Part shown: piece after piece, positions 1 to 64,000 of the stretch
Numbering within the stretch: position 1 is the stretch's first letter
Layout of the letters: each line of letters opens with the position of its first letter
DNA from: Candidatus Manganitrophus noduliformans
GTDB lineage: Bacteria; Nitrospirota; Nitrospiria; SBBL01; Manganitrophaceae
Direction of reading: 5' to 3'
DNA length: 64,000 nt
NCBI RefSeq assembly: GCF_012184425.1
Contig: NZ_VTOW01000001.1
Span: forward strand, 992,001 to 1,056,000
Position numbers and translations under genes: made by a program
Notes under the pieces: model-generated
Databases searched by the model: none
What the model saw: only the letters and a program-made list of their open reading frames with translations
What the model was told of the DNA's origin: nothing

Positions 1-254
1 ATCGACCCACCCTCCGTTTCCGAAAGGCTCCAGGTGACGGCGGCGTTGTTGCTGCCGGTCACCGTTGCCGTGAACTGAAGGGTCTCCTGCGTCTGGATCG
101 TCGGGGCGTTCGGGCTGATTTGGATTGAGATCGGCCCGGGCGCATTCCCGGATGGGGAGGGGTCGCCCCCTCCGCCGCTCCCGCAGGCGGAGAGTAAAAA
201 GGCGAGGGTTGGAAGAAGGGTGATAAAAGATATTCGACGACAAACAGAATACAT
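1..254 (-). CDS. Lipoprotein with Ig-like domain (3' part beyond window)
   Basis: Only the first ~84 residues lie in the window; the gene runs off the left edge. The product starts with a short signal peptide ending in a lipobox (LSAC, Cys24), followed by a Gly/Ser/Pro linker and then a stretch resembling the first strands of a bacterial Ig-like fold (ISIQISPNAP, LQFTATVTGS, VTWSLSE). It would be lipid-anchored in the envelope and probably binds or spaces something outside the cell; the ligand cannot be read. The ATG start places the signal peptide correctly, and an in-frame stop codon lies two codons upstream of it. Confidence 0.7.
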   Translation of the reverse strand, partial: MYSVCRRISFITLLPTLAFLLSACGSGGGGDPSPSGNAPGPISIQISPNAPTIQTQETLQFTATVTGSNNAAVTWSLSETEGGS

Positions 255-571
255 TTACATTGATGGAGCGAACGGTTGATGCGTGTGTCTAAACGCAAGT
301 TCCATACCATAAAATGAAATCACTGTTTTGGGATTAAAGGGAGAACGAGGTAAGGGATATCCCAAAATGAGAATGAAAGCGATTGCAGAAATTGATCCTG
401 CTTGGTTCCTCTTTGCATATCGCTTCGAACGCGACCTCGTCAATAGGAAGCGGATAAATGAAGCGGATAAATATAGAGTCTACTTCTTAACTCAAGCACA
501 GCCACAATCAACTTGCGCGGACCGAAGACAGAAGGTATCATAGAGATTGTCTTTCCGATGAAGGAGCATCG
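255..571. other. Intergenic region, no convincing gene
   Basis: Divergent spacer between the Ig-like lipoprotein and the ETF-QO gene. A 71-codon open frame (328-543, plus) has no ribosome-binding site and no recognisable motif, so it is not called. The promoters of both flanking genes should lie here, but I could not pick a convincing -35/-10 pair. The ETF-QO ribosome-binding site (AAGGAG) is at about 560-565. Confidence 0.5.
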
Positions 572-2260
572 ATGAAGCCATCCGAATTTCCTCCCCCCGT
601 GCGGCCGGGGGAGTTCATCTCGCCGGTCACGTCGGGCCCGGAGAACCGGATCGAGGTCGGCATTCTCTTTGTCGGGGCCGGTCCGGCGAACCTCGCCGGG
701 GCGATCCGGCTTGCGCAATTGCTCGATCAGGCGCCGGAGGTGAAAGCGGCCCTTGGCGAGTTCCCGATTGCGATCGTCGAAAAGGGAAAATATCCGGGGG
801 CGCATCTCCTGGCCGGAGCGATCCTCAATCCGGTCTCGCTGAAAAGACTTTTCCCGGGTTTGAAAGAAGGGGAGTTCCCGCTCGAAGTCCCCGTCCAAAA
901 AGAGGCGCTTTATCTTCTCTCCCAGGAGAAGGAGTATAAAGTCCCCCTCCCGCCGACGATGCGCAACCATGGAAATTACGTCATCTCGGTCAGCCGGTTC
1001 GGAAAGTGGCTCGCGGAGCAGGCCGAGGCGCTCGGCGTTTCCATCTTTAGCGAGACCGCCGGCGCGAAGCTCCTGGTCGAAAACGGCGCCATCCGCGGGG
1101 TAAAGAGCGGCGACAAGGGACGCGATCGGACCGGCGCGCCAATGGAGAATTTTCAGGAGGGGGCCGAGATCCTTGCCAAGGCGACGGTTCTCGGAGAAGG
1201 GGCGCAGGGGCACCTGACGCAAACGGCGATTGCCCACTTCGAGATCACCCGCCTAAATCCACAGACCTACTCGCTCGGGGTAAAGGAGATCTGGGAAGTT
1301 CCCCATCCTCCTGAAGAGGTCATCCACACGATGGGATGGCCGCTCCGGGGTGAAAAGAAATATAACGAGTTCGGGGGAAGTTTCCTCTATCCGATGGGGG
1401 GAAACCTGGTTTCGCTCGGCCTTGTCGTCGGCCTCGGATACCGCAACGCCTGCACGTCGGTCCACGATCTGCTGCAATTGATGAAAACCCATCCCTTCTT
1501 CCGGAAGATCCTGGAAGGGGGCCGGCGGCTTGAGAACGGATGGGGAGCAAAGACGATCCCGGAAGGAGGCTATTATTCGGTTCCCGATCGTCTTCATCTC
1601 CCGGGGGGATTGCTCGTCGGCGATTCGGCGGGGTTCCTCAATGTCCCGGCGCTGAAGGGGATTCACTATGCGATGGCTTCCGGGATGCTCGCCGCCGAGG
1701 CGATCTTCGAGGCGTTGAAATCGGGAAAGGATCTCGGTCAGCCTGATGCGCTTTCGGGATACGATGCCGCCGTTCGGAAGAGCTTCATTCTCCGAGACCT
1801 CCATCGTGTCCGGAACATGCGCCAGGCGTTCGACCACGGGTTTGTGCCGGGGATGTTGCTCGCGGGGCTGATGACGGTCACCGGCGGGGCTTTTCCGGGG
1901 TGGCGCTTTCAGACGCGGCGGGATGCCGACGAGCCGCTTTTGTTGGAAAAGAGGGAGTATCCCAAGCCCGATGGGAAGTACATCTTCGACAAACTGACCA
2001 GCGTCCACGCCAGCGGAAACAGCAGCCGCGACAACCAGCCCAACCACCTCCGTCTGGAGGTGCGCGTTCCGGAGGAGGTGGGGGAAGCCTGGATTCACAT
2101 GTGCCCCGCCAACGTCTATGAATGGGGAACCGATGCCGAAGGGAAAAAGGTCGTCCGGATGAACCCGACCAACTGCGTCCAATGCGGCGCCATCGGAGCC
2201 AAGGGAGGCCGTTTAACCCCGCCGGAGGGGGGAAGCGGCCCCCAATATACCCTGACTTAG
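572..2260 (+). CDS. Electron transfer flavoprotein-ubiquinone oxidoreductase
   Basis: ETF dehydrogenase: accepts electrons from reduced ETF on FAD and passes them to the membrane quinone pool. An FAD-binding Rossmann motif (VGAGPAN) lies at residues 34-40 and the ETF-QO ferredoxin-like segment is at the C-terminus. That end normally has four Cys ligands for a [4Fe-4S] cluster. Here Cys511, Cys535 and Cys538 are present, but the fourth position (541) is Ile (NCVQCGAIGAKGG), and the usual following Asp-Pro stretch is also missing before the conserved PPEGG tail. AAGGAG sits 6 bases before the ATG. No etfAB genes are in the window, so the partner is elsewhere. Family assignment is secure; the state of the cluster is inference. 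Confidence 0.92.
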   Translation: MKPSEFPPPVRPGEFISPVTSGPENRIEVGILFVGAGPANLAGAIRLAQLLDQAPEVKAALGEFPIAIVEKGKYPGAHLLAGAILNPVSLKRLFPGLKEGEFPLEVPVQKEALYLLSQEKEYKVPLPPTMRNHGNYVISVSRFGKWLAEQAEALGVSIFSETAGAKLLVENGAIRGVKSGDKGRDRTGAPMENFQEGAEILAKATVLGEGAQGHLTQTAIAHFEITRLNPQTYSLGVKEIWEVPHPPEEVIHTMGWPLRGEKKYNEFGGSFLYPMGGNLVSLGLVVGLGYRNACTSVHDLLQLMKTHPFFRKILEGGRRLENGWGAKTIPEGGYYSVPDRLHLPGGLLVGDSAGFLNVPALKGIHYAMASGMLAAEAIFEALKSGKDLGQPDALSGYDAAVRKSFILRDLHRVRNMRQAFDHGFVPGMLLAGLMTVTGGAFPGWRFQTRRDADEPLLLEKREYPKPDGKYIFDKLTSVHASGNSSRDNQPNHLRLEVRVPEEVGEAWIHMCPANVYEWGTDAEGKKVVRMNPTNCVQCGAIGAKGGRLTPPEGGSGPQYTLT

Positions 2261-2379
2261 ACTTCTATATTTCAGCAAATTCAATTTCTTATAAGCTATT
2301 TCGAGGACATCAGAAAAAACCTCTTTTCCTCCTCAAGTTTTTCTCAAGGCCTGCCGATAAGTGAGGTAAGGAGGAAAAG

Positions 2380-2724
2380 ATGCTTTCACCATTAGGAGCT
2401 TCTCTTTCAGGTCTCCGTGCCGGTCTGGAAAAACTCGAAGCATCGGCAAATAATGTTGCCAATCTCAGCACCGACGGCTTCAAGAAAGATCGGGTCCTTT
2501 TAAGCGAAGGGGTCACCGGCGGCGTTGTCGTTGAGATCGGAAAGAGCACGGAGTCAGGACCTTCCTATCGATCCCCCCAGGGTGAAGTGATCGAAGCTTC
2601 CAATGTCGATCTAGCTGAAGAGGCCGTCGAGCAGATCCTCGCAAAATATACCTTCAGTATGAGCCTCGCCGCGTTCAAAACCACCGATGAAATGCAAAAG
2701 GGTGTGATTGATCTCCTCGCCTGA
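2380..2724 (+). CDS. Orphan flagellar rod-like protein (FlgC/FlgG-type ends)
   Basis: A 114-residue protein with both conserved ends of flagellar rod/hook proteins and almost nothing between. The N-terminal segment has ASANNVANLSTDGFKK (residues 22-37), the signature of Flg_bb_rod. The C-terminal segment (SNVDLAEEAVEQIL, then KTTDEM) is the Flg_bbr_C coiled coil. True FlgC is slightly longer and lies in an flgB-flgC-fliE cluster, but no flagellar gene neighbours this one. A strong GAGG-type ribosome-binding site precedes the ATG. It may be a stray rod homologue or a repurposed envelope structural protein; export by a flagellar or other route cannot be judged from here. Confidence 0.72.
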   Translation: MLSPLGASLSGLRAGLEKLEASANNVANLSTDGFKKDRVLLSEGVTGGVVVEIGKSTESGPSYRSPQGEVIEASNVDLAEEAVEQILAKYTFSMSLAAFKTTDEMQKGVIDLLA

Positions 2725-2766
2725 TTCCACCTGTTCCAACCGATATTCACTAACTGATATTATGGT

Positions 2767-2850
2767 TTGTCATGCTGAGCCGAAGGCGAAGCATCTCCTC
2801 TCCTCGTCATCGGACAAAAAAAAGATTCTTCGCGCTGCTCAGAATGACAA
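2767..2850. repeat. Imperfect inverted repeat in intergenic spacer
   Basis: TTGTCATGCTGAGC (2767-2780) is matched by GCTCAGAATGACAA (2837-2850) in inverse orientation with one mismatch, enclosing GAAGCATCT- and GATTCTTCGC-like internal arms. This design is typical of dispersed palindromic intergenic repeats. No other copy of this exact sequence was seen in the window. Confidence 0.6.
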
Positions 2851-3018
2851 AACAACGGCCATTTGACGGTCTCTCTTCAGACCCTCTGTTTTGGCGATCG
2901 CGGATGGATGAAAATGGATTGCGAAGCGATTCAAGATAGGGTATATAGAAACAGTCCTGTGTCTCCGATCGACGTTGGGTGATCGTATAGATCCAAATGC
3001 CAAATCAGAGGATGAAAA

Positions 3019-3201
3019 ATGAGGCGGTTTAAACTTCTTGAGCCGGAGGATGAGGAATCCGAGGAGGGAGAAGATCGGCCGGGTCGCTCCATGAAAGAGT
3101 GGCTGAAGCTTCTCATCTGGACCTTGATTTGGGGAGGGGGAACAATCTGGTTGACGATCGCCATTATGAAGGTTTTCAAAGAGAAAGCCCAGTATTTTTA
3201 A
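3019..3201 (+). CDS. Small single-pass membrane protein
   Basis: Sixty residues: an acidic N-terminal half (EPEDEESEEGED) followed by one hydrophobic segment at about residues 28-51 and a short basic tail. AGAGG stands just before the ATG. No known family is recognised. The charge layout suggests the acidic end is cytoplasmic or disordered. It may be co-transcribed with neither neighbour, as gaps of about 290 and 140 bases flank it. Moderately likely to be real because of the coherent transmembrane segment and ribosome-binding site. Confidence 0.5.
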   Translation: MRRFKLLEPEDEESEEGEDRPGRSMKEWLKLLIWTLIWGGGTIWLTIAIMKVFKEKAQYF

Positions 3202-3341
3202 GTCCATCTTTCCGCCTGGTCCATGAGATCCTTCCGTTAGGCGGTTACTTTCAAAGACCCTTCATTGACTCCGCACCCTTCCCTCCTTTAGGCTAAAAGC
3301 TGTCGGGAGTTTTCGAACGGTTTGTCCGTGAGGAGCAAAAG

Positions 3342-4064
3342 ATGCTTGTGCCGTCGGAGGAAGACGAGTTCGTCTCAGCGCCGGGCCGCCCGCTCGGACT
3401 GAAGGTGCAGAAGATCGAGGCGGCGGTCTTTCTCTTCTTGGTTGTCCCCTCGATGATTTTTTCTTTTTATTCGTCGAGGCAAGCGGGTCTGAGCTTCGCC
3501 CTGATGGCATCCGGAACCATTTTGCGCGATCTTGCGTTGGTGAGCTTGATTTTCTATTTTCTCTGGCGAAATGCCGAACCGGTCGATTGGATCGGCTGGC
3601 GGTTCGACCGTTTTGGGCGGGAGGCCGCCCTCGGCGTCGCCCTCTTCATCCCCTTCTTCTTCGGCGCGGCGCTGCTTGGGAGCGCCCTGCAAGAGGCGGG
3701 ACTCTCCGCCCCTTCCACCCCGCCCACCGCATTTCTGCCGGAGCGGACCGCGGGGCAGATGCTTTTGGCCCTGGCGCTGGTGATCGTCGTCGCCGTCGCC
3801 GAGGAGACGATCTTCCGGGGGTATCTTCTCCTCCGCTTTACGGCGATTACCCGGAATCCAACGGTCTCGCTCTTCCTTTCGTCGGCGATCTTTGCATTGG
3901 GGCACGGCTATCAAGGGACGGCCGGGGTCGTCACGGTGGGGGTGATGGGCTTTGTTTTCGGCCTCGTTTATTTCTGGCGGCGGAGCCTCGTCGCGCCGAT
4001 GGTCATGCACTTTCTGCAGGACTTGACTGCCATCTTTCTTCTCTTGTTTTTTGATCTGAAGTGA
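3342..4064 (+). CDS. CPBP (CAAX/Abi) family intramembrane metalloprotease
   Basis: A polytopic membrane protein with the three CPBP motifs: EETIFRG (Glu154, Glu155, Arg159), ALGHG (His188) and MHFLQD (His223). In this family the Glu and His residues bind the catalytic metal within the membrane. Bacterial members act on prenylated or other membrane peptides, and some protect against self-made bacteriocins; the substrate here is unknown. GAGGAG is placed well before the ATG at 3342. It converges with the NYN-domain gene only 20 bases downstream. Length (240 residues) is usual for the family. Confidence 0.88.
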   Translation: MLVPSEEDEFVSAPGRPLGLKVQKIEAAVFLFLVVPSMIFSFYSSRQAGLSFALMASGTILRDLALVSLIFYFLWRNAEPVDWIGWRFDRFGREAALGVALFIPFFFGAALLGSALQEAGLSAPSTPPTAFLPERTAGQMLLALALVIVVAVAEETIFRGYLLLRFTAITRNPTVSLFLSSAIFALGHGYQGTAGVVTVGVMGFVFGLVYFWRRSLVAPMVMHFLQDLTAIFLLLFFDLK

Positions 4065-4084
4065 GCAGTGTATTCGAAAGTGGA

Positions 4085-4582
4085 TCAGAGCCGCTTCAGA
4101 CGTCCTTGGCGACGCCGCTCTGTTTTGGAAAGTTTGCGCGGATTCCCCTTCTTCTCGGCCGGCCGGGGAGGCTCCGTTTCATCAAGCGGTTTTTCTGTCG
4201 GCGGGGTTCCCTCCTGGTGAAGGGCGGCGTGAAGGCGGGTCTCGAATTCTCCCGAGTAGAGCGCGACGGCGCCGCTCCGCTGGGCTTGATCCCGCACCGC
4301 CCGATCGGAAGAGACGACGGTGCAGCCTTCCCGGAAATCTTCGGCCATCCGGACAATCACGTCGTCGGCCGACTCTCCGTACCCCGAGAAGATCACCTCA
4401 ATCCCGCCCGTTCGCTCCGCCGCTCCCTTCGCGCTTCCGTCGAAGACCACCGTAACCGGAAGGTTTTTGATCTGGCGGTAGGCTGTCAGCTGTTCGATGA
4501 GGCGGGCCCGTTTTCCTTCCAGATCCCCCCGAAGCCCCTTCTGCCTCCCGATGAAGTTGTAACCGTCGATGATCAGATGCAT
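4085..4582 (-). CDS. YacP-like NYN domain protein (putative RNase)
   Basis: Starts with MHLIIDGYNFIG, the NYN/PIN-like opening with a catalytic Asp, and keeps the later acidic positions (VVFDGS, SADDVIV, VVSSDRAV). NYN domains of the YacP/Rae1 type cut RNA, in Bacillus at the ribosome. The last ~40 residues are basic and rich in Pro, Lys and Arg, a plausible RNA- or ribosome-binding tail. It lies 47 bases downstream of the SulP gene on the same strand, so the two may be co-transcribed. Fold assignment is firm; the target is not known. Confidence 0.85.
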   Translation of the reverse strand: MHLIIDGYNFIGRQKGLRGDLEGKRARLIEQLTAYRQIKNLPVTVVFDGSAKGAAERTGGIEVIFSGYGESADDVIVRMAEDFREGCTVVSSDRAVRDQAQRSGAVALYSGEFETRLHAALHQEGTPPTEKPLDETEPPRPAEKKGNPRKLSKTERRRQGRLKRL

Positions 4583-4629
4583 GAGATGATTGTATGCCGG
4601 GGACGCTTCATTGGCAAGGGGGAATCGAA

Positions 4630-6369
4630 CTACACGCCGGCGGCCTCCGGCGGTCTTTCGAAGAGATCACATTGCTCGTTCACGTAATGACGGCAGCCGG
4701 TGCAGACCTCTTTCTCCATCTGCTCTGAGGCCGCCCGGATCGCCTGGTCGGCGTGATCGAAGACCCGACCTTCCGGGATCATTTCCATCAATCCCATCTG
4801 CGTCAAAACGAACCGGACTTGGGGCTGAAGGCTGCTGATGTAGAGCTTTGCGCCGATCCGCTCCGTATGATCAATGATGGCCCGAAAGGCCATCGCCCCG
4901 GTGGCATCGATCATATTGACCTGCCCCAGGCGCAGGATCAACACTTTCATGTCGATCCGCTTCTTGATCTCATTCATGAACTTTTCCGCGGCGCCGAAAA
5001 AGAGGGGACCGGCGATCCGGACGACGACCACATAGGGGCAGACCTGAATCGGGGCGGCCTTCTCAGGCGATTGGACGATCTCATCCACCGATTGGTTCAT
5101 GATGCCGAGCTCGCTCATCCGGCGGATAAAGAGAAGCCCCGCGGCGATCAGTCCGATCTCGACGGCCAGAATCAGATCGAAGGCGACGGTCACCGCAAAC
5201 GTAATCAGCAGAACGATCCGATCCGCCTCCGGGGCGCGGAATATCGCCCGGGTGTTTTCCCATTCGACCATCCGAATAGAGGTGACCATCAAGATCCCAG
5301 CCAGCGCCGCAAGGGGGATATGCGATGCGAATTCGGCGAAAAAAAACATGATCAGAATCAGCGCCAGACTATGGAAGATGCTGGAGAGGCGCGACTTGGC
5401 GCCGCTCCTCACGTTCACCGCCGTCCGGGCGATCGCCCCGGTCGCCGGGATTCCCTGAAAAAAAGCGGTGACGATGTTGGCCAGCCCCTGTCCGAACAGC
5501 TCTTTGTTGCTGTCGTGCCGTTCGGAGGCCATCATGCTGTCGGCCACCACCGCCGAGAGGAGCGACTCAATGGAGCCAAGGGCGGCCAGCGCCAACGCCG
5601 GACGGAGGAGTGTGTGAAGGTCTCCCCAAGCGCCGGCGGGAAGATGGGGCATCGGAAGAACATGCGGAATGGCGCCGATCGTCGGCACATTCAGTTGAAA
5701 GAGGGCCGCGGCGGCCGTGGCGGCGGTCAGACCGATAAGAGAAGCCGGCACGCGGCGGGTGATGGAGACCGGCATAAAGAGCATGATGAGGACGACCGTG
5801 GCGGTGAGGAGAAGGGCTGAAAGATTCAAGCCGGGGAGGTGTGTCAGTGTCGTATAAAGCCCTTCAAAGAAGGTTGACCCGCCCGCGGCGGGAATCTGAA
5901 GGCCGAAAGCGTTGTTCAACTGGCCGGCAAAGATGATGACGGCGATCCCATTGGTGAAGCCGGCGATCAGGGGATGGGGAATGTAGAGAGCGAACCGTCC
6001 CATCCGGGAGAGGCCGAGGGCGATCTGGATAATCCCGGCCAAGACGGCGGCGACCCAGAGCTTCTCGATGCCATATTGCGCGACGATTCCCGCAAGGATG
6101 ACCGCCATCGCTCCGGTCGGGCCGGTAATCTGGACCTTCGATCCCCCGAAAACCGACGCCACCACGGCGGCGACGATGGCGGTGTAGAGGCCGTATTTGG
6201 CATCGACGCCGGAAGCGAGGGCGAAGGCGAGCGCCAACGGGAGGGCAACGACTGCGGAGGTGACCCCTCCCCAGAAGTCGCCGGAGACATCGACGAGGTA
6301 GTTCGATTTCAAAAAGGTCCAGAATCGATCGGCGGGGATAGCCGGCGGTGTGAAGAAGTGAGTCTTCAT
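4630..6369 (-). CDS. SulP family anion transporter with STAS domain
   Basis: An inner-membrane anion transporter of the sulfate permease family: about twelve hydrophobic segments in residues 20-430, with typical loops (GLYTAIVAAV, ITGPTGAMAVILAG, ESLLSAVVADSM), then a C-terminal STAS domain (about 440-545). Substrates in this family include sulfate, bicarbonate and others; the sequence does not decide. Past the STAS domain there is an extra tail with three clustered Cys (VCTGCRHYVNEQC), unusual for SulP and suggestive of metal or redox sensing. It is divergent from a Fur-family regulator across a palindromic site, so regulation by that protein is likely (inference). Confidence 0.9.
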   Translation of the reverse strand: MKTHFFTPPAIPADRFWTFLKSNYLVDVSGDFWGGVTSAVVALPLALAFALASGVDAKYGLYTAIVAAVVASVFGGSKVQITGPTGAMAVILAGIVAQYGIEKLWVAAVLAGIIQIALGLSRMGRFALYIPHPLIAGFTNGIAVIIFAGQLNNAFGLQIPAAGGSTFFEGLYTTLTHLPGLNLSALLLTATVVLIMLFMPVSITRRVPASLIGLTAATAAAALFQLNVPTIGAIPHVLPMPHLPAGAWGDLHTLLRPALALAALGSIESLLSAVVADSMMASERHDSNKELFGQGLANIVTAFFQGIPATGAIARTAVNVRSGAKSRLSSIFHSLALILIMFFFAEFASHIPLAALAGILMVTSIRMVEWENTRAIFRAPEADRIVLLITFAVTVAFDLILAVEIGLIAAGLLFIRRMSELGIMNQSVDEIVQSPEKAAPIQVCPYVVVVRIAGPLFFGAAEKFMNEIKKRIDMKVLILRLGQVNMIDATGAMAFRAIIDHTERIGAKLYISSLQPQVRFVLTQMGLMEMIPEGRVFDHADQAIRAASEQMEKEVCTGCRHYVNEQCDLFERPPEAAGV

Positions 6370-6441
6370 TCAAGTCCTTATCTTAACGGAGAATAAAACG
6401 GGCGGAGGGTCCTCTCCCGCCCACCGTATAAGATACCATTT

Positions 6442-6476
6442 AATGCAACATGTCGCAATTAAATAAATGTTGCATT
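6442..6476. promoter_or_regulatory. Fur-family operator-like palindrome
   Basis: A perfect 10-base inverted repeat, AATGCAACAT (6442-6451) and ATGTTGCATT (6467-6476), lies in the spacer between sulP (minus) and the fur-family gene (plus). The left arm is also part of a near-palindrome TGCAACATGTCGCA (6445-6458), and a further half-site-like ATGTAGCAT follows at about 6493. The A/T-rich TGCAA/TTGCA symmetry fits Fur/Zur/Mur-type operators. The assignment to the adjacent regulator is inferred from position. Confidence 0.55.
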
Positions 6477-6554
6477 TGCGTGGCGAGTCATGTAGCATCT
6501 GGAAAGCGCATCGTCAAGGGTAAGCAGCCATGAATCGGCGCTGGAGAAGAGGCA

Positions 6555-6998
6555 ATGAAAAAACATAAAGATTTAATTGCAGTGCTTCGTCACAATCAGC
6601 AGCGGATTACCCCTGCCCGACGGTTTTTGCTTCAATATTTCATCGATCATTCCACGAGGCAGTTCTCCCTCCCGGAGATCCAGGCGCATCTTCAGGACAA
6701 GCTCCCCGGCATCAATCGATCGAGCGTCTATCGTAACCTGGAGATGTTAAAGCAGCTCAGCGTGATCCAAGAGCTGACCGTCCCGGGGCAGGGAAAGCGG
6801 TATCAATTCATCTTCGAGCAGCAGGTGCACCATTTCATTATCTGCAAGGCGTGCGGGAAGGTGGTCAAGGGGAATCGAGACCTCTTCGAAAAGGTCGAGA
6901 AGGCGTTGAAGGAAATTCACGACTTTCAGAAGGCGAATCTGTCGGTGACGTTTTATGGGTTTTGTTCGAAGTGTCAGACGGCGGTGGAGGCGGGATAG
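6555..6998 (+). CDS. Fur family metal-responsive transcriptional regulator
   Basis: A 147-residue Fur-type repressor. An N-terminal winged helix has recognition helix NRSSVYRNLEML (54-65), followed by the dimerisation domain with metal ligands: His92 and His93, Cys97-x2-Cys100 and Cys137-x2-Cys140. The two CxxC pairs form the structural zinc site found in Zur, PerR and many Fur proteins. The subfamily (Fe, Zn, Mn or peroxide) cannot be fixed from sequence alone. It is divergent from the SulP transporter, and an operator-like palindrome lies about 80-110 bases before its ATG, so it probably controls itself and sulP. Confidence 0.92.
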   Translation: MKKHKDLIAVLRHNQQRITPARRFLLQYFIDHSTRQFSLPEIQAHLQDKLPGINRSSVYRNLEMLKQLSVIQELTVPGQGKRYQFIFEQQVHHFIICKACGKVVKGNRDLFEKVEKALKEIHDFQKANLSVTFYGFCSKCQTAVEAG

Positions 6999-7000
6999 CG

Positions 7001-8122
7001 CTACTTCATCAAGCCTTTCTTAATCGCATCCCAGTCATACGGAAGCGGCTCGCTTTTCCAGGGGCCGATCCGGGCGATTTCGGTCCGGATTGCCTCGGCG
7101 CGGTTGGCGCTGGCGGGGTGGGTGGAGAGGAGAGCGATCGATGCTCCCTCTTTTTTTGAGAGCCGGTCAAAGAAGGTGATCATTCCCTTCGGGTCGATCT
7201 TTGCCCCTTTCAGGAGGGCGAGACCCTTGAGGTCGGCCTCGGATTCTTGATCGCGCCCGAAACTTAATATTTGCAGCTGGGCGGCCGCCTGGCCGAACCG
7301 GCCCCCGCCGATATCGCCGAGGAGGAGGGCGAGAACGACACGCCATCCGAGCTGGTGAACCATTCCCTTCAGGCTGTGCCGTTGAAGAACATGTTCGGCT
7401 TCGTGGGCAAGGATGCCGGCGACCTCTTCGGGCGACTCGGCCGCTTCAATCAGCCCGGTAAAGACGACGATATGCCCCCCCGGGATGGCAAAGGCGTTGA
7501 TCGTCGGATCGTCGGCGACATGCCATTTGAAGGGATAGGGGGACCCCTGCGTCAATCGGCTTCCGATCTCCTCGATCATCTTCGTTGTTTCCCCTTCCGG
7601 AAGAAGGGTCAGGCCGGGCCGGGTTTGCGCGTAGATCAGATCTCCGAACTTCACCTCCGAAGTGTGGGAAATGCGATGAACGGCCCATTCGGCGATCGCA
7701 TCCGACTGCCACCAGAGCGCCAGTCCGAGAAGGAGGGGAGAGAGGATCAAAAGTCCGAGGAGAAACCAACCGAACCGCATTCCCCGTCCGACGCGGGAAG
7801 TCTGCTTTTGCCATTGTCTCAGCTGCGGTGCAAGAAAGGAGGGAGCGGCGGCGAGGAAGGCCGTTTTGGCGCGGGGATCGGAGAGGATCAGCGACCATGT
7901 TTCCTGCCGCTTCATCCAGGTCAGCGTAATCTGGTCATGATCGAATCCGCCGGCCGTGATCCGGAGGCGCTCGAAGAGGAGGGTCTCCTCATCCGGCCCG
8001 CCGGGACGTAGAATCACCCCTTCCGAGGTGATCCGAATGGAAATCCGCTCCCCCTGGGGGGGGATTCCCGGCCCGAAGGAGAGAACCTCGAATAATTCCG
8101 TTTGAGAGGTGGATGAAAACAC
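7001..8122 (-). CDS. M48 family membrane metallopeptidase
   Basis: Zinc peptidase with HEAEH at residues 240-244 and a downstream glutamate region (ESEADLKG) giving the third ligand. One membrane segment lies at about 117-137. Residues 1-110 form a cytoplasmic, beta-rich domain of unknown role; the catalytic part lies after the membrane segment and is probably periplasmic. M48 enzymes of this shape (relatives of BepA and Oma1/HtpX) work in envelope quality control. The gene follows the AIM24 gene with a 6-base gap, so they form one operon. It ends only 2 bases from the convergent fur-family gene. Confidence 0.88.
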   Translation of the reverse strand: MFSSTSQTELFEVLSFGPGIPPQGERISIRITSEGVILRPGGPDEETLLFERLRITAGGFDHDQITLTWMKRQETWSLILSDPRAKTAFLAAAPSFLAPQLRQWQKQTSRVGRGMRFGWFLLGLLILSPLLLGLALWWQSDAIAEWAVHRISHTSEVKFGDLIYAQTRPGLTLLPEGETTKMIEEIGSRLTQGSPYPFKWHVADDPTINAFAIPGGHIVVFTGLIEAAESPEEVAGILAHEAEHVLQRHSLKGMVHQLGWRVVLALLLGDIGGGRFGQAAAQLQILSFGRDQESEADLKGLALLKGAKIDPKGMITFFDRLSKKEGASIALLSTHPASANRAEAIRTEIARIGPWKSEPLPYDWDAIKKGLMK

Positions 8123-8128
8123 GACCGG

Positions 8129-8926
8129 TCAGTTGTTCCCATCGAGCAGACCGCCCAATCCTCCGAGCAGCGAGCCCTCCTCGCGCCCGCGGCCGGCCCC
8201 CGGCATCGCCGAATAGAGCCGGCTGGCCAGTCGGCTGAGCGGAAGCGATTGCAGCCAGATCTTCCCCGGTCCCTGAAGGGTGGCGTAGAAAAATCCCTCC
8301 CCTGAGAAGAGGGCCGATTTGATCTTGCCGACATATTCGATGTCATACGTGACCGAAGGCTGCATGGCGACGATGCAGCCGGTGTCGACCCGAAGCATCT
8401 CGCCGGGAGCAAGGTTCCGCTCGCTCAACGTTCCCCCCGCGTGCACGAACGCCAGACCGTCCCCTTCGAGTTTCTGCATGATGAAGCCTTCCCCGCCGAA
8501 GAGACCGACCCCGAGCTTCCTCTGAAAGGCGATCCCGACGGAGACCCCCTTCGCGGCGCAGAGGAAAGAGTCTTTCTGGCAGACGATCTGGCCTCCCAAT
8601 TCTCTGAGATCCATGGCAATGATCTTTCCCGGATAAGGAGAGGCGAAGGCGACCTTTTTCTTTCCGCTTCCCCGATTGATAAAGATCGTCATGAAAAGCG
8701 ACTCGCCGGTCAGGAGGCGCTTTCCCGCGCCGAGGAGGGCGCCCATGAACCCGGACTTTTGCTGCTGGGAGCCGTCCCCGAAGACCGTCTCCATCTCGAT
8801 GCCGTTTTCCATGAACATCATCCCGCCCGCCTCGGCCACCGCCGCCTCGTCGGGATCGAGCTCGATTTCGACATATTGCATCTCGGCGCCGAAAATCTGG
8901 TAATCGACTACATCCATCCGTGCCAT
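8129..8926 (-). CDS. TIGR00266/AIM24 family protein
   Basis: A 265-residue protein of the AIM24 family (trp RNA-binding attenuator-like fold), recognised from the opening IELDPDEAAVAEAGGMMFM and repeated Gly-rich beta motifs such as VGLFGGEGFIMQKLEG and ALFSGEGFFYATLQGPG. Bacterial members have no settled function; in yeast mitochondria AIM24 helps organise inner-membrane complexes. Two Gly-rich stretches occur, one near residue 65 and one at the C-terminus. First gene of an operon with the M48 peptidase, suggesting an envelope or membrane-quality role (inference). Confidence 0.85.
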   Translation of the reverse strand: MARMDVVDYQIFGAEMQYVEIELDPDEAAVAEAGGMMFMENGIEMETVFGDGSQQQKSGFMGALLGAGKRLLTGESLFMTIFINRGSGKKKVAFASPYPGKIIAMDLRELGGQIVCQKDSFLCAAKGVSVGIAFQRKLGVGLFGGEGFIMQKLEGDGLAFVHAGGTLSERNLAPGEMLRVDTGCIVAMQPSVTYDIEYVGKIKSALFSGEGFFYATLQGPGKIWLQSLPLSRLASRLYSAMPGAGRGREEGSLLGGLGGLLDGNN

Positions 8927-9086
8927 TGTGACTCCTTATTTACGTTTTTGAGTTTACCTTCCCGGGAACCGGGAAAGGACGCGTAGGCAGCATTATATCC
9001 ATCATTGGCATCGATCTCAAGTCCGATCCGACTTATCGATCTGGAAGGACTGGAGCCGTTTTTGGGGGGCTATAAAAAGGGGAGGA

Positions 9087-10835
9087 TCAAAGATCTTGAG
9101 GCTGGTTCTTGGTAAAGGCGTCGGCCGGCCGATCTGAAATATCGGCGATCTGCCGATCACGGAGGGTGTCGAGGCCCTCGAGTAGCTGTGTTTGAACAAT
9201 TTCGAAAAGATGTCTGGCGTAGAGGAGCCGAGGAAGGAAGACATAATCGGCTCCTTCCTCATAAAAGCGCCTTGCCTCGCGAAGGGTCTCGGAAGTGACG
9301 ATCACGGCACTTTGCGGGGAGAGTGTCCGGATCTGCTTCAACAAACGGGAATTGGTGGTTCCTTTCAAGAAGGTGTCGGGGATGGTCGAGAGGACCACCT
9401 TTGCCCCGCCGATCCCGGCATGCCGCAGGGTCTCCGGATGTGCGATGTCTCCATAGACGCAGGCGACCCCGTTTTTTTTTAGGATCTCCAACGTCTGTGG
9501 ATTAAAGTCAATCACGAAGATCCGCTCTTTCAAGGAGGGCATCTCATGATTGATCTTAAAAAGAAACGAACTTGCCTCCTTGAAAAAACCGAGGAGAACG
9601 ATTTCCTTCTGGATGCCCGGCGGTGTTGCGTCGGCCGGCGCCTCCGTTCGCGTCTCCCGCCCTCTGGTCCATCGGATGATCGACGAGACGATTTGCTCGC
9701 TGTAGAGGATAAGATAAGTGGAAAGGATCGATCCGACGATCAGGGAGAGGGTGACGATGGAGACGACCTCTTGCCCGATATGGCCGTACGCCAAGCCGAG
9801 CGAGACGATCACGAGTGAAAATTCGCTGACCTGGGAGAGATTGAGCGCCGTGATCAAACTGGCTCGCAGACCGACATTGGAATGGAAAAGGGGAAGGACC
9901 GTGATGAACCGGCTGATCACCACGAAGCTGGTGGCCGCCAAGACGATACCCAGCAGCGGAAGGGTCACGGCCGGCGCCTTCAGGCCGAGCGAGACGAAAA
10001 AGAGGGTGATGAAGAAATCCCGGATGCCGGTGATTTTGGCGACCACATCCAGACTATAGGGGAAGGCCGCAATCGAGAGACCCGCGACCAGCGCCCCCAT
10101 CTCCTTTGAAAGCCCGATCGCATTGGCCGTGCCGGATACCAGAAAACACCACGAGATGGAGGTAATCAGCATCAACTCGGGCGCTTTGGCGACCGAGTGA
10201 AAAAGCCGGGGTAGGAGAAATTTGCTGATGAGGAAAGCCAGCGAGAGGAGTCCCGCTCCCGTCAGGAACGAGGAGAGGACCGGAATGAAGCTCGGTTGGA
10301 GCAGATTCGGCTGGATCGCCAGAAAGACGATCGACCAGATGTCTTGCACGATGAGGATGGCGAGCGTGATCCGGCCGGCGAAGCTGTCGAGCTCGTATTT
10401 GTCGTGGAGGAGCTTCACGACGATCATCGTCGAACTCGACGCGAGGCCGAGGGCCAGGTAAAACGGATTGAACGGGTTTTCATTGGAGACGAGCGGAAAA
10501 AGCCAAAGAAAGAGGAAACCGAGAAAGACCGCTCCGAAGAATTGGGCCGTGCCGGTCAGGGCGACCCGCCTCCCCGCGTCGAGCAGTTTGGAAAGATTGA
10601 TCTCCAGACCGATCATGAAGAGAAGAAGGATCAGGCCGATCTCGGAAATAAGATCGATGCTCGCCTCGTCGGAGATGATCCCGAACCCCATTTCCCGGCC
10701 GAGGAGGATTCCGCCGAAGATATAGCCGAGGATCAACGGCTGCCGAAATTCCCGCGCGACCAAGGCCGCGAGCGTGGCAAAAATGATGCTGACGGCGATG
10801 CTGGTCAGGAGATTCATCTGGAGGTCTAATTGCAT
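9087..10835 (-). CDS. CPA2-type monovalent cation:proton antiporter with RCK domain
   Basis: Kef-like transporter: about 12-13 membrane segments up to residue ~385 (starting LTSIAVSIIFATLAALVA), a charged linker rich in Arg and Thr, and a C-terminal TrkA-N/RCK nucleotide-binding fold at about 405-520 (IVLLGFFKEA, VIDFNPQTLE, CVYGDIAHPE). It should exchange K+ or Na+ for H+ at the inner membrane under control of a bound nucleotide or glutathione adduct. It stands alone, with spacers of about 130-160 bases on both sides. Confidence 0.9.
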   Translation of the reverse strand: MQLDLQMNLLTSIAVSIIFATLAALVAREFRQPLILGYIFGGILLGREMGFGIISDEASIDLISEIGLILLLFMIGLEINLSKLLDAGRRVALTGTAQFFGAVFLGFLFLWLFPLVSNENPFNPFYLALGLASSSTMIVVKLLHDKYELDSFAGRITLAILIVQDIWSIVFLAIQPNLLQPSFIPVLSSFLTGAGLLSLAFLISKFLLPRLFHSVAKAPELMLITSISWCFLVSGTANAIGLSKEMGALVAGLSIAAFPYSLDVVAKITGIRDFFITLFFVSLGLKAPAVTLPLLGIVLAATSFVVISRFITVLPLFHSNVGLRASLITALNLSQVSEFSLVIVSLGLAYGHIGQEVVSIVTLSLIVGSILSTYLILYSEQIVSSIIRWTRGRETRTEAPADATPPGIQKEIVLLGFFKEASSFLFKINHEMPSLKERIFVIDFNPQTLEILKKNGVACVYGDIAHPETLRHAGIGGAKVVLSTIPDTFLKGTTNSRLLKQIRTLSPQSAVIVTSETLREARRFYEEGADYVFLPRLLYARHLFEIVQTQLLEGLDTLRDRQIADISDRPADAFTKNQPQDL

Positions 10836-10968
10836 CCGGTATATCTCCTATTGGGATTTTATTATTGTAACAGACTTTTATGAAATAGAGGGTTTTGAAT
10901 GAGGAATTCGGTTTCCGGATTTCGGAATGGAGTGAAGCCGGGCGCAAACCCCTGGTTTGTAGCCCCGA

Positions 10969-12165
10969 TTATTTTTTGAGGGCCTTTTCGATGATCCGAA
11001 GCCCTTCCCGCAGGTCTTTCTCCGAGAGGGTCAGCGGAGGGGCGATTCGGACGACGGTATTCGTGTGGAGGGTCCAGCCGAGGATCAATCCGGCCTTGAG
11101 GCAGCGTTGGACGAACCGGGCCGTTTGCTCCGGGCTGGCGAGCTCCAGGCCGATCATCAGGCCCTTGCCGCGGACGGCCCGGATGGCATCGCATTCCCGG
11201 CCGAGTTTCCGAAGGGCGGCCTGGAGTTTCTCCCCCATCATTTTCGCTCGTCCGGGAAGATCGTTTTCAACGATGAAGTTCAAGCTCGCCAGCCCCGCGG
11301 CGCAACAGACCGGGTGGCCGCCGAAGGTAGTCACATGCGAGAGGGGCGGGTCGACCGAGAGGCTCTTCATGATCGCGGGGCTGGAGATAAAAGCGCCGAG
11401 CGGCATGCCCCCCCCCATCGATTTCGCGACGGTGAGAATATCGGGAACCGTTTCCGAGTGTTCCATCGCAAAGAGTTTCCCGGTCCGGCCGAAGCCGGTC
11501 TGGACCTCATCGAAGATCAGCAGCGCGCCGGCCTCGGTGCAGCGGGCCCGGAGCGCGGGGAGGAAGCGATCGTCGGGAATCCGCATCCCCCCTTCTCCTT
11601 GAATCGGCTCGGTGATCACGGCGGCGACCGAATCGTCGATCTGTTTGAGCGCGTCGAGATCATTAAAGGGGAGGAAGGCGACGCCGGGCAGGAGCGGCTC
11701 GAACGGTTTTCGGTAAATCTCCCGGCCGGTGACGGAGCAGGCGCCGTGCGTGTCGCCGTGGAAACTTCCCTCAAAGCTGATCAGCCGCTTTCGGCCGGTC
11801 CATTTTTTCGCAAGCTTCAACGCCCCTTCGTTTGCTTCGGTCCCGCTGTTGGTGAAGTAGACTTGGGAGAGGTTTTTCGGCAGACATTGCGCCAATCGGG
11901 TCGCCAGCTCCACCTGCGGCGATTGGATGTATTCCCCGTAGACCATGACGTGGAGGTATCTTTCGGCCTGTGTTTTAACTGCTTTGACCACCGCCCGGTT
12001 GGTGTGGCCGATGTTGGCGACGCCGATCCCGGAGATGAAGTCGAGATAGGCCTTGCCGTCGGTCGTATAAAGATAAGAGCCGGAGGCGCGGTCGATTTCC
12101 AGTCCGATCGGGTGGGGGGAGGTTTGACAGACGTATCGTCGAAAGCGGCGGCGGAGGGAGGTCAC
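10969..12165 (-). CDS. Class III PLP-dependent aminotransferase
   Basis: Fold-type I transaminase of the acetylornithine/ornithine/4-aminobutyrate group. Key features: TNSGTEANEGALKLA (105-119), IFDEVQTGFGRTG (217-229, Asp219 binds the pyridine nitrogen) and the Schiff-base lysine Lys248 in VAKSMGGGMPLGA. The gene starts with GTG inside a GTGA overlap with the stop codon of the LuxC-like gene, so translation is coupled. In that setting the natural partner is an aldehyde or keto acid made by the two upstream enzymes. An argD-type role cannot be excluded from sequence, but arginine genes are absent nearby. Third gene of the LuxE-LuxC-aminotransferase operon. Confidence 0.9.
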   Translation of the reverse strand: MTSLRRRFRRYVCQTSPHPIGLEIDRASGSYLYTTDGKAYLDFISGIGVANIGHTNRAVVKAVKTQAERYLHVMVYGEYIQSPQVELATRLAQCLPKNLSQVYFTNSGTEANEGALKLAKKWTGRKRLISFEGSFHGDTHGACSVTGREIYRKPFEPLLPGVAFLPFNDLDALKQIDDSVAAVITEPIQGEGGMRIPDDRFLPALRARCTEAGALLIFDEVQTGFGRTGKLFAMEHSETVPDILTVAKSMGGGMPLGAFISSPAIMKSLSVDPPLSHVTTFGGHPVCCAAGLASLNFIVENDLPGRAKMMGEKLQAALRKLGRECDAIRAVRGKGLMIGLELASPEQTARFVQRCLKAGLILGWTLHTNTVVRIAPPLTLSEKDLREGLRIIEKALKK

Positions 12166-13520
12166 GTATTCTCCCAGTCGACGAAACGGAGGAGATCGAG
12201 CAGCCGGAAGCGGCCGTCGTGGTGCCAGGTAAGCGGCGGCTTCTGCATTTTTCCGATCGCGCAGATGCGATTGACCCCCATTCTCGCCAGAGAGAGGACC
12301 ACCTCCGTCTGACGCTCCTGCGGGATGGCAAGGCCGACCCCCTGAAGATAGGGCCGGATCGATTCGAGATGGCCTGCGATTTCCGAGAGATCTCTTACCG
12401 GCTTAATCCAAATGGTCCGCGCCAGGGGTGAGACGGAAAAGTGGGGATCGGGATCGTAGAGCACGGTCCAATCTACGCCGGAGGGGCTCGGAAAAACTTT
12501 CCCCCCCTTGAGCGGAATCGCCCCCCGGAGTTGCTGGATTTGCGCGGCTTCCGCGGATGAGGTGACTCCTTTCGGAAGCTGATAAGAGGCGACATAGAGT
12601 GATTGGGCGAGCCATTGGGCGAATTCGACCGGCGAGACGGCGCCCCCCTCTTCCACATAATAGAGATGCGGCGAGAGGCAGCCGCGTTGATCGAAGAGGG
12701 CAATATCGGTCGCCGCCTGCTCTGCGCGATCTTTGTCGATCGACTCCCGCGCGATCACCCCCAGACTCAACCGATGGCCGTGGAAAATTGTCCGCGTCGA
12801 CGGGGGGATTTCCTTCCGGAGGGTTTCGATCGTTTCGTCGCCGCCGTAGATAATCGCCAGTTCGGCCTTTTGAAAGACCGCCCGGGTCAGATCGATCGCG
12901 CTGTTCTCCCAGGTCAGCACCGCCAGACTCTGCGCCAGATCGGGACGGATTTTTCTCAACGACCGGGCGAAGAGGACCGGCAAGAGAAATTCCTCCCGGC
13001 TCACCTTCGCCAAATTGGCCGATTTTGCCAGCAGACCGCAAACCAAGCTGTAGACCGCGGTGCCGGCCAGATTCCCCGGAAGGATATGAGCGGTGAGGCG
13101 CGGGCCGAATGCCCGGGTAAATCCGACCCCCTTCGGTTTCGGACGAAACTGATCGAGCAGGGTCGGGTCGCCGACCTCCGCCTCCAACAGTTGGAGGAGG
13201 ACCGGGCGGGTCAGGTGTTTGAAGAGATCGTCGAGGGTGAATCGAACCATTTCGCGCGAATCGCCGGTGAGGATCGGAAGAATCGATTCGGCTTCCTGTC
13301 GGATCGAATCGGCCGGATCGGCCCAGCAACGGGCGGCGGCATCGATCCAGTCGACGATCTTGAAGATCGATTCCGCCGCCAGTTTTTTTTGGGAATCGAT
13401 CAGGAAGTCTGAGATCTCGACTAAGTCCGATTCCGAAACGAGCGGCATCGCCAGCGGGATGCCGTGCGCTTCGTTCTGTTCCTCGGCGACGGAGCGTTCG
13501 GGAAGATAATATCCTTTCAT
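12162..13520 (-). CDS. LuxC-like acyl-CoA/acyl-protein reductase
   Basis: A 452-residue LuxC family reductase, which takes an acyl thioester on its active-site Cys and reduces it with NADPH to an aldehyde. The family pattern HILPGNLAGTAVYSL (145-159) followed by LLAKSANLAK, the nucleotide-site segment IIYGGDETI and the Cys281 nucleophile in DQRGCLSPH are visible. It overlaps the LuxE-like gene by ATGA and the aminotransferase gene by GTGA. No luciferase subunits (LuxA/LuxB) are present, so light production is not the purpose. Chain length of the acyl group cannot be read. Confidence 0.87.
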   Translation of the reverse strand: MKGYYLPERSVAEEQNEAHGIPLAMPLVSESDLVEISDFLIDSQKKLAAESIFKIVDWIDAAARCWADPADSIRQEAESILPILTGDSREMVRFTLDDLFKHLTRPVLLQLLEAEVGDPTLLDQFRPKPKGVGFTRAFGPRLTAHILPGNLAGTAVYSLVCGLLAKSANLAKVSREEFLLPVLFARSLRKIRPDLAQSLAVLTWENSAIDLTRAVFQKAELAIIYGGDETIETLRKEIPPSTRTIFHGHRLSLGVIARESIDKDRAEQAATDIALFDQRGCLSPHLYYVEEGGAVSPVEFAQWLAQSLYVASYQLPKGVTSSAEAAQIQQLRGAIPLKGGKVFPSPSGVDWTVLYDPDPHFSVSPLARTIWIKPVRDLSEIAGHLESIRPYLQGVGLAIPQERQTEVVLSLARMGVNRICAIGKMQKPPLTWHHDGRFRLLDLLRFVDWENT

Positions 13521-14584
13521 TTCTTCCTTGCCTCCACTTGAAGCAGCTCATCGAGGGTGATCGAACATCCTTTGGGCGCTGCACCGGAGACCCGGCCGAG
13601 GAGGACAAATCCCCCCTCCGCCTCTCGCCCGAGATCTTCGGTGAGAATCGCCATCACCGAATCGATGTTCGCCAGATCATAATGGGCGAGCAGCCCCGCC
13701 CCTCCTTTTCGAACCGGCTGCAGCGTCTCCGGATCAAGAAGCCGGCTGCGGACCTGTGGCGGAGCGAGATAGACGCGCGGGTTTTTCCGGCCGGCGACGG
13801 CGTCATAGAACTGCGAGGTCAGCTCGGCCATGCCGTATTCGTTGACGCAATTCTCCGGAGGAAGACCGAGATACTTTTCATAAAGCCGATAGAGCTCCTC
13901 GCGTGGGATCTCTCTCGATTTTCCCTTAAACCCGCCGGTGTCCATCAACCGGCTTCCCTCCGGAAGGGAGAGCGGCGCGGCTCGCGCCTGCAGGAAATCG
14001 AGAAAATGAACGAATGAAAACGAGGTCCCCAAGAGGGCGACCGGTTCCCGCAGGTTGGAGAGATCGGCCGCCAGCCGCTCCGTATCGAGCCGGCTTTTTT
14101 CAATATAGTAGCGGCTTTCGTCGGCTCCGAAGGCGTCGCGAACGACTCCCATCATGTGGGAAAAAGAAGCGTCGGGGGCCTCTTCGGGAGAAGGGGTCAG
14201 GATCGCCATCCGAATCCGCTTCCCCTCCGGGACCAGGTGCGGTCCGAAGTGGGCGAGGATCGCTTCCCTGGCGAGGTCGAGGTCGAAAAGAGCATGCCGG
14301 CTTTTTTCCCTTCCGGTCGTTCCGCTCGATCGAAACACCCGGGCCGCTTTTTCCATGGGGCGGCACGAGATTTCCGTAAGCTTAAAGGCCATGACCGGGA
14401 GGGGGGGGATCTCTTCCCAAAATTGGACAGCGGCGGGGTCTTTATCCATGGAAAGGCAGAACTGACGGTAACGGGGATTGCGGTCGAATTGATAACGGAA
14501 GAGAAGCAACGCGATCTCATTAAAGTCCTTCTCCGGCACCGCCTCTTTTCTCGCGCGAATCAGCGCTACGATTTTATCTCTCAT
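13517..14584 (-). CDS. LuxE-like acyl-protein synthetase
   Basis: ATP-dependent acyl-activating enzyme of the LuxE family. The AMP-binding signature FRSSGTTGREKS (84-95) and later NEYGMAELTSQFYD motif mark the adenylate-forming fold. A Cys near the C-terminus (Cys340, in PKGCSITLDELL) matches the place where LuxE carries the acyl group before hand-over to LuxC. It is the first gene of a tightly overlapping three-gene operon, with a spacer of about 110 bases to the upstream FN3 gene. Expected product: an acyl thioester passed to the adjacent reductase. Confidence 0.87.
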   Translation of the reverse strand: MRDKIVALIRARKEAVPEKDFNEIALLLFRYQFDRNPRYRQFCLSMDKDPAAVQFWEEIPPLPVMAFKLTEISCRPMEKAARVFRSSGTTGREKSRHALFDLDLAREAILAHFGPHLVPEGKRIRMAILTPSPEEAPDASFSHMMGVVRDAFGADESRYYIEKSRLDTERLAADLSNLREPVALLGTSFSFVHFLDFLQARAAPLSLPEGSRLMDTGGFKGKSREIPREELYRLYEKYLGLPPENCVNEYGMAELTSQFYDAVAGRKNPRVYLAPPQVRSRLLDPETLQPVRKGGAGLLAHYDLANIDSVMAILTEDLGREAEGGFVLLGRVSGAAPKGCSITLDELLQVEARKK

Positions 14585-14695
14585 AGTATTGAGAGATACA
14601 CCATGGGTTGAGCGACTGTCAAGGTCGAAGAAGAAATGAGTCCGATCGAAGGGAAGGGCTCTTTCCGGTGGGCGCGAGAGAAGAGCGCTTTTTTT

Positions 14696-15169
14696 CTATG
14701 GCTGAATCCGAGAGGGAGGGATAGGACGGAAGATCCTCTTTACCGTCCGGAAAAGGACCGCCGCGATCAGTGCCAGCATCTCGGCGGCATCCAGGGGACT
14801 TCTTTCCCCGTGCAATGGAAGGCGAAGGGCGCATCCTCCGCCGCCGCCACCCTCTCCACTGGGTGAGGCGGATGCGGCGCCGCTCATTTCTTTGGAGACC
14901 TCGTTGGAGAAACCGCTTTCATGAGGGCCGAGTTTGTAGGCGGTGACGGCGAAGTAGTGGGTGCCCGGTGTGGTCACCGAGAGGGTATAGCTGGTCGCGT
15001 TCCCGACGTCGATTGAGTCGGCGTATTGACCGGAGCCCGTTCCATAATAGAGCTTGTAGCCGACAACATTGGCATCCGGGCTCGGGTCCCATGTAAGGAG
15101 GGCCTCCTCCGCAAAGAGGAGCGGAGCCGGGCCGACCAAGATGATGAGCACGACTAAAAATTTCATCAT
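14696..15169 (-). CDS. Secreted fibronectin type III protein with C-terminal sorting signal
   Basis: Signal peptide (MMKFLVVLIILVGPAPLLFA), then one fibronectin type III domain (LTWDPSPDANVVGYKLYYG to HYFAVTAYK). The C-terminus is tripartite: a Gly-rich run ending in Cys (EGGGGGGCA), a hydrophobic helix (AEMLALIAAVLF) and a basic end (RTVKRIFR). This is the layout of GlyGly/JDVT/MYXO-CTERM signals, which are cut and anchored by rhombosortase- or exosortase-like enzymes. I chose the Met-Met start at 15169; a longer frame upstream adds a poor N-terminus before the signal peptide. Confidence 0.75.
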   Translation of the reverse strand: MMKFLVVLIILVGPAPLLFAEEALLTWDPSPDANVVGYKLYYGTGSGQYADSIDVGNATSYTLSVTTPGTHYFAVTAYKLGPHESGFSNEVSKEMSGAASASPSGEGGGGGGCALRLPLHGERSPLDAAEMLALIAAVLFRTVKRIFRPIPPSRIQP

Positions 15170-15558
15170 CTTAGTTTTAAATAATCGGCGATCTTTATTC
15201 CAGAAATTCGGTTTGTTTTTTTTAAAGAAAAAGGGGACGAATTCCATTTTGAATTGACCTTCTTTTGGACGCGCCCTATGACTGTCTACGACAGGTCCTT
15301 ACATGAAGCAATTCAAATGCCAATGTGGGATCAAATATTTTATGCCGCTATTTCAATGGTGTAGTGAAAATGGTCTCTAAAAATGAAGGACAAATAATCG
15401 AACACTATGTAGAAACATTCCGAGAAGGGTTACAAATTTGTCTATGTGCCGGAAAAATCATTTAAGGAAGGCCTTATTCCGTCGGAAGGACCGGCTTATT
15501 GATGCGAGGAAAGAACGATCTAAGCAAAAAGGGGGGCTCCTGTGGCCCTCTTGGGCGG
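15170..15558. other. Intergenic region, no gene seen
   Basis: AT-richer spacer between the FN3 gene and the fluoride-controlled unit. Short open frames here lack ribosome-binding sites and motifs. The promoter of the FN3 gene should lie in its left part; I found no structured RNA in it that I could name. Confidence 0.45.
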
Positions 15559-15587
15559 TTGACAGGACCAGGCGGTCGGAATATAAT
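15559..15587 (+). promoter_or_regulatory. Consensus sigma-70 promoter of the fluoride riboswitch unit
   Basis: TTGACA (15559-15564) and TATAAT (15582-15587) are both perfect matches to the housekeeping consensus with an ideal 17-base spacer. Transcription should begin near 15594, just before the riboswitch. Confidence 0.88.
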
Positions 15588-15602
15588 CTGGATCATTTCA
15601 AA

Positions 15603-15660
15603 AAGCGGCGATGGAGTTCGCCGGAACCGCCCTGACCGAACGGGCTGATGACTCCTACTT
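15603..15660 (+). promoter_or_regulatory. Fluoride riboswitch (crcB motif)
   Basis: The conserved crcB-motif elements appear in order: GGCGATGGAGTTCGCC (15607-15622), AACCGCC and GCTGATGACTCCTAC (15644-15658). Fluoride binding stabilises this fold. Its 3' strand (ACTCCTAC) is also the left arm of the following terminator, so ligand binding should prevent termination and let FluC be made. Position directly upstream of a FluC gene confirms the call. Confidence 0.93.
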
Positions 15661-15690
15661 GAGTGTGCAACTTGGGTAGGAGTTTTTTTA
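15651..15690 (+). terminator. Intrinsic terminator of the fluoride riboswitch expression platform
   Basis: ACTCCTAC (15651-15658) pairs perfectly with GTAGGAGT (15676-15683), followed by a run of seven T. The left arm overlaps the riboswitch core, which gives the mutually exclusive on/off switch. Confidence 0.9.
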
Positions 15691-15730
15691 TATCCGATGA
15701 GGATTGCTTCGTGATAAATAAGGAGACGCA

Positions 15731-16105
15731 TTGATTCCCTATTTAATGGTCGGGATAGGAGGATTCTTCGGGGCGATTGCGCGTTATCTGGTCGATCGTT
15801 GGATCGGCGGGAGGATGGGGGGGCTCTTTCCTTATGGGACCTTGGCGATTAATGTGAGCGGCAGTTTTATCCTCGGCCTTTTTGCCGCCACGATAACCGA
15901 GCGGTGGGTTGTCCACCCCCACTGGCGCCTGTTGATCGGCGTCGGCTTTGTGGGGGCCTATACGACTTTTTCAACATTCGGGTATGAAACCCATCAGTTG
16001 ATGGAAGAGGGGAGTTTCGGGCTGGCGCTGCTCAACGTCTTGCTCAGCGTGGCGATCGGTTTGATTGCAGTTCGCTTCGGCATCCTTTTGGGGAGAATGG
16101 GTTGA
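15731..16105 (+). CDS. crcB: Fluoride efflux channel FluC/CrcB
   Basis: Small four-helix membrane protein (124 residues) that works as a dual-topology dimer and exports fluoride. Typical motifs: GGFFGAIARYLVDRW near the start, GTLAINVSGSFILG and GAYTTFSTFGYET (the fluoride-lining Phe box and central sodium-site region). Translation starts at TTG (15731) with AAGGAG about 7 bases upstream. Controlled by the riboswitch and terminator just before it. The single gene contrasts with Gram-positive twin crcB genes. Confidence 0.95.
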   Translation: MIPYLMVGIGGFFGAIARYLVDRWIGGRMGGLFPYGTLAINVSGSFILGLFAATITERWVVHPHWRLLIGVGFVGAYTTFSTFGYETHQLMEEGSFGLALLNVLLSVAIGLIAVRFGILLGRMG

Positions 16106-16131
16106 CAATCGCTTTGCCCCTCGGCTAGAGT
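16102..16131 (+). promoter_or_regulatory. Putative promoter for the exported-protein trio
   Basis: TTGACA (16102-16107) overlaps the end of the FluC gene, followed after 18 bases by TAGAGT (16126-16131), a 4/6 match to the -10 consensus. It would give the next three genes their own start in addition to read-through from the fluoride promoter. Confidence 0.45.
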
Positions 16132-16147
16132 TGAGAAAAGGGAAACA

Positions 16148-16531
16148 ATGATGAGAACACAAAAAGCCGCATTCATCTATCTCAACCCACTCTTTCTCGT
16201 CATCTGGTTTTTCATCTGGGGAATCTGTCCCTGGGACAACACCCTTTCCGCCGCTCAGGCGGGGAACCCCGGCGCGCATGGCCATTCGGAGGCGACCGAC
16301 ACTCACCACGCCTCCAAAGGAACCGAACATTCCTGCTCCGGCTCCATTTCGTACAGCAAGAGCGATCTTGGTTCGGAGCGTTATTTGAGCCAAACGGAAC
16401 CGATCGGAATAACGGTTGTGGTTCCTGATTGTCCCGTCCGATTGAATGATCCCTCTTATTTTTTTGAATTGTCCTTCCTGCCCCGATTATTCACCGATTA
16501 CTATCAACTCTATTCCGTCTATCGGATTTGA
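16148..16531 (+). CDS. Exported His-rich protein, unknown function
   Basis: 127 residues beginning with a hydrophobic segment (LNPLFLVIWFFIWGI, then a likely cut after AAQA), then a His-rich stretch (GAHGHSEATDTHHASKGTEH) with one Cys just after it and another farther on, and an aromatic C-terminus. The clustered His suggest metal binding in the periplasm. No known family recognised. It follows FluC by 42 bases and precedes a beta-barrel gene by 46 bases, so the three are probably co-transcribed. Two adjacent ATG codons are possible starts (16148 or 16151). Confidence 0.6.
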   Translation: MMRTQKAAFIYLNPLFLVIWFFIWGICPWDNTLSAAQAGNPGAHGHSEATDTHHASKGTEHSCSGSISYSKSDLGSERYLSQTEPIGITVVVPDCPVRLNDPSYFFELSFLPRLFTDYYQLYSVYRI

Positions 16532-16577
16532 TTTTCCTCCGACCGAAGAGGTTCAATCCTTATGGAGGGGGGATCGT

Positions 16578-17366
16578 ATGTTCTATTTCTTATCAATTTT
16601 CATTTTTCTGGCGAGCCTATCCGCGCCGGCTTTCGGACAAGCCGACTATCGTAATCTCGATCCGGGGCGGCCGATCACGATTGAAGACGCCCAGCCGATC
16701 GAGTTCCGGGCATTTGAATTTTCATTCGGTTCCCGTTATGGCCGGCATCAGGAGGGGTATGAACTTTCCTTTGAGCCGGAGCTAAAGTGGGGATTCGCAA
16801 AAAACTGGCAGGTCGGGGTGAGCGGAGAGCGCGCGGTTCTGGACGACGGGCAACGAACCGACGTGTTAGCCGGGACCGAGTTTCACTTTCTCTATAATCT
16901 CAATCAGGAGGATTTTGATCTTCCCGCGATCGCATTTCGCCCGGAGTTGACCTTCGGCGCCGGCGATTTGGGAGCCGACCATCCGCACGGCGCCTTCAAA
17001 GTGATCGTCAGCAAAACGTTCGGATTCAACCGGGTTCACCTCAACGGTTCCTATACGATCGGCCCCACGGAGATCTCGGGGAGGGGGGGGGATCTCGTCA
17101 ACCGGTATTTGTATGGCATCGCCTATGAGCGGACCGCTCCCATCGAATTCTTCGTGCTGCTGTTCGATCTCTACGCGGCGGCTCCGATCGATGGGGGTCG
17201 GCGGGAGATCATCTATGACCTCGGGACCCGCATCCAGATGACACCGACCTGGGTCTTTGATGCCGGCTTCTTTCATGCAATCCGGTCGGAAGATCTCGAT
17301 TTCGGCGTGACCGCCGGTCTTTCGTATGTTTTTTCTCCGCGGTCGATTTTCCCGAAAGGACTCTGA
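16578..17366 (+). CDS. Outer membrane beta-barrel protein
   Basis: Signal peptide (MFYFLSIFIFLASLSAPAFG, cut before QADY), then alternating strands with aromatic girdles such as EFSFGSRYGRHQEGYELSF and a C-terminal strand ending in Phe-containing GLSYVFSPRSIF. It resembles the MetA-pathway/transporter-type barrels often found beside metal or solvent export genes; the cargo is unknown. GGAGGGGGG lies before ATG 16578, which is why I prefer this over a longer frame beginning at 16446 that would read through without a signal peptide. Its stop codon overlaps an ATG-containing stretch before the next gene. Confidence 0.72.
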   Translation: MFYFLSIFIFLASLSAPAFGQADYRNLDPGRPITIEDAQPIEFRAFEFSFGSRYGRHQEGYELSFEPELKWGFAKNWQVGVSGERAVLDDGQRTDVLAGTEFHFLYNLNQEDFDLPAIAFRPELTFGAGDLGADHPHGAFKVIVSKTFGFNRVHLNGSYTIGPTEISGRGGDLVNRYLYGIAYERTAPIEFFVLLFDLYAAAPIDGGRREIIYDLGTRIQMTPTWVFDAGFFHAIRSEDLDFGVTAGLSYVFSPRSIFPKGL

Positions 17367-17377
17367 TGGGAGGTAGG

Positions 17378-18487
17378 ATGAAAATGTTCAAGGTCTTCAC
17401 CGTCGCTTTACTTATATTTTGTGCGGTTCTTCCAGTCGAGGCGCGGATTGAAAAAAGGGAGGCGATCTTTTATCTGCCGGGACGCTACAATTTTGCCACG
17501 CAGCGGGTCTATCCTGAATTGAATGCCATGCTCAATGTCATCGACATCGGCCATGGCGCGCTTGCAGAGGTCTTAATCACCACGAAAGACGAAGCCAGGG
17601 CGATCGAGTTGATCGAAAAAGATCTCTTCAATCGGGTTACCCGGATGTTTCTCGGAAAAGAACCCCGTCCCCGGTTTTCGCCCTCGGAAGAGACCGTGGC
17701 GCCGGAGGGGGTGAAGCTCGCCTGGCGGGTGAACAAGGCGTTCGATTGGACCCATTACCTTCATCGTCAGGTGTATGATATTCTTTCCGACGATCGGGTA
17801 GCGGATAAGGATCAATCGATCCGCGAGGCGCTCGGCTACTATCTCACCGAGCTGGAGCGGACCTTTCCGCTCAAGATCAAATCGATGCAGTTGATGGAGG
17901 GACAGTCATTCTCCGGCTACTGGAAGGAGAGATATCCCCGGTTCAACGGGGCGATCTGGGCCTATCACTGGCTGCAGCTCGCCGCGAACGAAGCGTTGCT
18001 GGAGCCCGACCCGGAGGCCCGCCGGCGAAAAATCGACACCGCCGTCGGTGAATTCAAAAAAATGTTCGCAGATCCCTCGCGCCTTCCGAAGCATATGCCG
18101 ATGGCGCACGAGATCTCGCCCACCTTCGCAAAGCGCTTCCCGGAGATCGCCGCCACCTTTGACAATCTTCACAGCTTCCACGACATCTACATGGACATTT
18201 TGACGAATCCGGCTGTCCGAAACAAACGGGACGCCGTCTATCGGCAGCTTGATCTGATGCAGGCGCCGAGGAAAGATCTGGAGACGATGCCGCTTCACCC
18301 CCTGCCGCCGATCCCGATCGAGCAGCAACAGACGTTGCTTCAGATGGATCCGGAGGAGGCGATGGCGATGATGATGATGACGACCGAGGAACAACTGGAT
18401 TTCCTGGAGATGTCGCCGGAAAAACGGAAAGAGAAGGTCGACCAACTCAAAAAAGAGGCCGACCATTCCGGGCATTCGGGGAGTTGA
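17378..18487 (+). CDS. Exported protein of unknown function, His/Met-rich C-terminus
   Basis: 369 residues after a clear signal peptide (MKMFKVFTVALLIFCAVLPVEA). The body is helical and full of His, Trp and Tyr (FDWTHYLHRQVYDIL, WAYHWLQLAANEALL, HMPMAHEISPTF); near the end is a Met-rich acidic stretch (DPEEAMAMMMMTTEEQLDF) and a His-containing tail (DHSGHSG). No CxxCH haem motif and no family that I recognise. Start chosen at ATG 17378 because GGGAGG is 7 bases upstream; a 17366 ATG would overlap the barrel gene. The His and Met content hints at metal handling in the periplasm (inference). Confidence 0.7.
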   Translation: MKMFKVFTVALLIFCAVLPVEARIEKREAIFYLPGRYNFATQRVYPELNAMLNVIDIGHGALAEVLITTKDEARAIELIEKDLFNRVTRMFLGKEPRPRFSPSEETVAPEGVKLAWRVNKAFDWTHYLHRQVYDILSDDRVADKDQSIREALGYYLTELERTFPLKIKSMQLMEGQSFSGYWKERYPRFNGAIWAYHWLQLAANEALLEPDPEARRRKIDTAVGEFKKMFADPSRLPKHMPMAHEISPTFAKRFPEIAATFDNLHSFHDIYMDILTNPAVRNKRDAVYRQLDLMQAPRKDLETMPLHPLPPIPIEQQQTLLQMDPEEAMAMMMMTTEEQLDFLEMSPEKRKEKVDQLKKEADHSGHSGS

Positions 18488-18536
18488 GGAAGAAGCGTTT
18501 ATCAGAGATAAGATTAAGAAGAGCCCGCCGTGTCCT

Positions 18537-20714
18537 TTATCCGGAGATCCGGCGGATTTCTTCAAAGATATTTCCCATCCATCGATAGACGTTGTTGACC
18601 CGGATCTGCTCCCGCATCTCCTCCATCAGGACCTTCTTGATGGAGGGGGGCATCCCGAGCGAGGTCTTGATCGCTTCCGCGAGACCTTCCACGTCGTATG
18701 GATTGATCAAGAAGGCCCCTTTCATCTCATCGGAAACGCCGGCCAATTCGCTGACGAGAAGCACCCCCCGCTCGTCGGTTTGGGAGGCGATGAATTCCTT
18801 TGCCACCAGGTTCATTCCGTCCGCGAAAGAACTGATGATCGCCAGATCGGCGGCGCGATAGTAGATCGCCAAGGTTTCAGGGGGAATGTAGATCGGCCGG
18901 TAATCAAGCGGTTTCCATCCGTCGACCCCGTGGCGCTCGTTGATTTCCTGGGAGGTTTTCAGAAGGGTCTCCCCATACGTCCGGTAATCGGTCATCTCCG
19001 TCCGGCTGGGCGACGCGATCTGGATGAAGGTGAATTTTTTCTTGAATTGCGGATAGCGGGTAAAGAAGAGGTCGATCGCGTTAAAGCGCTCGACGAGGGC
19101 CTTGGTATATTCAAGCCGATCGACGCCGATTCCGATCGATCCCTCCGCCCCCAGGGCGAGCCGTTTCCGGAGCGCTTTCATCTCCTCTTCGGCTTGCGGG
19201 ATGGTGGCGAGACGGATCCATCCCTCCGCATCGATGCTGATCGGGAAGGCCTTTACCCAGACGGTCCGTCCGCGATAGGAGATCGACCCCCGTCCGGAGT
19301 CGACCGGAAGGTTGAGGATTTGACGGACGCATTCAAGGAATTGGTCTCGGTAGAACGTGGTTTGAAAGCCGAGCAGGTCGCAGCAGAGGAGCGATTCGAG
19401 CAGCTCCTTCCGGCAGGGGGCGACTCGATAAACGTCGTACGAAGGCCAGGGGATGTGCCAGAAAAGGGAGAGGGTCGCGTTCGGCCGCTGCTCTCTCAAA
19501 ATCATCGGAGCGTGCGCCAGATGATAGTCTTGAATCCAGACGATCGGGTCGCGCCCTTTGGTTTCGGCGAGGACCGCTTCCGCGAAACGCCGGTTGACCT
19601 CTTTATAATATCGCCAGTCCTCCTCCATAAATTGAACCTTATCCATCGCCTTGTGGAAGAGGGGCCAGAAGAAGCGGTTTGAGAAGCCGTGATAGTAGTG
19701 GTCGATCTCTTCCTCGGTCAGCCAAATCCGCTTCAGCGTGTAGGCGGGCTGGTGGGGGGGGACGACGACCTTTCCTTCCGCATCGGCCGCATCGCGATCG
19801 GCGTCGCCGCTTCCCCAGGCGACCCAGAGGCCGCGCGCCGCCTGCATCACCGGATCGAGGGCCGACGTCAAACCGCCGGCGGGACGGTCGCAGCGGATCT
19901 CTTCGTCCATCCAACGATGGACATACGGCTCGCGGTTTGAAACCAAGACCAGCATTCGATGGGAGAAGTTCGCCTCGATCCCCTGCCGCACCTTGGCGCT
20001 GTCCCAGATTTCATCGCGGGAGGAGGTGGTGATCACGCCATGCGCGATCCGGCGGTTGGGGATGAGATAGGTCTGTCCGGAGGGGGATTGAATCCGCGTC
20101 GTCCGCCAGGAAACCTCCAGGACGGTTCCTTCCTCCCCCGAGTGGAGTCGGATCCGATCCCCGACCCGAAGACGTCTTTCCGCAAGAAGGTGGTATCCGG
20201 CGGCCGTGTCGGAGAGGGTGTCTTGGAATGCGAGAACGGTGGCGAGGCCGCCGATGCCGATTACAGTGAGAATGGGAGAAATGGGGAAATCGATTTTCAG
20301 AAAAAGAAGCAACACGCCGAGGAGAACGAAGAGAGCATAGACCCCGTTGAAGACCGATTTGCTGATCGGCGCGGCGATCCCCTTTTCCCTTAAGAAGCGC
20401 CGGATCACCCAAATCGAGAACTCGATCGCCATGAGGGTGCCGGTTGCAAAGAGGTAGAGGTCCAGAAGTTTGTCGGCATGTTTCAATGCCCGAGGCTGAT
20501 CTGGGAGGTGGGTCAGCAAGACATAAACGCCGAGAACCGAGGGCCAGTAATAGGAGAGCCGCCCCATCCGGCGGGCCAGATCCCCCAGATCTTCCGAAGC
20601 GGTGAGTTGCCGCAGTAGAAACTTTCGGAGAAAATGTGCCGAAGCCATGACCACGCCGGCCAAACCGAAAAGAAAGGCCAACTCCCAGGGAAACGCTTCC
20701 AGTAGTTTAGTCAT
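18537..20714 (-). CDS. Fusion of MscS-like channel and trehalose-6-phosphate synthase
   Basis: One continuous 725-residue frame. Residues 1-235 form an MscS-type module: five hydrophobic segments (about 11-30, 53-70, 84-105, 124-140, 146-165), then the MscS pore helix and beta domain (AFQDTLSDTAAGYHLL, RLRVGDRI, IPNRRI). The MscS C-terminal vestibule domain is absent. From about 253 follows a GT20 trehalose-6-phosphate synthase: LVLVSNREP, PAGGLTSAL, IQDYHLAHAP (Asp396), FWHIPWPS (His420), GVDRLEYTKAL (Lys538) and DGMNLVAKE (Asp632). All main OtsA substrate-binding positions are present. It makes trehalose-6-phosphate from UDP-glucose (or another NDP-glucose) and glucose-6-phosphate, a route to the osmoprotectant trehalose. 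No otsB phosphatase is adjacent. A membrane-tension-coupled synthase is inference. Confidence 0.9.
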   Translation of the reverse strand: MTKLLEAFPWELAFLFGLAGVVMASAHFLRKFLLRQLTASEDLGDLARRMGRLSYYWPSVLGVYVLLTHLPDQPRALKHADKLLDLYLFATGTLMAIEFSIWVIRRFLREKGIAAPISKSVFNGVYALFVLLGVLLLFLKIDFPISPILTVIGIGGLATVLAFQDTLSDTAAGYHLLAERRLRVGDRIRLHSGEEGTVLEVSWRTTRIQSPSGQTYLIPNRRIAHGVITTSSRDEIWDSAKVRQGIEANFSHRMLVLVSNREPYVHRWMDEEIRCDRPAGGLTSALDPVMQAARGLWVAWGSGDADRDAADAEGKVVVPPHQPAYTLKRIWLTEEEIDHYYHGFSNRFFWPLFHKAMDKVQFMEEDWRYYKEVNRRFAEAVLAETKGRDPIVWIQDYHLAHAPMILREQRPNATLSLFWHIPWPSYDVYRVAPCRKELLESLLCCDLLGFQTTFYRDQFLECVRQILNLPVDSGRGSISYRGRTVWVKAFPISIDAEGWIRLATIPQAEEEMKALRKRLALGAEGSIGIGVDRLEYTKALVERFNAIDLFFTRYPQFKKKFTFIQIASPSRTEMTDYRTYGETLLKTSQEINERHGVDGWKPLDYRPIYIPPETLAIYYRAADLAIISSFADGMNLVAKEFIASQTDERGVLLVSELAGVSDEMKGAFLINPYDVEGLAEAIKTSLGMPPSIKKVLMEEMREQIRVNNVYRWMGNIFEEIRRISG

Positions 20715-20939
20715 TGCGATCCTCCCGGCGGCTCATACAGAGCGGCGCCTTCCATCCATATTAATGGTCTCAACCTCAAAAAGCAAGAAAGGATTCGGCG
20801 CGAAGGAGGACAATGGAGGCTCTTTACAGCGCCGTGATGGGGCGTCTCATTTTTGTTCGGCTCACCCCAGGGTGCACGGTCTTCCCCTTGCCTCGATCCG
20901 TCCAAAATCGTTAGACTAGATACATTGGAGAGCGGGACC

Positions 20940-21452
20940 ATGGGATTAAGACTGCGCACGCCGATCCGGCCGATCGCGCCGGTCCGCGGCTGGATCAATG
21001 AAGCGGCCGATGTCACGGCCTCAGGGGGAGGGCCGGTGGATAGGACCGATTCCGAGGCGCCGGCAACCTTGATTCATTTTTGGGGGCTGAGCTGTCCGCT
21101 CTGCAAAGAGCAGATGCCGACCGTCCGGCGGTGGATCGAGCAATTCGGGCCGAGGGGACTTAGGGTCATCGGCGTTCATACCCCCTTGACAAGGGACGAT
21201 CAGGATGACGTGATGGTCGAACGGATGGTTCGAGCCCTTGCGCTTCAACATCCGATCGCGCTCGATCAAGAGGGGGAGGTCGCATCGGCCTACCAGGTCG
21301 ATGCGGTTCCGACCTATTTCATTTACGACCGCGATCGGCTCCTCCGGTATCGCCACACCGGTTATCAGGCGGAGAAGCCGGTCGAACGGATGGTCGAGCG
21401 GCTTCTCAACGAAGCCGAACATAAACCGGCCGGAGATCGTCCCGCGGCGTAG
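20940..21452 (+). CDS. TlpA-like thioredoxin-fold protein
   Basis: Thioredoxin fold of the TlpA/ResA type with active site CPLC in WGLSCPLCKEQMP and the cis-Pro loop AVPTYFIYD. I start it at ATG 20940, preceded by GGAG; a longer frame from 20853 adds an unlikely N-terminus. No signal peptide is evident, so a cytoplasmic thiol-redox role is possible, unlike most TlpA proteins. First gene of a run with a 13-base gap to DUF442, then rhodanese, DUF302 and DUF2892, which suggests handling of sulfane sulfur or persulfides. Confidence 0.8.
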   Translation: MGLRLRTPIRPIAPVRGWINEAADVTASGGGPVDRTDSEAPATLIHFWGLSCPLCKEQMPTVRRWIEQFGPRGLRVIGVHTPLTRDDQDDVMVERMVRALALQHPIALDQEGEVASAYQVDAVPTYFIYDRDRLLRYRHTGYQAEKPVERMVERLLNEAEHKPAGDRPAA

Positions 21453-21465
21453 TAAGGAAATTGAA

Positions 21466-21984
21466 ATGGAAATCAGGAAAATAAATGAAGAGGTGGCTTT
21501 TAGCGGCCGGCTGACCGCGGAAGAATTAAGCGCCCTGCCGCGGCAAGGATATCGGATGTTGACCGAAGCCGCTTTGCCGGAAGAAATCCAGGAGGGGGAG
21601 CGGCATAAGGCGAAGCAGGCGGGACTCCGTTACGTCGAGATTCCGGTGAATCCTCACGCCTGGTCGGAAGCAAGTTTTTTGCTGCTGGAGCAGCTTCTCT
21701 TCCCTCAAAAATCGCGACCGGCGTTGATCTGCTCTCCCCGGGGAAGACGGGCGGGGGTCTTGGCGTTGGTCTGGGATGCGATTCAGCGCGCCCGCACGGT
21801 GGAGGAAACCGAAGCGACCGCCGGCCAATTCGGCTTGAGTCTTCCGGAGACCGCCAAGGAATATCTTCGGAAGAACAGCCCGGCCTATGAAATCCAGCCC
21901 AAAGCGCCCTTCCCCGAGGCGCTTCCTTTTCCCGAAGACGATGAGGTTCTCCCGGGTGATTTTCATCGGCCTCCCGGAGTGTAA
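21466..21984 (+). CDS. DUF442 (beta-lactamase-hydrolase-like) phosphatase-fold protein
   Basis: About 172 residues. The opening (INEEVAFSGRLTAEELSAL) and the later ICSPRGRRAG (a CX5R loop, as in tyrosine phosphatases) match the DUF442 domain, often fused or linked to MBL-type persulfide dioxygenases and rhodaneses. A C-terminal extension of ~60 residues, acidic and Pro-rich, follows. ATG 21466 is preceded by AAGGAA; longer frames upstream overlap the thioredoxin gene. Lies between the TlpA-like gene and the broken MBL-rhodanese gene, fitting a sulfur-oxidation context. Confidence 0.75.
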   Translation: MEIRKINEEVAFSGRLTAEELSALPRQGYRMLTEAALPEEIQEGERHKAKQAGLRYVEIPVNPHAWSEASFLLLEQLLFPQKSRPALICSPRGRRAGVLALVWDAIQRARTVEETEATAGQFGLSLPETAKEYLRKNSPAYEIQPKAPFPEALPFPEDDEVLPGDFHRPPGV

Positions 21985-21999
21985 TAAGGAGCATCGGCC

Positions 22000-22954
22000 A
22001 TGATGTTCAAACAATTTTATCTGGAAAGTCTCGGCCATGCGTCGTATCTGATCGGCTCCGAGGAGACCGGAGAAGCGCTCGTTCTTGATCCCCGGCGGGA
22101 TGTCGATGTCTACTTTCCAAACGCCCGGCAGGAAGGGGTTCTAATCGCTTTCGCCGTCGATACGCACCAGCACAACGACTATCTGAGCGGGGCCCGCGAG
22201 CTGTCCCACCGGGGCGGGGTGGAGATTTTGGCGAGCGCCTCGGCGCAGATCGGTTATCCCGCCCGTCCGCTCAAAGAGGGGGAGCGGCTGGAGATCGGCG
22301 AGATTTTTTTGGAGGTTCTCCAGACCCCGGGCCATACGCCGGAGCATATCAGCCTTCTGGTCCGCGATCGGTCGCTGGGGGAAGAGCCGGTGCTCCTCCT
22401 CTCCGGCGGATCGCTCTTAGTCGGCGATGTCGCCCGTCCCGATCTCCTCGGGGGGGCGGAGGCGACGCGGGAGGCGGCGTGCAGCCTCTGTCATACACTT
22501 CAGACAAAAATTCTCCCCCTTCTGCAACGCGCAGGAGGGAGGGGTGATCCTCGACTGCCGTGCGCCCGAGGCGTTCGGCGGAGGGCACATTCCCGGCGCG
22601 CTCAACGTCGGCATCGGAAGCGCCTTTCCGACCTGGGCCGGGACGGTTCTGCCGGAGGGGGCGAAGGTCTTGCTCGTCCTGGAAGGCCCGGCGGATCTCT
22701 GGGAGATCTGCGCGCGGATCAGGGGGGCCGTTCACATTTCCGGAGGGGAATTGCCCGACCGGATCGGCGAGGTGCCCCGTGATCGGCCCGTGGCGGTCAT
22801 CTGCGGCAGCGGTTATCGCTCCTCGGTGGTGTCGAGCCTTTTGAAACGAGCGGGCCGAGAAGAGATCTTCAACGTTCTCGGCGGGATGGGGGCCTGGAAG
22901 AGGGCCGGCCTTCCGACCGAGTCGTCATCCAAACATACGCGAAGGAGGAGCTTG
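22000..22954 (+). pseudogene. Collapsed MBL-fold/rhodanese gene (frameshift and internal deletions)
   Basis: The 5' part encodes an intact-looking MBL (persulfide-dioxygenase-like) N-terminus: THQHNDYLSGA metal site, TPGHTPEH, LLVGDVARPDLLG. At about 22530-22550 the reading jumps frame: the continuation (EGGVILDCRAPEAFGGGH) is one base over, and the ~130 residues normally linking the MBL domain to the first rhodanese domain are missing. A second in-frame loss near 22715 removes most of the link to the last rhodanese domain (VICGSGYRSS active site). After the shift the frame has no stop until it runs in frame into the DUF302 gene. Real decay or an assembly collapse are both possible. Confidence 0.75.
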
Positions 22955-23350
22955 ATGAAGCGGCAAGAATACGGCATCCGGACCACGTTGAATGTTCCCT
23001 ATGAAGAGGCGATCCCCCGCGTGACCGAGGCGCTGAAGAAAGAGGGGTTCGGTGTTCTCACCGAGATTAACGTCAAGGAGACGATCAAAAAAAAGCTCGA
23101 CAAGGAGTTTCCGAAGTACATCATTCTCGGCGCCTGCAATCCGCAGCTCGCTTACCAGGCGCTGACCAACGAAACGGAGATCGGTCTGCTCCTCCCCTGC
23201 AACGTGATCGTTTATGAGAGGGAGGGGAAGACGGTCGTCTCGGCCCAAGATCCGGAGGCGGCCCTCTCCGTCGTGGGAAATCCGGCCGTGGCGCCGGTTG
23301 CGAAGGAGGCGCGGGAGCGGCTGGCCCGGGTGATTCAATCGCTGAGCTGA
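22955..23350 (+). CDS. DUF302 domain protein
   Basis: About 131 residues with the DUF302 layout: an N-terminal strand (YGIRTTLNVPYEEAI), a lysine-rich helix, ILGACNPQLAYQAL and LLLPCNVIVYE. The two Cys (GACNP and LPCNV) are typical of the family, which is common in sulfur oxidisers and haem- or copper-related operons; the biochemical role is not settled. GAAGGAGGAG precedes the ATG, so separate translation is expected even though the frame is open upstream into the rhodanese remnant. Confidence 0.85.
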   Translation: MKRQEYGIRTTLNVPYEEAIPRVTEALKKEGFGVLTEINVKETIKKKLDKEFPKYIILGACNPQLAYQALTNETEIGLLLPCNVIVYEREGKTVVSAQDPEAALSVVGNPAVAPVAKEARERLARVIQSLS

Positions 23351-23399
23351 AGGGGTGAGGTCTCGACTTTCCCGGTTTTTATGTGAAGGAGCAGATAGA

Positions 23400-23864
23400 A
23401 TGATTTGGCCATCGACGTTGCGTGTTCCGGCCCATACCGATAAGGAGGTCAACCGGAAGATTGAACAGACGACAATAAAAAAAATCGCATCCGCCGCCCT
23501 GGCCGGTCCGGCGGCGCTCGATCGGCGTCTGGCGGAGCTGGAGCGGGAGTGGGATATCGAGCGAACGCTTGAAGCGAACGCCGGTTTCTTCTCTCTCTTG
23601 GGATTGGGGTTGGGAAGGACGGTCGATCGAAAATGGTTCCTTCTTCCGACGGTGGTCGCCGGTTTTCTCTTCCAGCATGCGGTTCAGGGATGGTGTCCGC
23701 CGGTCCCGCTCTTTCGGCGGCTCGGATTTCGGACCCGGACCGAGATTGACCAGGAGCGGTATGCGCTGAAGGCGCTTCGCGGCGATTTCAAAAATGTGCC
23801 GGCCATCACCGATGAAAAGTTGTTTGCCCAGATCGGAGCGCTTCTCCAGACCGTTCGACGGTGA
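23400..23864 (+). CDS. DUF2892 membrane protein (YgaP-like)
   Basis: 154 residues. A charged N-terminal helix region leads to two membrane segments in the pattern FFSLLGLGLGRTVDRKWFLLPTVVAGFLFQHAVQGWCPPVPLFRRLGFR, a characteristic DUF2892 arrangement ending in WCPPVPLFRRLG. The family is frequently fused to or next to rhodaneses (as in YgaP), which matches this neighbourhood. Start taken at ATG 23400 with GAAGGAG upstream. Confidence 0.8.
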   Translation: MIWPSTLRVPAHTDKEVNRKIEQTTIKKIASAALAGPAALDRRLAELEREWDIERTLEANAGFFSLLGLGLGRTVDRKWFLLPTVVAGFLFQHAVQGWCPPVPLFRRLGFRTRTEIDQERYALKALRGDFKNVPAITDEKLFAQIGALLQTVRR

Positions 23865-23940
23865 GGGAACAACCATTGCTTTTTGGATATGTCCACGATG
23901 AATGAGCGATTCGATAAAACAGATGAAGAGGAGGATGTTC

Positions 23941-24501
23941 ATGGACAAGCCATTTCTGACCGACATCAAGACCCTCCGTGAGCGCGCCCGACAGCACATT
24001 GAGAACGGGGCGATCACGCCGGTCTACCAAGGGGACGTGCAGACGGCCGTCCGTATTTTAAATGAGGCGTTGGCGACGGAGATCGTCTGCACGCTCCGGT
24101 ATAAAAATCATTACTACATGGCGAGCGGCATCCATGCTCAATCGGTGGCCCAGGAGTTCCTGGAACATGCCAATGAAGAGCAGATGCATGCCGATCAGAT
24201 CGCGGAGCGGATCACGCAATTAAACGGCAAGCCCGACTTTTCTCCTCAAGGGCTTGCAACCAAGAGCCACTCGGAATATATCGAGGCCGATTCCTTGATC
24301 GACATGATTAAAGAAGACCTGGTCGCCGAGCGGATCGCCATTGAAAGTTACACCGAGATGGTCCGCTACTTCGGTGAGAAAGATCCGACCAGCCGGCGGG
24401 TCATGGAGGAGGTCCTGGCGAAAGAAGAGGAGCACGCGCAAGATCTGGTCACCCTTTTGGAGACGCTCGATCAGGGACTCTTCAAGGAGAAAGCGGCCTG
24501 A
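23941..24501 (+). CDS. Ferritin-like (bacterioferritin/Dps-type) protein
   Basis: A four-helix ferritin-like protein with four sets of iron ligands: ALATEIVCTLRYKNHYYM, LEHANEEQMHADQIAERI (ExxH), EDLVAERIAIESY and LAKEEEHAQDLV (ExxH). It stores iron or removes peroxide with Fe(II). Its 187 residues with extended ends are a little longer than Bfr. Start at ATG 23941 after GAGGAGG; a frame from 23902 is possible but has no good ribosome-binding site. End of the sulfur/redox operon. Confidence 0.88.
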   Translation: MDKPFLTDIKTLRERARQHIENGAITPVYQGDVQTAVRILNEALATEIVCTLRYKNHYYMASGIHAQSVAQEFLEHANEEQMHADQIAERITQLNGKPDFSPQGLATKSHSEYIEADSLIDMIKEDLVAERIAIESYTEMVRYFGEKDPTSRRVMEEVLAKEEEHAQDLVTLLETLDQGLFKEKAA

Positions 24502-24558
24502 TGGGGAAGGGTCCGGGATCGTGCTCGGGAAAAAAAGACGTTGGAAACAGGCCGGAGG

Positions 24559-24587
24559 GAGGGCGGTCGCGGTGACCGGCCGCCCTC
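24559..24587. terminator. GC-rich hairpin between convergent genes
   Basis: GAGGGCGG (24559-24566) pairs with CCGCCCTC (24580-24587) around a loop that can pair further (GGTC/GACC). It lies between the convergent ferritin and CBS genes and may stop both; there is no clear T-run. Confidence 0.4.
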
Positions 24588-24612
24588 TCCGTCACGATAA
24601 AGTGCCGAAAAG

Positions 24613-25020
24613 CTACTCCCACACCCCCATTCCCCAATCGAGCCGGGCGCGAAGGAGATCATGTCGGGTAATCGTTCCGATCAAGATCCCTTCCCGGACG
24701 ACCGGCAACCGCTGGAGTTGGAGGTCCTCCATGATTTTGCTCGCTTCGGCAAGGGAGGTTTCCTCATCAATCATGACCGGAACCCGGCTCATGATCTCTT
24801 TTGCTTTAATCTCCTCCAACCGGCGCGGACCGGGAAGCACCCGGAGCAGGTCCCGGTCGTTGACCATTCCGATGACGCGCCCCTCCCGGGTGACGACCGG
24901 GATCGCGGCGTGACCGCTGTCGAGGAGCTCGGCGGCGATATCAAAGGCCGATTCGTACTCTTTGACGAAGCGCGGTTTCGCAAGACGAATCTGGCCGACC
25001 TCTTGGGATTTCACCTTCAT
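24613..25020 (-). CDS. Tandem CBS domain protein
   Basis: 135 residues made up of two CBS repeats: AAIPVVTREGRVIGMVNDRDLL and RLPVVREGILIGTITRHDLL type repeats separated by KEIMSRVPVMIDEETSLAEA. Stand-alone CBS pairs sense adenosine nucleotides and regulate partner proteins. The partner is not evident here. A small open frame with its own ribosome-binding site follows upstream on the same strand. Confidence 0.88.
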   Translation of the reverse strand: MKVKSQEVGQIRLAKPRFVKEYESAFDIAAELLDSGHAAIPVVTREGRVIGMVNDRDLLRVLPGPRRLEEIKAKEIMSRVPVMIDEETSLAEASKIMEDLQLQRLPVVREGILIGTITRHDLLRARLDWGMGVWE

Positions 25021-25077
25021 GATTCTCCCTCCTTTTATTTTTTTCGTTTGATGACGCTCTTTCTCTGCTCGAAGCGC

Positions 25078-25323
25078 TCAAGGTTTGAGGATCGAGACGG
25101 AAAAGAGCAGGATCAATAGGCGATAACGCATCAAGATGATTTCGATCGACGCGGAATCGCGTTCCCCCCCGACATGCGCCAGAAGATGGGGCAGCCGACC
25201 GATGAGCGTGCGAACCTCCCTGATCTGTCTTATCCCTCTCTTCCGAATCGTGAGGACCGGGTGAAGAGAGAGGGGGGGCGGTTCGGGGGGCCTTCTCTCG
25301 CGGATCCATATCGGCTCTTTCAT
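25078..25323 (-). CDS. Small hypothetical protein
   Basis: 81 residues starting at ATG 25323 with GGAGG 5 bases upstream. Basic, Pro-rich N-terminal part, then a His-rich middle and a hydrophobic end (MRYRLLILLFSVSILKP). No known family. It may be co-transcribed with the CBS gene 57 bases downstream. The good ribosome-binding site supports it, but composition is unremarkable, so confidence is limited. Confidence 0.35.
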   Translation of the reverse strand: MKEPIWIRERRPPEPPPLSLHPVLTIRKRGIRQIREVRTLIGRLPHLLAHVGGERDSASIEIILMRYRLLILLFSVSILKP

Positions 25324-25430
25324 TTCTCCTCCTTTCATCTATTCCTTCCCGAAACGATTTTCTCCCGGCAAGACCGGAAGGGGCGTTCCGTTCCCTCCCT
25401 CCGTCCGGTCTGAAGCGGAGGAAGAGAGGT

Positions 25431-25492
25431 GACCGGCGAGGCGGACGGGGAGGAAAAGCGACGGGGGTGCGTCGCATGCCGCCTCGCCGGTC
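25431..25492. repeat. Long nested hairpin downstream of htrA
   Basis: GACCGGCGAGGCGG (25431-25444) is repeated perfectly inverted as CCGCCTCGCCGGTC (25479-25492), a 14-base stem around 34 bases. Inside, GCGACG and CGTCGC pair in a second stem. It begins 18 bases beyond the htrA stop codon and so lies in its 3' untranslated RNA. It can end transcription or protect the 3' end. Confidence 0.6.
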
Positions 25493-25509
25493 GGCGGGAA
25501 CCGATCTTG

Positions 25510-26982
25510 TTAAGCGGCGTCCAGCGTCACGAAGAGGGTGTTTCCCCCGCGGTGGACGAGGAGAAGCGCGCTTTGCTCTTTTTTCAGCCCGGAGAGGGCC
25601 TTCTCATACTCACGGGTATTCCGGACCGCGGTTCGATTGACCTCCAGGATCACGTCGCCCGCTCTGAGTCCGGCCTCTTCCGCGAGACTTCCGGCCTCGA
25701 CCCGGCTGATAACAACCCCCTGGAGCCCCTTGGGAAGATTCATCTCCCTCGCGGCCTCCGGGGTGAGATTCCGGACCTGCGCTCCTTTCAGAGCGCTTGT
25801 TTCCGCCTCCTCTCCTCCTCCGGCCTGGGCGACCTCTTGCGGCTGCTCGCCGAGGGAGAGCTCGATCTCCTTCTCTTTTTTATCTCTGAAGAGGGTCAGC
25901 CGGATTTTTTCCCCGACCGGCGCGCCGGCGACCCACTTTCGAAGCTGGGCGGTGTTCTCAACCTCTTTTCCGTCGATTCCGAGAACGATGTCGCCCCGCT
26001 CGATCCCGGCCGCTTCGGCGGGGCTGTCGGGGAGGACGTCGCTGACGAGGGCCCCCTTGGATTCTTTGAGGCCGAACTCTTTGGCCAACTGCGGGGTGAC
26101 CTCCTGAATCGAGACCCCCAGCCAGCCGCGGGTCACCTTGCCGGTTCGAACCAGACTCTCTTTGATCGATTTCGCCATTTCGCTCGGCACCGCAAAGCCG
26201 ATCCCCATGTAGCCGCCGGTGCGGCTGAAGATCGCGGTGTTGATTCCGACCAGTTCGCCCCGCCGGTTGACGAGGGCTCCGCCGGAGTTGCCGGGGTTGA
26301 TGGCGGCGTCGGTTTGGATGAAGTCTTCATAATCGGCGATGCCGACATTGGCGCGGCCGACCGCCGAGACGATTCCCATGGTGACCGTCTGGTTTAGACC
26401 GAACGGGTTGCCGATCGCCAAAACGTACTCTCCCACCTGGAGCTGATCGGAGTCGCCCCACGGGACGGTCGGTAGATTCTCGGCGTCGATCTTCACAATG
26501 GCCAGATCGCTCTTCGGATCGCTGCCGATCACCTTCCCTTTGAATTCCCGCTTATCGCCCAGGAGAACCTCCACCTCGTCGGCATTCGCGACCACATGGT
26601 TATTGGTGATGATGATGCCGCTTGGATCGACGATCACGCCGGAGCCGAGCCCCTGCGATCGCCGCTGTCGCGGAGGGCCTTGCCGCTCAAACGGCCGGTC
26701 TCCGAAGAATCGTCTGAAAAAGGGATCGTTGAAGGGGTCGTCATCTTCCCGGCCTTTGACGACCCGCGTCGTGGAAATATTGACCACCGCCGGCGTGACC
26801 CGCTTTGCAATGTCGATGAAGAGATCGTCGGGCGGAACGGCGACCTGCAGCGGCGCACCCTCCCGATGGACCTCGACCGCTTGGCCGAGGGAGAAGAGAC
26901 CGAGATGAGAGGTGAGAAGACTCCCGAGGATCAAACCGAAGAGAAGGAGCGAAGTTGAAACGAAAAATTTCCTGCCTTTCAT
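25510..26982 (-). CDS. Do/HtrA periplasmic serine protease
   Basis: DegP/DegQ type: N-terminal signal anchor (FFVSTSLLLFGLILGSLL), trypsin-like domain with triad His129 (NNHVV), Asp159 (KSDLAIVKI) and Ser233 (NPGNSGGALV), then two PDZ domains (about 265-355 and 385-480). Degrades and refolds misfolded periplasmic proteins. It lies 106 bases downstream of the histidine kinase on the same strand; this kinase-regulator-HtrA order suggests an envelope-stress circuit as in Cpx or MprAB (inference). 490 residues is usual. Confidence 0.95.
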   Translation of the reverse strand: MKGRKFFVSTSLLLFGLILGSLLTSHLGLFSLGQAVEVHREGAPLQVAVPPDDLFIDIAKRVTPAVVNISTTRVVKGREDDDPFNDPFFRRFFGDRPFERQGPPRQRRSQGLGSGVIVDPSGIIITNNHVVANADEVEVLLGDKREFKGKVIGSDPKSDLAIVKIDAENLPTVPWGDSDQLQVGEYVLAIGNPFGLNQTVTMGIVSAVGRANVGIADYEDFIQTDAAINPGNSGGALVNRRGELVGINTAIFSRTGGYMGIGFAVPSEMAKSIKESLVRTGKVTRGWLGVSIQEVTPQLAKEFGLKESKGALVSDVLPDSPAEAAGIERGDIVLGIDGKEVENTAQLRKWVAGAPVGEKIRLTLFRDKKEKEIELSLGEQPQEVAQAGGGEEAETSALKGAQVRNLTPEAAREMNLPKGLQGVVISRVEAGSLAEEAGLRAGDVILEVNRTAVRNTREYEKALSGLKKEQSALLLVHRGGNTLFVTLDAA

Positions 26983-27088
26983 AATAAAAGAAACCTCCCG
27001 ATAAAAATGAATGATCGAAACGTCACTATCGTAACGATGACTTTAAATCATTCAGGTTAAGAGAGGATTAATTGAAGATTAAAAAACT

Positions 27089-28528
27089 CTAATCGTTGCG
27101 GAGCGGAAAGCGGAGGGTAAAAAGGGTCCCCAGACCGGGGGTGCTGTCGACTTGGATCGTTCCGCTGTGTGCGTGAACGATCCACCGGCAGATCGAGAGC
27201 CCGAGCCCGCTCCCTTTCGGATGGATCTCGCGGGCGGAATCGGAGCGATAGAAGCGGTCGAAGATCTTGGAGAGGTCTTCTTTCGGAATGCCGATCCCGG
27301 TGTCGGAGACGGTGACCCGCGCGTGGCCTCCCTCCCGGGAGAGGGTGACGACGATTCTCCCTTCCGGCGGGGTATAACGAATGGCGTTTTCGACGAGGTT
27401 GAGGAGAAGCTCCCGCAGCCGGTCGGGATCGCCTGTGATCGTCGCCTCTTCCCGGCAGTCGAAGCGGAGCGAAAGCGCTTTCTCCTTGGCGAGAAGCTCC
27501 ATCTGCGCGAGGGTTTCCTTAAAGAGCGGGGCGAGCGCCACCGGTTTCCTCTCCAGCCGGGCTTCGCCGAGATCGGCCTTCGAGAGGAGGAAGAGCTCCT
27601 CGACGATTCGCGAGATCCGGTCGATCTCTTCCAGCGAGCTGGCGAGGGTCTCCTGATATTCTTCCATCGACCGGGCCTGGCGGAGCGCCAGCTCGGTCTC
27701 CCCCTTGAGGATCGTCAAGGGGGTTCGAAGCTCATGGGAGGCATCGGCGGAGAACTGGCGGAGGCGCTGAATCGACTCTTCCAGTTGCGCGATCATGGCG
27801 TTGAACGTCTCGGCCAGCCGGGAGAGCTCGTCCTGGCCCGCATGGACCGGGATCCGGCGGGAGAGGTCGCCCGCCGTGATCCGACGCGCCACCTGCGCCA
27901 TCGCATCGACCGGCTGGAGCGCCCGAAGGGTGAGGAGCCATCCGCCGGCCACCGCCAGGAGGAGCGTGGCGGGGAAGAGAAAGAGGAGGATCAGTCGAAG
28001 CCGCTTCAGCACCTTTTCCAAGTTTCGAAGCGAGCCGCCGACCTGGAGAATGTTGACCAACCGCCCGTTTTGAATCACCGGATAGGTGACCCATCGAATC
28101 TTCCCCCGATCGGGATCGAAGAAGGTCTCATAAGTAAATTTCCCCTGGAGGGCGTTGTTGAGGGCCACTTCCGTCAAGGGATAAGTCCGTTTGGAGAGGT
28201 TGCGCGACCGGGCGCCGAAGCGGCCGCGGGGATCGAAGAGCTGAAAGAAATTGCTGGTGGGATCGGGGTTGTCGAGCTGTTGCAGGAGGGCCTCGATGTC
28301 GAGCTCCGGAAGGGGGGGGCTGCGGTCGAGGGAGGCGCGCGCCAGGGCTTCCGCGGTGGAGCGAAGCGAGACGTCGAAATCGGAATGAAGATTTCTCGAC
28401 AGATAAACGAAGAGGAGCAGTCCGACGAAAAGGAAGACCACCCCCAGGGTGGTGCCGTACCAGAGGGCGAGCCGTCCCCGGATCGAGGCGGGCCAGCCCC
28501 ATCGATTGAGTTCAGGCTTTGAGGACAT
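27089..28528 (-). CDS. Sensor histidine kinase
   Basis: Membrane-bound kinase: TM1 at about 25-44, a ~130-residue periplasmic sensor, TM2 at about 180-200, HAMP linker, HisKA with phospho-acceptor His265 (SADASHELRTPL), and a full HATPase domain (N-box ENAIRYTPPEG, G1 VSDTGIGIP, G2 GSGLGLSI). Of the CusS/QseC-like class. Its start overlaps the end of the response-regulator gene by 17 bases, so the two are translationally linked. The periplasmic ligand is unknown; HtrA downstream points to envelope stress. Confidence 0.93.
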   Translation of the reverse strand: MSSKPELNRWGWPASIRGRLALWYGTTLGVVFLFVGLLLFVYLSRNLHSDFDVSLRSTAEALARASLDRSPPLPELDIEALLQQLDNPDPTSNFFQLFDPRGRFGARSRNLSKRTYPLTEVALNNALQGKFTYETFFDPDRGKIRWVTYPVIQNGRLVNILQVGGSLRNLEKVLKRLRLILLFLFPATLLLAVAGGWLLTLRALQPVDAMAQVARRITAGDLSRRIPVHAGQDELSRLAETFNAMIAQLEESIQRLRQFSADASHELRTPLTILKGETELALRQARSMEEYQETLASSLEEIDRISRIVEELFLLSKADLGEARLERKPVALAPLFKETLAQMELLAKEKALSLRFDCREEATITGDPDRLRELLLNLVENAIRYTPPEGRIVVTLSREGGHARVTVSDTGIGIPKEDLSKIFDRFYRSDSAREIHPKGSGLGLSICRWIVHAHSGTIQVDSTPGLGTLFTLRFPLRND

Positions 28529-29177
28529 AGCCGACCCCCCGGACGGTCTGGATCAAGGGGCGCTTGAAGCCGCGGTCCACCTTGTTCCGAAGGTAATTGA
28601 CGTAGACATCGATGACATTGGTGAAGGTATCGAAGTGGATGTCCCAAACATGCTCCGAGATCATCGATCGGGTGAGGACCCGGTTCGGATTTCTCAGGAA
28701 GTATTCGAGAAGGGCGTACTCCTTGGTGGTCAATTCGATCTTCTGTCCCGCGCGTCGGACCTCGTGCGTCACCGGGTCAAGGGTGAGGTCGTCGGCCTGG
28801 AGCAGCGGCGCCGTCACCCCTCCCCGTCGCAGCAGCGCGCGGACGCGGGCGAGAAACTCCTCGATCGCAAACGGTTTGACGAGATAATCATCGGCGCCGA
28901 GGTCGAGTCCTTTCACCCGGTCGCCGACCGCCGTCCGGGCGGTGAGGATGAGGACCGGAACCTTGAGCCCCTTCTGCCGCAGCCACTGCAGAACCTCCAG
29001 CCCCCCTTTTTTCGGGAGGGTCAGATCGAGAAAGATCATATCGTATGGAACCACCTCGATCTGATCGATGGCCGCTTCCCCGTCCCCGACCACATCGACG
29101 GCATAACTTTCCTCCTCAAGCGCCCGTCGGACGAATCGGGCGACCTTCTCCTCATCCTCCACGACTAAAAAACGCAT
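28512..29177 (-). CDS. OmpR family response regulator
   Basis: Receiver domain with acidic pocket EDEE (7-10), phospho-acceptor Asp51 (IFLDLTLP), the switch LTAR and the conserved Lys in YLVKPF, then a winged-helix trans_reg_C DNA-binding domain ending in VRGVGYVLKA. Phosphorylated by the adjacent kinase and expected to control envelope genes, quite possibly htrA in the same unit. First gene of the operon; promoter presumably in the 178-base divergent gap shared with the outer-membrane protein gene. Confidence 0.95.
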   Translation of the reverse strand: MRFLVVEDEEKVARFVRRALEEESYAVDVVGDGEAAIDQIEVVPYDMIFLDLTLPKKGGLEVLQWLRQKGLKVPVLILTARTAVGDRVKGLDLGADDYLVKPFAIEEFLARVRALLRRGGVTAPLLQADDLTLDPVTHEVRRAGQKIELTTKEYALLEYFLRNPNRVLTRSMISEHVWDIHFDTFTNVIDVYVNYLRNKVDRGFKRPLIQTVRGVGYVLKA

Positions 29178-29355
29178 AGGGGTGAGTATAACACATCTTA
29201 TTTTGCGTTGAAACGGCGGGCCGAGGAGCCGCCCGGTCGGCCGGTTCCGGGAAGATGACTGCGCAAGATTTTGGGGTTGTATTCCGCCGAAGAGTTCATT
29301 ATATTGAGGCCGTTTGTCGGAGTCGATCGCCTGGGCGCGATGAAAGGAGGAAGCG

Positions 29356-29874
29356 GTGTGTCGATTGTTGAGCTTGTTCTTGTTCGTCTGGATGGGGATG
29401 GTCTCCCCCGCCTTTGCGGGGGGATTCGAAAAACGCGGCGGCGAAGCGACCCTCGATTTGACCTTTCAGGATGAAGAGGATATCGGAACGTTCATCTCCG
29501 TGAATGGATCGGTTTTGTTTATCTTGGCCGGCGGTTACTTCGAGATCGGGCCGGTTTATTCATACGCCCGTATTGAAGGGGATGATGGGTCCTTTTTCGA
29601 CGGTTATGGTTTCGGACCTCGCGCGGAGATCAATTTTCTGCCGGATCTTTCGGCGACGCCGTTTATCACCGGTTCGTTCCTTTTCTTGGGCGGGGATTTG
29701 GGCGATGTATTCGATGATGAGGTGTCGGTCGGGGCTGGGATTAAGATCTTCATCGGCGATTCTGCAGCGCTTCGGATTACCGGAAGCCGGATCACCCGTT
29801 CAGGCGAGCCGGGATTAGAGGATCAAGAAGCAACGTTGATCACCGCCGGCTTCTCTGTTTTTCTTGGGAATTGA
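29356..29874 (+). CDS. Small outer membrane beta-barrel protein
   Basis: Signal peptide (LLSLFLFVWMGMVSPAFA), then about eight predicted beta strands with alternating pattern (GSVLFILAGGYFEIGPVYSYARI, FGPRAEINFL, TAGFSVFLGN at the end). This is an eight-stranded OmpX/OmpW-like size (172 residues). Starts with GTG at 29356, preceded by AGGAGG. Divergent from the two-component operon, so regulation by it is possible. No specific function can be named. Confidence 0.68.
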   Translation: MCRLLSLFLFVWMGMVSPAFAGGFEKRGGEATLDLTFQDEEDIGTFISVNGSVLFILAGGYFEIGPVYSYARIEGDDGSFFDGYGFGPRAEINFLPDLSATPFITGSFLFLGGDLGDVFDDEVSVGAGIKIFIGDSAALRITGSRITRSGEPGLEDQEATLITAGFSVFLGN

Positions 29875-29889
29875 TAGAGAAAAAATCGA

Positions 29890-30942
29890 TTACTGAAGCG
29901 ATTCAAACCGTGTCCATCCCTTGCCGCCGTCTTCCGTTTTAAAAAGCCCGCTCCCGGTGCCGATGTAGATCACCTCGGGTCGGTTCGGATCGAGGGCGAT
30001 CGCCCGGACCTCCTGTTCGCTAAGCTTCTCCCATCCCCCCTTCTCGTCTCGACTCGCATAAAGGCCGCGGTTGGTTCCGGCGTAGAGGGAGGGCTGCGTT
30101 CCGGGCCGGACCGCGACCGAGAGGACAAAGGGATCTGGAATCTTCCGGTCAATCCATCGCTCTCCGCCGTCTCGACTTTCATAAAGGCCCTGCGCCGTTG
30201 CGGTGAAGAGCCGGCCCGGTGTGGCGGGATCGAAAGCAAAGGCATTGACGCCGAGCGCCATCGCATGTTCGCGCTCCCTTTCGATGATCCCGTTGTTCGA
30301 GGGGGTCCAGCGTTGTCCCCCGTTGCTGCTTTTATAAACCCCGCCGCTGGTGCCGGCATAAACGAGGGAGGGATTTTGGGGATCGACCGCCATGCAGACG
30401 ACGAAGACGCTGTTGAGTCCGGTGCTGATCCGCTCCCACATCACGCCGTTATCGACGCTCTTGTAGCTTCCCATGGTTGTCCCGGCGTATAAGATGTGTG
30501 GATTTTTCTGGTCGATCACGACGGCGTTGACGACCGAGACATAATCCCGCATCCCGGCGTTGATCAAGAGCCAGCTCCTTCCGGCATCGGTGCTTCGATA
30601 AACCCCGTCCGAGAAGGTGCCGACGTAGAGGATGGAGGGGAGGGCCGGGCTGATCGCGATGGAGAGGACCGGAAAGGTCCCAAGCCCCCCCTCGATCCGG
30701 TTCCAGAGAGTCCCGCCGTCGACTGTTTTATAGAGCCCTTTTTCGGAGGAAAGGTAAATGACCTCGGGCCGGGTCGGATGGATCGCAATCGAGTAGATCG
30801 TGCCGACCCCCTTTTGGCAGCCGGCCATTAAGAAAAAAGAGAGGAGTAAGAGGGCGATTGCCGATCGGGGATTTCGGATTGCGGATTGAAGAGCGAAAAG
30901 ATTTTTTCTTTTAATCCGCAGTCCCCAATCCGAAATCCGCAA
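29890..30942 (-). CDS. Lipoprotein with Ycf48/BNR-type beta-propeller repeats
   Basis: A periplasmic propeller built from repeats of the sialidase Asp-box type (YKTVDGGTLWNRI, YRSTDAGRSWLLI, YKSVDNGVMWERI, YKSSNGGQRWTPS, YESRDGGERW, FKTEDGGKGW), at least six. The signal region ends with lipobox LMAGC. The start is unclear: the only in-frame candidates near the front are TTG 30942 or CTG 30921, and the first ~25 codons coincide with a dispersed repeat sequence (reading RNPRS). It may be an intruded or decayed start. Follows the second propeller lipoprotein by only a few bases, so one operon. Confidence 0.68.
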   Translation of the reverse strand: MRISDWGLRIKRKNLFALQSAIRNPRSAIALLLLSFFLMAGCQKGVGTIYSIAIHPTRPEVIYLSSEKGLYKTVDGGTLWNRIEGGLGTFPVLSIAISPALPSILYVGTFSDGVYRSTDAGRSWLLINAGMRDYVSVVNAVVIDQKNPHILYAGTTMGSYKSVDNGVMWERISTGLNSVFVVCMAVDPQNPSLVYAGTSGGVYKSSNGGQRWTPSNNGIIEREREHAMALGVNAFAFDPATPGRLFTATAQGLYESRDGGERWIDRKIPDPFVLSVAVRPGTQPSLYAGTNRGLYASRDEKGGWEKLSEQEVRAIALDPNRPEVIYIGTGSGLFKTEDGGKGWTRFESLQ

Positions 30943-30944
30943 TG
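30866..30944. repeat. Inverted GGATTTCGGATTG repeat pair
   Basis: GGATTTCGGATTGCGGATTGAA on the plus strand (from 30868) faces a similar unit on the minus strand (30909-30944). These units are of the type often dispersed through intergenic DNA in delta-proteobacteria and Nitrospirota. This copy covers the start of the propeller lipoprotein gene. Confidence 0.5.
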
Positions 30945-30947
30945 CCT

Positions 30948-32063
30948 CTACTCTGTCATTTTGCTGAGGCCGGTCCAGGTGCCGAACCATTTGTTCCCCT
31001 GCGCGTCGAAGGCAATCGAGAAGACATTGTTGTCTTGGAGGCCGTCGGCGGTGGTGTAGGTCCGCCATGACTGACCGTCGAATCGGGAGACGCCGCGGTC
31101 GGTCCCGGCCCAGAGAATTCCTTTGGAGTCGATCTCCAGCGCGTGAACGAAATTTCCGCCGATCGTCCCGCTGCCGGCGGTGTAGGTTGTCCAGCGCTTC
31201 CCGTCGAATCGGGAGAGCCCCGCCCCCCACGTGCCGACCCAAACTTGATTTTCCCGGTCGACGGCGATGTCGAGGACGAAATTGGGATTCGCGGTTTGGT
31301 TCTCTTTGCTTCCTCGGCCGTGATGGCCCTCCTCGTACGATTCATCCTTCGGTCGTGCGATGGCGGGGGGACCGATCTCCGCCCCCAGACCGTCGCGATG
31401 GGTGAAACCGGTCCAGTTCTTTCCGTCGAAGCGGTTGATTCCCCCTTCGGTCCCGAACCAGAAATTTCCGTCGCGGTCCTTCGCGATGGCATAGACCCAC
31501 TTGTCGAGGAGACCGTCCGCTTCGTTATACGTTTTAAAGGTTTTTCCGTCGAAGCGGCTGACCCCGTCCCAGGTGGCGATCCAGGCGGTGCCGTCCGGAT
31601 CGAAATAGATATCATACACCCAGAGATCGCCCAACCCGCTGCCGGCGGGATAAATCGTCCAGGCGGCGTCATAAGTGATCCGACCGCCGCCATACGGTGT
31701 GTAGGTGACCCACTCCCTCCCGTCGAATCGGGAAAGGCCGCCGCCGTAAGTGCCGACCCATTTTCTTCCTTGCCGATCGACCGCGACCTTATAGATTCCT
31801 TTAGCGAGGAGGCCCTGCGTCGATCGAACAGTGAAGATTTCGTGGCGATCGGGGGTGCGGGTGTCGTATCGGATCAGACCGCTCGCCAGACCGAGCCAGA
31901 GATCATCCCCCTCGAATGCGAGGCTCTTCACATTCGCGCCGGTCTCAAAATTGACGAAGCGGGGAGGGAGAGCCGGCGGAGCCGTCGAAGCAGGGGGCGC
32001 AACGGGGGCGGGCTGGGAACAGGCCGTGAGAAGAAGGGTAAGGAAAATGAAAGAAAGTCGCAT
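30948..32063 (-). CDS. Lipoprotein with two-component-regulator propeller repeats
   Basis: Signal peptide and lipobox (MRLSFIFLTLLLTACSQP), a Pro/Ala-rich linker and then about seven repeats of the reg_prop type (VGTYGGGLSRFDGREW, IATWDGVSRFDGKTF, FGTEGGINRFDGKNW, VGTWGAGLSRFDGKRW, AGTDRGVSRFDGQSW, FGTWTGLSK). These propellers are normally the sensor part of hybrid two-component kinases; here the propeller is a free lipoprotein. Start chosen at the ATG 32063 that opens the signal peptide; a longer frame runs up to 32144. The tRNA promoter lies just upstream on the other strand. Confidence 0.78.
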   Translation of the reverse strand: MRLSFIFLTLLLTACSQPAPVAPPASTAPPALPPRFVNFETGANVKSLAFEGDDLWLGLASGLIRYDTRTPDRHEIFTVRSTQGLLAKGIYKVAVDRQGRKWVGTYGGGLSRFDGREWVTYTPYGGGRITYDAAWTIYPAGSGLGDLWVYDIYFDPDGTAWIATWDGVSRFDGKTFKTYNEADGLLDKWVYAIAKDRDGNFWFGTEGGINRFDGKNWTGFTHRDGLGAEIGPPAIARPKDESYEEGHHGRGSKENQTANPNFVLDIAVDRENQVWVGTWGAGLSRFDGKRWTTYTAGSGTIGGNFVHALEIDSKGILWAGTDRGVSRFDGQSWRTYTTADGLQDNNVFSIAFDAQGNKWFGTWTGLSKMTE

Positions 32064-32091
32064 TTTCAATGCGTCATCGGCTCCGTTTTTG

Positions 32092-32120
32092 TTGACAAAC
32101 AAAAAAGTTGGTAGTATTCT
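32092..32120 (+). promoter_or_regulatory. Promoter of the tRNA-Val/tRNA-Asp unit
   Basis: TTGACA (32092-32097), 17-base spacer, TATTCT (32115-32120). Start would be near 32127, about 50 bases before tRNA-Val. Confidence 0.7.
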
Positions 32121-32176
32121 ACAAAAACATTGCTCGAATAACAAGCACGTTGCGCTTGTTTTTCAGGGCGAACGTC

Positions 32177-32252
32177 GGGCGGATAGCTCAGTTGGCAGAG
32201 CGTCGGCCTTACAAGCCGAAGGTCACAGGTTCAATCCCTGTTCCGCCTACCA
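32177..32252 (+). tRNA. tRNA-Val (anticodon TAC)
   Basis: Full cloverleaf of 76 bases: acceptor GGGCGGA pairs with TCCGCCT, D arm GCTC...GAGC, anticodon loop CTTACAA (TAC), T arm ACAGG-TTCAATC-CCTGT and encoded CCA. Confidence 0.95.
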
Positions 32253-32340
32253 CTTCGGGTGGGGAGGTCGGGATTGATCGTTGAGACGCAATAAAAAACC
32301 GGTTCAGGCGTCGCTCCATCAAAATTTGGAAAGGTCCTGG

Positions 32341-32417
32341 GGGGCCGTAGTTCAGCTGGTTAGAACGCCGGCCTGTCACGCCGGAAGTCGCGAGTTCGAT
32401 CCTCGTCGGCCCCGCCA
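32341..32417 (+). tRNA. tRNA-Asp (anticodon GTC)
   Basis: 77 bases: acceptor GGGGCCG pairs with CGGCCCC, D arm GTTC...GAAC, anticodon loop CTGTCAC (GTC), T loop TTCGATC, discriminator G and encoded CCA. Follows tRNA-Val by 88 bases and is probably in the same transcript. Confidence 0.96.
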
Positions 32418-32518
32418 CCTCGCTGTTATGGAAAAGCGGCAGGCCTCCCCATCATGATTGAAATTCTTTCCGCCCATCCCGAAGGTGGGCGCGCTTATCG
32501 AAGGGAGAACCCACTGTT

Positions 32519-33247
32519 TTGCCTCTGAGCGCAGGTTCACAAGTTTCTATTTTTGATCTGGTTCTTTCCGCAGGTATTGTCGCAAAGATTGTCCTTCTTC
32601 TCCTCCTTATCGCTTCGATCGTAACCTGGGCGATTATCCTGTACAAGTGGATGACCCTTCGAAAAGCCGACGCCGAGAACCGGCGATTTTTAGTCCTCTT
32701 CTCGAAAATCGACGACCTGCTTGAGATCCAACAGAAGGCCCTCCAACGGAATGAGGGTCCGATGGTGATGATCTATCAGGCGGCGATCGACAAAATGCGC
32801 CCCTACCTTGAGAAGGACGGGGAAAATGCTCCCCCCGCCATCGATGGAAACCGCCCGATGCTCTTGACCAGCCTTCAGCGCACCCTGAGGAGCGGTGTGC
32901 AAGACGAAATGGCCCATCAAGAACGCTACCTTCATTTTCTCGCAACCGTCGGGAACACCGCCCCCTTCGTCGGACTGTTCGGAACCGTCTGGGGGATCAT
33001 TAACGCCTTTCAGGAGATCGGCCGGCAGGGGAACGCCAACATTGCGTCGGTCGCCCCGGGCATTTCCGAGGCGCTCGTCGCCACGGCGGCCGGCCTTTTT
33101 GTGGCGATTCCGGCGGTGATGGCTTATAATATCTTCATAAATAAAATCCAAAAAATGGAAGTTCAGTTGGAAGTCTTTGCGGCGGAGATCACCTCCCTGG
33201 TGGAAGAGAAGCTGTTTAGCCTGCAGAGCAGCCGGAAGGTGAGATAG
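32519..33247 (+). CDS. tolQ: TolQ (MotA/TolQ/ExbB proton channel)
   Basis: Inner-membrane proton-channel subunit that energises TolA across the envelope. Membrane segments lie near residues 17-40 (IVAKIVLLLLLIASIVTWAI), about 141-165 (ATVGNTAPFVGLFGTVWGII) and about 185-208 (LVATAAGLFVAIPAVMAYNI), with the conserved Pro and Gly pattern. Starts with TTG 32519 with a GGGAG motif upstream. First gene of the tolQ-tolR-tolA-tolB-pal order, so Tol rather than Exb/TonB is the best reading. Confidence 0.92.
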   Translation: MPLSAGSQVSIFDLVLSAGIVAKIVLLLLLIASIVTWAIILYKWMTLRKADAENRRFLVLFSKIDDLLEIQQKALQRNEGPMVMIYQAAIDKMRPYLEKDGENAPPAIDGNRPMLLTSLQRTLRSGVQDEMAHQERYLHFLATVGNTAPFVGLFGTVWGIINAFQEIGRQGNANIASVAPGISEALVATAAGLFVAIPAVMAYNIFINKIQKMEVQLEVFAAEITSLVEEKLFSLQSSRKVR

Positions 33248-33373
33248 TTTCCTTCCGAATCTCGAAACCGTGAAGAAGAGGATCCTTCAACGGGAAGCGG
33301 AATACGGCAAGCGGCTGAGCCGGGTGCCCTTCTATAAAAGAATGCGCAAGAGAGAATACCAGAGAGAATACCG

Positions 33374-33799
33374 ATGATGTCTTCGTCGACAGGCCGCCAG
33401 AGAAGATTGCTGGCCGAGATCAATATTATCCCCCTGGTCGATGTCGTTCTCGTCTTGCTCATCATCTTTATGGTGGCCGCCCCGCTCCTTTACCGAGGGA
33501 TGGACATCAAGCTGCCGCAGGCGGCGACGAACACGATCAAGCCGGAAGAGCGAAAAGTTCTGACGATCGAAAAGAACCAAGCCATTTATTTAGATAAGGA
33601 AGAAGTCGGATTGGCCCGTTTGGAGGGAAGGCTTCAGGCGCTGAAAGGGAACTCTCCGGAGGTGTCGATCTATCTTCGTGCCGATCGGGAGGTTCCCTAT
33701 GGTACAGTTGTCCAAGTGATGGATTTGATCAAACGCGCCGGAATCGACAAGCTCGGTATTGTGACGGAACCGCTTCAGCAAGATTCTCCTTCCCGTTAG
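33374..33799 (+). CDS. tolR: TolR (ExbD/TolR family)
   Basis: 141 residues with the single membrane helix carrying the proton-relay Asp (INIIPLVDVVLVLLIIFMV) and a periplasmic domain with the TolR/ExbD fold. Works with TolQ. The 126-base gap after tolQ is longer than elsewhere in this operon but contains no obvious stop signal. Confidence 0.92.
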   Translation: MMSSSTGRQRRLLAEINIIPLVDVVLVLLIIFMVAAPLLYRGMDIKLPQAATNTIKPEERKVLTIEKNQAIYLDKEEVGLARLEGRLQALKGNSPEVSIYLRADREVPYGTVVQVMDLIKRAGIDKLGIVTEPLQQDSPSR

Positions 33800-33931
33800 A
33801 CTCATGTGAGGCCCCATCGCGCGCTTTTATCCATTGTGCCAGTGTGATGAAAAGCGCACGGCGCGCAAGGACAAAGGCCTTCTCCGCCAGAACCTAAGAT
33901 CACCTCCCTTTTAAGGGCGGGTGAACGAGCG

Positions 33932-33956
33932 GAATCGGGGGCGCATCCCCCGATTC
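33932..33956 (+). repeat. Perfect 10-bp hairpin between tolR and tolA
   Basis: GAATCGGGGG (33932-33941) and CCCCCGATTC (33947-33956) with a 5-base loop. No T-run follows, so it is more likely an RNA processing or partial attenuation element than a full terminator. It lies in a 251-base gap inside the Tol operon. Confidence 0.5.
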
Positions 33957-34050
33957 GCCGTTCGCGATCAATTTGAAGCAGCGTCATCGTCCCGCAGGTG
34001 TTCCCGGTGATCGACGTTGCGACCGCATCGGCTGTTTTTCAGGGGATTGA

Positions 34051-34992
34051 ATGGGTGGATCGATGTCAGCCGTCCGTTGGAATTCGGACTGGATCTCCGG
34101 GAATGGGGCGATCCTTCGCCGCGCGGAGGGTCTTTCCAAAATGATGGTCCTCTCTTTGGTCCTTCATGTCGCGTTTTTTTCCTTTGCATTGTATGGGCGA
34201 TCTTTTTTGGGATTCTCCCCCTCGGCATTCCAGAGCTATCAGGTGACGTTGGTTTCCCCGTCGCCCGCGCCGTCGATGCCGTCTGTCGCTCCCGCGCCGC
34301 GCGCGCCGGCGCCGGCGACCCCTGTTTCACGGCCTCCTTCTCCGCCCCCAACCCCGCCGGTGGTCGCATCAAAGCCGCTTTCTTCAAAGGGGGTTCCCCC
34401 GGTCAAAGAAGATCCGGAGCGATTGCAAGACTGGTGGAAAAAAAAAGCAGGATCAATTAAAATGCCGACGGTTCAAAAACCGAAAAACGATCCGGCCCTT
34501 CCGGCGCCGGCACAAACGGTGAAACGACCCATGGCTACCCCCGCTCCCGCGGAAACAAACCCGACGGCGCCTCCGGAAGAGATCTCCTCGCCGGCGCATC
34601 CCGCCGCGCCGTCCACTTCCGGGCCGGGCGGCGCGCCGAGCCAGGAGGCGAGCAATCCGTCGCTCGTTGCGAGCGGAAGCGCCTCGCTCAATACATCCTT
34701 ATTTAAATATCCTTATTACCTCAAAAGCCTCGAGAACAAAATCAGCGGGCAATGGTCCCCGCCGCCGGTCCTCCTCGATGAACAGATCGTCGACGCGATT
34801 GTCCAGTTCAACGTCACCCGGAGGGGGTCGATCGAATCGGTTGAAATCGAAAAGAGCTCCGGCAACATCCAATTTGATCTGGCCGCCATGCGGGCGGTCA
34901 AGAATTCGAATCCGCTCCCGCCGCTTCCAGAGGGGCTTTCGGAGGACCCGTTGAAGGTCCATTTCAGTTTCACCCTCCAGAGGGGATCATAG
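34051..34992 (+). CDS. tolA: TolA/TonB-type energy transducer
   Basis: N-terminal membrane anchor (MMVLSLVLHVAFFSFALYG), a long periplasmic stretch rich in Pro, Ala and Ser (about 75-220) and a C-terminal TonB_C/TolA-like domain (about 225-310: YYLKSLENKISGQWSPPP to VHFSFTLQ). Spans the periplasm and couples TolQR to Pal and TolB. By position it is TolA; the C-terminal domain looks TonB-like as in many non-enterobacteria. Start ATG 34051 has AGGGG 5 bases upstream; 34063 is an alternative. Confidence 0.85.
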   Translation: MGGSMSAVRWNSDWISGNGAILRRAEGLSKMMVLSLVLHVAFFSFALYGRSFLGFSPSAFQSYQVTLVSPSPAPSMPSVAPAPRAPAPATPVSRPPSPPPTPPVVASKPLSSKGVPPVKEDPERLQDWWKKKAGSIKMPTVQKPKNDPALPAPAQTVKRPMATPAPAETNPTAPPEEISSPAHPAAPSTSGPGGAPSQEASNPSLVASGSASLNTSLFKYPYYLKSLENKISGQWSPPPVLLDEQIVDAIVQFNVTRRGSIESVEIEKSSGNIQFDLAAMRAVKNSNPLPPLPEGLSEDPLKVHFSFTLQRGS

Positions 34993-34994
34993 GC

Positions 34995-36293
34995 GTGCGG
35001 GTCAGGATTTTCGTTTTACTTCTTTTAGGATTTTTTGCGGCGGCGGGGGGAAGCGATGCGGCCGATGTCTTCATCGGGACGACCCGCTCCGGCTACGAGA
35101 AAATTCCTTTGATGATCGTTCCGTTTCAGGGGGAGGGTTCGAGCGCCGAGCAGGTCTTGCTGGCCGAGACCGTCCTTCGGGCCGATCTGGAGCGATCGCA
35201 ATTCTTCACGATCGTCGAGCGAAGCAAGGTGGCTTCCGCCACAGGAAAGACCGGCGCGCCGGAAGCGACCCTCATCGCGGATGCCGGGAAAGCGGGCGTG
35301 CAGGTCTTGGCCTGGGCCAAATTGATCCCCAAAGGGGACGATTGGGCCCTGGAGAGTTACGCCTATGAGACCGCCAAGGGGGAGCAGGTGGTCGCGGTGC
35401 GAATGATCGGCGATCGGAAATCGGTCCGGATGATGGCCCATCGCTTCGCGGATAAACTCGTCTCCCACTTCACGGGGGAACCGGGGATCGCTCAGACAAA
35501 GATCGCCTACATTTCGGATATCACCGGCAAGAAAGAGGTCTATTTGATGGATTACGACGGCGCCAATGAAATGCGGATCACCGCCGATCGAAACATCGTT
35601 ATCTCTCCCCGCTGGTCGTCCGATGCCGGGCAGATCGCCTACACTTCTTACCGGGAGGGGAATCCCGATATCTACTTTCTTGACCTCGGAACCGGGCGGC
35701 GGCAGCGGATGGTTTCCTTCCCGGGGCTCAATATCTCGGCCGCCTGGTCGCCGAAGGGGGACCGGGTCGCCTTCGCGACGACGAAAGACGGCAATGCGGA
35801 AATTTACACCATGCGGCCGGACGGCACCGAATTAAAACGGATCACCTTCAATACGGCGGATGACCTCTCTCCCTCCTGGTCTCCGACCGGAAGGCAGATC
35901 GCATTTACCTCCGACCGGGGGGGAACCCCTCAAGTGTATGTGATGGATGCCGACGGATCGAACGCCCGCCGCCTGACGTTCAACGGGAACTACAATACTT
36001 CTGCGTCGTGGTCACCGAAAGGGGATTGGATCGCTTACGCCTGCCGGAACGAAGAGAGATGGCTGAAGATTTGTATCGACAGCGTCGACGGTCAGCAATC
36101 GATGCGGCTGACCGAAAGCGGATCATGGGATGATGAATCTCCCTCCTGGGCCCTCAATGGGAGAGATTTGACCTTTACATCGAATCGAACCGGGAAAAAT
36201 CAGATCTACACGATCCATGCGGACGGAACCGGATTGATCCGCCTGACCTCGAACGGGGCGAGCAACACCGCCCCGGCCTGGTCGCCAAGGTAA
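34995..36293 (+). CDS. tolB: TolB
   Basis: Signal peptide (GTG start; IFVLLLLGFFAAAGGSDA), N-terminal TolB domain (35-165) and a C-terminal six-bladed PD40/WD40-like propeller with repeats such as SPRWSSDAGQIAYTSYREG and SPSWSPTGRQIAFTSDRGG. Periplasmic partner of Pal and TolA. The gene begins 2 bases after tolA, so translation is coupled. Confidence 0.96.
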   Translation: MRVRIFVLLLLGFFAAAGGSDAADVFIGTTRSGYEKIPLMIVPFQGEGSSAEQVLLAETVLRADLERSQFFTIVERSKVASATGKTGAPEATLIADAGKAGVQVLAWAKLIPKGDDWALESYAYETAKGEQVVAVRMIGDRKSVRMMAHRFADKLVSHFTGEPGIAQTKIAYISDITGKKEVYLMDYDGANEMRITADRNIVISPRWSSDAGQIAYTSYREGNPDIYFLDLGTGRRQRMVSFPGLNISAAWSPKGDRVAFATTKDGNAEIYTMRPDGTELKRITFNTADDLSPSWSPTGRQIAFTSDRGGTPQVYVMDADGSNARRLTFNGNYNTSASWSPKGDWIAYACRNEERWLKICIDSVDGQQSMRLTESGSWDDESPSWALNGRDLTFTSNRTGKNQIYTIHADGTGLIRLTSNGASNTAPAWSPR

Positions 36294-36392
36294 GTAAAGA
36301 AGCGTTCGGAACGAGGAATGCGGAATTGAGGGGATTTCGACCCCGCATTCTCTGCTTCGAACGCATTCGAAATCGTTCACGGAGGAAAATAA

Positions 36393-36995
36393 ATGAGAAG
36401 AAGTCTCTCAACCTTTGCAGCGCTGGTTATCTTATTCTCATCGGTTGTGTTGATCGGGTGTCCTAAAAAGGTCCCCTCGACCGAAGGGTCGGCCGGGCTT
36501 TCGAGGGAGCGGTCAGGAACGGGAGATCAGGGGGAGCCGGGATCGGACGCCCGGTCGCTTCCTCCCCCTCCGACGGAAGAGCGGCTCGACCCGCTGGCAA
36601 AAGAGGCGCCGATGCCGGAGGAGACGCCGTCCGGCGGGGCCGAAGGAGGAGAGGGGGTCGCCTCGCTTCGGGATGTCTTCTTCGAATTTGATCAGTGGGT
36701 GATCGGGCCGGAGTCGAGAAATCTTTTGGAGGCCGATGCCGAATGGCTGGCGGCCCATCCGGAGGCGAAGATTCAGATCGAAGGACATGCCGATGAGCGG
36801 GGGACCGAAGAGTACAACCTGGCCCTCGGTGAGCGGCGGGCCAAGTCGGTGATGAACTTTCTGGTTAATCTGGGGGTCAGCCCCTCCCGGCTCTCTTCGA
36901 TCAGCTACGGCGAGGAAAAACCCTTCTGCAGCGAACGGTCGGAGAGTTGTTATGAGCGGAACCGCCGGGCCCATTTTGTAATCGCCCCGCGATAA
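36393..36995 (+). CDS. pal: Pal, peptidoglycan-associated lipoprotein (copy 1)
   Basis: Lipobox (VLIGC) after the signal peptide, a disordered Gly/Pro/Glu linker and an OmpA-like peptidoglycan-binding domain (DVFFEFDQWVI, IEGHADERGTEEYNLALGERR, RAHFVIAPR). Anchors the outer membrane to the wall and is recycled by TolB. A second pal-like gene lies 1.1 kb downstream in the same operon, with about the same OmpA domain but a different linker. Confidence 0.94.
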   Translation: MRRSLSTFAALVILFSSVVLIGCPKKVPSTEGSAGLSRERSGTGDQGEPGSDARSLPPPPTEERLDPLAKEAPMPEETPSGGAEGGEGVASLRDVFFEFDQWVIGPESRNLLEADAEWLAAHPEAKIQIEGHADERGTEEYNLALGERRAKSVMNFLVNLGVSPSRLSSISYGEEKPFCSERSESCYERNRRAHFVIAPR

Positions 36996-37039
36996 ATCGA
37001 TTGATCTATGGAGCCGTCGTGAACGGGAGGAGGAATGTG

Positions 37040-37888
37040 ATGCGTTATTCCGTATTTTTGCTGGCGGGAATGATCTTGCTTCAGGGATGCGGATATTCTC
37101 TCCGAATGGTCGATGTCGCCGAGGAGAATCGCGAGCTTCGCAGCAAACAGGAGACGGAAGCGCTGGTTCTCCAACTCGACGGTCAAATGAAGGAAGTGCA
37201 AGCGCAGGTGGCGAAGCTTCAGGCCGAGTTAAAGCAGACCCGGGAGGAGAGCCGAAAGGCCGTCGCCGACATTCAAAAACGACGGGCCGATATGGATGTC
37301 CGTTTTGATGAGAGCGACATTCAGCTTCGAATGGTTCAGGGGCGGCTGGAGCGGGAGGAGCGCCGGCGCGCCGACCTCCTCCAGCAGGTCGACAACGCCG
37401 CCTTCCGCTTGAACGAGCAGGAAAAAAAGTGGGAGGGCTTTCAAAAAAACCTCCAGGCGCAGATCGAAGAGATGAAGAAGGTCCATGCCGTTTTTCAGAA
37501 GCATTCCGAAGATCAGGAGAAACGGCTCGAAGAGATGACGGGGCAGATCGGCCGACTGGCGCAGGAGATCCCCTCCTCCCTCACCGCCCAGGCGGCGCAG
37601 CTCGACGAGTTGGGCCGGCAAATCCAGCGGGTGAGCCGGGATGGAGACGTCGAGCAGCTGGGTAAAAGCTTGGCCGATCTCTCCAGCGCGCTGAACATGC
37701 TTGGCGAGAAGATCACGGCCAAGGTCGATGAACAGGAAAAACTGTTGAACAAAACAACCAAACGGCTCCAGGCGCTGGAGTCGAAGCTGGCGCCGAAGGG
37801 AAAGAAATCGTCGGTTCAGGAAGAGACGCCGCCCGGAGCGAGTCCCGGAGAAGCCGGTGAAACGGTCAACGCCGCCTGGCATGAGTAA
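37040..37888 (+). CDS. Coiled-coil lipoprotein within the Tol-Pal operon
   Basis: Lipobox (LLQGC) in a 21-residue signal peptide, then almost entirely heptad-like coiled coil from about residue 35 to 260 (VLQLDGQMKEVQAQVAKLQAEL and similar), ending in a basic/acidic tail. Start ATG 37040 has GGAGGAGG 6 bases upstream; longer frames from 37001 lack this. Position between the two Pal genes suggests a periplasmic structural partner such as CpoB or a Tol-Pal spacer; function not known. Confidence 0.7.
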   Translation: MRYSVFLLAGMILLQGCGYSLRMVDVAEENRELRSKQETEALVLQLDGQMKEVQAQVAKLQAELKQTREESRKAVADIQKRRADMDVRFDESDIQLRMVQGRLEREERRRADLLQQVDNAAFRLNEQEKKWEGFQKNLQAQIEEMKKVHAVFQKHSEDQEKRLEEMTGQIGRLAQEIPSSLTAQAAQLDELGRQIQRVSRDGDVEQLGKSLADLSSALNMLGEKITAKVDEQEKLLNKTTKRLQALESKLAPKGKKSSVQEETPPGASPGEAGETVNAAWHE

Positions 37889-38063
37889 ATGGTTTTAATC
37901 GGGGGTTTTCGGCTGATCCTTGTTCGATAGGGAGGGCCGTTGGACGACGGGGCGATCGGAAGGATGCGCGATCGCGCGAACCCGTCCGGGTAACATCAAG
38001 GAGACAAAAAGAGTTCGGGTCGCAACACAATCGGTCATCAGTTTGTCATAGGAGGGTCCTTTA

Positions 38064-38639
38064 ATGAAAATGAGATCAGGTTTTTGGGTGTTGGTTGGAG
38101 TCGGTCTGCTGTTGGCGCAAGCAGGATGCGGGAAAAAAGTCACCCCCACGTCGGGCACGGCGGCATTGAGCGAGGAGAATGCCTCTTCAAGCCTTCCTTC
38201 GGGAGGGGTGACGGAGGAAGGAATTCGGGAAGAGCGGGTTCAGAGCGATTCCATGGCGATGCAGGACGGAGCGGGTGATCCGATGGCGGCGTCCGCGGCT
38301 GAGGAGGCCGGCGAGCTGCTCGATGTTTTCTTTGAATACGACCAGGCGATCTTGAAGGAAGAATCGAAGATGAATCTGCAAAAGAACGCCCAGCGTCTGA
38401 TGACCGAAAGGGTGAAGATTCGAATCGAGGGACACGCCGATGAGCGGGGGACCGAGGAGTACAATCTGGCGCTCGGGGAGCGGCGGGCCCAAGCGGTGAA
38501 GCGCTTCTTGACCGCGCTCGGCGTCGATAAGAACCGGATCAACACGATCAGCTTCGGCGAAGAGCGGCCGTTCTGCAAAGAGCCGAGCGAGAACTGCTAC
38601 AAAGAGAATCGCCGGGCCCATTTTGTGTTGACGCCATAA
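38064..38639 (+). CDS. Pal paralogue (copy 2)
   Basis: Lipobox (AQAGC) after the signal peptide and the OmpA C-terminal motif block (DVFFEYDQAIL, IEGHADERGTEEYNLALGERR, RAHFVLTP). It is very similar to copy 1 at the peptidoglycan-binding site (EEYNLALGERRA), and keeps a similar C-terminal Cys pair. Probably arose by tandem duplication within the operon. cpoB follows after 2 bases. Confidence 0.92.
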   Translation: MKMRSGFWVLVGVGLLLAQAGCGKKVTPTSGTAALSEENASSSLPSGGVTEEGIREERVQSDSMAMQDGAGDPMAASAAEEAGELLDVFFEYDQAILKEESKMNLQKNAQRLMTERVKIRIEGHADERGTEEYNLALGERRAQAVKRFLTALGVDKNRINTISFGEERPFCKEPSENCYKENRRAHFVLTP

Positions 38640-38641
38640 AC

Positions 38642-39508
38642 ATGTCACGGAGGAGACGCTTGGATTCTCTTCGAAACGGTATTTTGGGGGGGATGGTTTT
38701 ATTCATCTCCCTGACGGGGTGCGCGCTTCAGTCGAGCATGGTCGAGATGGAAAGTGATGTCGATACGATGCGAAGGCATAATCGAGAGCTTCAAGGCCGG
38801 CTCGAGCGGCTTGAAAAGGGGGCGCTGACCCCCGGCACCCCCGCCTCCGGTTCGAAACTCCCGGCGGAGATGGTTGTCCGGATGGACGGTTTGGGGACCG
38901 ACCTGCAGATGCTGACCGGCCGGGTGGACGAGGGGAATCATCTCCTCTCCTCCCTGTCGAAGCGGATGGAGGACCAATCGTTCCGAACGGAAGAGTTGTT
39001 GAGCCGGCTCGATGCCTTGGAGGCGCGGGTCCAGGCGTTGGAGAAGGGGGCCCCGGTCAAGGCCCCCGATCCCAACGAGGGAAAAACGATTCTGCCGGGA
39101 AGGACGATCGATCCGAAATCGAGTGGCGCCTCTCTGACGCCGACTGAAGCGTATAATCTTGCCTATAACGACTATCTCAGGGGGAATTACGACATCGCCA
39201 TTATGGGGTTCCAGAATTTCGTCCGACAATATCCCGGCTCGGGGCTGATTCCGCAGGCGATTTATTGGACCGGCGAGAGTTACTACAATAAACGGTCGTA
39301 CAACAAAGCGATCGAGCAATTCGAGCTGGTTCTTCGAGATTATCCGAAGAGCGAGAAGGCGCCGAACGCCCTTTTGAAGGAAGGGTTCGCTTACCTGGAA
39401 ATGGGCGACCGGATCAAAGGGAGGCTCTTCTTGAAAAAGGTCATCGAGAATTTTCCCAATTCCAACGAATCGAACCTCGCCAAGGACAAGCTCGCCAGCC
39501 TCCGGTAA
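38642..39508 (+). CDS. cpoB: CpoB/YbgF, Tol-Pal system coordinator
   Basis: Lipobox (LTGC), an N-terminal coiled coil (about 30-125) and a C-terminal TPR region with the YbgF repeats (AYNLAYNDYLRGNYDIAI, FVRQYPGSGLIPQAIYW, FELVLRDYPKSEKAPNA, FLKKVIENFPNSNES). Links outer-membrane constriction and cell-wall synthesis. A lipoprotein here, whereas E. coli CpoB is soluble. Confidence 0.92.
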   Translation: MSRRRRLDSLRNGILGGMVLFISLTGCALQSSMVEMESDVDTMRRHNRELQGRLERLEKGALTPGTPASGSKLPAEMVVRMDGLGTDLQMLTGRVDEGNHLLSSLSKRMEDQSFRTEELLSRLDALEARVQALEKGAPVKAPDPNEGKTILPGRTIDPKSSGASLTPTEAYNLAYNDYLRGNYDIAIMGFQNFVRQYPGSGLIPQAIYWTGESYYNKRSYNKAIEQFELVLRDYPKSEKAPNALLKEGFAYLEMGDRIKGRLFLKKVIENFPNSNESNLAKDKLASLR

Positions 39509-39533
39509 TCCGCAATCGATTCAGGAGCATGTT

Positions 39534-41408
39534 TTGCCGAAAATTAATATCCTTCCAGAAGGCTTAGCCAACAAAATCGCCGCCGGCGAAGTCGTCGAGC
39601 GGCCCGCCTCCGTCGTGAAGGAGCTGGTTGAGAATGCCATCGACGCCGGCAGCCGCCGGATTTTCGTCTCCCTTTTGGAGGGGGGGATCCGCCGGATTGC
39701 GGTGCAAGACGACGGGGAGGGGATGGCGCGCGAAGATGCGCTCCTCGCCTTCCAGCGGCACGCGACGAGCAAGGTGGCGGAAGAGGCCGATCTCTCCACC
39801 ATCGCGACCCTCGGATTTCGGGGGGAGGCTTTGCCGAGCATCGCGTCGGTCGCAAAAATTCGGCTGATCACCCAAGCCGCGGCGGAGACCGAAGGGACCG
39901 AAGTCCTTTTGGAAGGGGGGCAGGTGTTGGGGGTCAAAGCGGTCGGTGCGCCGAAGGGATCGCTCTTCGAGGTGACCGATCTTTTCTACAACACCCCCGC
40001 GCGAAAGAAGTTCCTGAAGTCGGCGCAGACCGAGCTGAGCCATGCCAGCGATGTCCTCTTCCACCTGGCGCTTTCTCACCCGATGATCCATTTTCGACTC
40101 ACCCACGGGAAGAAGATCCTTCTCGACGCTCCCGCCGTCTCCGATCTGAAAGACCGAATTCTCCAGCTCTTCGGAGAAGAAGTTTTCGTGCGGCTGATGG
40201 AGGCCCATGGGGAGGGCCATCTCTCCACCGGAAAGTCTCTGGAGGAGGGGGAGGAGAAGGGGCTCTACGTCGATACTTTTTTCTCCCGCCCGCCGCTTCG
40301 GGGGAACCACCGAAAGGATCAATATCTCTTCGTCAATCAACGTCCGGTCCGAAGCCCCCTTCTCTCCCATGCCGTTTATGACGCCTATGGAAGCTATTTG
40401 ATGAAGGGAGAGCATCCGTTCTTCATCCTCTTTCTTTCGATCGATCCGGCGGCGGTCGATGTCAATGTCCATCCGATGAAGCGGGAGGTCCGCTTCCAGC
40501 AGTCCGATCCGGTCCATGAGGCGGTCCGCCGCGTCATCCGGACGACCCTTTCCTTCGCCGGGATGGATGAACTGCCGGTGGCGGTGCCGCTCGAGCGGCT
40601 GATCCCGATCCAGCCGAATCCGTTGGATCGTACGAAGCAGCCGCAATTGCGATGGGTCGGATGGCCCGAGCGGGCCGCAGAAGCCGGGGCAGCGTACTGG
40701 TCGGCTGAAAAGGGAATCATTCAGACAGAACAGATACGGAATCAAGAGCAGATCGGTTTTCACTCCGCATTCCCTCCCTCTCATTCCCCATCCCCTCTGA
40801 TTCGCCCTCTGGGGCAGATCTATGGAACCTTTCTCCTGGCGGAGATCGAGGGGGAGTTTGCCTTGATCGATCAGCACACGGCGCACGAGCGGATTCTCTA
40901 CGAGCGTTTCCTCGAGCGATGGCGCGCGCTGCAGCATCCTTCGATCGAAGGAAAAGGCGATGCCGGCCCGTTCAGCGCCGTGCAGCCGCTGCTTGTTCCG
41001 CAGCAGATCGATCTCCCCGTCACGAAGGCGGGTCTCTTGAGGGATTATTTGAAAGATCTGGCCCTTTTCGGGTGGGGGATCGAGCATTTCGGGGAGACGA
41101 CCTTCCTGGTCCGCGAGGTGCCGGCGTTGATCTCGAAGATCCGTCTCGAATCGTTCCTCCACGATTTGACGGACGATCTGGCGCAGACGGAGGTCTCTTC
41201 GAAGGCGGAGCAGCCGATTTTGAACGTCATCGCTTCGATGGCCTGCCACGGCGCGATCCGGGCGAACCAGCCGCTGACCCCGCCGGAGATCGAGGCGCTC
41301 CTGAAAGATTATTTCGAGATGAAGACCCCGCCGACCTGTCCGCACGGCCGGCCGATTCTCCTCCGATATCCCCTGTTAGAACTGGAAAAACTCTTCCGAA
41401 GAAAATAA
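39534..41408 (+). CDS. mutL: DNA mismatch repair protein MutL
   Basis: GHKL ATPase N-terminus (INILPEGLANKIAAGEVVERPASVVKELVENAIDAG motif region 3-40, GFRGEALPSI, NVHPMKREVRF), a variable linker (about 375-420) and the C-terminal dimerisation domain with the endonuclease residues DQHTAHERILYE and ACHGAIRANQ. Recruited by MutS; nicks DNA when the DQHA(X)2E(X)4E type motif is present, as here (QHTAHERILYE). TTG start 39534 with GGAG upstream. The linker carries a short piece reading RNQEQIGF that resembles a dispersed repeat. Confidence 0.95.
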   Translation: MPKINILPEGLANKIAAGEVVERPASVVKELVENAIDAGSRRIFVSLLEGGIRRIAVQDDGEGMAREDALLAFQRHATSKVAEEADLSTIATLGFRGEALPSIASVAKIRLITQAAAETEGTEVLLEGGQVLGVKAVGAPKGSLFEVTDLFYNTPARKKFLKSAQTELSHASDVLFHLALSHPMIHFRLTHGKKILLDAPAVSDLKDRILQLFGEEVFVRLMEAHGEGHLSTGKSLEEGEEKGLYVDTFFSRPPLRGNHRKDQYLFVNQRPVRSPLLSHAVYDAYGSYLMKGEHPFFILFLSIDPAAVDVNVHPMKREVRFQQSDPVHEAVRRVIRTTLSFAGMDELPVAVPLERLIPIQPNPLDRTKQPQLRWVGWPERAAEAGAAYWSAEKGIIQTEQIRNQEQIGFHSAFPPSHSPSPLIRPLGQIYGTFLLAEIEGEFALIDQHTAHERILYERFLERWRALQHPSIEGKGDAGPFSAVQPLLVPQQIDLPVTKAGLLRDYLKDLALFGWGIEHFGETTFLVREVPALISKIRLESFLHDLTDDLAQTEVSSKAEQPILNVIASMACHGAIRANQPLTPPEIEALLKDYFEMKTPPTCPHGRPILLRYPLLELEKLFRRK

Positions 41409-41445
41409 CCTGCCTCGGTGTCTGCCGCGGATGAAAATCATCCCC

Positions 41446-42606
41446 TCATGACAGCCCCAGTGCCCGGAGAAGCGCTTCCAAAACGCGCTCCGCGCTGAAA
41501 TACTCTTTCGCGATTTCACGCGCCGCGCGGGCGTGCCGCGGATAGTCCGATTCGATCGCCTCCACCGCGGCGACGATCTCCTCGAGGGTGTTGAAGGCGA
41601 AGAGCCCCTCCCCGGTCGGGAGGCGGTCTCCGAAGCCGGTGTCTTGCGTGATCACCGGACGGCCGGCGGCGAGATAACAGGCGCTCCGCTCGCTGAACCA
41701 GCCGCTCCGAAGCCGGACGTTCTGGTCCTTGGCGACGGTAAACTCCCCCCGGGAAGCCCAGAGGTAGTCCCGATAGCGCCAGGGATCGAGGGTGAACGCG
41801 TGCGCGTCGGCCAGCCGCCATCCTTTTGTTTCAAGGAGCGAGCGGCTCTCGGCGTCGAGACCGGCGAGGCCGAGCGCGATTTCGACCGGCGGGGCGATCC
41901 GGCGGGGAAGGTCGATGAACTTCAGGAATTCGCGGTCTTTGCTCCAGTAGTAGACCTCGCCGCAAAATTCGATTTCGCCCCGCTGCCGCCAGTTCGCCAC
42001 CGTAGTATACGCCTCGCCGGGGGGAGGGGCCCCTTCCCAGAGGTCGAGAAGGACCGGCTGGCGGGTCCGGGCGCGAAGCCGTGGGAGGGGCGGGATCGGG
42101 CAGTCGGGATCTCCGATCTTCTCGCCGTAGGTGACGAAGTCGTCGTGTTCTTCCAAAAGCCATTTTCTCTCTCCATGAGAGACCGCAATTTCATCGCCGA
42201 CCGGATCGGTTCCGAAATAGACGAGCCGGCCGACCTTCAGCCCCTCTTCCGCGAACTTCGTCGCCCCCGCCACATTCAGCACGGCGTCGGCTTCGGCCAA
42301 AAGGGTCTCCGCCTCGGCCCGCGCCATCCCGAGCCACCCTTTGTCCGAGTAGCTGCGGCGATAGGCCCACCGCCCCTTCATCCCAAACGCCTCCGCCACC
42401 CGCGTCAGGTACGGGGCCGCGTAGTCGGAATCGTTCACGTGCATTTGACGGAGCGGATCATACGGCCACTGCGAGGTCGTCTCGAAATAGTAGACTTCGT
42501 GGCCCAGGCGGCGCAGGCCGACCGCGATCTGCATGTGCATCCAGGCCATGCCGGCATAGGGATTGTTGGCCAGCGTTCCGACCACGATGAGACGCTGTTT
42601 CCTCAC
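41446..42606 (-). CDS. Glycosyltransferase (CgeB/GT4-like)
   Basis: 386 residues. N-terminal Rossmann half with VVGTLANNPYAGMAWMH and an acceptor-binding Gly loop, C-terminal half with FSERSACYLAAGRPVITQDTGF, a CgeB-like donor-site motif. Start at GTG 42606, inside a GTGA overlap with the MsbA-like gene; a longer frame from 42729 would overlap that gene by 126 bases. Last gene of a three-gene glycan operon with the GT2 fusion and the exporter. Confidence 0.78.
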   Translation of the reverse strand: MRKQRLIVVGTLANNPYAGMAWMHMQIAVGLRRLGHEVYYFETTSQWPYDPLRQMHVNDSDYAAPYLTRVAEAFGMKGRWAYRRSYSDKGWLGMARAEAETLLAEADAVLNVAGATKFAEEGLKVGRLVYFGTDPVGDEIAVSHGERKWLLEEHDDFVTYGEKIGDPDCPIPPLPRLRARTRQPVLLDLWEGAPPPGEAYTTVANWRQRGEIEFCGEVYYWSKDREFLKFIDLPRRIAPPVEIALGLAGLDAESRSLLETKGWRLADAHAFTLDPWRYRDYLWASRGEFTVAKDQNVRLRSGWFSERSACYLAAGRPVITQDTGFGDRLPTGEGLFAFNTLEEIVAAVEAIESDYPRHARAAREIAKEYFSAERVLEALLRALGLS

Positions 42607-44408
42607 GGCATTTCCTCTTTCAGGGGGATCTTCGGCTCGCCGAAACGCGACGCCGCGGCGACATACTCGGCGGGATCGGAATGGAGATAAACCAACCGTC
42701 CCCGTTCGATCACGAGGAGCAGATCGCAATGCCGCAGGGTGCTCGGCCGGTGCGAAATCAAGAAAGTGGTCCGTCCCTGCATCAGGCGCCCCATCGCCTC
42801 CATGATCTCGGCCTCCGTCTCGGTGTCGACGGAGCTGGTCGGCTCATCCAAGATCAGCAGCGGCGCATTTTTCAGAAAAGCGCGGGCGAGCGAGATCCGC
42901 TGCCGCTCCCCTCCCGAAAGACGCATCCCCCGCTCGCCGACCAGGGTGTCGTACCCCTCGGGGAGGCGGGTGATGAAGTCGTCGGCATGGGCCGCTTGGG
43001 CGGCGGCGACGATCTCTTCCCGTCCGGCGTCGGGACGAGCATAGGCGATGTTCTCCGCGATGCGGGTCGAGAAGAGGACCGGCTCCTGCAGCACGATCGC
43101 GAACTGGCTGCGCAGGTCGGCCAATCGATAGTCGCGCAGATCGACGCCGTCGAGCGCGATTTCTCCCTCGGTCGGATCGTAGAATCGCATCAGCAGGCTG
43201 ATCAAGGTCGTCTTGCCGGCGCCGGTTTTGCCGACCACCCCGACCCGCATCCCCGGTTCGATGGCAAAGGAGATCTTTTGCAGGATCGGATGGTCCGGAT
43301 CGTACGCGAAGGAGACCTCGCGGAAGGCCACCGCTCCGCCGGCCCGGCGGAGGGGGCGGGCGTCGGGGCGCTCGGTCACCTCGGGAAGCTCATCGATCAA
43401 CTCAAAGGCGCGCTGCGCGCCGGCGAGCGACGATTGGACCGTCGCCGCCTGCCGGATGATCGACCGCAGCGGGCCGTAGAGTTGCGTCAGATAGGTGATC
43501 ACGATCAACAGCTCCCCCAGCGTCAGCCGCCCCGACAACACATGCCGGGCGCCGATAAAGAGGACCGCCGCGGTTCCCGCCGCGATGACCAAGTTGATCA
43601 CCAGTCCAAAGAGCCCTTCCGCCAAGGTGAGCCGAAGCCGCGCCCTCATTCCGGCCCCCGATTCTTTCGAGAAGCGTCCCTCTTCCCGCGCCTCCTGCCC
43701 GAAGGCCTTCACGACCCGGACGGCGGTGAGGACCTCTTGAATGACCTTCAAAGCGTTGCTCTCCAGCCCTCGGACCTCGTGATAGTCGGCGCGCATTCGG
43801 CGATTGTATTCCAGGGAGAGGAGAAAGAGAAAAGGGGAGACGGCCAGGGCGATGAGCGCCAGCGATCGGTCGATTTGGGCGGTAATGAGGATCATCGAAA
43901 CCAAGGTGACGATCGAAGTGAGGAGCGGGATGGCGCCATGAATCGTGACCCACTGGATCGAGGGGGCGTCGTATTGGATTCGGTAAATTGAATCGGCGGT
44001 TCCCTTCGCATCATGGAAGGCGAGCGAGAGGCGCTGGGCATGGCGAAAGAGGGCCGATCGGAGGCGGAGGGTGAGCGCTTCGCCGGTATAGGTCTTTAAA
44101 AAATAGGTCGCCAGCTCCTGCGCTTGGCCGAGAAGGACGATGACGATTTGCAGGACGGCGACGGTCCCGAGGAGGCGCAGCGGCGTCGCGGAGGACCAAT
44201 CGGGGAGAAGGAGGTCGATAAACCGGGGAAGCGGGGCCCCGCCGATGACATTGTCGACGGCGATCTTCAGCGGAAAGGGGGTCAGAAGAAAGAGGGGAGA
44301 GGCGAGGAGTTCGACGATGAGAATCAAGACGAGAAGGGGCCAAGCCGGGCGGGCCTGACCGAGAATTCTTCCATAAAGCTTCAGATCGGTCGATCGGAGC
44401 CGTCTCAT
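42603..44408 (-). CDS. ABC exporter, MsbA-like (permease and ATPase fused)
   Basis: 601 residues. Six membrane helices (about 20-310) with a transporter domain, then an ATPase with Walker A GKTGAGKTT, signature LSGGERQRISLARAF, Walker B LLILDEPTSSVD and the switch His (LISHRPS). A homodimeric exporter of lipids or glycolipids. The gene overlaps both neighbours by 4 bases, so synthesis of exporter and glycosyltransferases is linked. The cargo is probably a glycolipid or glycan made by them. Confidence 0.92.
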   Translation of the reverse strand: MRRLRSTDLKLYGRILGQARPAWPLLVLILIVELLASPLFLLTPFPLKIAVDNVIGGAPLPRFIDLLLPDWSSATPLRLLGTVAVLQIVIVLLGQAQELATYFLKTYTGEALTLRLRSALFRHAQRLSLAFHDAKGTADSIYRIQYDAPSIQWVTIHGAIPLLTSIVTLVSMILITAQIDRSLALIALAVSPFLFLLSLEYNRRMRADYHEVRGLESNALKVIQEVLTAVRVVKAFGQEAREEGRFSKESGAGMRARLRLTLAEGLFGLVINLVIAAGTAAVLFIGARHVLSGRLTLGELLIVITYLTQLYGPLRSIIRQAATVQSSLAGAQRAFELIDELPEVTERPDARPLRRAGGAVAFREVSFAYDPDHPILQKISFAIEPGMRVGVVGKTGAGKTTLISLLMRFYDPTEGEIALDGVDLRDYRLADLRSQFAIVLQEPVLFSTRIAENIAYARPDAGREEIVAAAQAAHADDFITRLPEGYDTLVGERGMRLSGGERQRISLARAFLKNAPLLILDEPTSSVDTETEAEIMEAMGRLMQGRTTFLISHRPSTLRHCDLLLVIERGRLVYLHSDPAEYVAAASRFGEPKIPLKEEMP

Positions 44409-46996
44409 CTGCTACAGCGCTCCTCCTCGGTTCGCTCGATGGCGGCGAGAAAGGCCGAGAGCCCCCGGCCCCATTCCCGGATCGTCCGCCAGAAGAGGAA
44501 AAGGGTCGCTGCGCCGAAGAGGCCCGCGGGGATCCAGGCCCCGTCTCCCGCCGCGGCGGCGGAGAGGAGGAGCGCCAGGATCAGGAGAATTCCCCCTTCC
44601 GATCGGATTCCGGGTTGGAGACGGTAACGAACGAGCTGTCTTCCCCCGCCATGCTCTTCGATCACCATTTGCAGCCGGGCGGTCCCCAGAAGCCCCCCCC
44701 GCAGCTCCAGGTCCCACCGATCGAAGTCCCCGCCGCATCTAAGATGGGGTGTCGCGCCGCTTTCTTTCAAGGCCGCCTCCAGGGCGCCGAGTCGCGATTC
44801 GGCCGATTTCCAGGTTTCACTCCAGGAGACCGCCTTCCGGCGAAAAGGGAGGAGCCACCCGTCTCGACCCCCGGCCTCTTTACCGACTTGGCTGCCCCCG
44901 TCGTCCGGACGCCGCCAGGGGGAGAGGCCGTGGCGCAGCCGGCCGATCAGACGCGCCAGCGGCTGCATCAGATGAAGCGAGGCGGTGATCGTCCGCAGTT
45001 TGAGCCGGGTTGCGCCACGAGGGGCGCCGTGAAAGAGCGCCCGCCCGGCGCTCAACCAGGCCTGGAGGATCGGGATGCCGACCGCCAGAAGAAAGAGGGG
45101 AATGGCCGCCCGAAGCGGGCTCCAGAGGGGACTCAGCAAAGAGAGCCCGCCCAAGAAAAAGATCAGGAAGAACCACTCCGGCATCAGCGGAAGCGACGCC
45201 AGGGTGGTGGGGTGGGGCTCATACAGCGATTGGAACGGGGCGCTTCCCCAGGTGCCGTGGTAGATCCGGGCGCGCCATCGGCCGAGCGGCGCGGTCCAGC
45301 CCCTTCCGTAGAGGCGTCCGGCCCAGGTCAGATGACCGGCGGCGTTATATTTTTCCGGCCACTTTCGCGCAAGGAGCGCCTCCGCCTTGCCGTACCCCTG
45401 TTGCTGTTTCCAATAACGAACCACGGAGTTGCGGCGATGATGCCAGACCATCGCCGCGGGGCTGAAGCCGAGGGTCCCCCCCCGCTGCTGCAGCCGCCAG
45501 CAGAGATCGACGTCATCTCCCGCGGCGCGAAATTGGGGATCGCAGCCGCCGACTTCCAGCAGGGCCGATTTCCGAAACGCCATGTTGCACCCCGGAATAT
45601 GCTCCGCCTCCTGATCGGAGAGAAGGACATGCACCGGGCCGCCCGGCGCGTTGGCGACGCATTCGGCGATCGGTCCATCCCCCGGCGGGGGGAGATTCGG
45701 TCCCCCCACCCCGACATGGGTTGTCCGCATAAAGGTAGAGGCGAGGTAGGTGAGCCAATGGGGATCGGGGTAGGCGTCGTCATCGATATAGGCGACGATC
45801 TCCCCCTGTGCCGCCGCGAGGCCGGTGTTCCGGGCGCTTGCCAAGCCGCGGTTTTCCGTCCGGATCAACTGGAAGCCGAACTCTTTTGTAATGGCGGCCG
45901 TTTCGTCGGTGGAGCCGTCATCGACGACGATCACTTCGAAGCTCGGATAGTCGAGGCGTAGGAGCCCTTCGAAGCAATCGCGGATCGTTCCGGCGCCGTT
46001 ATAGCTGCAGACGACTACGGAGATCATCGGCCAGGGGAGATCGGGCGGGAAGGGGATCTCCGCGAAGGCCTTTCCGACGGCGGCCAAAGCTTGCTTCGGC
46101 TTTCTCTCCCGGGTGGTCAGGCCGAAATCCCAATCTTCGATTTCATATCCGCCGCGGTGCCACTCATCGGTCCAGGAGAAGATGAAGGCGCCGGCGCAGC
46201 CGGCGGCAAAGGTGGTCCGGATCTGCCAGTCGAGGGTCCGCGCCTGATTTTCCTCCCCGTTGCGGCGGCTGTCGAGGCCGATCTCGGCCATGATCAGCGG
46301 CCGCTCCCCCGCGATATTCTGGAGGCGGGCCAGATAGGCATCGAGAGCGGTCTGTGATTCGAGGTAGACATTGAAGCAGACCAGATCGAGAAACGGGAGC
46401 TGAAGATATTCGGTCGTGGGATAGTTGACATAGGTGACCAGCGCCCCGGGATCTTCCTCCCTGGCCGCGAGGTAGAGCCGCTCCAGATAACGCTCCACCC
46501 GGGCGGGGCCATGCCAGCGGACGATCGGCGCCGGGATCTCATTGCCGATGGAATAACAAAGGAGCGCCGGATGCCCTGCGCAGCCGGCCACACCGGAACG
46601 GAGACGTTTTTCGATCTGCGTGGGCCGGTCGAACTCATCGAGGAAGGCGACATGTTGTTCCCAGGGGAGGCCGACCATCACCCGCAGGCCATGCCGCAGC
46701 GCCGAATCGAGAAGCCAGCGGGGAGGAACCGTATAGGTCCGGACCGCATTGATCCCGTTCGCAGCCATGAGGGCGAAATCGGCCTCGGCCCGATCGGGAG
46801 AGTACTCTTCTTGCCGCGGCCCCTGTGGGCGGAAGGTGCCGTAGGTCACGCCGCGCAGAGACCACTTCTCGTCTCCGACATAAAGGAATTTTCCTTTGAT
46901 CGTCGGCCGCTGAAACCGGGAATCGGCCGGAACGATCCGGTGAGCGATCTGGGCGCCGGTTTTCGGGGGGTGAAAGGTCTTGATCTCAGGCATCAT
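44405..46996 (-). CDS. Glycosidase-GT2 fusion protein, membrane-anchored
   Basis: 863 residues with two catalytic folds. Residues 30-315 look like a TIM-barrel glycoside hydrolase of the GH2/GH5 clan: acid/base Glu153 in SIGNEIPAP and nucleophile Glu238 in LIMAEIGLD. Residues 324-570 form a GT2 glycosyltransferase (SVVVCSYNGAGTI, VDDGSTD, DDDAYPD (405-411), and a downstream metal/acceptor motif). A hydrophobic C-terminal part with two groups of membrane segments (about 635-685 and 810-845) follows. Both nucleophile-type acids are kept, so a synthesise-and-trim or transglycosylating enzyme is conceivable. Substrate unknown. Confidence 0.82.
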   Translation of the reverse strand: MMPEIKTFHPPKTGAQIAHRIVPADSRFQRPTIKGKFLYVGDEKWSLRGVTYGTFRPQGPRQEEYSPDRAEADFALMAANGINAVRTYTVPPRWLLDSALRHGLRVMVGLPWEQHVAFLDEFDRPTQIEKRLRSGVAGCAGHPALLCYSIGNEIPAPIVRWHGPARVERYLERLYLAAREEDPGALVTYVNYPTTEYLQLPFLDLVCFNVYLESQTALDAYLARLQNIAGERPLIMAEIGLDSRRNGEENQARTLDWQIRTTFAAGCAGAFIFSWTDEWHRGGYEIEDWDFGLTTRERKPKQALAAVGKAFAEIPFPPDLPWPMISVVVCSYNGAGTIRDCFEGLLRLDYPSFEVIVVDDGSTDETAAITKEFGFQLIRTENRGLASARNTGLAAAQGEIVAYIDDDAYPDPHWLTYLASTFMRTTHVGVGGPNLPPPGDGPIAECVANAPGGPVHVLLSDQEAEHIPGCNMAFRKSALLEVGGCDPQFRAAGDDVDLCWRLQQRGGTLGFSPAAMVWHHRRNSVVRYWKQQQGYGKAEALLARKWPEKYNAAGHLTWAGRLYGRGWTAPLGRWRARIYHGTWGSAPFQSLYEPHPTTLASLPLMPEWFFLIFFLGGLSLLSPLWSPLRAAIPLFLLAVGIPILQAWLSAGRALFHGAPRGATRLKLRTITASLHLMQPLARLIGRLRHGLSPWRRPDDGGSQVGKEAGGRDGWLLPFRRKAVSWSETWKSAESRLGALEAALKESGATPHLRCGGDFDRWDLELRGGLLGTARLQMVIEEHGGGRQLVRYRLQPGIRSEGGILLILALLLSAAAAGDGAWIPAGLFGAATLFLFWRTIREWGRGLSAFLAAIERTEEERCSR

Positions 46997-47453
46997 CTTC
47001 TGCTTCCCTTCTCTCTATTCAGCTAGGGTTCTGCATTTAGGCTCAACATGTAGGCGTACACTCCGCCGGCGCCGGTTTGAAGTGATGACGCATCGCTCGA
47101 TGCGGAAGTCATCGTGCCGATGATGTTGAATCACCGGTAAACGGGACGCGGGGGTGAACGACGGTCTGCAAGGGGTCAGGTGATCTGCATCACAAGAGGA
47201 CCTCTTCATTGGGATGATTTCGGCCGGAGGGGCCGGTGGCGGGGGTGGCGCAGATCGGTATAAAAACGGGAGAGGCCGGGAAGTTAAGAGGGAAATGGAC
47301 CATAACATCCTTTCTACAGATGGTTTACGGGAAAGAGGCTGGCCTCCATAGAGCGAAGATGGTATAAAGGGGCGACGCCGGCCGACACTTCAGTCCGTTC
47401 GCCGCATCGCCTCCCTCTGCACGCGATGCAATCGTTTATCACTATGGTAGGCT
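46997..47453. promoter_or_regulatory. Divergent regulatory spacer with CRP-like palindrome
   Basis: The divergent spacer between the glycan operon and miaA holds no gene. GGTGATCTGCATCACA at 47179-47194 fits the CRP/FNR-type pattern TGTGA-N6-TCACA with one mismatch. A nested inverted repeat (GATGAC/GTCATC with GCATCG/CGATGC inside) lies at 47084-47113. Confidence 0.45.
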
Positions 47454-48449
47454 TTGCGTCCAAGCTGTGTCAAGGAGGGGAGATCGATTCCAGCTTCAAG
47501 TGAGGAAAAGAAAGATCTTTGGTTGATTCTCGTCGGCCCGACCGCCGTCGGCAAGAGCGCCGTTGCCGAGCGGCTGGCGCTGGCGCTGGAGACCGACATC
47601 CTGGTGGCCGACTCCCGCCAGATCTACCGGGGGATGGATATCGGGACCGATAAACCGTCGCCCGAGTCGCGGGCGCGGGTGCCGCGTCACCTGATCGATC
47701 TCGTCCCTCCCGACGGTTCCTTCTCGGCCGGGAAGTTCAAGATGCTGGCCGAAGAGAAGATCGCCGCGCTTTCCCGGGGAGGAAAGCCGATCTTTATCGA
47801 AGGGGGGACCGGCCTTTATATCAAAACCCTCTTGTATGGATTGTGGGAGGGACCGCCCGCCGATTGGGATCTCCGGCGGCGGCTGCTTCAAGAAGAGAGC
47901 GAGAGAGGCGAAGGGGCCCTTCACCGGCGGCTGGCCGAGGTCGATCCCGCGGCGGCGGAGCGGATCCATCCGCGCGATCTCCCGAAGCTGGTTCGGGCCC
48001 TGGAGGTCTATGAACGGGTCGGCCGTCCGATTTCCGAGGTCCATGCGGCCCACCGGTTCGCCGAGCCCCCGAAGGGGGACTACTTTCTGGTGGGATTGCG
48101 GCGCGACCGCGAAGACCTCTATCAGCGGATTGAACAACGGGTTGAGGCGCAAATTGCAAAGGGGCTGATCGACGAGACGGCGGGCCTTCTCTCGGCCGGT
48201 TTTTCGCCGGAGCTTCCTTCCATGCGGGGATTGGGATACAAGCAGATGGCCCGGTACATTCGGGGCGAGCAGACGCGGGAAGAGGCGATCGCGACGCTAA
48301 AACGTGATACCCGTCACTACGCGAAACGGCAGATGACCTGGTTTCGGGCCGACCCGAAGATCGAGTGGATCGATCTTCGCCCGGAGGAAGCGCCGGAAGA
48401 GGCCGCCGACCGGATTCTGCGCTTGAAGTATTTGAAGAGTATGCTATAA
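47454..48449 (+). CDS. miaA: tRNA dimethylallyltransferase MiaA
   Basis: Adds a dimethylallyl group to A37 of tRNAs reading UNN codons. P-loop (ILVGPTAVGKSAVAERLA) and DSRQIYRGMDIGT DMAPP-site motif, then the tRNA-binding insert and the C-terminal RDTRHYAKRQMTWFR motif. The reading frame can open at TTG 47454, but the ribosome-binding site AAGGAGGGG (47472-47480) lies inside it and points, at ideal spacing, to ATT 47487. I keep the longer TTG start and note the alternative. Confidence 0.92.
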   Translation: MRPSCVKEGRSIPASSEEKKDLWLILVGPTAVGKSAVAERLALALETDILVADSRQIYRGMDIGTDKPSPESRARVPRHLIDLVPPDGSFSAGKFKMLAEEKIAALSRGGKPIFIEGGTGLYIKTLLYGLWEGPPADWDLRRRLLQEESERGEGALHRRLAEVDPAAAERIHPRDLPKLVRALEVYERVGRPISEVHAAHRFAEPPKGDYFLVGLRRDREDLYQRIEQRVEAQIAKGLIDETAGLLSAGFSPELPSMRGLGYKQMARYIRGEQTREEAIATLKRDTRHYAKRQMTWFRADPKIEWIDLRPEEAPEEAADRILRLKYLKSML

Positions 48450-48493
48450 TCCTGTTCAATTTTGGCCGTAGCAGATTAGTTGTGGGGAAAAAG

Positions 48494-49402
48494 ATGGCGG
48501 AGAAGCGAGGTTCGAAGAAGCGCTCAGTGAGTCGATCCAAATTGCCGCAGGCGCGGATCGGCGTCATCGGCGGAAGCGGTCTATACCAGATGGAATCGCT
48601 GAAAGAGGTCCGGGAGATGGCGGTTTCGACCCCGTTCGGAAAGCCCTCCGGGAAGTTCATTCTTGGAACCCTGGAGGGGGTTCCGATCGCTTTTTTGGCG
48701 CGGCATGGCCAGGGCCATACGCTTCTCCCCTCGGAGATCAATTATCGGGCCAATCTCTTTGCCATGAAGAAGCTGGGGGTGGAGCGGATTCTCTCCGTCA
48801 GCGCGGTCGGCAGCATGAAAGAAGCGATCGCCCCGGGCCATATCGCGATCCCGAGCCAGTTTTATGATCTGACGAAGGGAAGAAAGAGCACTTTTTTCGG
48901 ACAGGGGATCGTGGCGCACGTCAGCCTGGCCGACCCGATCTGCTCCGAGCTGGCCGGCATCGTCGCGGAGGCGAGTGAAGCGGTTGGGGCCACGATTCAT
49001 CGCGGGGGGACCTATCTCTGCATGGAGGGGCCGCAATTCTCCACCCGCGCCGAATCGGAGGTCCACCGAGGCTGGGGGGTCGATGTCATCGGGATGACCA
49101 ATGTGACCGAGGCCAAGCTGGCGCGGGAGGCCGAGATCTGCTATACAACGATTGCGCTGGCGACCGATTACGACTGCTGGCACGTCTCCGAGGAGCCGGT
49201 GACGGTCGAGATGGTCATCAAGACCCTTCTGGAAAATGTCGCCCTCTCAAAGAAGATCATTCAGGCGGCGGTGGTTCGGATGGGAGAGGGGAGGCGGTGC
49301 GCTTGCGCCGAAGCGCTGAAGCACGCCATCGTGACCCCCGCCTCTGCCATTCCCAAAAAGACCAAAGCCGATTTAAAGCCAATCATCGGGAAGTATATTT
49401 GA
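48494..49402 (+). CDS. mtnP: S-methyl-5'-thioadenosine phosphorylase (MtnP/PNP family)
   Basis: Cleaves methylthioadenosine from polyamine and other SAM reactions to adenine and methylthioribose-1-phosphate. Markers: IGVIGGSGLYQ, LARHGQGHTL and MEGPQFSTRAES with the MTA-type segment. Start ATG 48494, 45 bases after miaA. Methionine-salvage genes do not follow, but a PfkB kinase is found one gene on. Confidence 0.92.
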   Translation: MAEKRGSKKRSVSRSKLPQARIGVIGGSGLYQMESLKEVREMAVSTPFGKPSGKFILGTLEGVPIAFLARHGQGHTLLPSEINYRANLFAMKKLGVERILSVSAVGSMKEAIAPGHIAIPSQFYDLTKGRKSTFFGQGIVAHVSLADPICSELAGIVAEASEAVGATIHRGGTYLCMEGPQFSTRAESEVHRGWGVDVIGMTNVTEAKLAREAEICYTTIALATDYDCWHVSEEPVTVEMVIKTLLENVALSKKIIQAAVVRMGEGRRCACAEALKHAIVTPASAIPKKTKADLKPIIGKYI

Positions 49403-49511
49403 GGCGCCCGCGATTCGATCGAGGACTTCGGAGGGGAGGGATGTTTCGGTCTTCCCCCGTGAGCCCGGCGTCGGCATCGGATCGACGGGGCCGCATCTGG
49501 GGGATCGGCGC

Positions 49512-50255
49512 ATGAAGCACACCCTGCTTTTTTCTTTTGTCCTCTTTTCATTCGGCTGTGCGGCCCTTTTGTCTCCGCCCGTCGCCCGTTCCCCCGTTCT
49601 GGACTATTCTGAGACCGAGTTTGTCTCCCCCCATCTGACCAAGGAGGGGCTGGCGTCGGGGAAATTGGCGATTCTGGCGGTCTTCTCTCCGAACGATCCG
49701 GAAGGAATGGAGCAGAACGCCGCCTATGAAATCTTCCAGGGGTTGCGTTCCGCGTTTCGCGATATCCATATCATCCCGCGGTCGGATGCCGTCAAAAAGA
49801 TCGCCTCGGCCGACCAGCTTCCGGCGTATGAAGCCTTTGTGAAGGCCTATGGAGAGAAAAGAATCATGGATCTTGATGCGCTCAAAAAGTGGGGCGAGTT
49901 GGAGGAGGTCCGTTATCTTTTCATCGGAGAGCTCGGCATGGTGAATAAACATACCGAGGCGCGGATGATGCGAGGCGGGGAGGATCTGGTGGCGGGAAAG
50001 ATCTCCGTTTTTGCCTCGGGGCCGAGCATGATTCCGGAAGAGGTGAGCAAACAGGTGCGGCTGCGCGGCGAAATCTGGGACAGCCGGTGCGGCCGGATGG
50101 TCTGGATGGGAAGAGGGGAGGCGGAGGTGATGGAAACGGTGGGGCATGAGATAACCCGCGTGGAAGACATCTTCATGGCCGCAGGGAGAAACCTAATCGC
50201 TTCCCTGACGAAGTCGATTAAAACGACGAAGGCCCCCTCGGAGGAATGTCCATAA
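49512..50255 (+). CDS. Lipoprotein of unknown function
   Basis: 247 residues with signal peptide and lipobox (LFSFGC). The mature part has a mixed alpha/beta layout and a motif like (KLAILAVFSPNDPEGMEQNAAYEIFQGL) found in periplasmic proteins of the LpoB/CsgG-like shape, with a C-terminal amphipathic helix. No family confidently recognised. ATG 49512 opens the signal peptide. Confidence 0.65.
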   Translation: MKHTLLFSFVLFSFGCAALLSPPVARSPVLDYSETEFVSPHLTKEGLASGKLAILAVFSPNDPEGMEQNAAYEIFQGLRSAFRDIHIIPRSDAVKKIASADQLPAYEAFVKAYGEKRIMDLDALKKWGELEEVRYLFIGELGMVNKHTEARMMRGGEDLVAGKISVFASGPSMIPEEVSKQVRLRGEIWDSRCGRMVWMGRGEAEVMETVGHEITRVEDIFMAAGRNLIASLTKSIKTTKAPSEECP

Positions 50256-50362
50256 AAGACAATTGGGAATCGTTCAATTAGGAATCAGGAATCAAATGCA
50301 AAAAGCCCGGTTTCAATTCTTAATTCGTCATTCCTAGTGCTTCATTGAATTAAGGAGGTGTT

Positions 50363-51271
50363 ATGAGTTTATTGGTAGTCGGTTCGGTGGCGTTTGATTC
50401 GGTCAAGACCCCGTTCGGTGAGGCGAAAGAAGTATTGGGAGGATCGGCGACCTACTTCTCCACGGCGGCGAGCTATTTTACTGAGGTGAAGCTGGTGGCG
50501 GTGGTCGGCGAAGATTTTCCGGAGTCCCACCTGGCGTTTTTAAAAGAGAAGGGGGTCGATTTCGAAGGGCTGGAGCGCCGGCCGGGCCGGACTTTCCGAT
50601 GGCGCGGGGAGTATGGCTATCAGCTCAACGAGGCGAAGACCCTCGATACGCAGCTGAATGTCTTCGAGTCGTTCCGGCCGAAACTTCCTTCCTCGTACCG
50701 CGACGCCGCCGTCGTTTTTTTGGCGAACATCGACCCGGAGTTGCAGCTTGATGTTCTCAAGCAGGTGAAGCAGCCAAAACTCGTTGCGTGTGATACAATG
50801 AATTTCTGGATCGGGGGAAAACGCGACGCGCTCATTAAAACCCTCGGAGAAGTCGATATCTTGATCATCAACGACGGCGAAGCGCGCGAACTGGCCGGCG
50901 AGTTCAACCTGGTGAAGGTGGCGAAGAAGATCCTCTCGTTCGGTCCGAAGATCCTCATTATCAAGCGCGGCGAATATGGGGCATTGATGTTCAACGGGCA
51001 GACCACCTTCGCCGCGCCCGCGCTGCCGTTGGAGAATGTGTTTGATCCGACCGGCGCCGGCGATTCGTTTGCGGGGGGATTTATGGGATACCTCTCGCAG
51101 AACGGGTCGATGAACGAAGCGGCCCTCCGGCAGGCGGTCATTTACGGGAGCGTTATGGCCTCTTTCAATGTCGAGGCCTTCAGCCTCGATCGGATGCGGA
51201 CCCTCACCCGGGAAGAGATCAACGCGCGGTATAAAGAGTTTCAGTCGTTGACCTTCTTTGAAAGTGCCTAG
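50363..51271 (+). CDS. PfkB family sugar/nucleoside kinase
   Basis: 302 residues. N-terminal GGSATYF substrate motif and C-terminal PfkB signature DPTGAGDSFAGGFMGYL with the catalytic Asp. The family phosphorylates ribose, adenosine, fructose-1-phosphate or tagatose. The neighbouring mtnP suggests a nucleoside or methylthioribose-linked salvage role, but MTR kinases are a different family, so adenosine or a sugar is the better guess (inference). Preceded by GGAGG before ATG 50363. Confidence 0.9.
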   Translation: MSLLVVGSVAFDSVKTPFGEAKEVLGGSATYFSTAASYFTEVKLVAVVGEDFPESHLAFLKEKGVDFEGLERRPGRTFRWRGEYGYQLNEAKTLDTQLNVFESFRPKLPSSYRDAAVVFLANIDPELQLDVLKQVKQPKLVACDTMNFWIGGKRDALIKTLGEVDILIINDGEARELAGEFNLVKVAKKILSFGPKILIIKRGEYGALMFNGQTTFAAPALPLENVFDPTGAGDSFAGGFMGYLSQNGSMNEAALRQAVIYGSVMASFNVEAFSLDRMRTLTREEINARYKEFQSLTFFESA

Positions 51272-51307
51272 AACGGGCTCCCCGATTTAAACGACGGAGG
51301 AATGTGG

Positions 51308-52069
51308 ATGCGTTGGAAAAGGGCGATGATTTGGATTCTCATTCCGCTTTGCACCGCCTGCGGGATGGGCGAGGCGCAACTCAAGAGAGAAAGGGAGGCA
51401 TCGGCCCATTACAAGCTCGGCATCTCGTATATCAACGACAATTCCCTCCAAAGGGCGTTTATCGAATTTCAGAAGGCGATCGAGCTCGATCCGCGTTATC
51501 GCGACGCCCACTATGCCTTGGGGCATGTTCATTTTATGCAGGAAAACTACAAGGAAGCGGTCATCTCCCTGCAGAAATCGCTTTCAGCCGATCCGGAATT
51601 CTCCGATGCTCATAATTATCTCGGAAAGGTGTATGAGGCGCAGGGCAAATTCGATCAGGCGATCTCGGAGTATCAGGCGGCCCTCAAAAATCTACAATAC
51701 GCGACCCCTGAAAAACCCTATCTGAACCTCGGGCTGGTCTACCTGAAGCAAGAGAAATATGATGAAGCGGTCCGCTCCTTTGAAAGTGTTCTGAGGATCA
51801 ATCCCCGTCCCGAGTTTATCGCGCTGACCCAGAATGGGCTTGGAAGAGCCTACTTTCAGATGGGAAAGCTCAAAGAGTCCATCGCCTCTTATCAGGAGGC
51901 CATCCGTCTTGCGCCCGATTTCGTCGATGCCCATCTCAATCTAGCCTCCGCGTATTTGAGAGAGGGCTCGAAAGGGCTTGCAGCGGGTTCGTTTAAAAAA
52001 GTCGTTGAGCTCTCTCCCAAAAGTTCACAAGCGAAAGAGGCGCAGAAATTTTTGGATGCGCTTCGCTAA
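51308..52069 (+). CDS. TPR lipoprotein (PilF/NlpI-like)
   Basis: Lipobox (LCTAC) in a short signal peptide (MRWKRAMIWILIPLCTAC), then about six TPR repeats (ALGHVHFMQENYKEAVISLQ, YLGKVYEAQGKFDQAISEY, NLGLVYLKQEKYDEAVRSF and so on). Such proteins position type IV pilus secretins or other outer-membrane assemblies. I start at the second ATG, 51308, because GGAGG lies 7 bases upstream of it (only 1 base before the first ATG). Confidence 0.8.
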   Translation: MRWKRAMIWILIPLCTACGMGEAQLKREREASAHYKLGISYINDNSLQRAFIEFQKAIELDPRYRDAHYALGHVHFMQENYKEAVISLQKSLSADPEFSDAHNYLGKVYEAQGKFDQAISEYQAALKNLQYATPEKPYLNLGLVYLKQEKYDEAVRSFESVLRINPRPEFIALTQNGLGRAYFQMGKLKESIASYQEAIRLAPDFVDAHLNLASAYLREGSKGLAAGSFKKVVELSPKSSQAKEAQKFLDALR

Positions 52070-52244
52070 ACCGCTTCGCCCGCCGGCCGGTCGTCGTGCG
52101 TGTTGAATGGGGATTTTTTTCCTGTGACGTCCCGATTCAACCTTCCGGCGCCGCGGATCGATTCGATGCAAAAAACATTCGACGGCGCCCGGCTCAATAA
52201 AGCAGGCGAGTGGAGAGCGTTTCGAAGAGGATCAGGTTTACTGG

Positions 52245-53066
52245 ATGGAAAATTTAGGCGAGTTCCTTCGGCAACAAAGGGAAGGTAAAAACATTTCAAT
52301 AGAGGAGTTGGCGACCCGGACACGCATCGGGGTCCGGTTTATCAAGCTGATCGAAGAGAACCAATTCGACCAGCTTCCCAACCCGGTCTCGGCCAAGGGG
52401 TTTTTGAGAAGCTACGCCCGCTGCCTCGGTCTTGAGGAAGCGCCCATTCTGAGCCGGTTTTCGCAGACCGTTCAGTCGCCGGAGACCTCGGCTGCAAGCG
52501 GCTCGGAGGAGAAGGTTCCTTCCTACATTCAGAGAAAGCAACCCGATCGCCTTCCCTTTCCTCTTTGGGCCGCCCTTGCGGTGGTCGGCGTGATCGTTTT
52601 CTTCCTTGTGCTTGCTTTTTTAATGCCGAAGAACAAAGAGGCCGCGCTCCCTCCGCCGCCCGAAGAGATCCTCTCCGACGAGCCGGTTCCCCCGGAGCCG
52701 TCGCCGATTCCTCCGCCCCCGGAGGGTGGAGGGGCCTCCTCCTTTGAACCTCCTTCGCCCCTTTCACCCGCTCCAACCCTCTCTTCGGCCGCCGATCCCT
52801 CGCCACCCTCGCAGGAGTCCTTTATCCCGTTGGTTCTTCTGATTGAGGCGGTGGAGCCGTCATGGATCCATGCCACCCTCGATGGGACCGAGATCAAAGA
52901 GGCCCTTCTCCAGGCGGGTGAGAGCGTTCGATGGGAAGCCAAAGAGAAATTCGCTCTTACGGTCGGAAACGCCGGGGGGGTCCGTCTCTTTCTCGATGGG
53001 CGGGAGCTTGGCTCTCTGGGTCCGAGCGGAAAGGTGGTGAGAAGGGAGATTGTGGCGCAGCGGTAA
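52245..53066 (+). CDS. rodZ: RodZ-like cytoskeletal protein
   Basis: N-terminal helix-turn-helix of the RodZ type (GEFLRQQREGKNISIEELAT to GFLRSYARCLGL), one membrane segment at about 104-125 (LPFPLWAALAVVGVIVFFLVLAFLMP), a long Pro/Glu/Ser-rich linker and a C-terminal DUF4115 domain (about 200-270). Links MreB to the wall-synthesis machinery and shapes the rod. Length fits. The linker is notably Pro-rich. Confidence 0.92.
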   Translation: MENLGEFLRQQREGKNISIEELATRTRIGVRFIKLIEENQFDQLPNPVSAKGFLRSYARCLGLEEAPILSRFSQTVQSPETSAASGSEEKVPSYIQRKQPDRLPFPLWAALAVVGVIVFFLVLAFLMPKNKEAALPPPPEEILSDEPVPPEPSPIPPPPEGGGASSFEPPSPLSPAPTLSSAADPSPPSQESFIPLVLLIEAVEPSWIHATLDGTEIKEALLQAGESVRWEAKEKFALTVGNAGGVRLFLDGRELGSLGPSGKVVRREIVAQR

Positions 53067-53082
53067 AGCGCGCACAAAGGAC

Positions 53083-53111
53083 TTGATTTTCCCGATCCCT
53101 CCGTGTATTAA
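53083..53111 (+). promoter_or_regulatory. Promoter of tRNA-Thr
   Basis: TTGATT (53083-53088), 17-base spacer, TATTAA (53106-53111), 10 bases before the tRNA. Confidence 0.65.
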
Positions 53112-53121
53112 GAAGGGCGAC

Positions 53122-53196
53122 GCCGGCGTAGCTCAGTGGTAGAGCAGCTGATTCGTAATCAGCAGGTCGTCAGTTCAATCCTGACCGCCGGCTCCA
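53122..53196 (+). tRNA. tRNA-Thr (anticodon CGT)
   Basis: 75 bases: acceptor GCCGGCG pairs with CGCCGGC, D arm GCTC...GAGC, anticodon loop TTCGTAA (CGT), T arm GTCAG-TTCAATC-CTGAC, discriminator T and encoded CCA. The 3' half is a likely attachment site, as an integrase gene follows downstream. Confidence 0.96.
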
Positions 53197-53906
53197 GATA
53201 TTTCAAGTAATTACGTTGCTTACGCCAGAATATGGAATAGGAACGGTGACCAAACGGTGACCAGTCGGTCAGATAGGGTTAAGCTCAAGATCCCCCACAG
53301 CTGCCGGGTCGCCACGATCCTGGATCTCCGATCCACCGGGGTTCACGTCTCCGACAATGGAAGGTCGGGATGGACCGAAACAGTCGAAGGTGAGCGCCGA
53401 ACACTCCCGCTCTCTCCGATCTCGGCTTCGACCGGAAGACGCCCACCCTGTCCAAAATTTTTCACCGGGGGGATGATTCGACGAATTTTATCACAGTCGT
53501 TTCGGGTGAACCCCTCTGTTGAGACAAACTGGAATTAGCACACTCATTGTTTAATGGATACTTTCTTTTAGCCCCCCTTTTTCTACTCATGCCTAAAAAC
53601 TCATCGTAGCCCCGGAAAAAGTGTTTCCGGAGCTGACCGTATCACGCCTTTCCATTTTTCTGGGAGATCGGCCCGGGGGTGCCGGTGTGCTGTGTGAAAT
53701 GCGGGTAGTCGTTTTAGCTTACCAACCATTTGCCAGTCCTGAATCTCAAAAGCTTATGCGGCCTGAAGAGGTGGTACCGCAACAGCCCTCAAGTGACTGC
53801 ATCCCATAATGGGATTAGATCAAGAGAGTAATTGCGGAGAAGAAGCCTTATAGGCAATAAAACTCCTTGACCTAGGGGGCGACCTGTTATATCGTAGGCG
53901 GAATAT
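53197..53906. other. Island left end, no convincing gene
   Basis: 710 bases with no coding feature I would support. Short frames (for example 53257-53538) lack a clear start site and motif. The sequence just after the tRNA is AT-rich and may hold the left core site. It probably also holds the promoter of the integrase. Confidence 0.45.
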
Positions 53907-54968
53907 TTGAGCACTAATCCCCTGGGCCTTGATCCGATGAAAGAAGACACACCCGGGTTTAATGGATCAAACAGCGCGCTCGCCGAAGACGATCCGGAGA
54001 TTCTTTCCGGCCGGCGGCCACCTCTTAAAGGGCAGGACCTCTCCGACAACGTCTATATCTGGCTCCTTGAGAAGGAAGGGGTTTTCGCGAAGCCGACAAT
54101 TGAGACTTACCGCTATGCCCTCTCCCAATTCATCTCCTTCTGGGACCAACACAAACGACCAGGATTAACCCCTCTTTTTATTCGACAATACGCCCGGGAG
54201 CTCGATCGCTTTCGGAAGCTCTCGCCGGCGACGGTCCAGGTTTTCCTCTCCGCGCTGCGCTCTTTCTTATCGTGGGGGGTGGAGCAGGGGTGGTTGCTGA
54301 GCAATCCGGCCGTCCAGGTAAAGCTGCCGAAGATCTCCAGGAGGTACCGAAGGGATTCCCTGACGCATGAGGAGAGCGAGCAGCTCCTCGGAATGGTCGA
54401 GCGAGTGAAAGATGTTCGAGGCCTCAGAGATTACCTCCTGGTCGCCTTGGCGGTCCGGATCGGGCTGCGTGAGAATGAGATGCACCTCGCGGACATAGGG
54501 GATTACTCCAGACGCGGAGGGATCGGAATCCTTTATCTTTTAAGGAAAGGTCGACGGGCGAAGGACCTCTCGGTCGTTTTGGTGGAGGACCTGGCCGATT
54601 CGGTCGATCTCTATTATCGGCTTCGTGGAAAGCAGAAGGCGACCGATCCGCTCTTCTTCTCCGAACGACCCGATCGGAAGGGCGCCCGGCTGTCGGTCCG
54701 GGGGATCCGGGCGATCATATCCTCCTATATGAAGAAGGCGGGGATCGAACGACCGCATGTGAGTCCCCACTCCGCGCGGCACCACGCCGCCACGAATGCA
54801 TTGTTAAACGGGGCCACCCTTAAAGACGTTCAGGAAATGCTCGGTCATGCAACAATTGCTACGACGGAGAATTATATCCATATGTCTAAAAGATTGAACG
54901 ATGGCGCGGAGCATCACGTCCAGATTGGCAAAAAGGCGGATCTGTCGGCGGTCACGCCGCCGGAATAG
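53907..54968 (+). CDS. Tyrosine recombinase/integrase
   Basis: 354 codons. N-terminal SAM-like core-binding domain (about 55-145) and C-terminal catalytic domain with the RKHRHY set: Arg in VRIGLRENEM, Lys in LRKGRRAK, His and Arg in PHSARHHAAT, His in MLGHATIATT and the nucleophile Tyr in ENYIH. Probably the integrase of the island, inserting at tRNA-Thr. TTG start 53907 with AGGCGG upstream; ATG 53937 is another option. Confidence 0.93.
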   Translation: MSTNPLGLDPMKEDTPGFNGSNSALAEDDPEILSGRRPPLKGQDLSDNVYIWLLEKEGVFAKPTIETYRYALSQFISFWDQHKRPGLTPLFIRQYARELDRFRKLSPATVQVFLSALRSFLSWGVEQGWLLSNPAVQVKLPKISRRYRRDSLTHEESEQLLGMVERVKDVRGLRDYLLVALAVRIGLRENEMHLADIGDYSRRGGIGILYLLRKGRRAKDLSVVLVEDLADSVDLYYRLRGKQKATDPLFFSERPDRKGARLSVRGIRAIISSYMKKAGIERPHVSPHSARHHAATNALLNGATLKDVQEMLGHATIATTENYIHMSKRLNDGAEHHVQIGKKADLSAVTPPE

Positions 54969-55040
54969 AAAAAGGATGGAACGAAATGGAGACAAACTGT
55001 CGTATCCTCTTTGGATAGTAAAGAATCTGAGGAGGGAACC

Positions 55041-56246
55041 ATGGAAAATGTCACCGAAAACGTAAGCTTACATTTTGCCCAGCAAGAGGATCTTGACCCG
55101 CACTGTTATCCACGGCTCGATAACCTATCGGCCGCATTCGTTTGGCAATTTTTGCCGGTTCCAAAAAGTCCCATCTCACCTCCGGAATTTATATTTGTGC
55201 CCGTACGGCATCCTCGGAGGTGGGATGAGGAAGATATGGAGCAAGAGCTGGCGATCGCAGAATGGAACTCGGCCTGGGAGGCAGGACCGCTTCGCCTAGC
55301 ACTGTTCGCCGAGAAGCTGCCAAAATCGCTTCAATGGCTCATAGACTATGAGAATCAGAACCTGTGTCTTATACCGGGGGGCAGCTGGCACGGCTACGAA
55401 GCATATGCGCCTCTCTTTCATCTTCTGCCCAGAAGGGTCCTTGCTCATTACCGTCTTCCCCTGCTGAAAAGAGGACTCTGGCCGATCTGGATGGCTCATC
55501 AAACGATTGATCGGGTTCTACCAAAAGACTTCAAGTGCCGTCTTTCCCAAGCGTTTGCCTATTATATCTGGCCACTAATGAATTCAGGATCCAAGAGTTC
55601 TGCATTCAGTAGAGCGGATTCTCTTCGTCTTCTTGCGCACAATCTTGATTTCTGGCTTCCTTATATCGATATTGTTGCGCAATCTCGCATGAAATCGCTT
55701 GGTCGCGTGAGAGCCGAAGATAAAAAACAAGCGACGTTACTTAGAAAATTAAAATCTGAGGCATCTTCCGATTACATCCCGTCTAGACCGCTCCACGGGG
55801 GAAGTGTTTGGTATGGAGAGGAAGAAGCATGGGAAGCCACTAAAGAATTGATTCATGCAGCGGATCGGTTTGGAAAGCTGAGAAACATAATCGATGCGAT
55901 TCGATCCCACAGAGTTGAGGAGGACTTTTCATCACATTGGTCTTACGCACGTGAAGACTTTGAAAGAAAGCTCTACCATAAGCGATCAAAGGTAAAGGTC
56001 ACATTCGTGGAGTTGGATGACACAATCCCGGTACATGGACCAGAATCCGAAGTGCATGAGAATCTTCTCTGGGAAGATTTTCTGGCGGTTTTCGATCCGA
56101 AGGAGAGAAGGATCATAGTATGTCTGCGCAATGGCATTACTAAAATAGGTGAGATCGGACGAATTCTGGGTTATGCGAACCACAGCCCTGTCTCAAAAGC
56201 ACTTTCTCGCATACGACGAAAAGCAAGATCGTTTCTTGATCAGTGA
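55041..56246 (+). CDS. Helix-turn-helix protein of unknown role (sigma-4-like end)
   Basis: 401 residues, no known enzymatic motif. The C-terminal ~55 residues (ERRIIVCLRNGITKIGEIGRILGYANHSPVSKALSRIRRKARSFL) form a region-4-like or LuxR/sigma-type helix-turn-helix, so DNA binding is likely. The rest has Trp and Tyr-rich stretches without clear homology. The ATG at 55041 has GAGGAGG 6-8 bases upstream; an upstream frame from 55011 is less good. It sits between the integrase and the Argonaute pair, so it may regulate the island or act with the defence genes. Confidence 0.7.
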   Translation: MENVTENVSLHFAQQEDLDPHCYPRLDNLSAAFVWQFLPVPKSPISPPEFIFVPVRHPRRWDEEDMEQELAIAEWNSAWEAGPLRLALFAEKLPKSLQWLIDYENQNLCLIPGGSWHGYEAYAPLFHLLPRRVLAHYRLPLLKRGLWPIWMAHQTIDRVLPKDFKCRLSQAFAYYIWPLMNSGSKSSAFSRADSLRLLAHNLDFWLPYIDIVAQSRMKSLGRVRAEDKKQATLLRKLKSEASSDYIPSRPLHGGSVWYGEEEAWEATKELIHAADRFGKLRNIIDAIRSHRVEEDFSSHWSYAREDFERKLYHKRSKVKVTFVELDDTIPVHGPESEVHENLLWEDFLAVFDPKERRIIVCLRNGITKIGEIGRILGYANHSPVSKALSRIRRKARSFLDQ

Positions 56247-56393
56247 TAGTCTATAACTGTAAATAAAACATTTTTCAAAGGCTACAGTAATAAGACAAAA
56301 TGAAACTAATTTTTTACGGCGGCCTAAAATTGTTGAAAGACTCATCTGGGCAAATTAGAAGAAGACAACGAAGAAAGCTGTAAACTCAACTCT

Positions 56394-57773
56394 ATGGATA
56401 GGATGTCTTCCACTCGTCAGTCTCATAAGGGCAAGACACTTTCAAGACAAGGAGTGCTTGGCCAAAAAGGGATAAACTTAATCGAGGGCATTGTCTTGGA
56501 GATGGCATCAAGATGGACTCCAAGCGGCCCAAACGAAGTAGGCATTGATGGATATATCGAGCTATTTGACCCCGGAAACGGTGCTCCGCTTGGGCGAACG
56601 CTCGCGGTCCAAAGCAAAGCTGTCTCCGATTTTCTGAATGATTCGCCGGATACCTTCGACTATTGGTGTGATCGGCGAGATCTTGACTATTGGCTCCAAG
56701 GGAATGCCCCCGTTATTCTTATCATATCTCGACCTGCGTCGGATGAAGCATATTGGGTATCGATCAAAGATTACTTTTCGGATCCTGAGCATAAAAACTC
56801 CACTAAAATTACTTTCCTCAAGAAGACACAGCGGTTCACATCCGACAGCCATCGCAGCCTTCTCGAGATAGGACGCTCCCCTGAGATCGGATTGTATCTG
56901 GCCCCGGTTCCACGTGGAGAGCGCCTGCATTCAAACCTGCTTCTCTTAGAGAACTGTCCCGCAAAAATCTATGTCGCCTCCACAGATCTTCGAAAACCAC
57001 GGGAAATCTGGACCAAACTTCACCAAACGGGCCATGAGACTGACGGTGCCTGGCTTCTAAGAGATAAGCGACTGATAGCTTTTCACGATCTTTCCGAAAT
57101 GCCTTGGTCAACGGTGTGTGATTTAGGAACACTCGAAGATTTTGATACAGCAGAATGGTCAGATTCTGAAGATATCGATCGGCGTCGACAATTTACTCAA
57201 TTACTTAATCAGACTCTCCGGGCACACTTGTATCCAAGTGTGCGTTATTGGCCTGACGAAGACTGCTACGCCTACGCACGCACGATAGACGAAGGACCAT
57301 TAAAACTTCCGTACAGGTCACTGAAACGAAAAAGTGACATCTCCGTTGTATCAAGATTTAAAACGACCACTCGGGATGGAAGAACCCTTCAATGGCTGCG
57401 CCATCTTGCCTTCCGTGGGCAATTCCGCCGCCTTGGGGAGCAGTGGTATTTGGAAATTACTCCGACTTACCGTTTCACGCGTGATGGTCACTATTTGGCC
57501 CGCCTGCACGAGGACTGGTTAAAAGGAATTAAAAGGCTTGAAGGCAACCGCGCAGTCTTAAGTGTCCTACTCTTCTGGGCGGACTACCTTCGCCCTCGAA
57601 CGGATCTTTTTGAGGATCGAGATGCTCCACTTCGTTTTGGAAAGCTCCTTGGTTTTGAGATGGAAGTTGGAATTAATGATAAACAATGGCTCTCACATGA
57701 CCCGAAAGGGAAATTTGAGGAGATTCCTATCACTGAGGAGTTGTTCCTTCCGAACCTTGATTTAGAGATATAG
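56394..57773 (+). CDS. DUF4365-APAZ nuclease of a SPARDA-like short Argonaute system
   Basis: 459 residues. The N-terminal part matches the DUF4365 PD-(D/E)XK nuclease fold: Asp52 in VGIDGYIEL and the QxK motif VQSKA (73-77). The C-terminal part (about 185-455) resembles the APAZ domain that sits beside short Argonautes (for example RLGEQWYLEITPTYRF). In characterised SPARDA systems this effector cuts DNA and RNA indiscriminately once the guided Argonaute partner finds a target. The stop codon is 2 bases before the ATG of the Argonaute gene, so they form one unit. Confidence 0.85.
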   Translation: MDRMSSTRQSHKGKTLSRQGVLGQKGINLIEGIVLEMASRWTPSGPNEVGIDGYIELFDPGNGAPLGRTLAVQSKAVSDFLNDSPDTFDYWCDRRDLDYWLQGNAPVILIISRPASDEAYWVSIKDYFSDPEHKNSTKITFLKKTQRFTSDSHRSLLEIGRSPEIGLYLAPVPRGERLHSNLLLLENCPAKIYVASTDLRKPREIWTKLHQTGHETDGAWLLRDKRLIAFHDLSEMPWSTVCDLGTLEDFDTAEWSDSEDIDRRRQFTQLLNQTLRAHLYPSVRYWPDEDCYAYARTIDEGPLKLPYRSLKRKSDISVVSRFKTTTRDGRTLQWLRHLAFRGQFRRLGEQWYLEITPTYRFTRDGHYLARLHEDWLKGIKRLEGNRAVLSVLLFWADYLRPRTDLFEDRDAPLRFGKLLGFEMEVGINDKQWLSHDPKGKFEEIPITEELFLPNLDLEI

Positions 57774-57775
57774 TG

Positions 57776-59251
57776 ATGAAAATATCTTTTTTCCCTGAAC
57801 CGGAGTTGGAATTCGCGAACGGCAGAACCCACGTAGATGTCCGCTTTGGAATCATGCAGCATGGCCCTCTTGATCGGGGGACTCCACTTGCGCCTTCTCA
57901 ACTGAAAGTCGGATTCATCGGAACAGATGAGACCATTGACGGCGTGCGCTCCTGGCTGCTCCGTTCGAGAAATGGAATTCCGGCAAAAAATAGTAAGTTA
58001 TCGAATCTCTTTCCCCCTTTTCCTGGTTTTTCTGAAAATTCATGTTTTGGCGCTTCGCTCATATTCCACGAGCGGTGGTGCGCATCAATTCACAAACGGG
58101 AAATTGACGGCGTAGTGACCAACGCCAAATCAAACGAAGCGGTTCAGGATGCGGCCGATCTTTTCCTGGATTATGCAAAAGATTTGACTCAGCAAGGGGG
58201 GCCAATGGTGCTGATCTGTGCTCCTCCACGAGAACTTCTTGCTGCTTTGGAAAGTAAGATTGCAGGGCGGCCCGACGCGATCGATGAAGAGTTGGATGAA
58301 GGATCTGATCCTCCAGCTATTAAGAAGAGTCTCTCTCAGCCATACTTTCATGACGTTCTCAAGGCGCGTGGCATGATTTTGGGCATTCCAATTCAGATGG
58401 TTCGACCTGACACGTATTCCGCCATTAAAATTAAAAGAAAAAAGAAAAATACGGAGCAAATCCGTCCACTTCAGGACGAGGCCACCCGAGCGTGGAATTT
58501 TCATACCGCTCTCTACTATAAGGCAGGTGGAATCCCATGGAGGTGTGTTAGGGACTCCACGGAGTTAACCGCTTGTTATGTCGGTGTAAGCTTTTACAAG
58601 TCGCTGGATGGTGGACGGCTTCTGACGAGTGTCGCGCAGGTTTTTAATGAGCGTGGAGAGGGTGTAATTGTCAAAGGTGGGGAAGCAGTTATTGAAAAAG
58701 ATGATAGGCAACCGCATCTCTCGGCAGAGGATGCAAATTCACTTCTCAGGCAAGCGATTCAAACTTACAGGAGGGAACACAAGAATTTTCCCGCACGTTT
58801 AGTAATTCATAAGACGTCTAAATTCAGCGCCGCGGAGGTTGAAGGGTTTCAAAATGCCGCAGCAGAGGAACGGATCGATACTCTCGAGTTGCTGAGCGTG
58901 AGACGGTCACTGTCACGCTTATTTAGAGAAGGCACGTATCCACCTCTGAGAGGAACCTTTCTTGAGATGGATGATGTAAGTGGATTAATATATCTGCGGG
59001 GTAGTGTAAATTTCTTTGAGACCTATCCAGGTATGTATGTTCCTCGGCCCCTGGAGTTTTCAATAGCAGAAACGGAACTTTCGCCGCAGAGACACGCGCA
59101 AGAGATTTTATCCCTGTCTAAATTGAATTGGAATAATACCCAGTTCGACGGTGGGGAGCCGATTACGGTTCGCGCGGCGCGCCGCGTAGGGGAGATTCTA
59201 AAATGTATCCGAGAAGAAGAAGTAAAGCCGAGCTTTCGCTTTTTCATGTAA
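57776..59251 (+). CDS. Short prokaryotic Argonaute (MID-PIWI, catalytically inactive)
   Basis: About 491 residues with MID and PIWI domains and no N or PAZ domains. Short-Ago markers: LKARGMILGIPIQMV, ALYYKAGGIPW (MID-PIWI join) and the end NWNNTQFDGGEPITV. The first catalytic aspartate of the PIWI tetrad is replaced (VGVSFYKS), so it is a guide-loaded sensor rather than a slicer. Paired with the DUF4365-APAZ gene, as in SPARDA. It should bind small RNA guides and activate the nuclease when a matching target DNA appears. Start taken at ATG 57776; the frame is open at GTG 57773 as well. Confidence 0.87.
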   Translation: MKISFFPEPELEFANGRTHVDVRFGIMQHGPLDRGTPLAPSQLKVGFIGTDETIDGVRSWLLRSRNGIPAKNSKLSNLFPPFPGFSENSCFGASLIFHERWCASIHKREIDGVVTNAKSNEAVQDAADLFLDYAKDLTQQGGPMVLICAPPRELLAALESKIAGRPDAIDEELDEGSDPPAIKKSLSQPYFHDVLKARGMILGIPIQMVRPDTYSAIKIKRKKKNTEQIRPLQDEATRAWNFHTALYYKAGGIPWRCVRDSTELTACYVGVSFYKSLDGGRLLTSVAQVFNERGEGVIVKGGEAVIEKDDRQPHLSAEDANSLLRQAIQTYRREHKNFPARLVIHKTSKFSAAEVEGFQNAAAEERIDTLELLSVRRSLSRLFREGTYPPLRGTFLEMDDVSGLIYLRGSVNFFETYPGMYVPRPLEFSIAETELSPQRHAQEILSLSKLNWNNTQFDGGEPITVRAARRVGEILKCIREEEVKPSFRFFM

Positions 59252-59385
59252 GGCGATATTGGGATCCGAAAACGATTTAAATAGCTTGCCAGGCGGAGGT
59301 TTCTATCCCAGCGGGTGAGGGGTCCCGTCCAGGTAACCCTCTCAACGAGTATGTCTGATCCATTCGGAATGGGGCGGTTTCAATA

Positions 59386-59747
59386 ATGAGCAGCTACTAC
59401 GATTTCCTTCTATCCCTTTTGAAAGAGCTGGGAGCTTGAGAAGTTTTTCAGTGAAGCCTTGCGACGTTTAAAAGAAGATAACTTACCGAAGAAGATAGGA
59501 ACAAGATAATCAGAATAGCAGAAGGCACCCAATCCAGTGAAAATATAGAGCTCTGTAACAAATTACAATTGAATCTGAATGTTATCCCTAAGGTGATTGA
59601 ATACAGAGTTTTCATGGACGAACCAACACTACCGCAAATCTGACCGGGTATGTTACCGGGAGTTTAAGAAGAGAAAACGAGATTTTAGAAAATCTAGACA
59701 TCGATGTTGAAGTGATGAGTGCTTTAAGAGATTTCTTGGAGGGATAA
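59386..59747 (+). pseudogene. Degraded coding remnants
   Basis: Short coherent pieces of peptide in different frames (MSSYYDFLLSLLKELGA, then ELEKFFSEALRRLKEDNLPK, later RRENEILENLDIDVEVMSALRDFLEG) with stops and frameshifts between them. They look like a decayed small acidic protein gene, possibly a regulator or toxin-antitoxin partner. The pieces are too short to name. The rest of the 582-base stretch holds nothing I can identify. Confidence 0.35.
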
Positions 59748-59833
59748 TTTCGAAATGTCGGCAGTGGCATAGTTAAGTAGGCGCCAGAGGTGTATCTGAG
59801 TTTAGAAAGGCAGGAGTAATCAGGAATAAGGCT

Positions 59834-60340
59834 TTGGACGACATTTTCTCAAAACCATTTAGTAAATATGGTCTGAACGATTTTCGAATGTTGCGTATGG
59901 TTCTATCACCATCTCATTGGCAAATGTGCCGGCTTCCTGTTACCTTGAAATGGCGTGCAGTGAAATTTGAACCAGCCAATGTGAACCGAGTGCCTGAAAA
60001 AGCAAAAGGAATATACACATTTGTCGTGAAGCCTGGCATCGCCAATCATCCGAGTTGCTCATATCTTATGTACGTGGGAAAGGCTGAGAAACAGGTCCTT
60101 CGCTTGAGGTTTTCACAATACTTCACAGAGAAGGCCAAGGGTGAATTATCTCGCAGACCGCATGTCACAGAAATGTTGTTGAAGTGGAGTGATTTTCTGT
60201 GGTTCTACTATGCGGAAATCGCTGACACGACAATGATCAAACAAGTGGAGGAGGAGCTTCTTGCGGCATATCTTCCTCCGACAAACCGGACTTACCCAAG
60301 TAAAATAAGGCGCGCGGTCGCTAAACTGTTCGCACATTGA
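59834..60340 (+). CDS. GIY-YIG nuclease-fold protein
   Basis: 168 residues with the fold's hallmark GIYTFVV and later MYVGKA, then an Arg (LRLRFSQYF) and a Glu-Asn end (VEEELLAAYLPPTNRTY) in the order expected for the catalytic set. It starts with TTG 59834 and a weak AGGAAT-type ribosome-binding site; a later ATG 59888 would remove little. It lies 12 bases before the DndB-like gene, on the same strand. A cleavage or modification-sensing role beside Dnd is likely, but the target is unknown. Confidence 0.72.
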   Translation: MDDIFSKPFSKYGLNDFRMLRMVLSPSHWQMCRLPVTLKWRAVKFEPANVNRVPEKAKGIYTFVVKPGIANHPSCSYLMYVGKAEKQVLRLRFSQYFTEKAKGELSRRPHVTEMLLKWSDFLWFYYAEIADTTMIKQVEEELLAAYLPPTNRTYPSKIRRAVAKLFAH

Positions 60341-60351
60341 GAAGAGAATAA

Positions 60352-61596
60352 ATGATGAACGATTCCCCGTCAAATTTGTTTCCCGCTCTTCGCGCCAAAA
60401 TGGGTGACCGCTGGTACTATGTAACGACATTTACTCTGAGTGAAGTCGCGCAATGGATCAAACCTGTAGATCAGATTCATGAACGAAAAGAACTCAAAAC
60501 GTGGATTCAAAGAGTGTTACGCTCGGAGCGCAAAGAAGAGATTGCCACCTACCTTCTTAACCAGGAGCAGCGATTCTTCAATGCAATTGTTGTTGGAATA
60601 TATGGGGGTGACCCCGAGTGGCTTCCTGTTGAGGTGGGCGACAGCCCAACTTTGAAGGAGATCAAACTGGGTCAAAGACAATCTACGGCATTCGGATTCC
60701 TGCAGCTTTCAGGTAACGAGGAGATTTTCGCGATTGATGGCCAGCACAGGGTCGAGGGAATAAGGCAGGCATTAAGTGAGAACGAAGCGCTAAAGGATGA
60801 TGAATTGACCGTCATATTTGTTGCTCACAAAAGCACTGTTGAAGGGCGGGAGCGAACCAGACGGCTGTTCACCACACTGAATAAATATGCAAAACCAGTT
60901 TCTCCGGCTGAGTTGATTGCGCTGAACGACGATGATGCTTTCGCGATCGTTACGCGACGGTTAATCGAATCTTACCAGGGACTTCAGAGTGAATTCGTGC
61001 CACTCGTTCCAACAGCGAACATACCAGCAGGGAATGAAACCGCCTTTACCACTGTGATCTCCCTCTATGAATTAGTGAAAACGATCTCTATTCCGGCAGG
61101 CAGCAAAGAACGGAAGCTTCTCGAAAAAGGACCTCCGAACTGGGCTCGTGTAGATGAAATTTATGATACGGTCGTTCTATTTTGGGATGCCGTTCAGACC
61201 CATGTTCCTCCTGTAAGAAAAGTGTTCCGGTCGCTGCCAGACAAGAAATTAGCGGCAGATTTTCGAATTGAGACCGGTGGTCACTTGATGTTCCGCTCTG
61301 CTGGATTGCAGGGGTTTGCACGAGCGGCTCGGGCTTTGGTAGACCACGGGGAAAAGCTTCAGGTTGCTGTGAGGAGATTGGCTGATTGTCCGCTTGATCT
61401 CTCCGCCAAACCCTGGATCGGCGTATTGTGGAATCCCTCAGCAATGACAATGATTGTGAAAAACAAAAAACTTGTGGTGAACTTATTCTTGCACATGGTT
61501 GGCGAGAAACCAGTCCCTAGTAACTACGATCTTCTCGCTCAGTATCGCAGAGCCACAGGAATTGATAACGAGCGTCTACCTAGACGCCATTCGTAG
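60352..61596 (+). CDS. dndB: DndB-like DGQHR-domain protein
   Basis: 414 residues with DGQHRVEGIRQAL (129-141) and the second conserved stretch RRLFTTLNKYAKPVSPAEL, the marks of DndB/DGQHR proteins. DndB represses or tunes the Dnd phosphorothioation genes and may bind DNA or nucleotides. Here it is not in the dndC-D-E operon but convergent with it, next to a GIY-YIG gene. The ATG is followed by a second ATG codon; GAGAAG lies upstream. Confidence 0.82.
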   Translation: MMNDSPSNLFPALRAKMGDRWYYVTTFTLSEVAQWIKPVDQIHERKELKTWIQRVLRSERKEEIATYLLNQEQRFFNAIVVGIYGGDPEWLPVEVGDSPTLKEIKLGQRQSTAFGFLQLSGNEEIFAIDGQHRVEGIRQALSENEALKDDELTVIFVAHKSTVEGRERTRRLFTTLNKYAKPVSPAELIALNDDDAFAIVTRRLIESYQGLQSEFVPLVPTANIPAGNETAFTTVISLYELVKTISIPAGSKERKLLEKGPPNWARVDEIYDTVVLFWDAVQTHVPPVRKVFRSLPDKKLAADFRIETGGHLMFRSAGLQGFARAARALVDHGEKLQVAVRRLADCPLDLSAKPWIGVLWNPSAMTMIVKNKKLVVNLFLHMVGEKPVPSNYDLLAQYRRATGIDNERLPRRHS

Positions 61597-61613
61597 GATG
61601 TTCCAGTAATACT

Positions 61614-61628
61614 AACTGCATCGCAGTT
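61614..61628 (+). terminator. Small hairpin between dndB-like and dndE
   Basis: AACTGC (61614-61619) pairs with GCAGTT (61623-61628) around a three-base loop, followed by TGCTTTCT. Weak for a terminator, but it lies in the convergent gap between the two transcripts. Confidence 0.3.
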
Positions 61629-61655
61629 TGCTTTCTGGAGTTTCTCGAGGCGGCA

Positions 61656-62012
61656 CTACTGAAGTAACTCCACAATATCGCCGACACCTTTTATCCTTTT
61701 TTGAAGTAGGACGACTCCACGGTTCATATGGGCGCGGAAGTGATCAGAAAGGTCCGAGAGCTCGAGACCATCCTGGTAACAGCGCTGCTTGAGTAAGGAT
61801 ACAAATAAAAGATCATATTCTCCCAAAAGGGTATATCGATTGAACTCACGGTCCTCTTCGGGGTAGTCAGTTGGGTTCGGGATCGATGGCTCGTTCAGGG
61901 AAAGGCAGAACCCAAGGCGGCATAACAAATTAGGTGTCAACCCCGTTTTACCTGCTAGAAAGCGTAGCCGGTTGGAGGCTTCCTTCGTTAGGCGCAGTTT
62001 AGTGATTTTCAT
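61656..62012 (-). CDS. dndE: DNA sulfur modification protein DndE
   Basis: 118 residues, close to the family's usual length of about 110-120. Starts MKITKLRLTKEASNRLRFLAGKTG, then the conserved NLLCRLGFCLSL and a C-terminal RYTLLGEYDLLFVSLLKQRC. DndE is a small DNA-binding member of the DndCDE complex that swaps a phosphate oxygen for sulfur. I trimmed the start to ATG 62012; a longer frame to 62069 would overlap dndD more. Overlaps the end of dndD by 14 bases. Confidence 0.88.
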   Translation of the reverse strand: MKITKLRLTKEASNRLRFLAGKTGLTPNLLCRLGFCLSLNEPSIPNPTDYPEEDREFNRYTLLGEYDLLFVSLLKQRCYQDGLELSDLSDHFRAHMNRGVVLLQKRIKGVGDIVELLQ

Positions 62013-64000
62013 CTGTGCCCTTCCAAAAGTATCCTGAATGAATGGTTGTACAATATTCGACCGAGTCAAACTCTAACCGGTAATTCATTGAAATATTCTT
62101 CCGAAGCTGCGCAAAGTAAGACTGATCCACCTCGGTATCTGTCGACAGAATAATGACCTGATGGCTTGCGGTCGGGAAATATTGATTCACGAGGATCTTT
62201 CTGTGATCGGTATCCAGTCGAGCAAGAGGAGTATCGATAATCATAGGTAAAGGCCGGCCGGAAATTTTCGACAAAGCCCATAACATAGAGATCGCATAGA
62301 TTTGTTTCTCGCCTGCCGAGAGTTGCACCTTTGGGAGTGACCGGTTCTGCCGATCGTAAAAGGTGACAGAGAAATCCTTTGGATCGATGGCAATTGTGCG
62401 GAGCGCATCTTTTTTACGGCATAACTGGTTAAAACTTGTTGTGACTTCTTCTTGAAGCTGATTGACTCTGCTTTGGATAAGGCCCGACTTATATTCCTCG
62501 AGGACTCTGTGAATCCTAGGTACGAGTTGAATTCGCGACGACGTCGAGGCCTTTTCCGCAAGCACCTCCGTTGCTTGATTATAGTTTCGTTGATATTCAG
62601 CCAATTTTAATTCGGCCGATTTAATCTCTTGATCTAAAACCAGTGTTTGCTTTCCAAGTTCGCCAAGCTCACGATGTAAACCATTGAGTTGCTCAAGTAA
62701 CGGTTTTAGCACATCATCAGCCGGAATTTTTCGCAGGGCCTCGTCCACTTTCTGGAAATCACGATAGCTATCTTCTAATTCGCGGGAGATTACTTGCGCC
62801 TTTTTTGAGATGTCATTTCCAATCTGATCAATCCAAAGTTGGAGTCGCTGGCTTTCAGCCGGAGATATTTGGTGAATGAGATGTGTCGCTTGGGGCTTCT
62901 TAAAGGCGACAAGGTCTTTTACGGCATCTCTAATCTTCGAGATAACGGCTTTTTTGGCTCCAGCCGGCAGCTTTGGGATTCCTTTCCAAAAGCCGGTCGA
63001 ATCGAGTTGACTGAAGAGGTGATTCTTCAACGACTTTAGATGGTCGCTGGCAGCTTTCGACTGAACCGCCTGCTCTTCTAAGAGAAGTTGTTCTTTCAGT
63101 TGAGTACAGAGTTTTGGAACCAATGCAAAGGGCAAAAGGTTGGCGCATAATTGGCGAATTGTCCCCTCATGTTGACTAATCCGGGCTTTGAGTTCTGCCT
63201 TTTTCTGAGTAAGACTGTTCCGGTTTCGTACAAAGAGCCCACCTTCAGACGTAATTTTCGACTCTACTCGAGCGATTGCCGAGCGCCGCTCGGAAAATTT
63301 CGTCTCTAATTCCTGGCGATTGCTGCGGAAATGAGCTAACTTGTTTCGGATGTCCTCCATTTCCTGTTGAAGCCGCTCAACCTCTTCGCTCTGCTTTCCT
63401 CCCTGGAGTGGCCTTATGATTCGGGACAGATAAGTTCCAAGGTCGGTCTGGAGCCGTTCGACGGCGTCCAGCCCAAAGAGCGATTTGATCGCATCCGCCA
63501 GGGTTTGTTGGTCAGAGGTATCGTCGGCGAGCTGTTGGATTTTCTCCCCATCGAAGAAGAAGAGCTGAGAGACACCGGGGGGGATCAACTCCCGGACAAA
63601 ATCCTGCCAGTGATCCGCAGAGACATCGTTTAGTAGACTTCCAGCGCGTTTTACTTCTAAATATTCTATGATTTTTTGAGTCCCTCGGAGCTCCCATGAT
63701 CGTGTTACCTCATAGGCATGAATCACCCCGACGTCTGCATATCTGAACTCAAGAGTCACTGAAGCTACTGTCGGCTGAATGAGCAAGGTGGGATTGGAAT
63801 GAATCCGGCTTTTCAGATATTGAAGATATGTTTCTTTCGAAACGCGGTCCCCTAAAACACCGGGGCCGTACAAGCAGAGTCGGATGGCTTCAAGGAGGGT
63901 CGTTTTCCCCACCCCGTTTTTACCGCCAAAGAGAACAATAGGTCGGCCGGGGCGAGGAGCAAGTTGAACGGTTTGGCGGCCCCGGAAGAGTCCGAAGTCA
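61999..64000 (-). CDS. dndD: DNA sulfur modification protein DndD (5' end beyond window)
   Basis: SMC/Rad50-like ATPase of the Dnd system; about 667 residues visible. The 5' end is cut: the readable frame continues upstream of the GTG at 63912 into FGGKNGVGKTTLLEA, the Walker A, and on to the edge at 64000. Later LFFFDGEKIQQLADD, long coiled coils (about 63300-62600), the signature LSAGEKQIYAISMLWALSK and the Walker B/D-loop IIDTPLARLDTD. Provides the ATPase energy for phosphorothioation. dndC and others should follow to the right of the window. Confidence 0.92.
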   Translation of the reverse strand, partial: DFGLFRGRQTVQLAPRPGRPIVLFGGKNGVGKTTLLEAIRLCLYGPGVLGDRVSKETYLQYLKSRIHSNPTLLIQPTVASVTLEFRYADVGVIHAYEVTRSWELRGTQKIIEYLEVKRAGSLLNDVSADHWQDFVRELIPPGVSQLFFFDGEKIQQLADDTSDQQTLADAIKSLFGLDAVERLQTDLGTYLSRIIRPLQGGKQSEEVERLQQEMEDIRNKLAHFRSNRQELETKFSERRSAIARVESKITSEGGLFVRNRNSLTQKKAELKARISQHEGTIRQLCANLLPFALVPKLCTQLKEQLLLEEQAVQSKAASDHLKSLKNHLFSQLDSTGFWKGIPKLPAGAKKAVISKIRDAVKDLVAFKKPQATHLIHQISPAESQRLQLWIDQIGNDISKKAQVISRELEDSYRDFQKVDEALRKIPADDVLKPLLEQLNGLHRELGELGKQTLVLDQEIKSAELKLAEYQRNYNQATEVLAEKASTSSRIQLVPRIHRVLEEYKSGLIQSRVNQLQEEVTTSFNQLCRKKDALRTIAIDPKDFSVTFYDRQNRSLPKVQLSAGEKQIYAISMLWALSKISGRPLPMIIDTPLARLDTDHRKILVNQYFPTASHQVIILSTDTEVDQSYFAQLRKNISMNYRLEFDSVEYCTTIHSGYFWKGTDENH

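Follow-up and report, generated by a model that had tools for sequence, protein, structure and literature searches.

The window is a stretch of 64,000 nucleotides from the genome of Candidatus Manganitrophus noduliformans. On its minus strand, positions 18537–20714 form one open frame of 725 codons without a stop, which encodes a protein of 725 amino acids combining a module of the MscS channel family with a GT20 enzyme of the OtsA type. The start codon is the ATG at 20714, and GGGAGG, six bases upstream, is a good Shine–Dalgarno sequence (region 20715–20726, minus strand). By Pfam and alignment, residues 1–230 (20025–20714, minus strand) are the MscS module, with N-terminal membrane helices, the pore helix and the beta domain and no vestibule domain. 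The pore-lining helix TM3 was located at residues 148–182 (20169–20273, minus strand) by alignment with E. coli MscS, and the beta domain (MS_channel_2nd, PF00924) at residues 165–228 (20031–20222, minus strand; E 9e-12, 45.4 bits against a cut-off of 20.2). Sequence comparison assigns residues 231–254 (19953–20024, minus strand) to the junction and linker; from about residue 236, the linker is similar to the N-terminal helix of free OtsA from relatives of the same order. The beta domain motif IPNRRIAHGVITT is followed by the short linker and then by LVLVSNREP, the first strand of OtsA. The GT20 domain, residues 256–721 (18552–19949, minus strand; PF00982, E 3e-120), covers positions 4–472 of the 473 in the Glyco_transf_20 profile and is full length. 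An internal start at Met254, which would yield free OtsA, is unlikely; it has no well-spaced Shine–Dalgarno sequence, and the residue is Thr in genome G002.

The gene stands alone in the genus, with one convergent and one divergent neighbour. A transcription unit that combines channel, GT4 and GT20 genes is not found in the genus and occurs in relatives. Two genes of the window, 17366–18487 and 16446–17366 (both plus strand), run convergently with the fusion. They have no Pfam match and lie beside the fusion in all members of the genus that have the region.

Conservation and selection

The frame is unbroken in G000, G002, G003, G004 and G005 (80–99% identity, no stops). These five are all of the genus genomes with the complete region; the contig of G001 begins inside the gene. 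Among them, G005 is a single contig and G003 is a complete genome (CP114561.1). The original prediction of a real, unbroken fusion holds, as all five carry the joined gene intact; a stop, a frameshift or two separate genes were looked for in these close relatives, and none was found. The same intact frame in five assemblies, including the single contig and the complete genome, excludes a frameshift or an erroneous join by sequencing or assembly, and dN/dS well below 1 in every region speaks against a decaying fused pseudogene; we regard an artefact of either kind as extremely improbable.

Between the most divergent members of the genus, the enzyme is 86% identical and the channel module 70% identical. 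Comparison within the genus gave dN/dS values of 0.02–0.09 for TM3, 0.02–0.04 for the beta domain, 0.06–0.10 for the linker, 0.06–0.08 for the enzyme and 0.3 for the first membrane helices; the values are rough, as synonymous sites are near saturation against G004. Purifying selection on the pore helix and the beta domain is therefore no weaker than on the enzyme. Selection on the channel core differs from the pattern of a mere membrane anchor.

Outside the genus, no match across both parts of the fusion was present among the matches listed from 396 Nitrospirota genomes. A search of named genomes returned two records only, both from Manganitrophus, and a search of viral contigs returned none. 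None of 471 matching plasmid records spanned 80% of the query, and none of the three plasmid OtsA genes inspected carries MscS. Our literature search found no paper on an MscS–GT20 fusion, and the comparative genome paper on Manganitrophaceae nowhere mentions trehalose or mechanosensitive channels.

The channel module and the enzyme

The MscS superfamily is defined by homology over about 90 residues, comprising the pore helix and the upper vestibule (beta) domain (PMC4560390). E. coli MscS structures align to residues 91–236 of the fusion, so that the homology includes the pore helix, and the fusion falls within the superfamily. The C-terminal alpha/beta domain and barrel of canonical MscS (MS_channel_3rd, PF21082) are absent from the fusion, where GT20 takes their place; PF21082 is present in the operon MscS proteins of relatives described below. 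A channel part with pore helix and beta domain and without the vestibule had been predicted, and the presence of PF00924 and absence of PF21082 bear this out. The superfamily definition does not demand the PF21082 domain, and TcMscS from Trypanosoma cruzi likewise lacks it. L157 and L161 of the fusion align with L105 and L109, the gate leucines of E. coli MscS. TM3 thus keeps these leucines, and it also keeps the GxGGLA motif and a Gln. Three pore positions are changed, G108 to V, G113 to D and N117 to D (E. coli numbering). The AlphaFold model (six-row alignment, mean pLDDT 64.9) is good for the enzyme; the helices of the MscS module are present in it at low confidence, with pLDDT of about 25–59 in the membrane part. 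The model is thus reliable for the enzyme only and does not bear on ring formation or the geometry of the linker.

The GT20 part was predicted to be a complete OtsA with all catalytic positions intact. Its completeness is confirmed by the profile coverage. As to the catalytic positions, eleven were compared, and all are identical to E. coli OtsA (R10, G23, Y77, W86, D131, H155, R263, K268, R301, D362 and E370, E. coli numbering from Met1); the statement applies to these eleven. Against the NCBIfam OtsA equivalog (TIGR02400), the fusion scores 428.6 bits, below the cut-off of 564.85. As this cut-off is missed, the name T6P (trehalose-6-phosphate) synthase is not certified; the enzyme is of the OtsA type within GT20 and, judged from its sequence, is likely a T6P synthase.

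Relatives, related fusions and origin

Across Nitrospirota, MscS and trehalose genes lie together in a conserved operon (loci L113–L117, L120–L126, L130, L133, L136, L037–L039 and others), usually in the order MscS–DUF5752–TreT–OtsA–OtsB. OtsA and OtsB are often fused, and a sugar ABC importer follows in some cases. In a sample of 52 OtsA loci of the phylum, chosen without regard to MscS, 23 have a same-strand MscS gene close by, against an expectation of about 1–3 that uses an assumed number of MscS genes per genome and an assumed 12-gene neighbourhood, with related genomes that are not independent. Together with further loci, MscS lies beside trehalose genes in at least 18 families. From its place in these operons, DUF5752 appears to be a trehalose-pathway protein; no paper on DUF5752 was found in our literature search.

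A second MscS fusion involves DUF5752, the gene that follows MscS in the operon. Four other families (f19, f30, f34 and f41) encode an MscS module without a vestibule that continues into DUF5752 (L139:9575–10957, L142:9584–10966, L145:8789–10168, L140:3877–5268 and L149:9725–10855, all minus strand). The cut lies behind the IPN motif of this domain's beta part, exactly where it lies in the OtsA fusion. The modules of the DUF5752 fusions form a separate clade in the MscS tree (100/100), which makes the two fusions independent events; the pore helix of the DUF5752 fusions has lost the GxGGLA pattern, which the OtsA fusion retains. At the N-terminal point where OtsA is joined to MscS in the fusion, many other OtsA proteins of the phylum carry a different module, in which two membrane helices flank a likely periplasmic domain (L041:4087–4890, L049:6170–6926 and similar). 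It looks HAMP-like by eye and has no confident Pfam match. In G023, the start of such a two-helix OtsA overlaps the stop of an MscS gene by 4 bases. In these proteins, as in the fusion, OtsA is anchored in the membrane through its N-terminus, with the same attachment point; their module, however, is not related to MscS and resembles the input of a sensor kinase. Taking both fusions and the two-helix modules together, N-terminal tethering of trehalose enzymes to membrane modules recurs.

In the tree of MscS modules, the fusion module lies inside the clade of operon MscS proteins (95/96, inner fork 99/78) on a long stem branch of 2.65. In the OtsA tree, all fusions group together (100/100), and free OtsA of the same order is their sister group (100/99). 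Both trees point to a single joining of an operon-type channel with OtsA, in the ancestor of the sampled genus. The best explanation of the sequences is that a copy of an operon-type MscS was joined to OtsA, with loss of the C-terminal domain of MscS. The genome also keeps a full-length operon-type MscS elsewhere (L048:4391–5518). We considered and rejected the possibility that this gene is the fused module, as it is kept separately and is only about a third identical. In the genus, the operon-type MscS adjoins sugar ABC genes, with no trehalose gene there; at L048:284–5518, it lies directly upstream of genes for a binding protein, a permease and a MalK-like ATPase.

The closest known arrangement is the msc-gt-tpsp operon of Thermoproteus tenax, in which genes for an MscS-type channel, a GT4 glycosyltransferase and a trehalose synthase/phosphatase of GT20 form one unit (PMC3634074). 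The channel has 197 amino acids, and its match to E. coli MscS is confined to the membrane part (PMC3634074). Zaparty et al. (2013, PMC3634074) proposed that up-shock leads to synthesis and down-shock to release. Like the fusion, the operon ties an MscS-type channel to GT20 in one unit; there, however, the proteins are separate and GT20 is joined to a phosphatase, whereas in Manganitrophus it is joined to the channel. The operon was described as unique to Thermoproteus and Pyrobaculum (PMC3634074), but much of Nitrospirota has a similar gene order.

For the channel module, the nearest parallel is TcMscS, a heptameric mechanosensitive channel without the alpha/beta domain (PMC12334622). The TcMscS chain of 174 amino acids, present in seven copies per structure entry, matches the module of the fusion. 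In both proteins, the MscS core ends after the beta domain. TcMscS has no enzyme and fewer membrane helices than the fusion, and its heptamer is proven, whereas that of the fusion is inferred. Bacterial cyclic nucleotide-gated channels are members of the MscS superfamily with an added ligand-binding domain. Superfamily members with added ligand-binding domains have been described (PMC4560390). They share with the fusion an MscS core followed by an extra C-terminal domain, which binds a ligand in those proteins and is a complete metabolic enzyme replacing the vestibule in the fusion.

Possible mode of action

We tentatively favour a reading, built on sequence comparison, in which the fusion is a membrane-bound, probably heptameric T6P synthase with an activity or position that depends on membrane tension. 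The MscS core (TM3 and the beta domain) would form a ring with probably seven subunits, and seven enzyme domains would take the place of the cytoplasmic cage of MscS. Tension would move TM3 and the beta domain, and the linker of about 25 residues would pass this movement to the first strand of OtsA, which directly precedes the substrate-binding loop (R261). At low turgor, in the closed state, the enzyme would be active and osmolyte would be made. At high tension (down-shock), the ring would change and synthesis would fall, while the pore may release solutes. A single molecule would thus hold the circuit proposed for the T. tenax operon. In a stronger form of this reading, which we think rather doubtful, the heptameric core would directly switch seven osmolyte synthases with no signalling relay, and the phylum would repeatedly use MscS cores as inputs to the trehalose pathway, as OtsA fusion, DUF5752 fusion and operon partner. 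The conserved operon, the selection on the pore and the second, independent MscS fusion in the pathway make the proposed control of the enzyme by tension or osmotic state more likely. A ring is in line with TcMscS and with a microsporidian MscS without the alpha/beta domain, which forms heptamers (PMC11262690). Against the favoured reading, MscS of E. coli failed to insert into the membrane when both vestibule domains were missing, according to work cited in PMC11262690. The long stem branch, the changed pore positions, the poor model of the membrane part and the failure to find OtsB in the genus also count against it.

Membrane anchoring of OtsA by the MscS module, part of the original prediction, is supported by the sequence data, and the module may do just this, holding an OtsA oligomer at the membrane (for instance, close to further proteins of the trehalose pathway or of sugar transport) with no effect of tension on the enzyme. 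Unrelated membrane modules at the same point of OtsA in many relatives suggest that location alone may be selected, and the loose evolution of the first helices (dN/dS 0.3) fits an anchor. Any helix could serve as an anchor, however, and TM3 and the beta domain are conserved like the catalytic domain; such a passive role is possible, although we hold it to be unlikely. Control might also run in the reverse direction, with the enzyme domain gating or positioning the channel such that a substrate or product (UDP-glucose, glucose-6-phosphate or T6P) sets the release of solutes, as has been suggested for MscS relatives with ligand-binding domains. The gate residues of the pore are kept, and there are MscS subfamilies with added ligand-binding domains for which mechanosensitivity was not observed (PMC4560390). 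We find this improbable, as the tested catalytic residues, needless in a pure sensor, are kept; moreover, no GT20 gene other than the fusion was found in the genome, so the cell would be left without a T6P synthase.

The product is a separate question. OtsB (PF02358) was not found in the six genus genomes and is present in G006, G010, G019 and the controls; a recognisable OtsB is thus missing from the genus, which makes the final product uncertain. The enzyme may make something other than T6P, such as glucosylglycerol-phosphate, or T6P may be a signal that is not dephosphorylated to trehalose; T6P is known as an osmotic signal in Arthrobacter (PMC5685639). Besides the OtsA cut-off, the fusion also misses that of the NCBIfam glucosylglycerol-phosphate synthase (287 bits, cut-off 569), but its OtsA score is far higher and the tested active-site residues are OtsA-like. 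Other HAD phosphatases encoded in the genome also speak against these alternatives, as does TreT, which is present in four genus genomes and unlinked to the fusion (about 84 kb away in G000); TreT was not found in G004, and DUF5752 was not found in the genus. On this evidence, we judge a different product or a purely signalling T6P unlikely. In two relatives, G010 (L099:187–3427) and G006 (L100:405–3913), an OtsB-family phosphatase gene adjoins a putative glycerol-3-phosphate dehydrogenase gene, which might hint at glucosylglycerol instead of trehalose in these organisms.

The link between channel and trehalose has so far been reported only from Thermoproteales and is now extended to Nitrospirota, where the operon and the MscS–DUF5752 fusion provide functional context for a family of unknown function. 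Bacteria switch osmolyte synthesis on and off within seconds of a turgor change, and a natural protein in which a channel core and an osmolyte enzyme are covalently joined would make the link between the two directly testable in one purified molecule. The manganese-oxidising genus has one channel–enzyme protein where its relatives have separate neighbouring genes, which suggests a physical tie between pressure and the making of trehalose.
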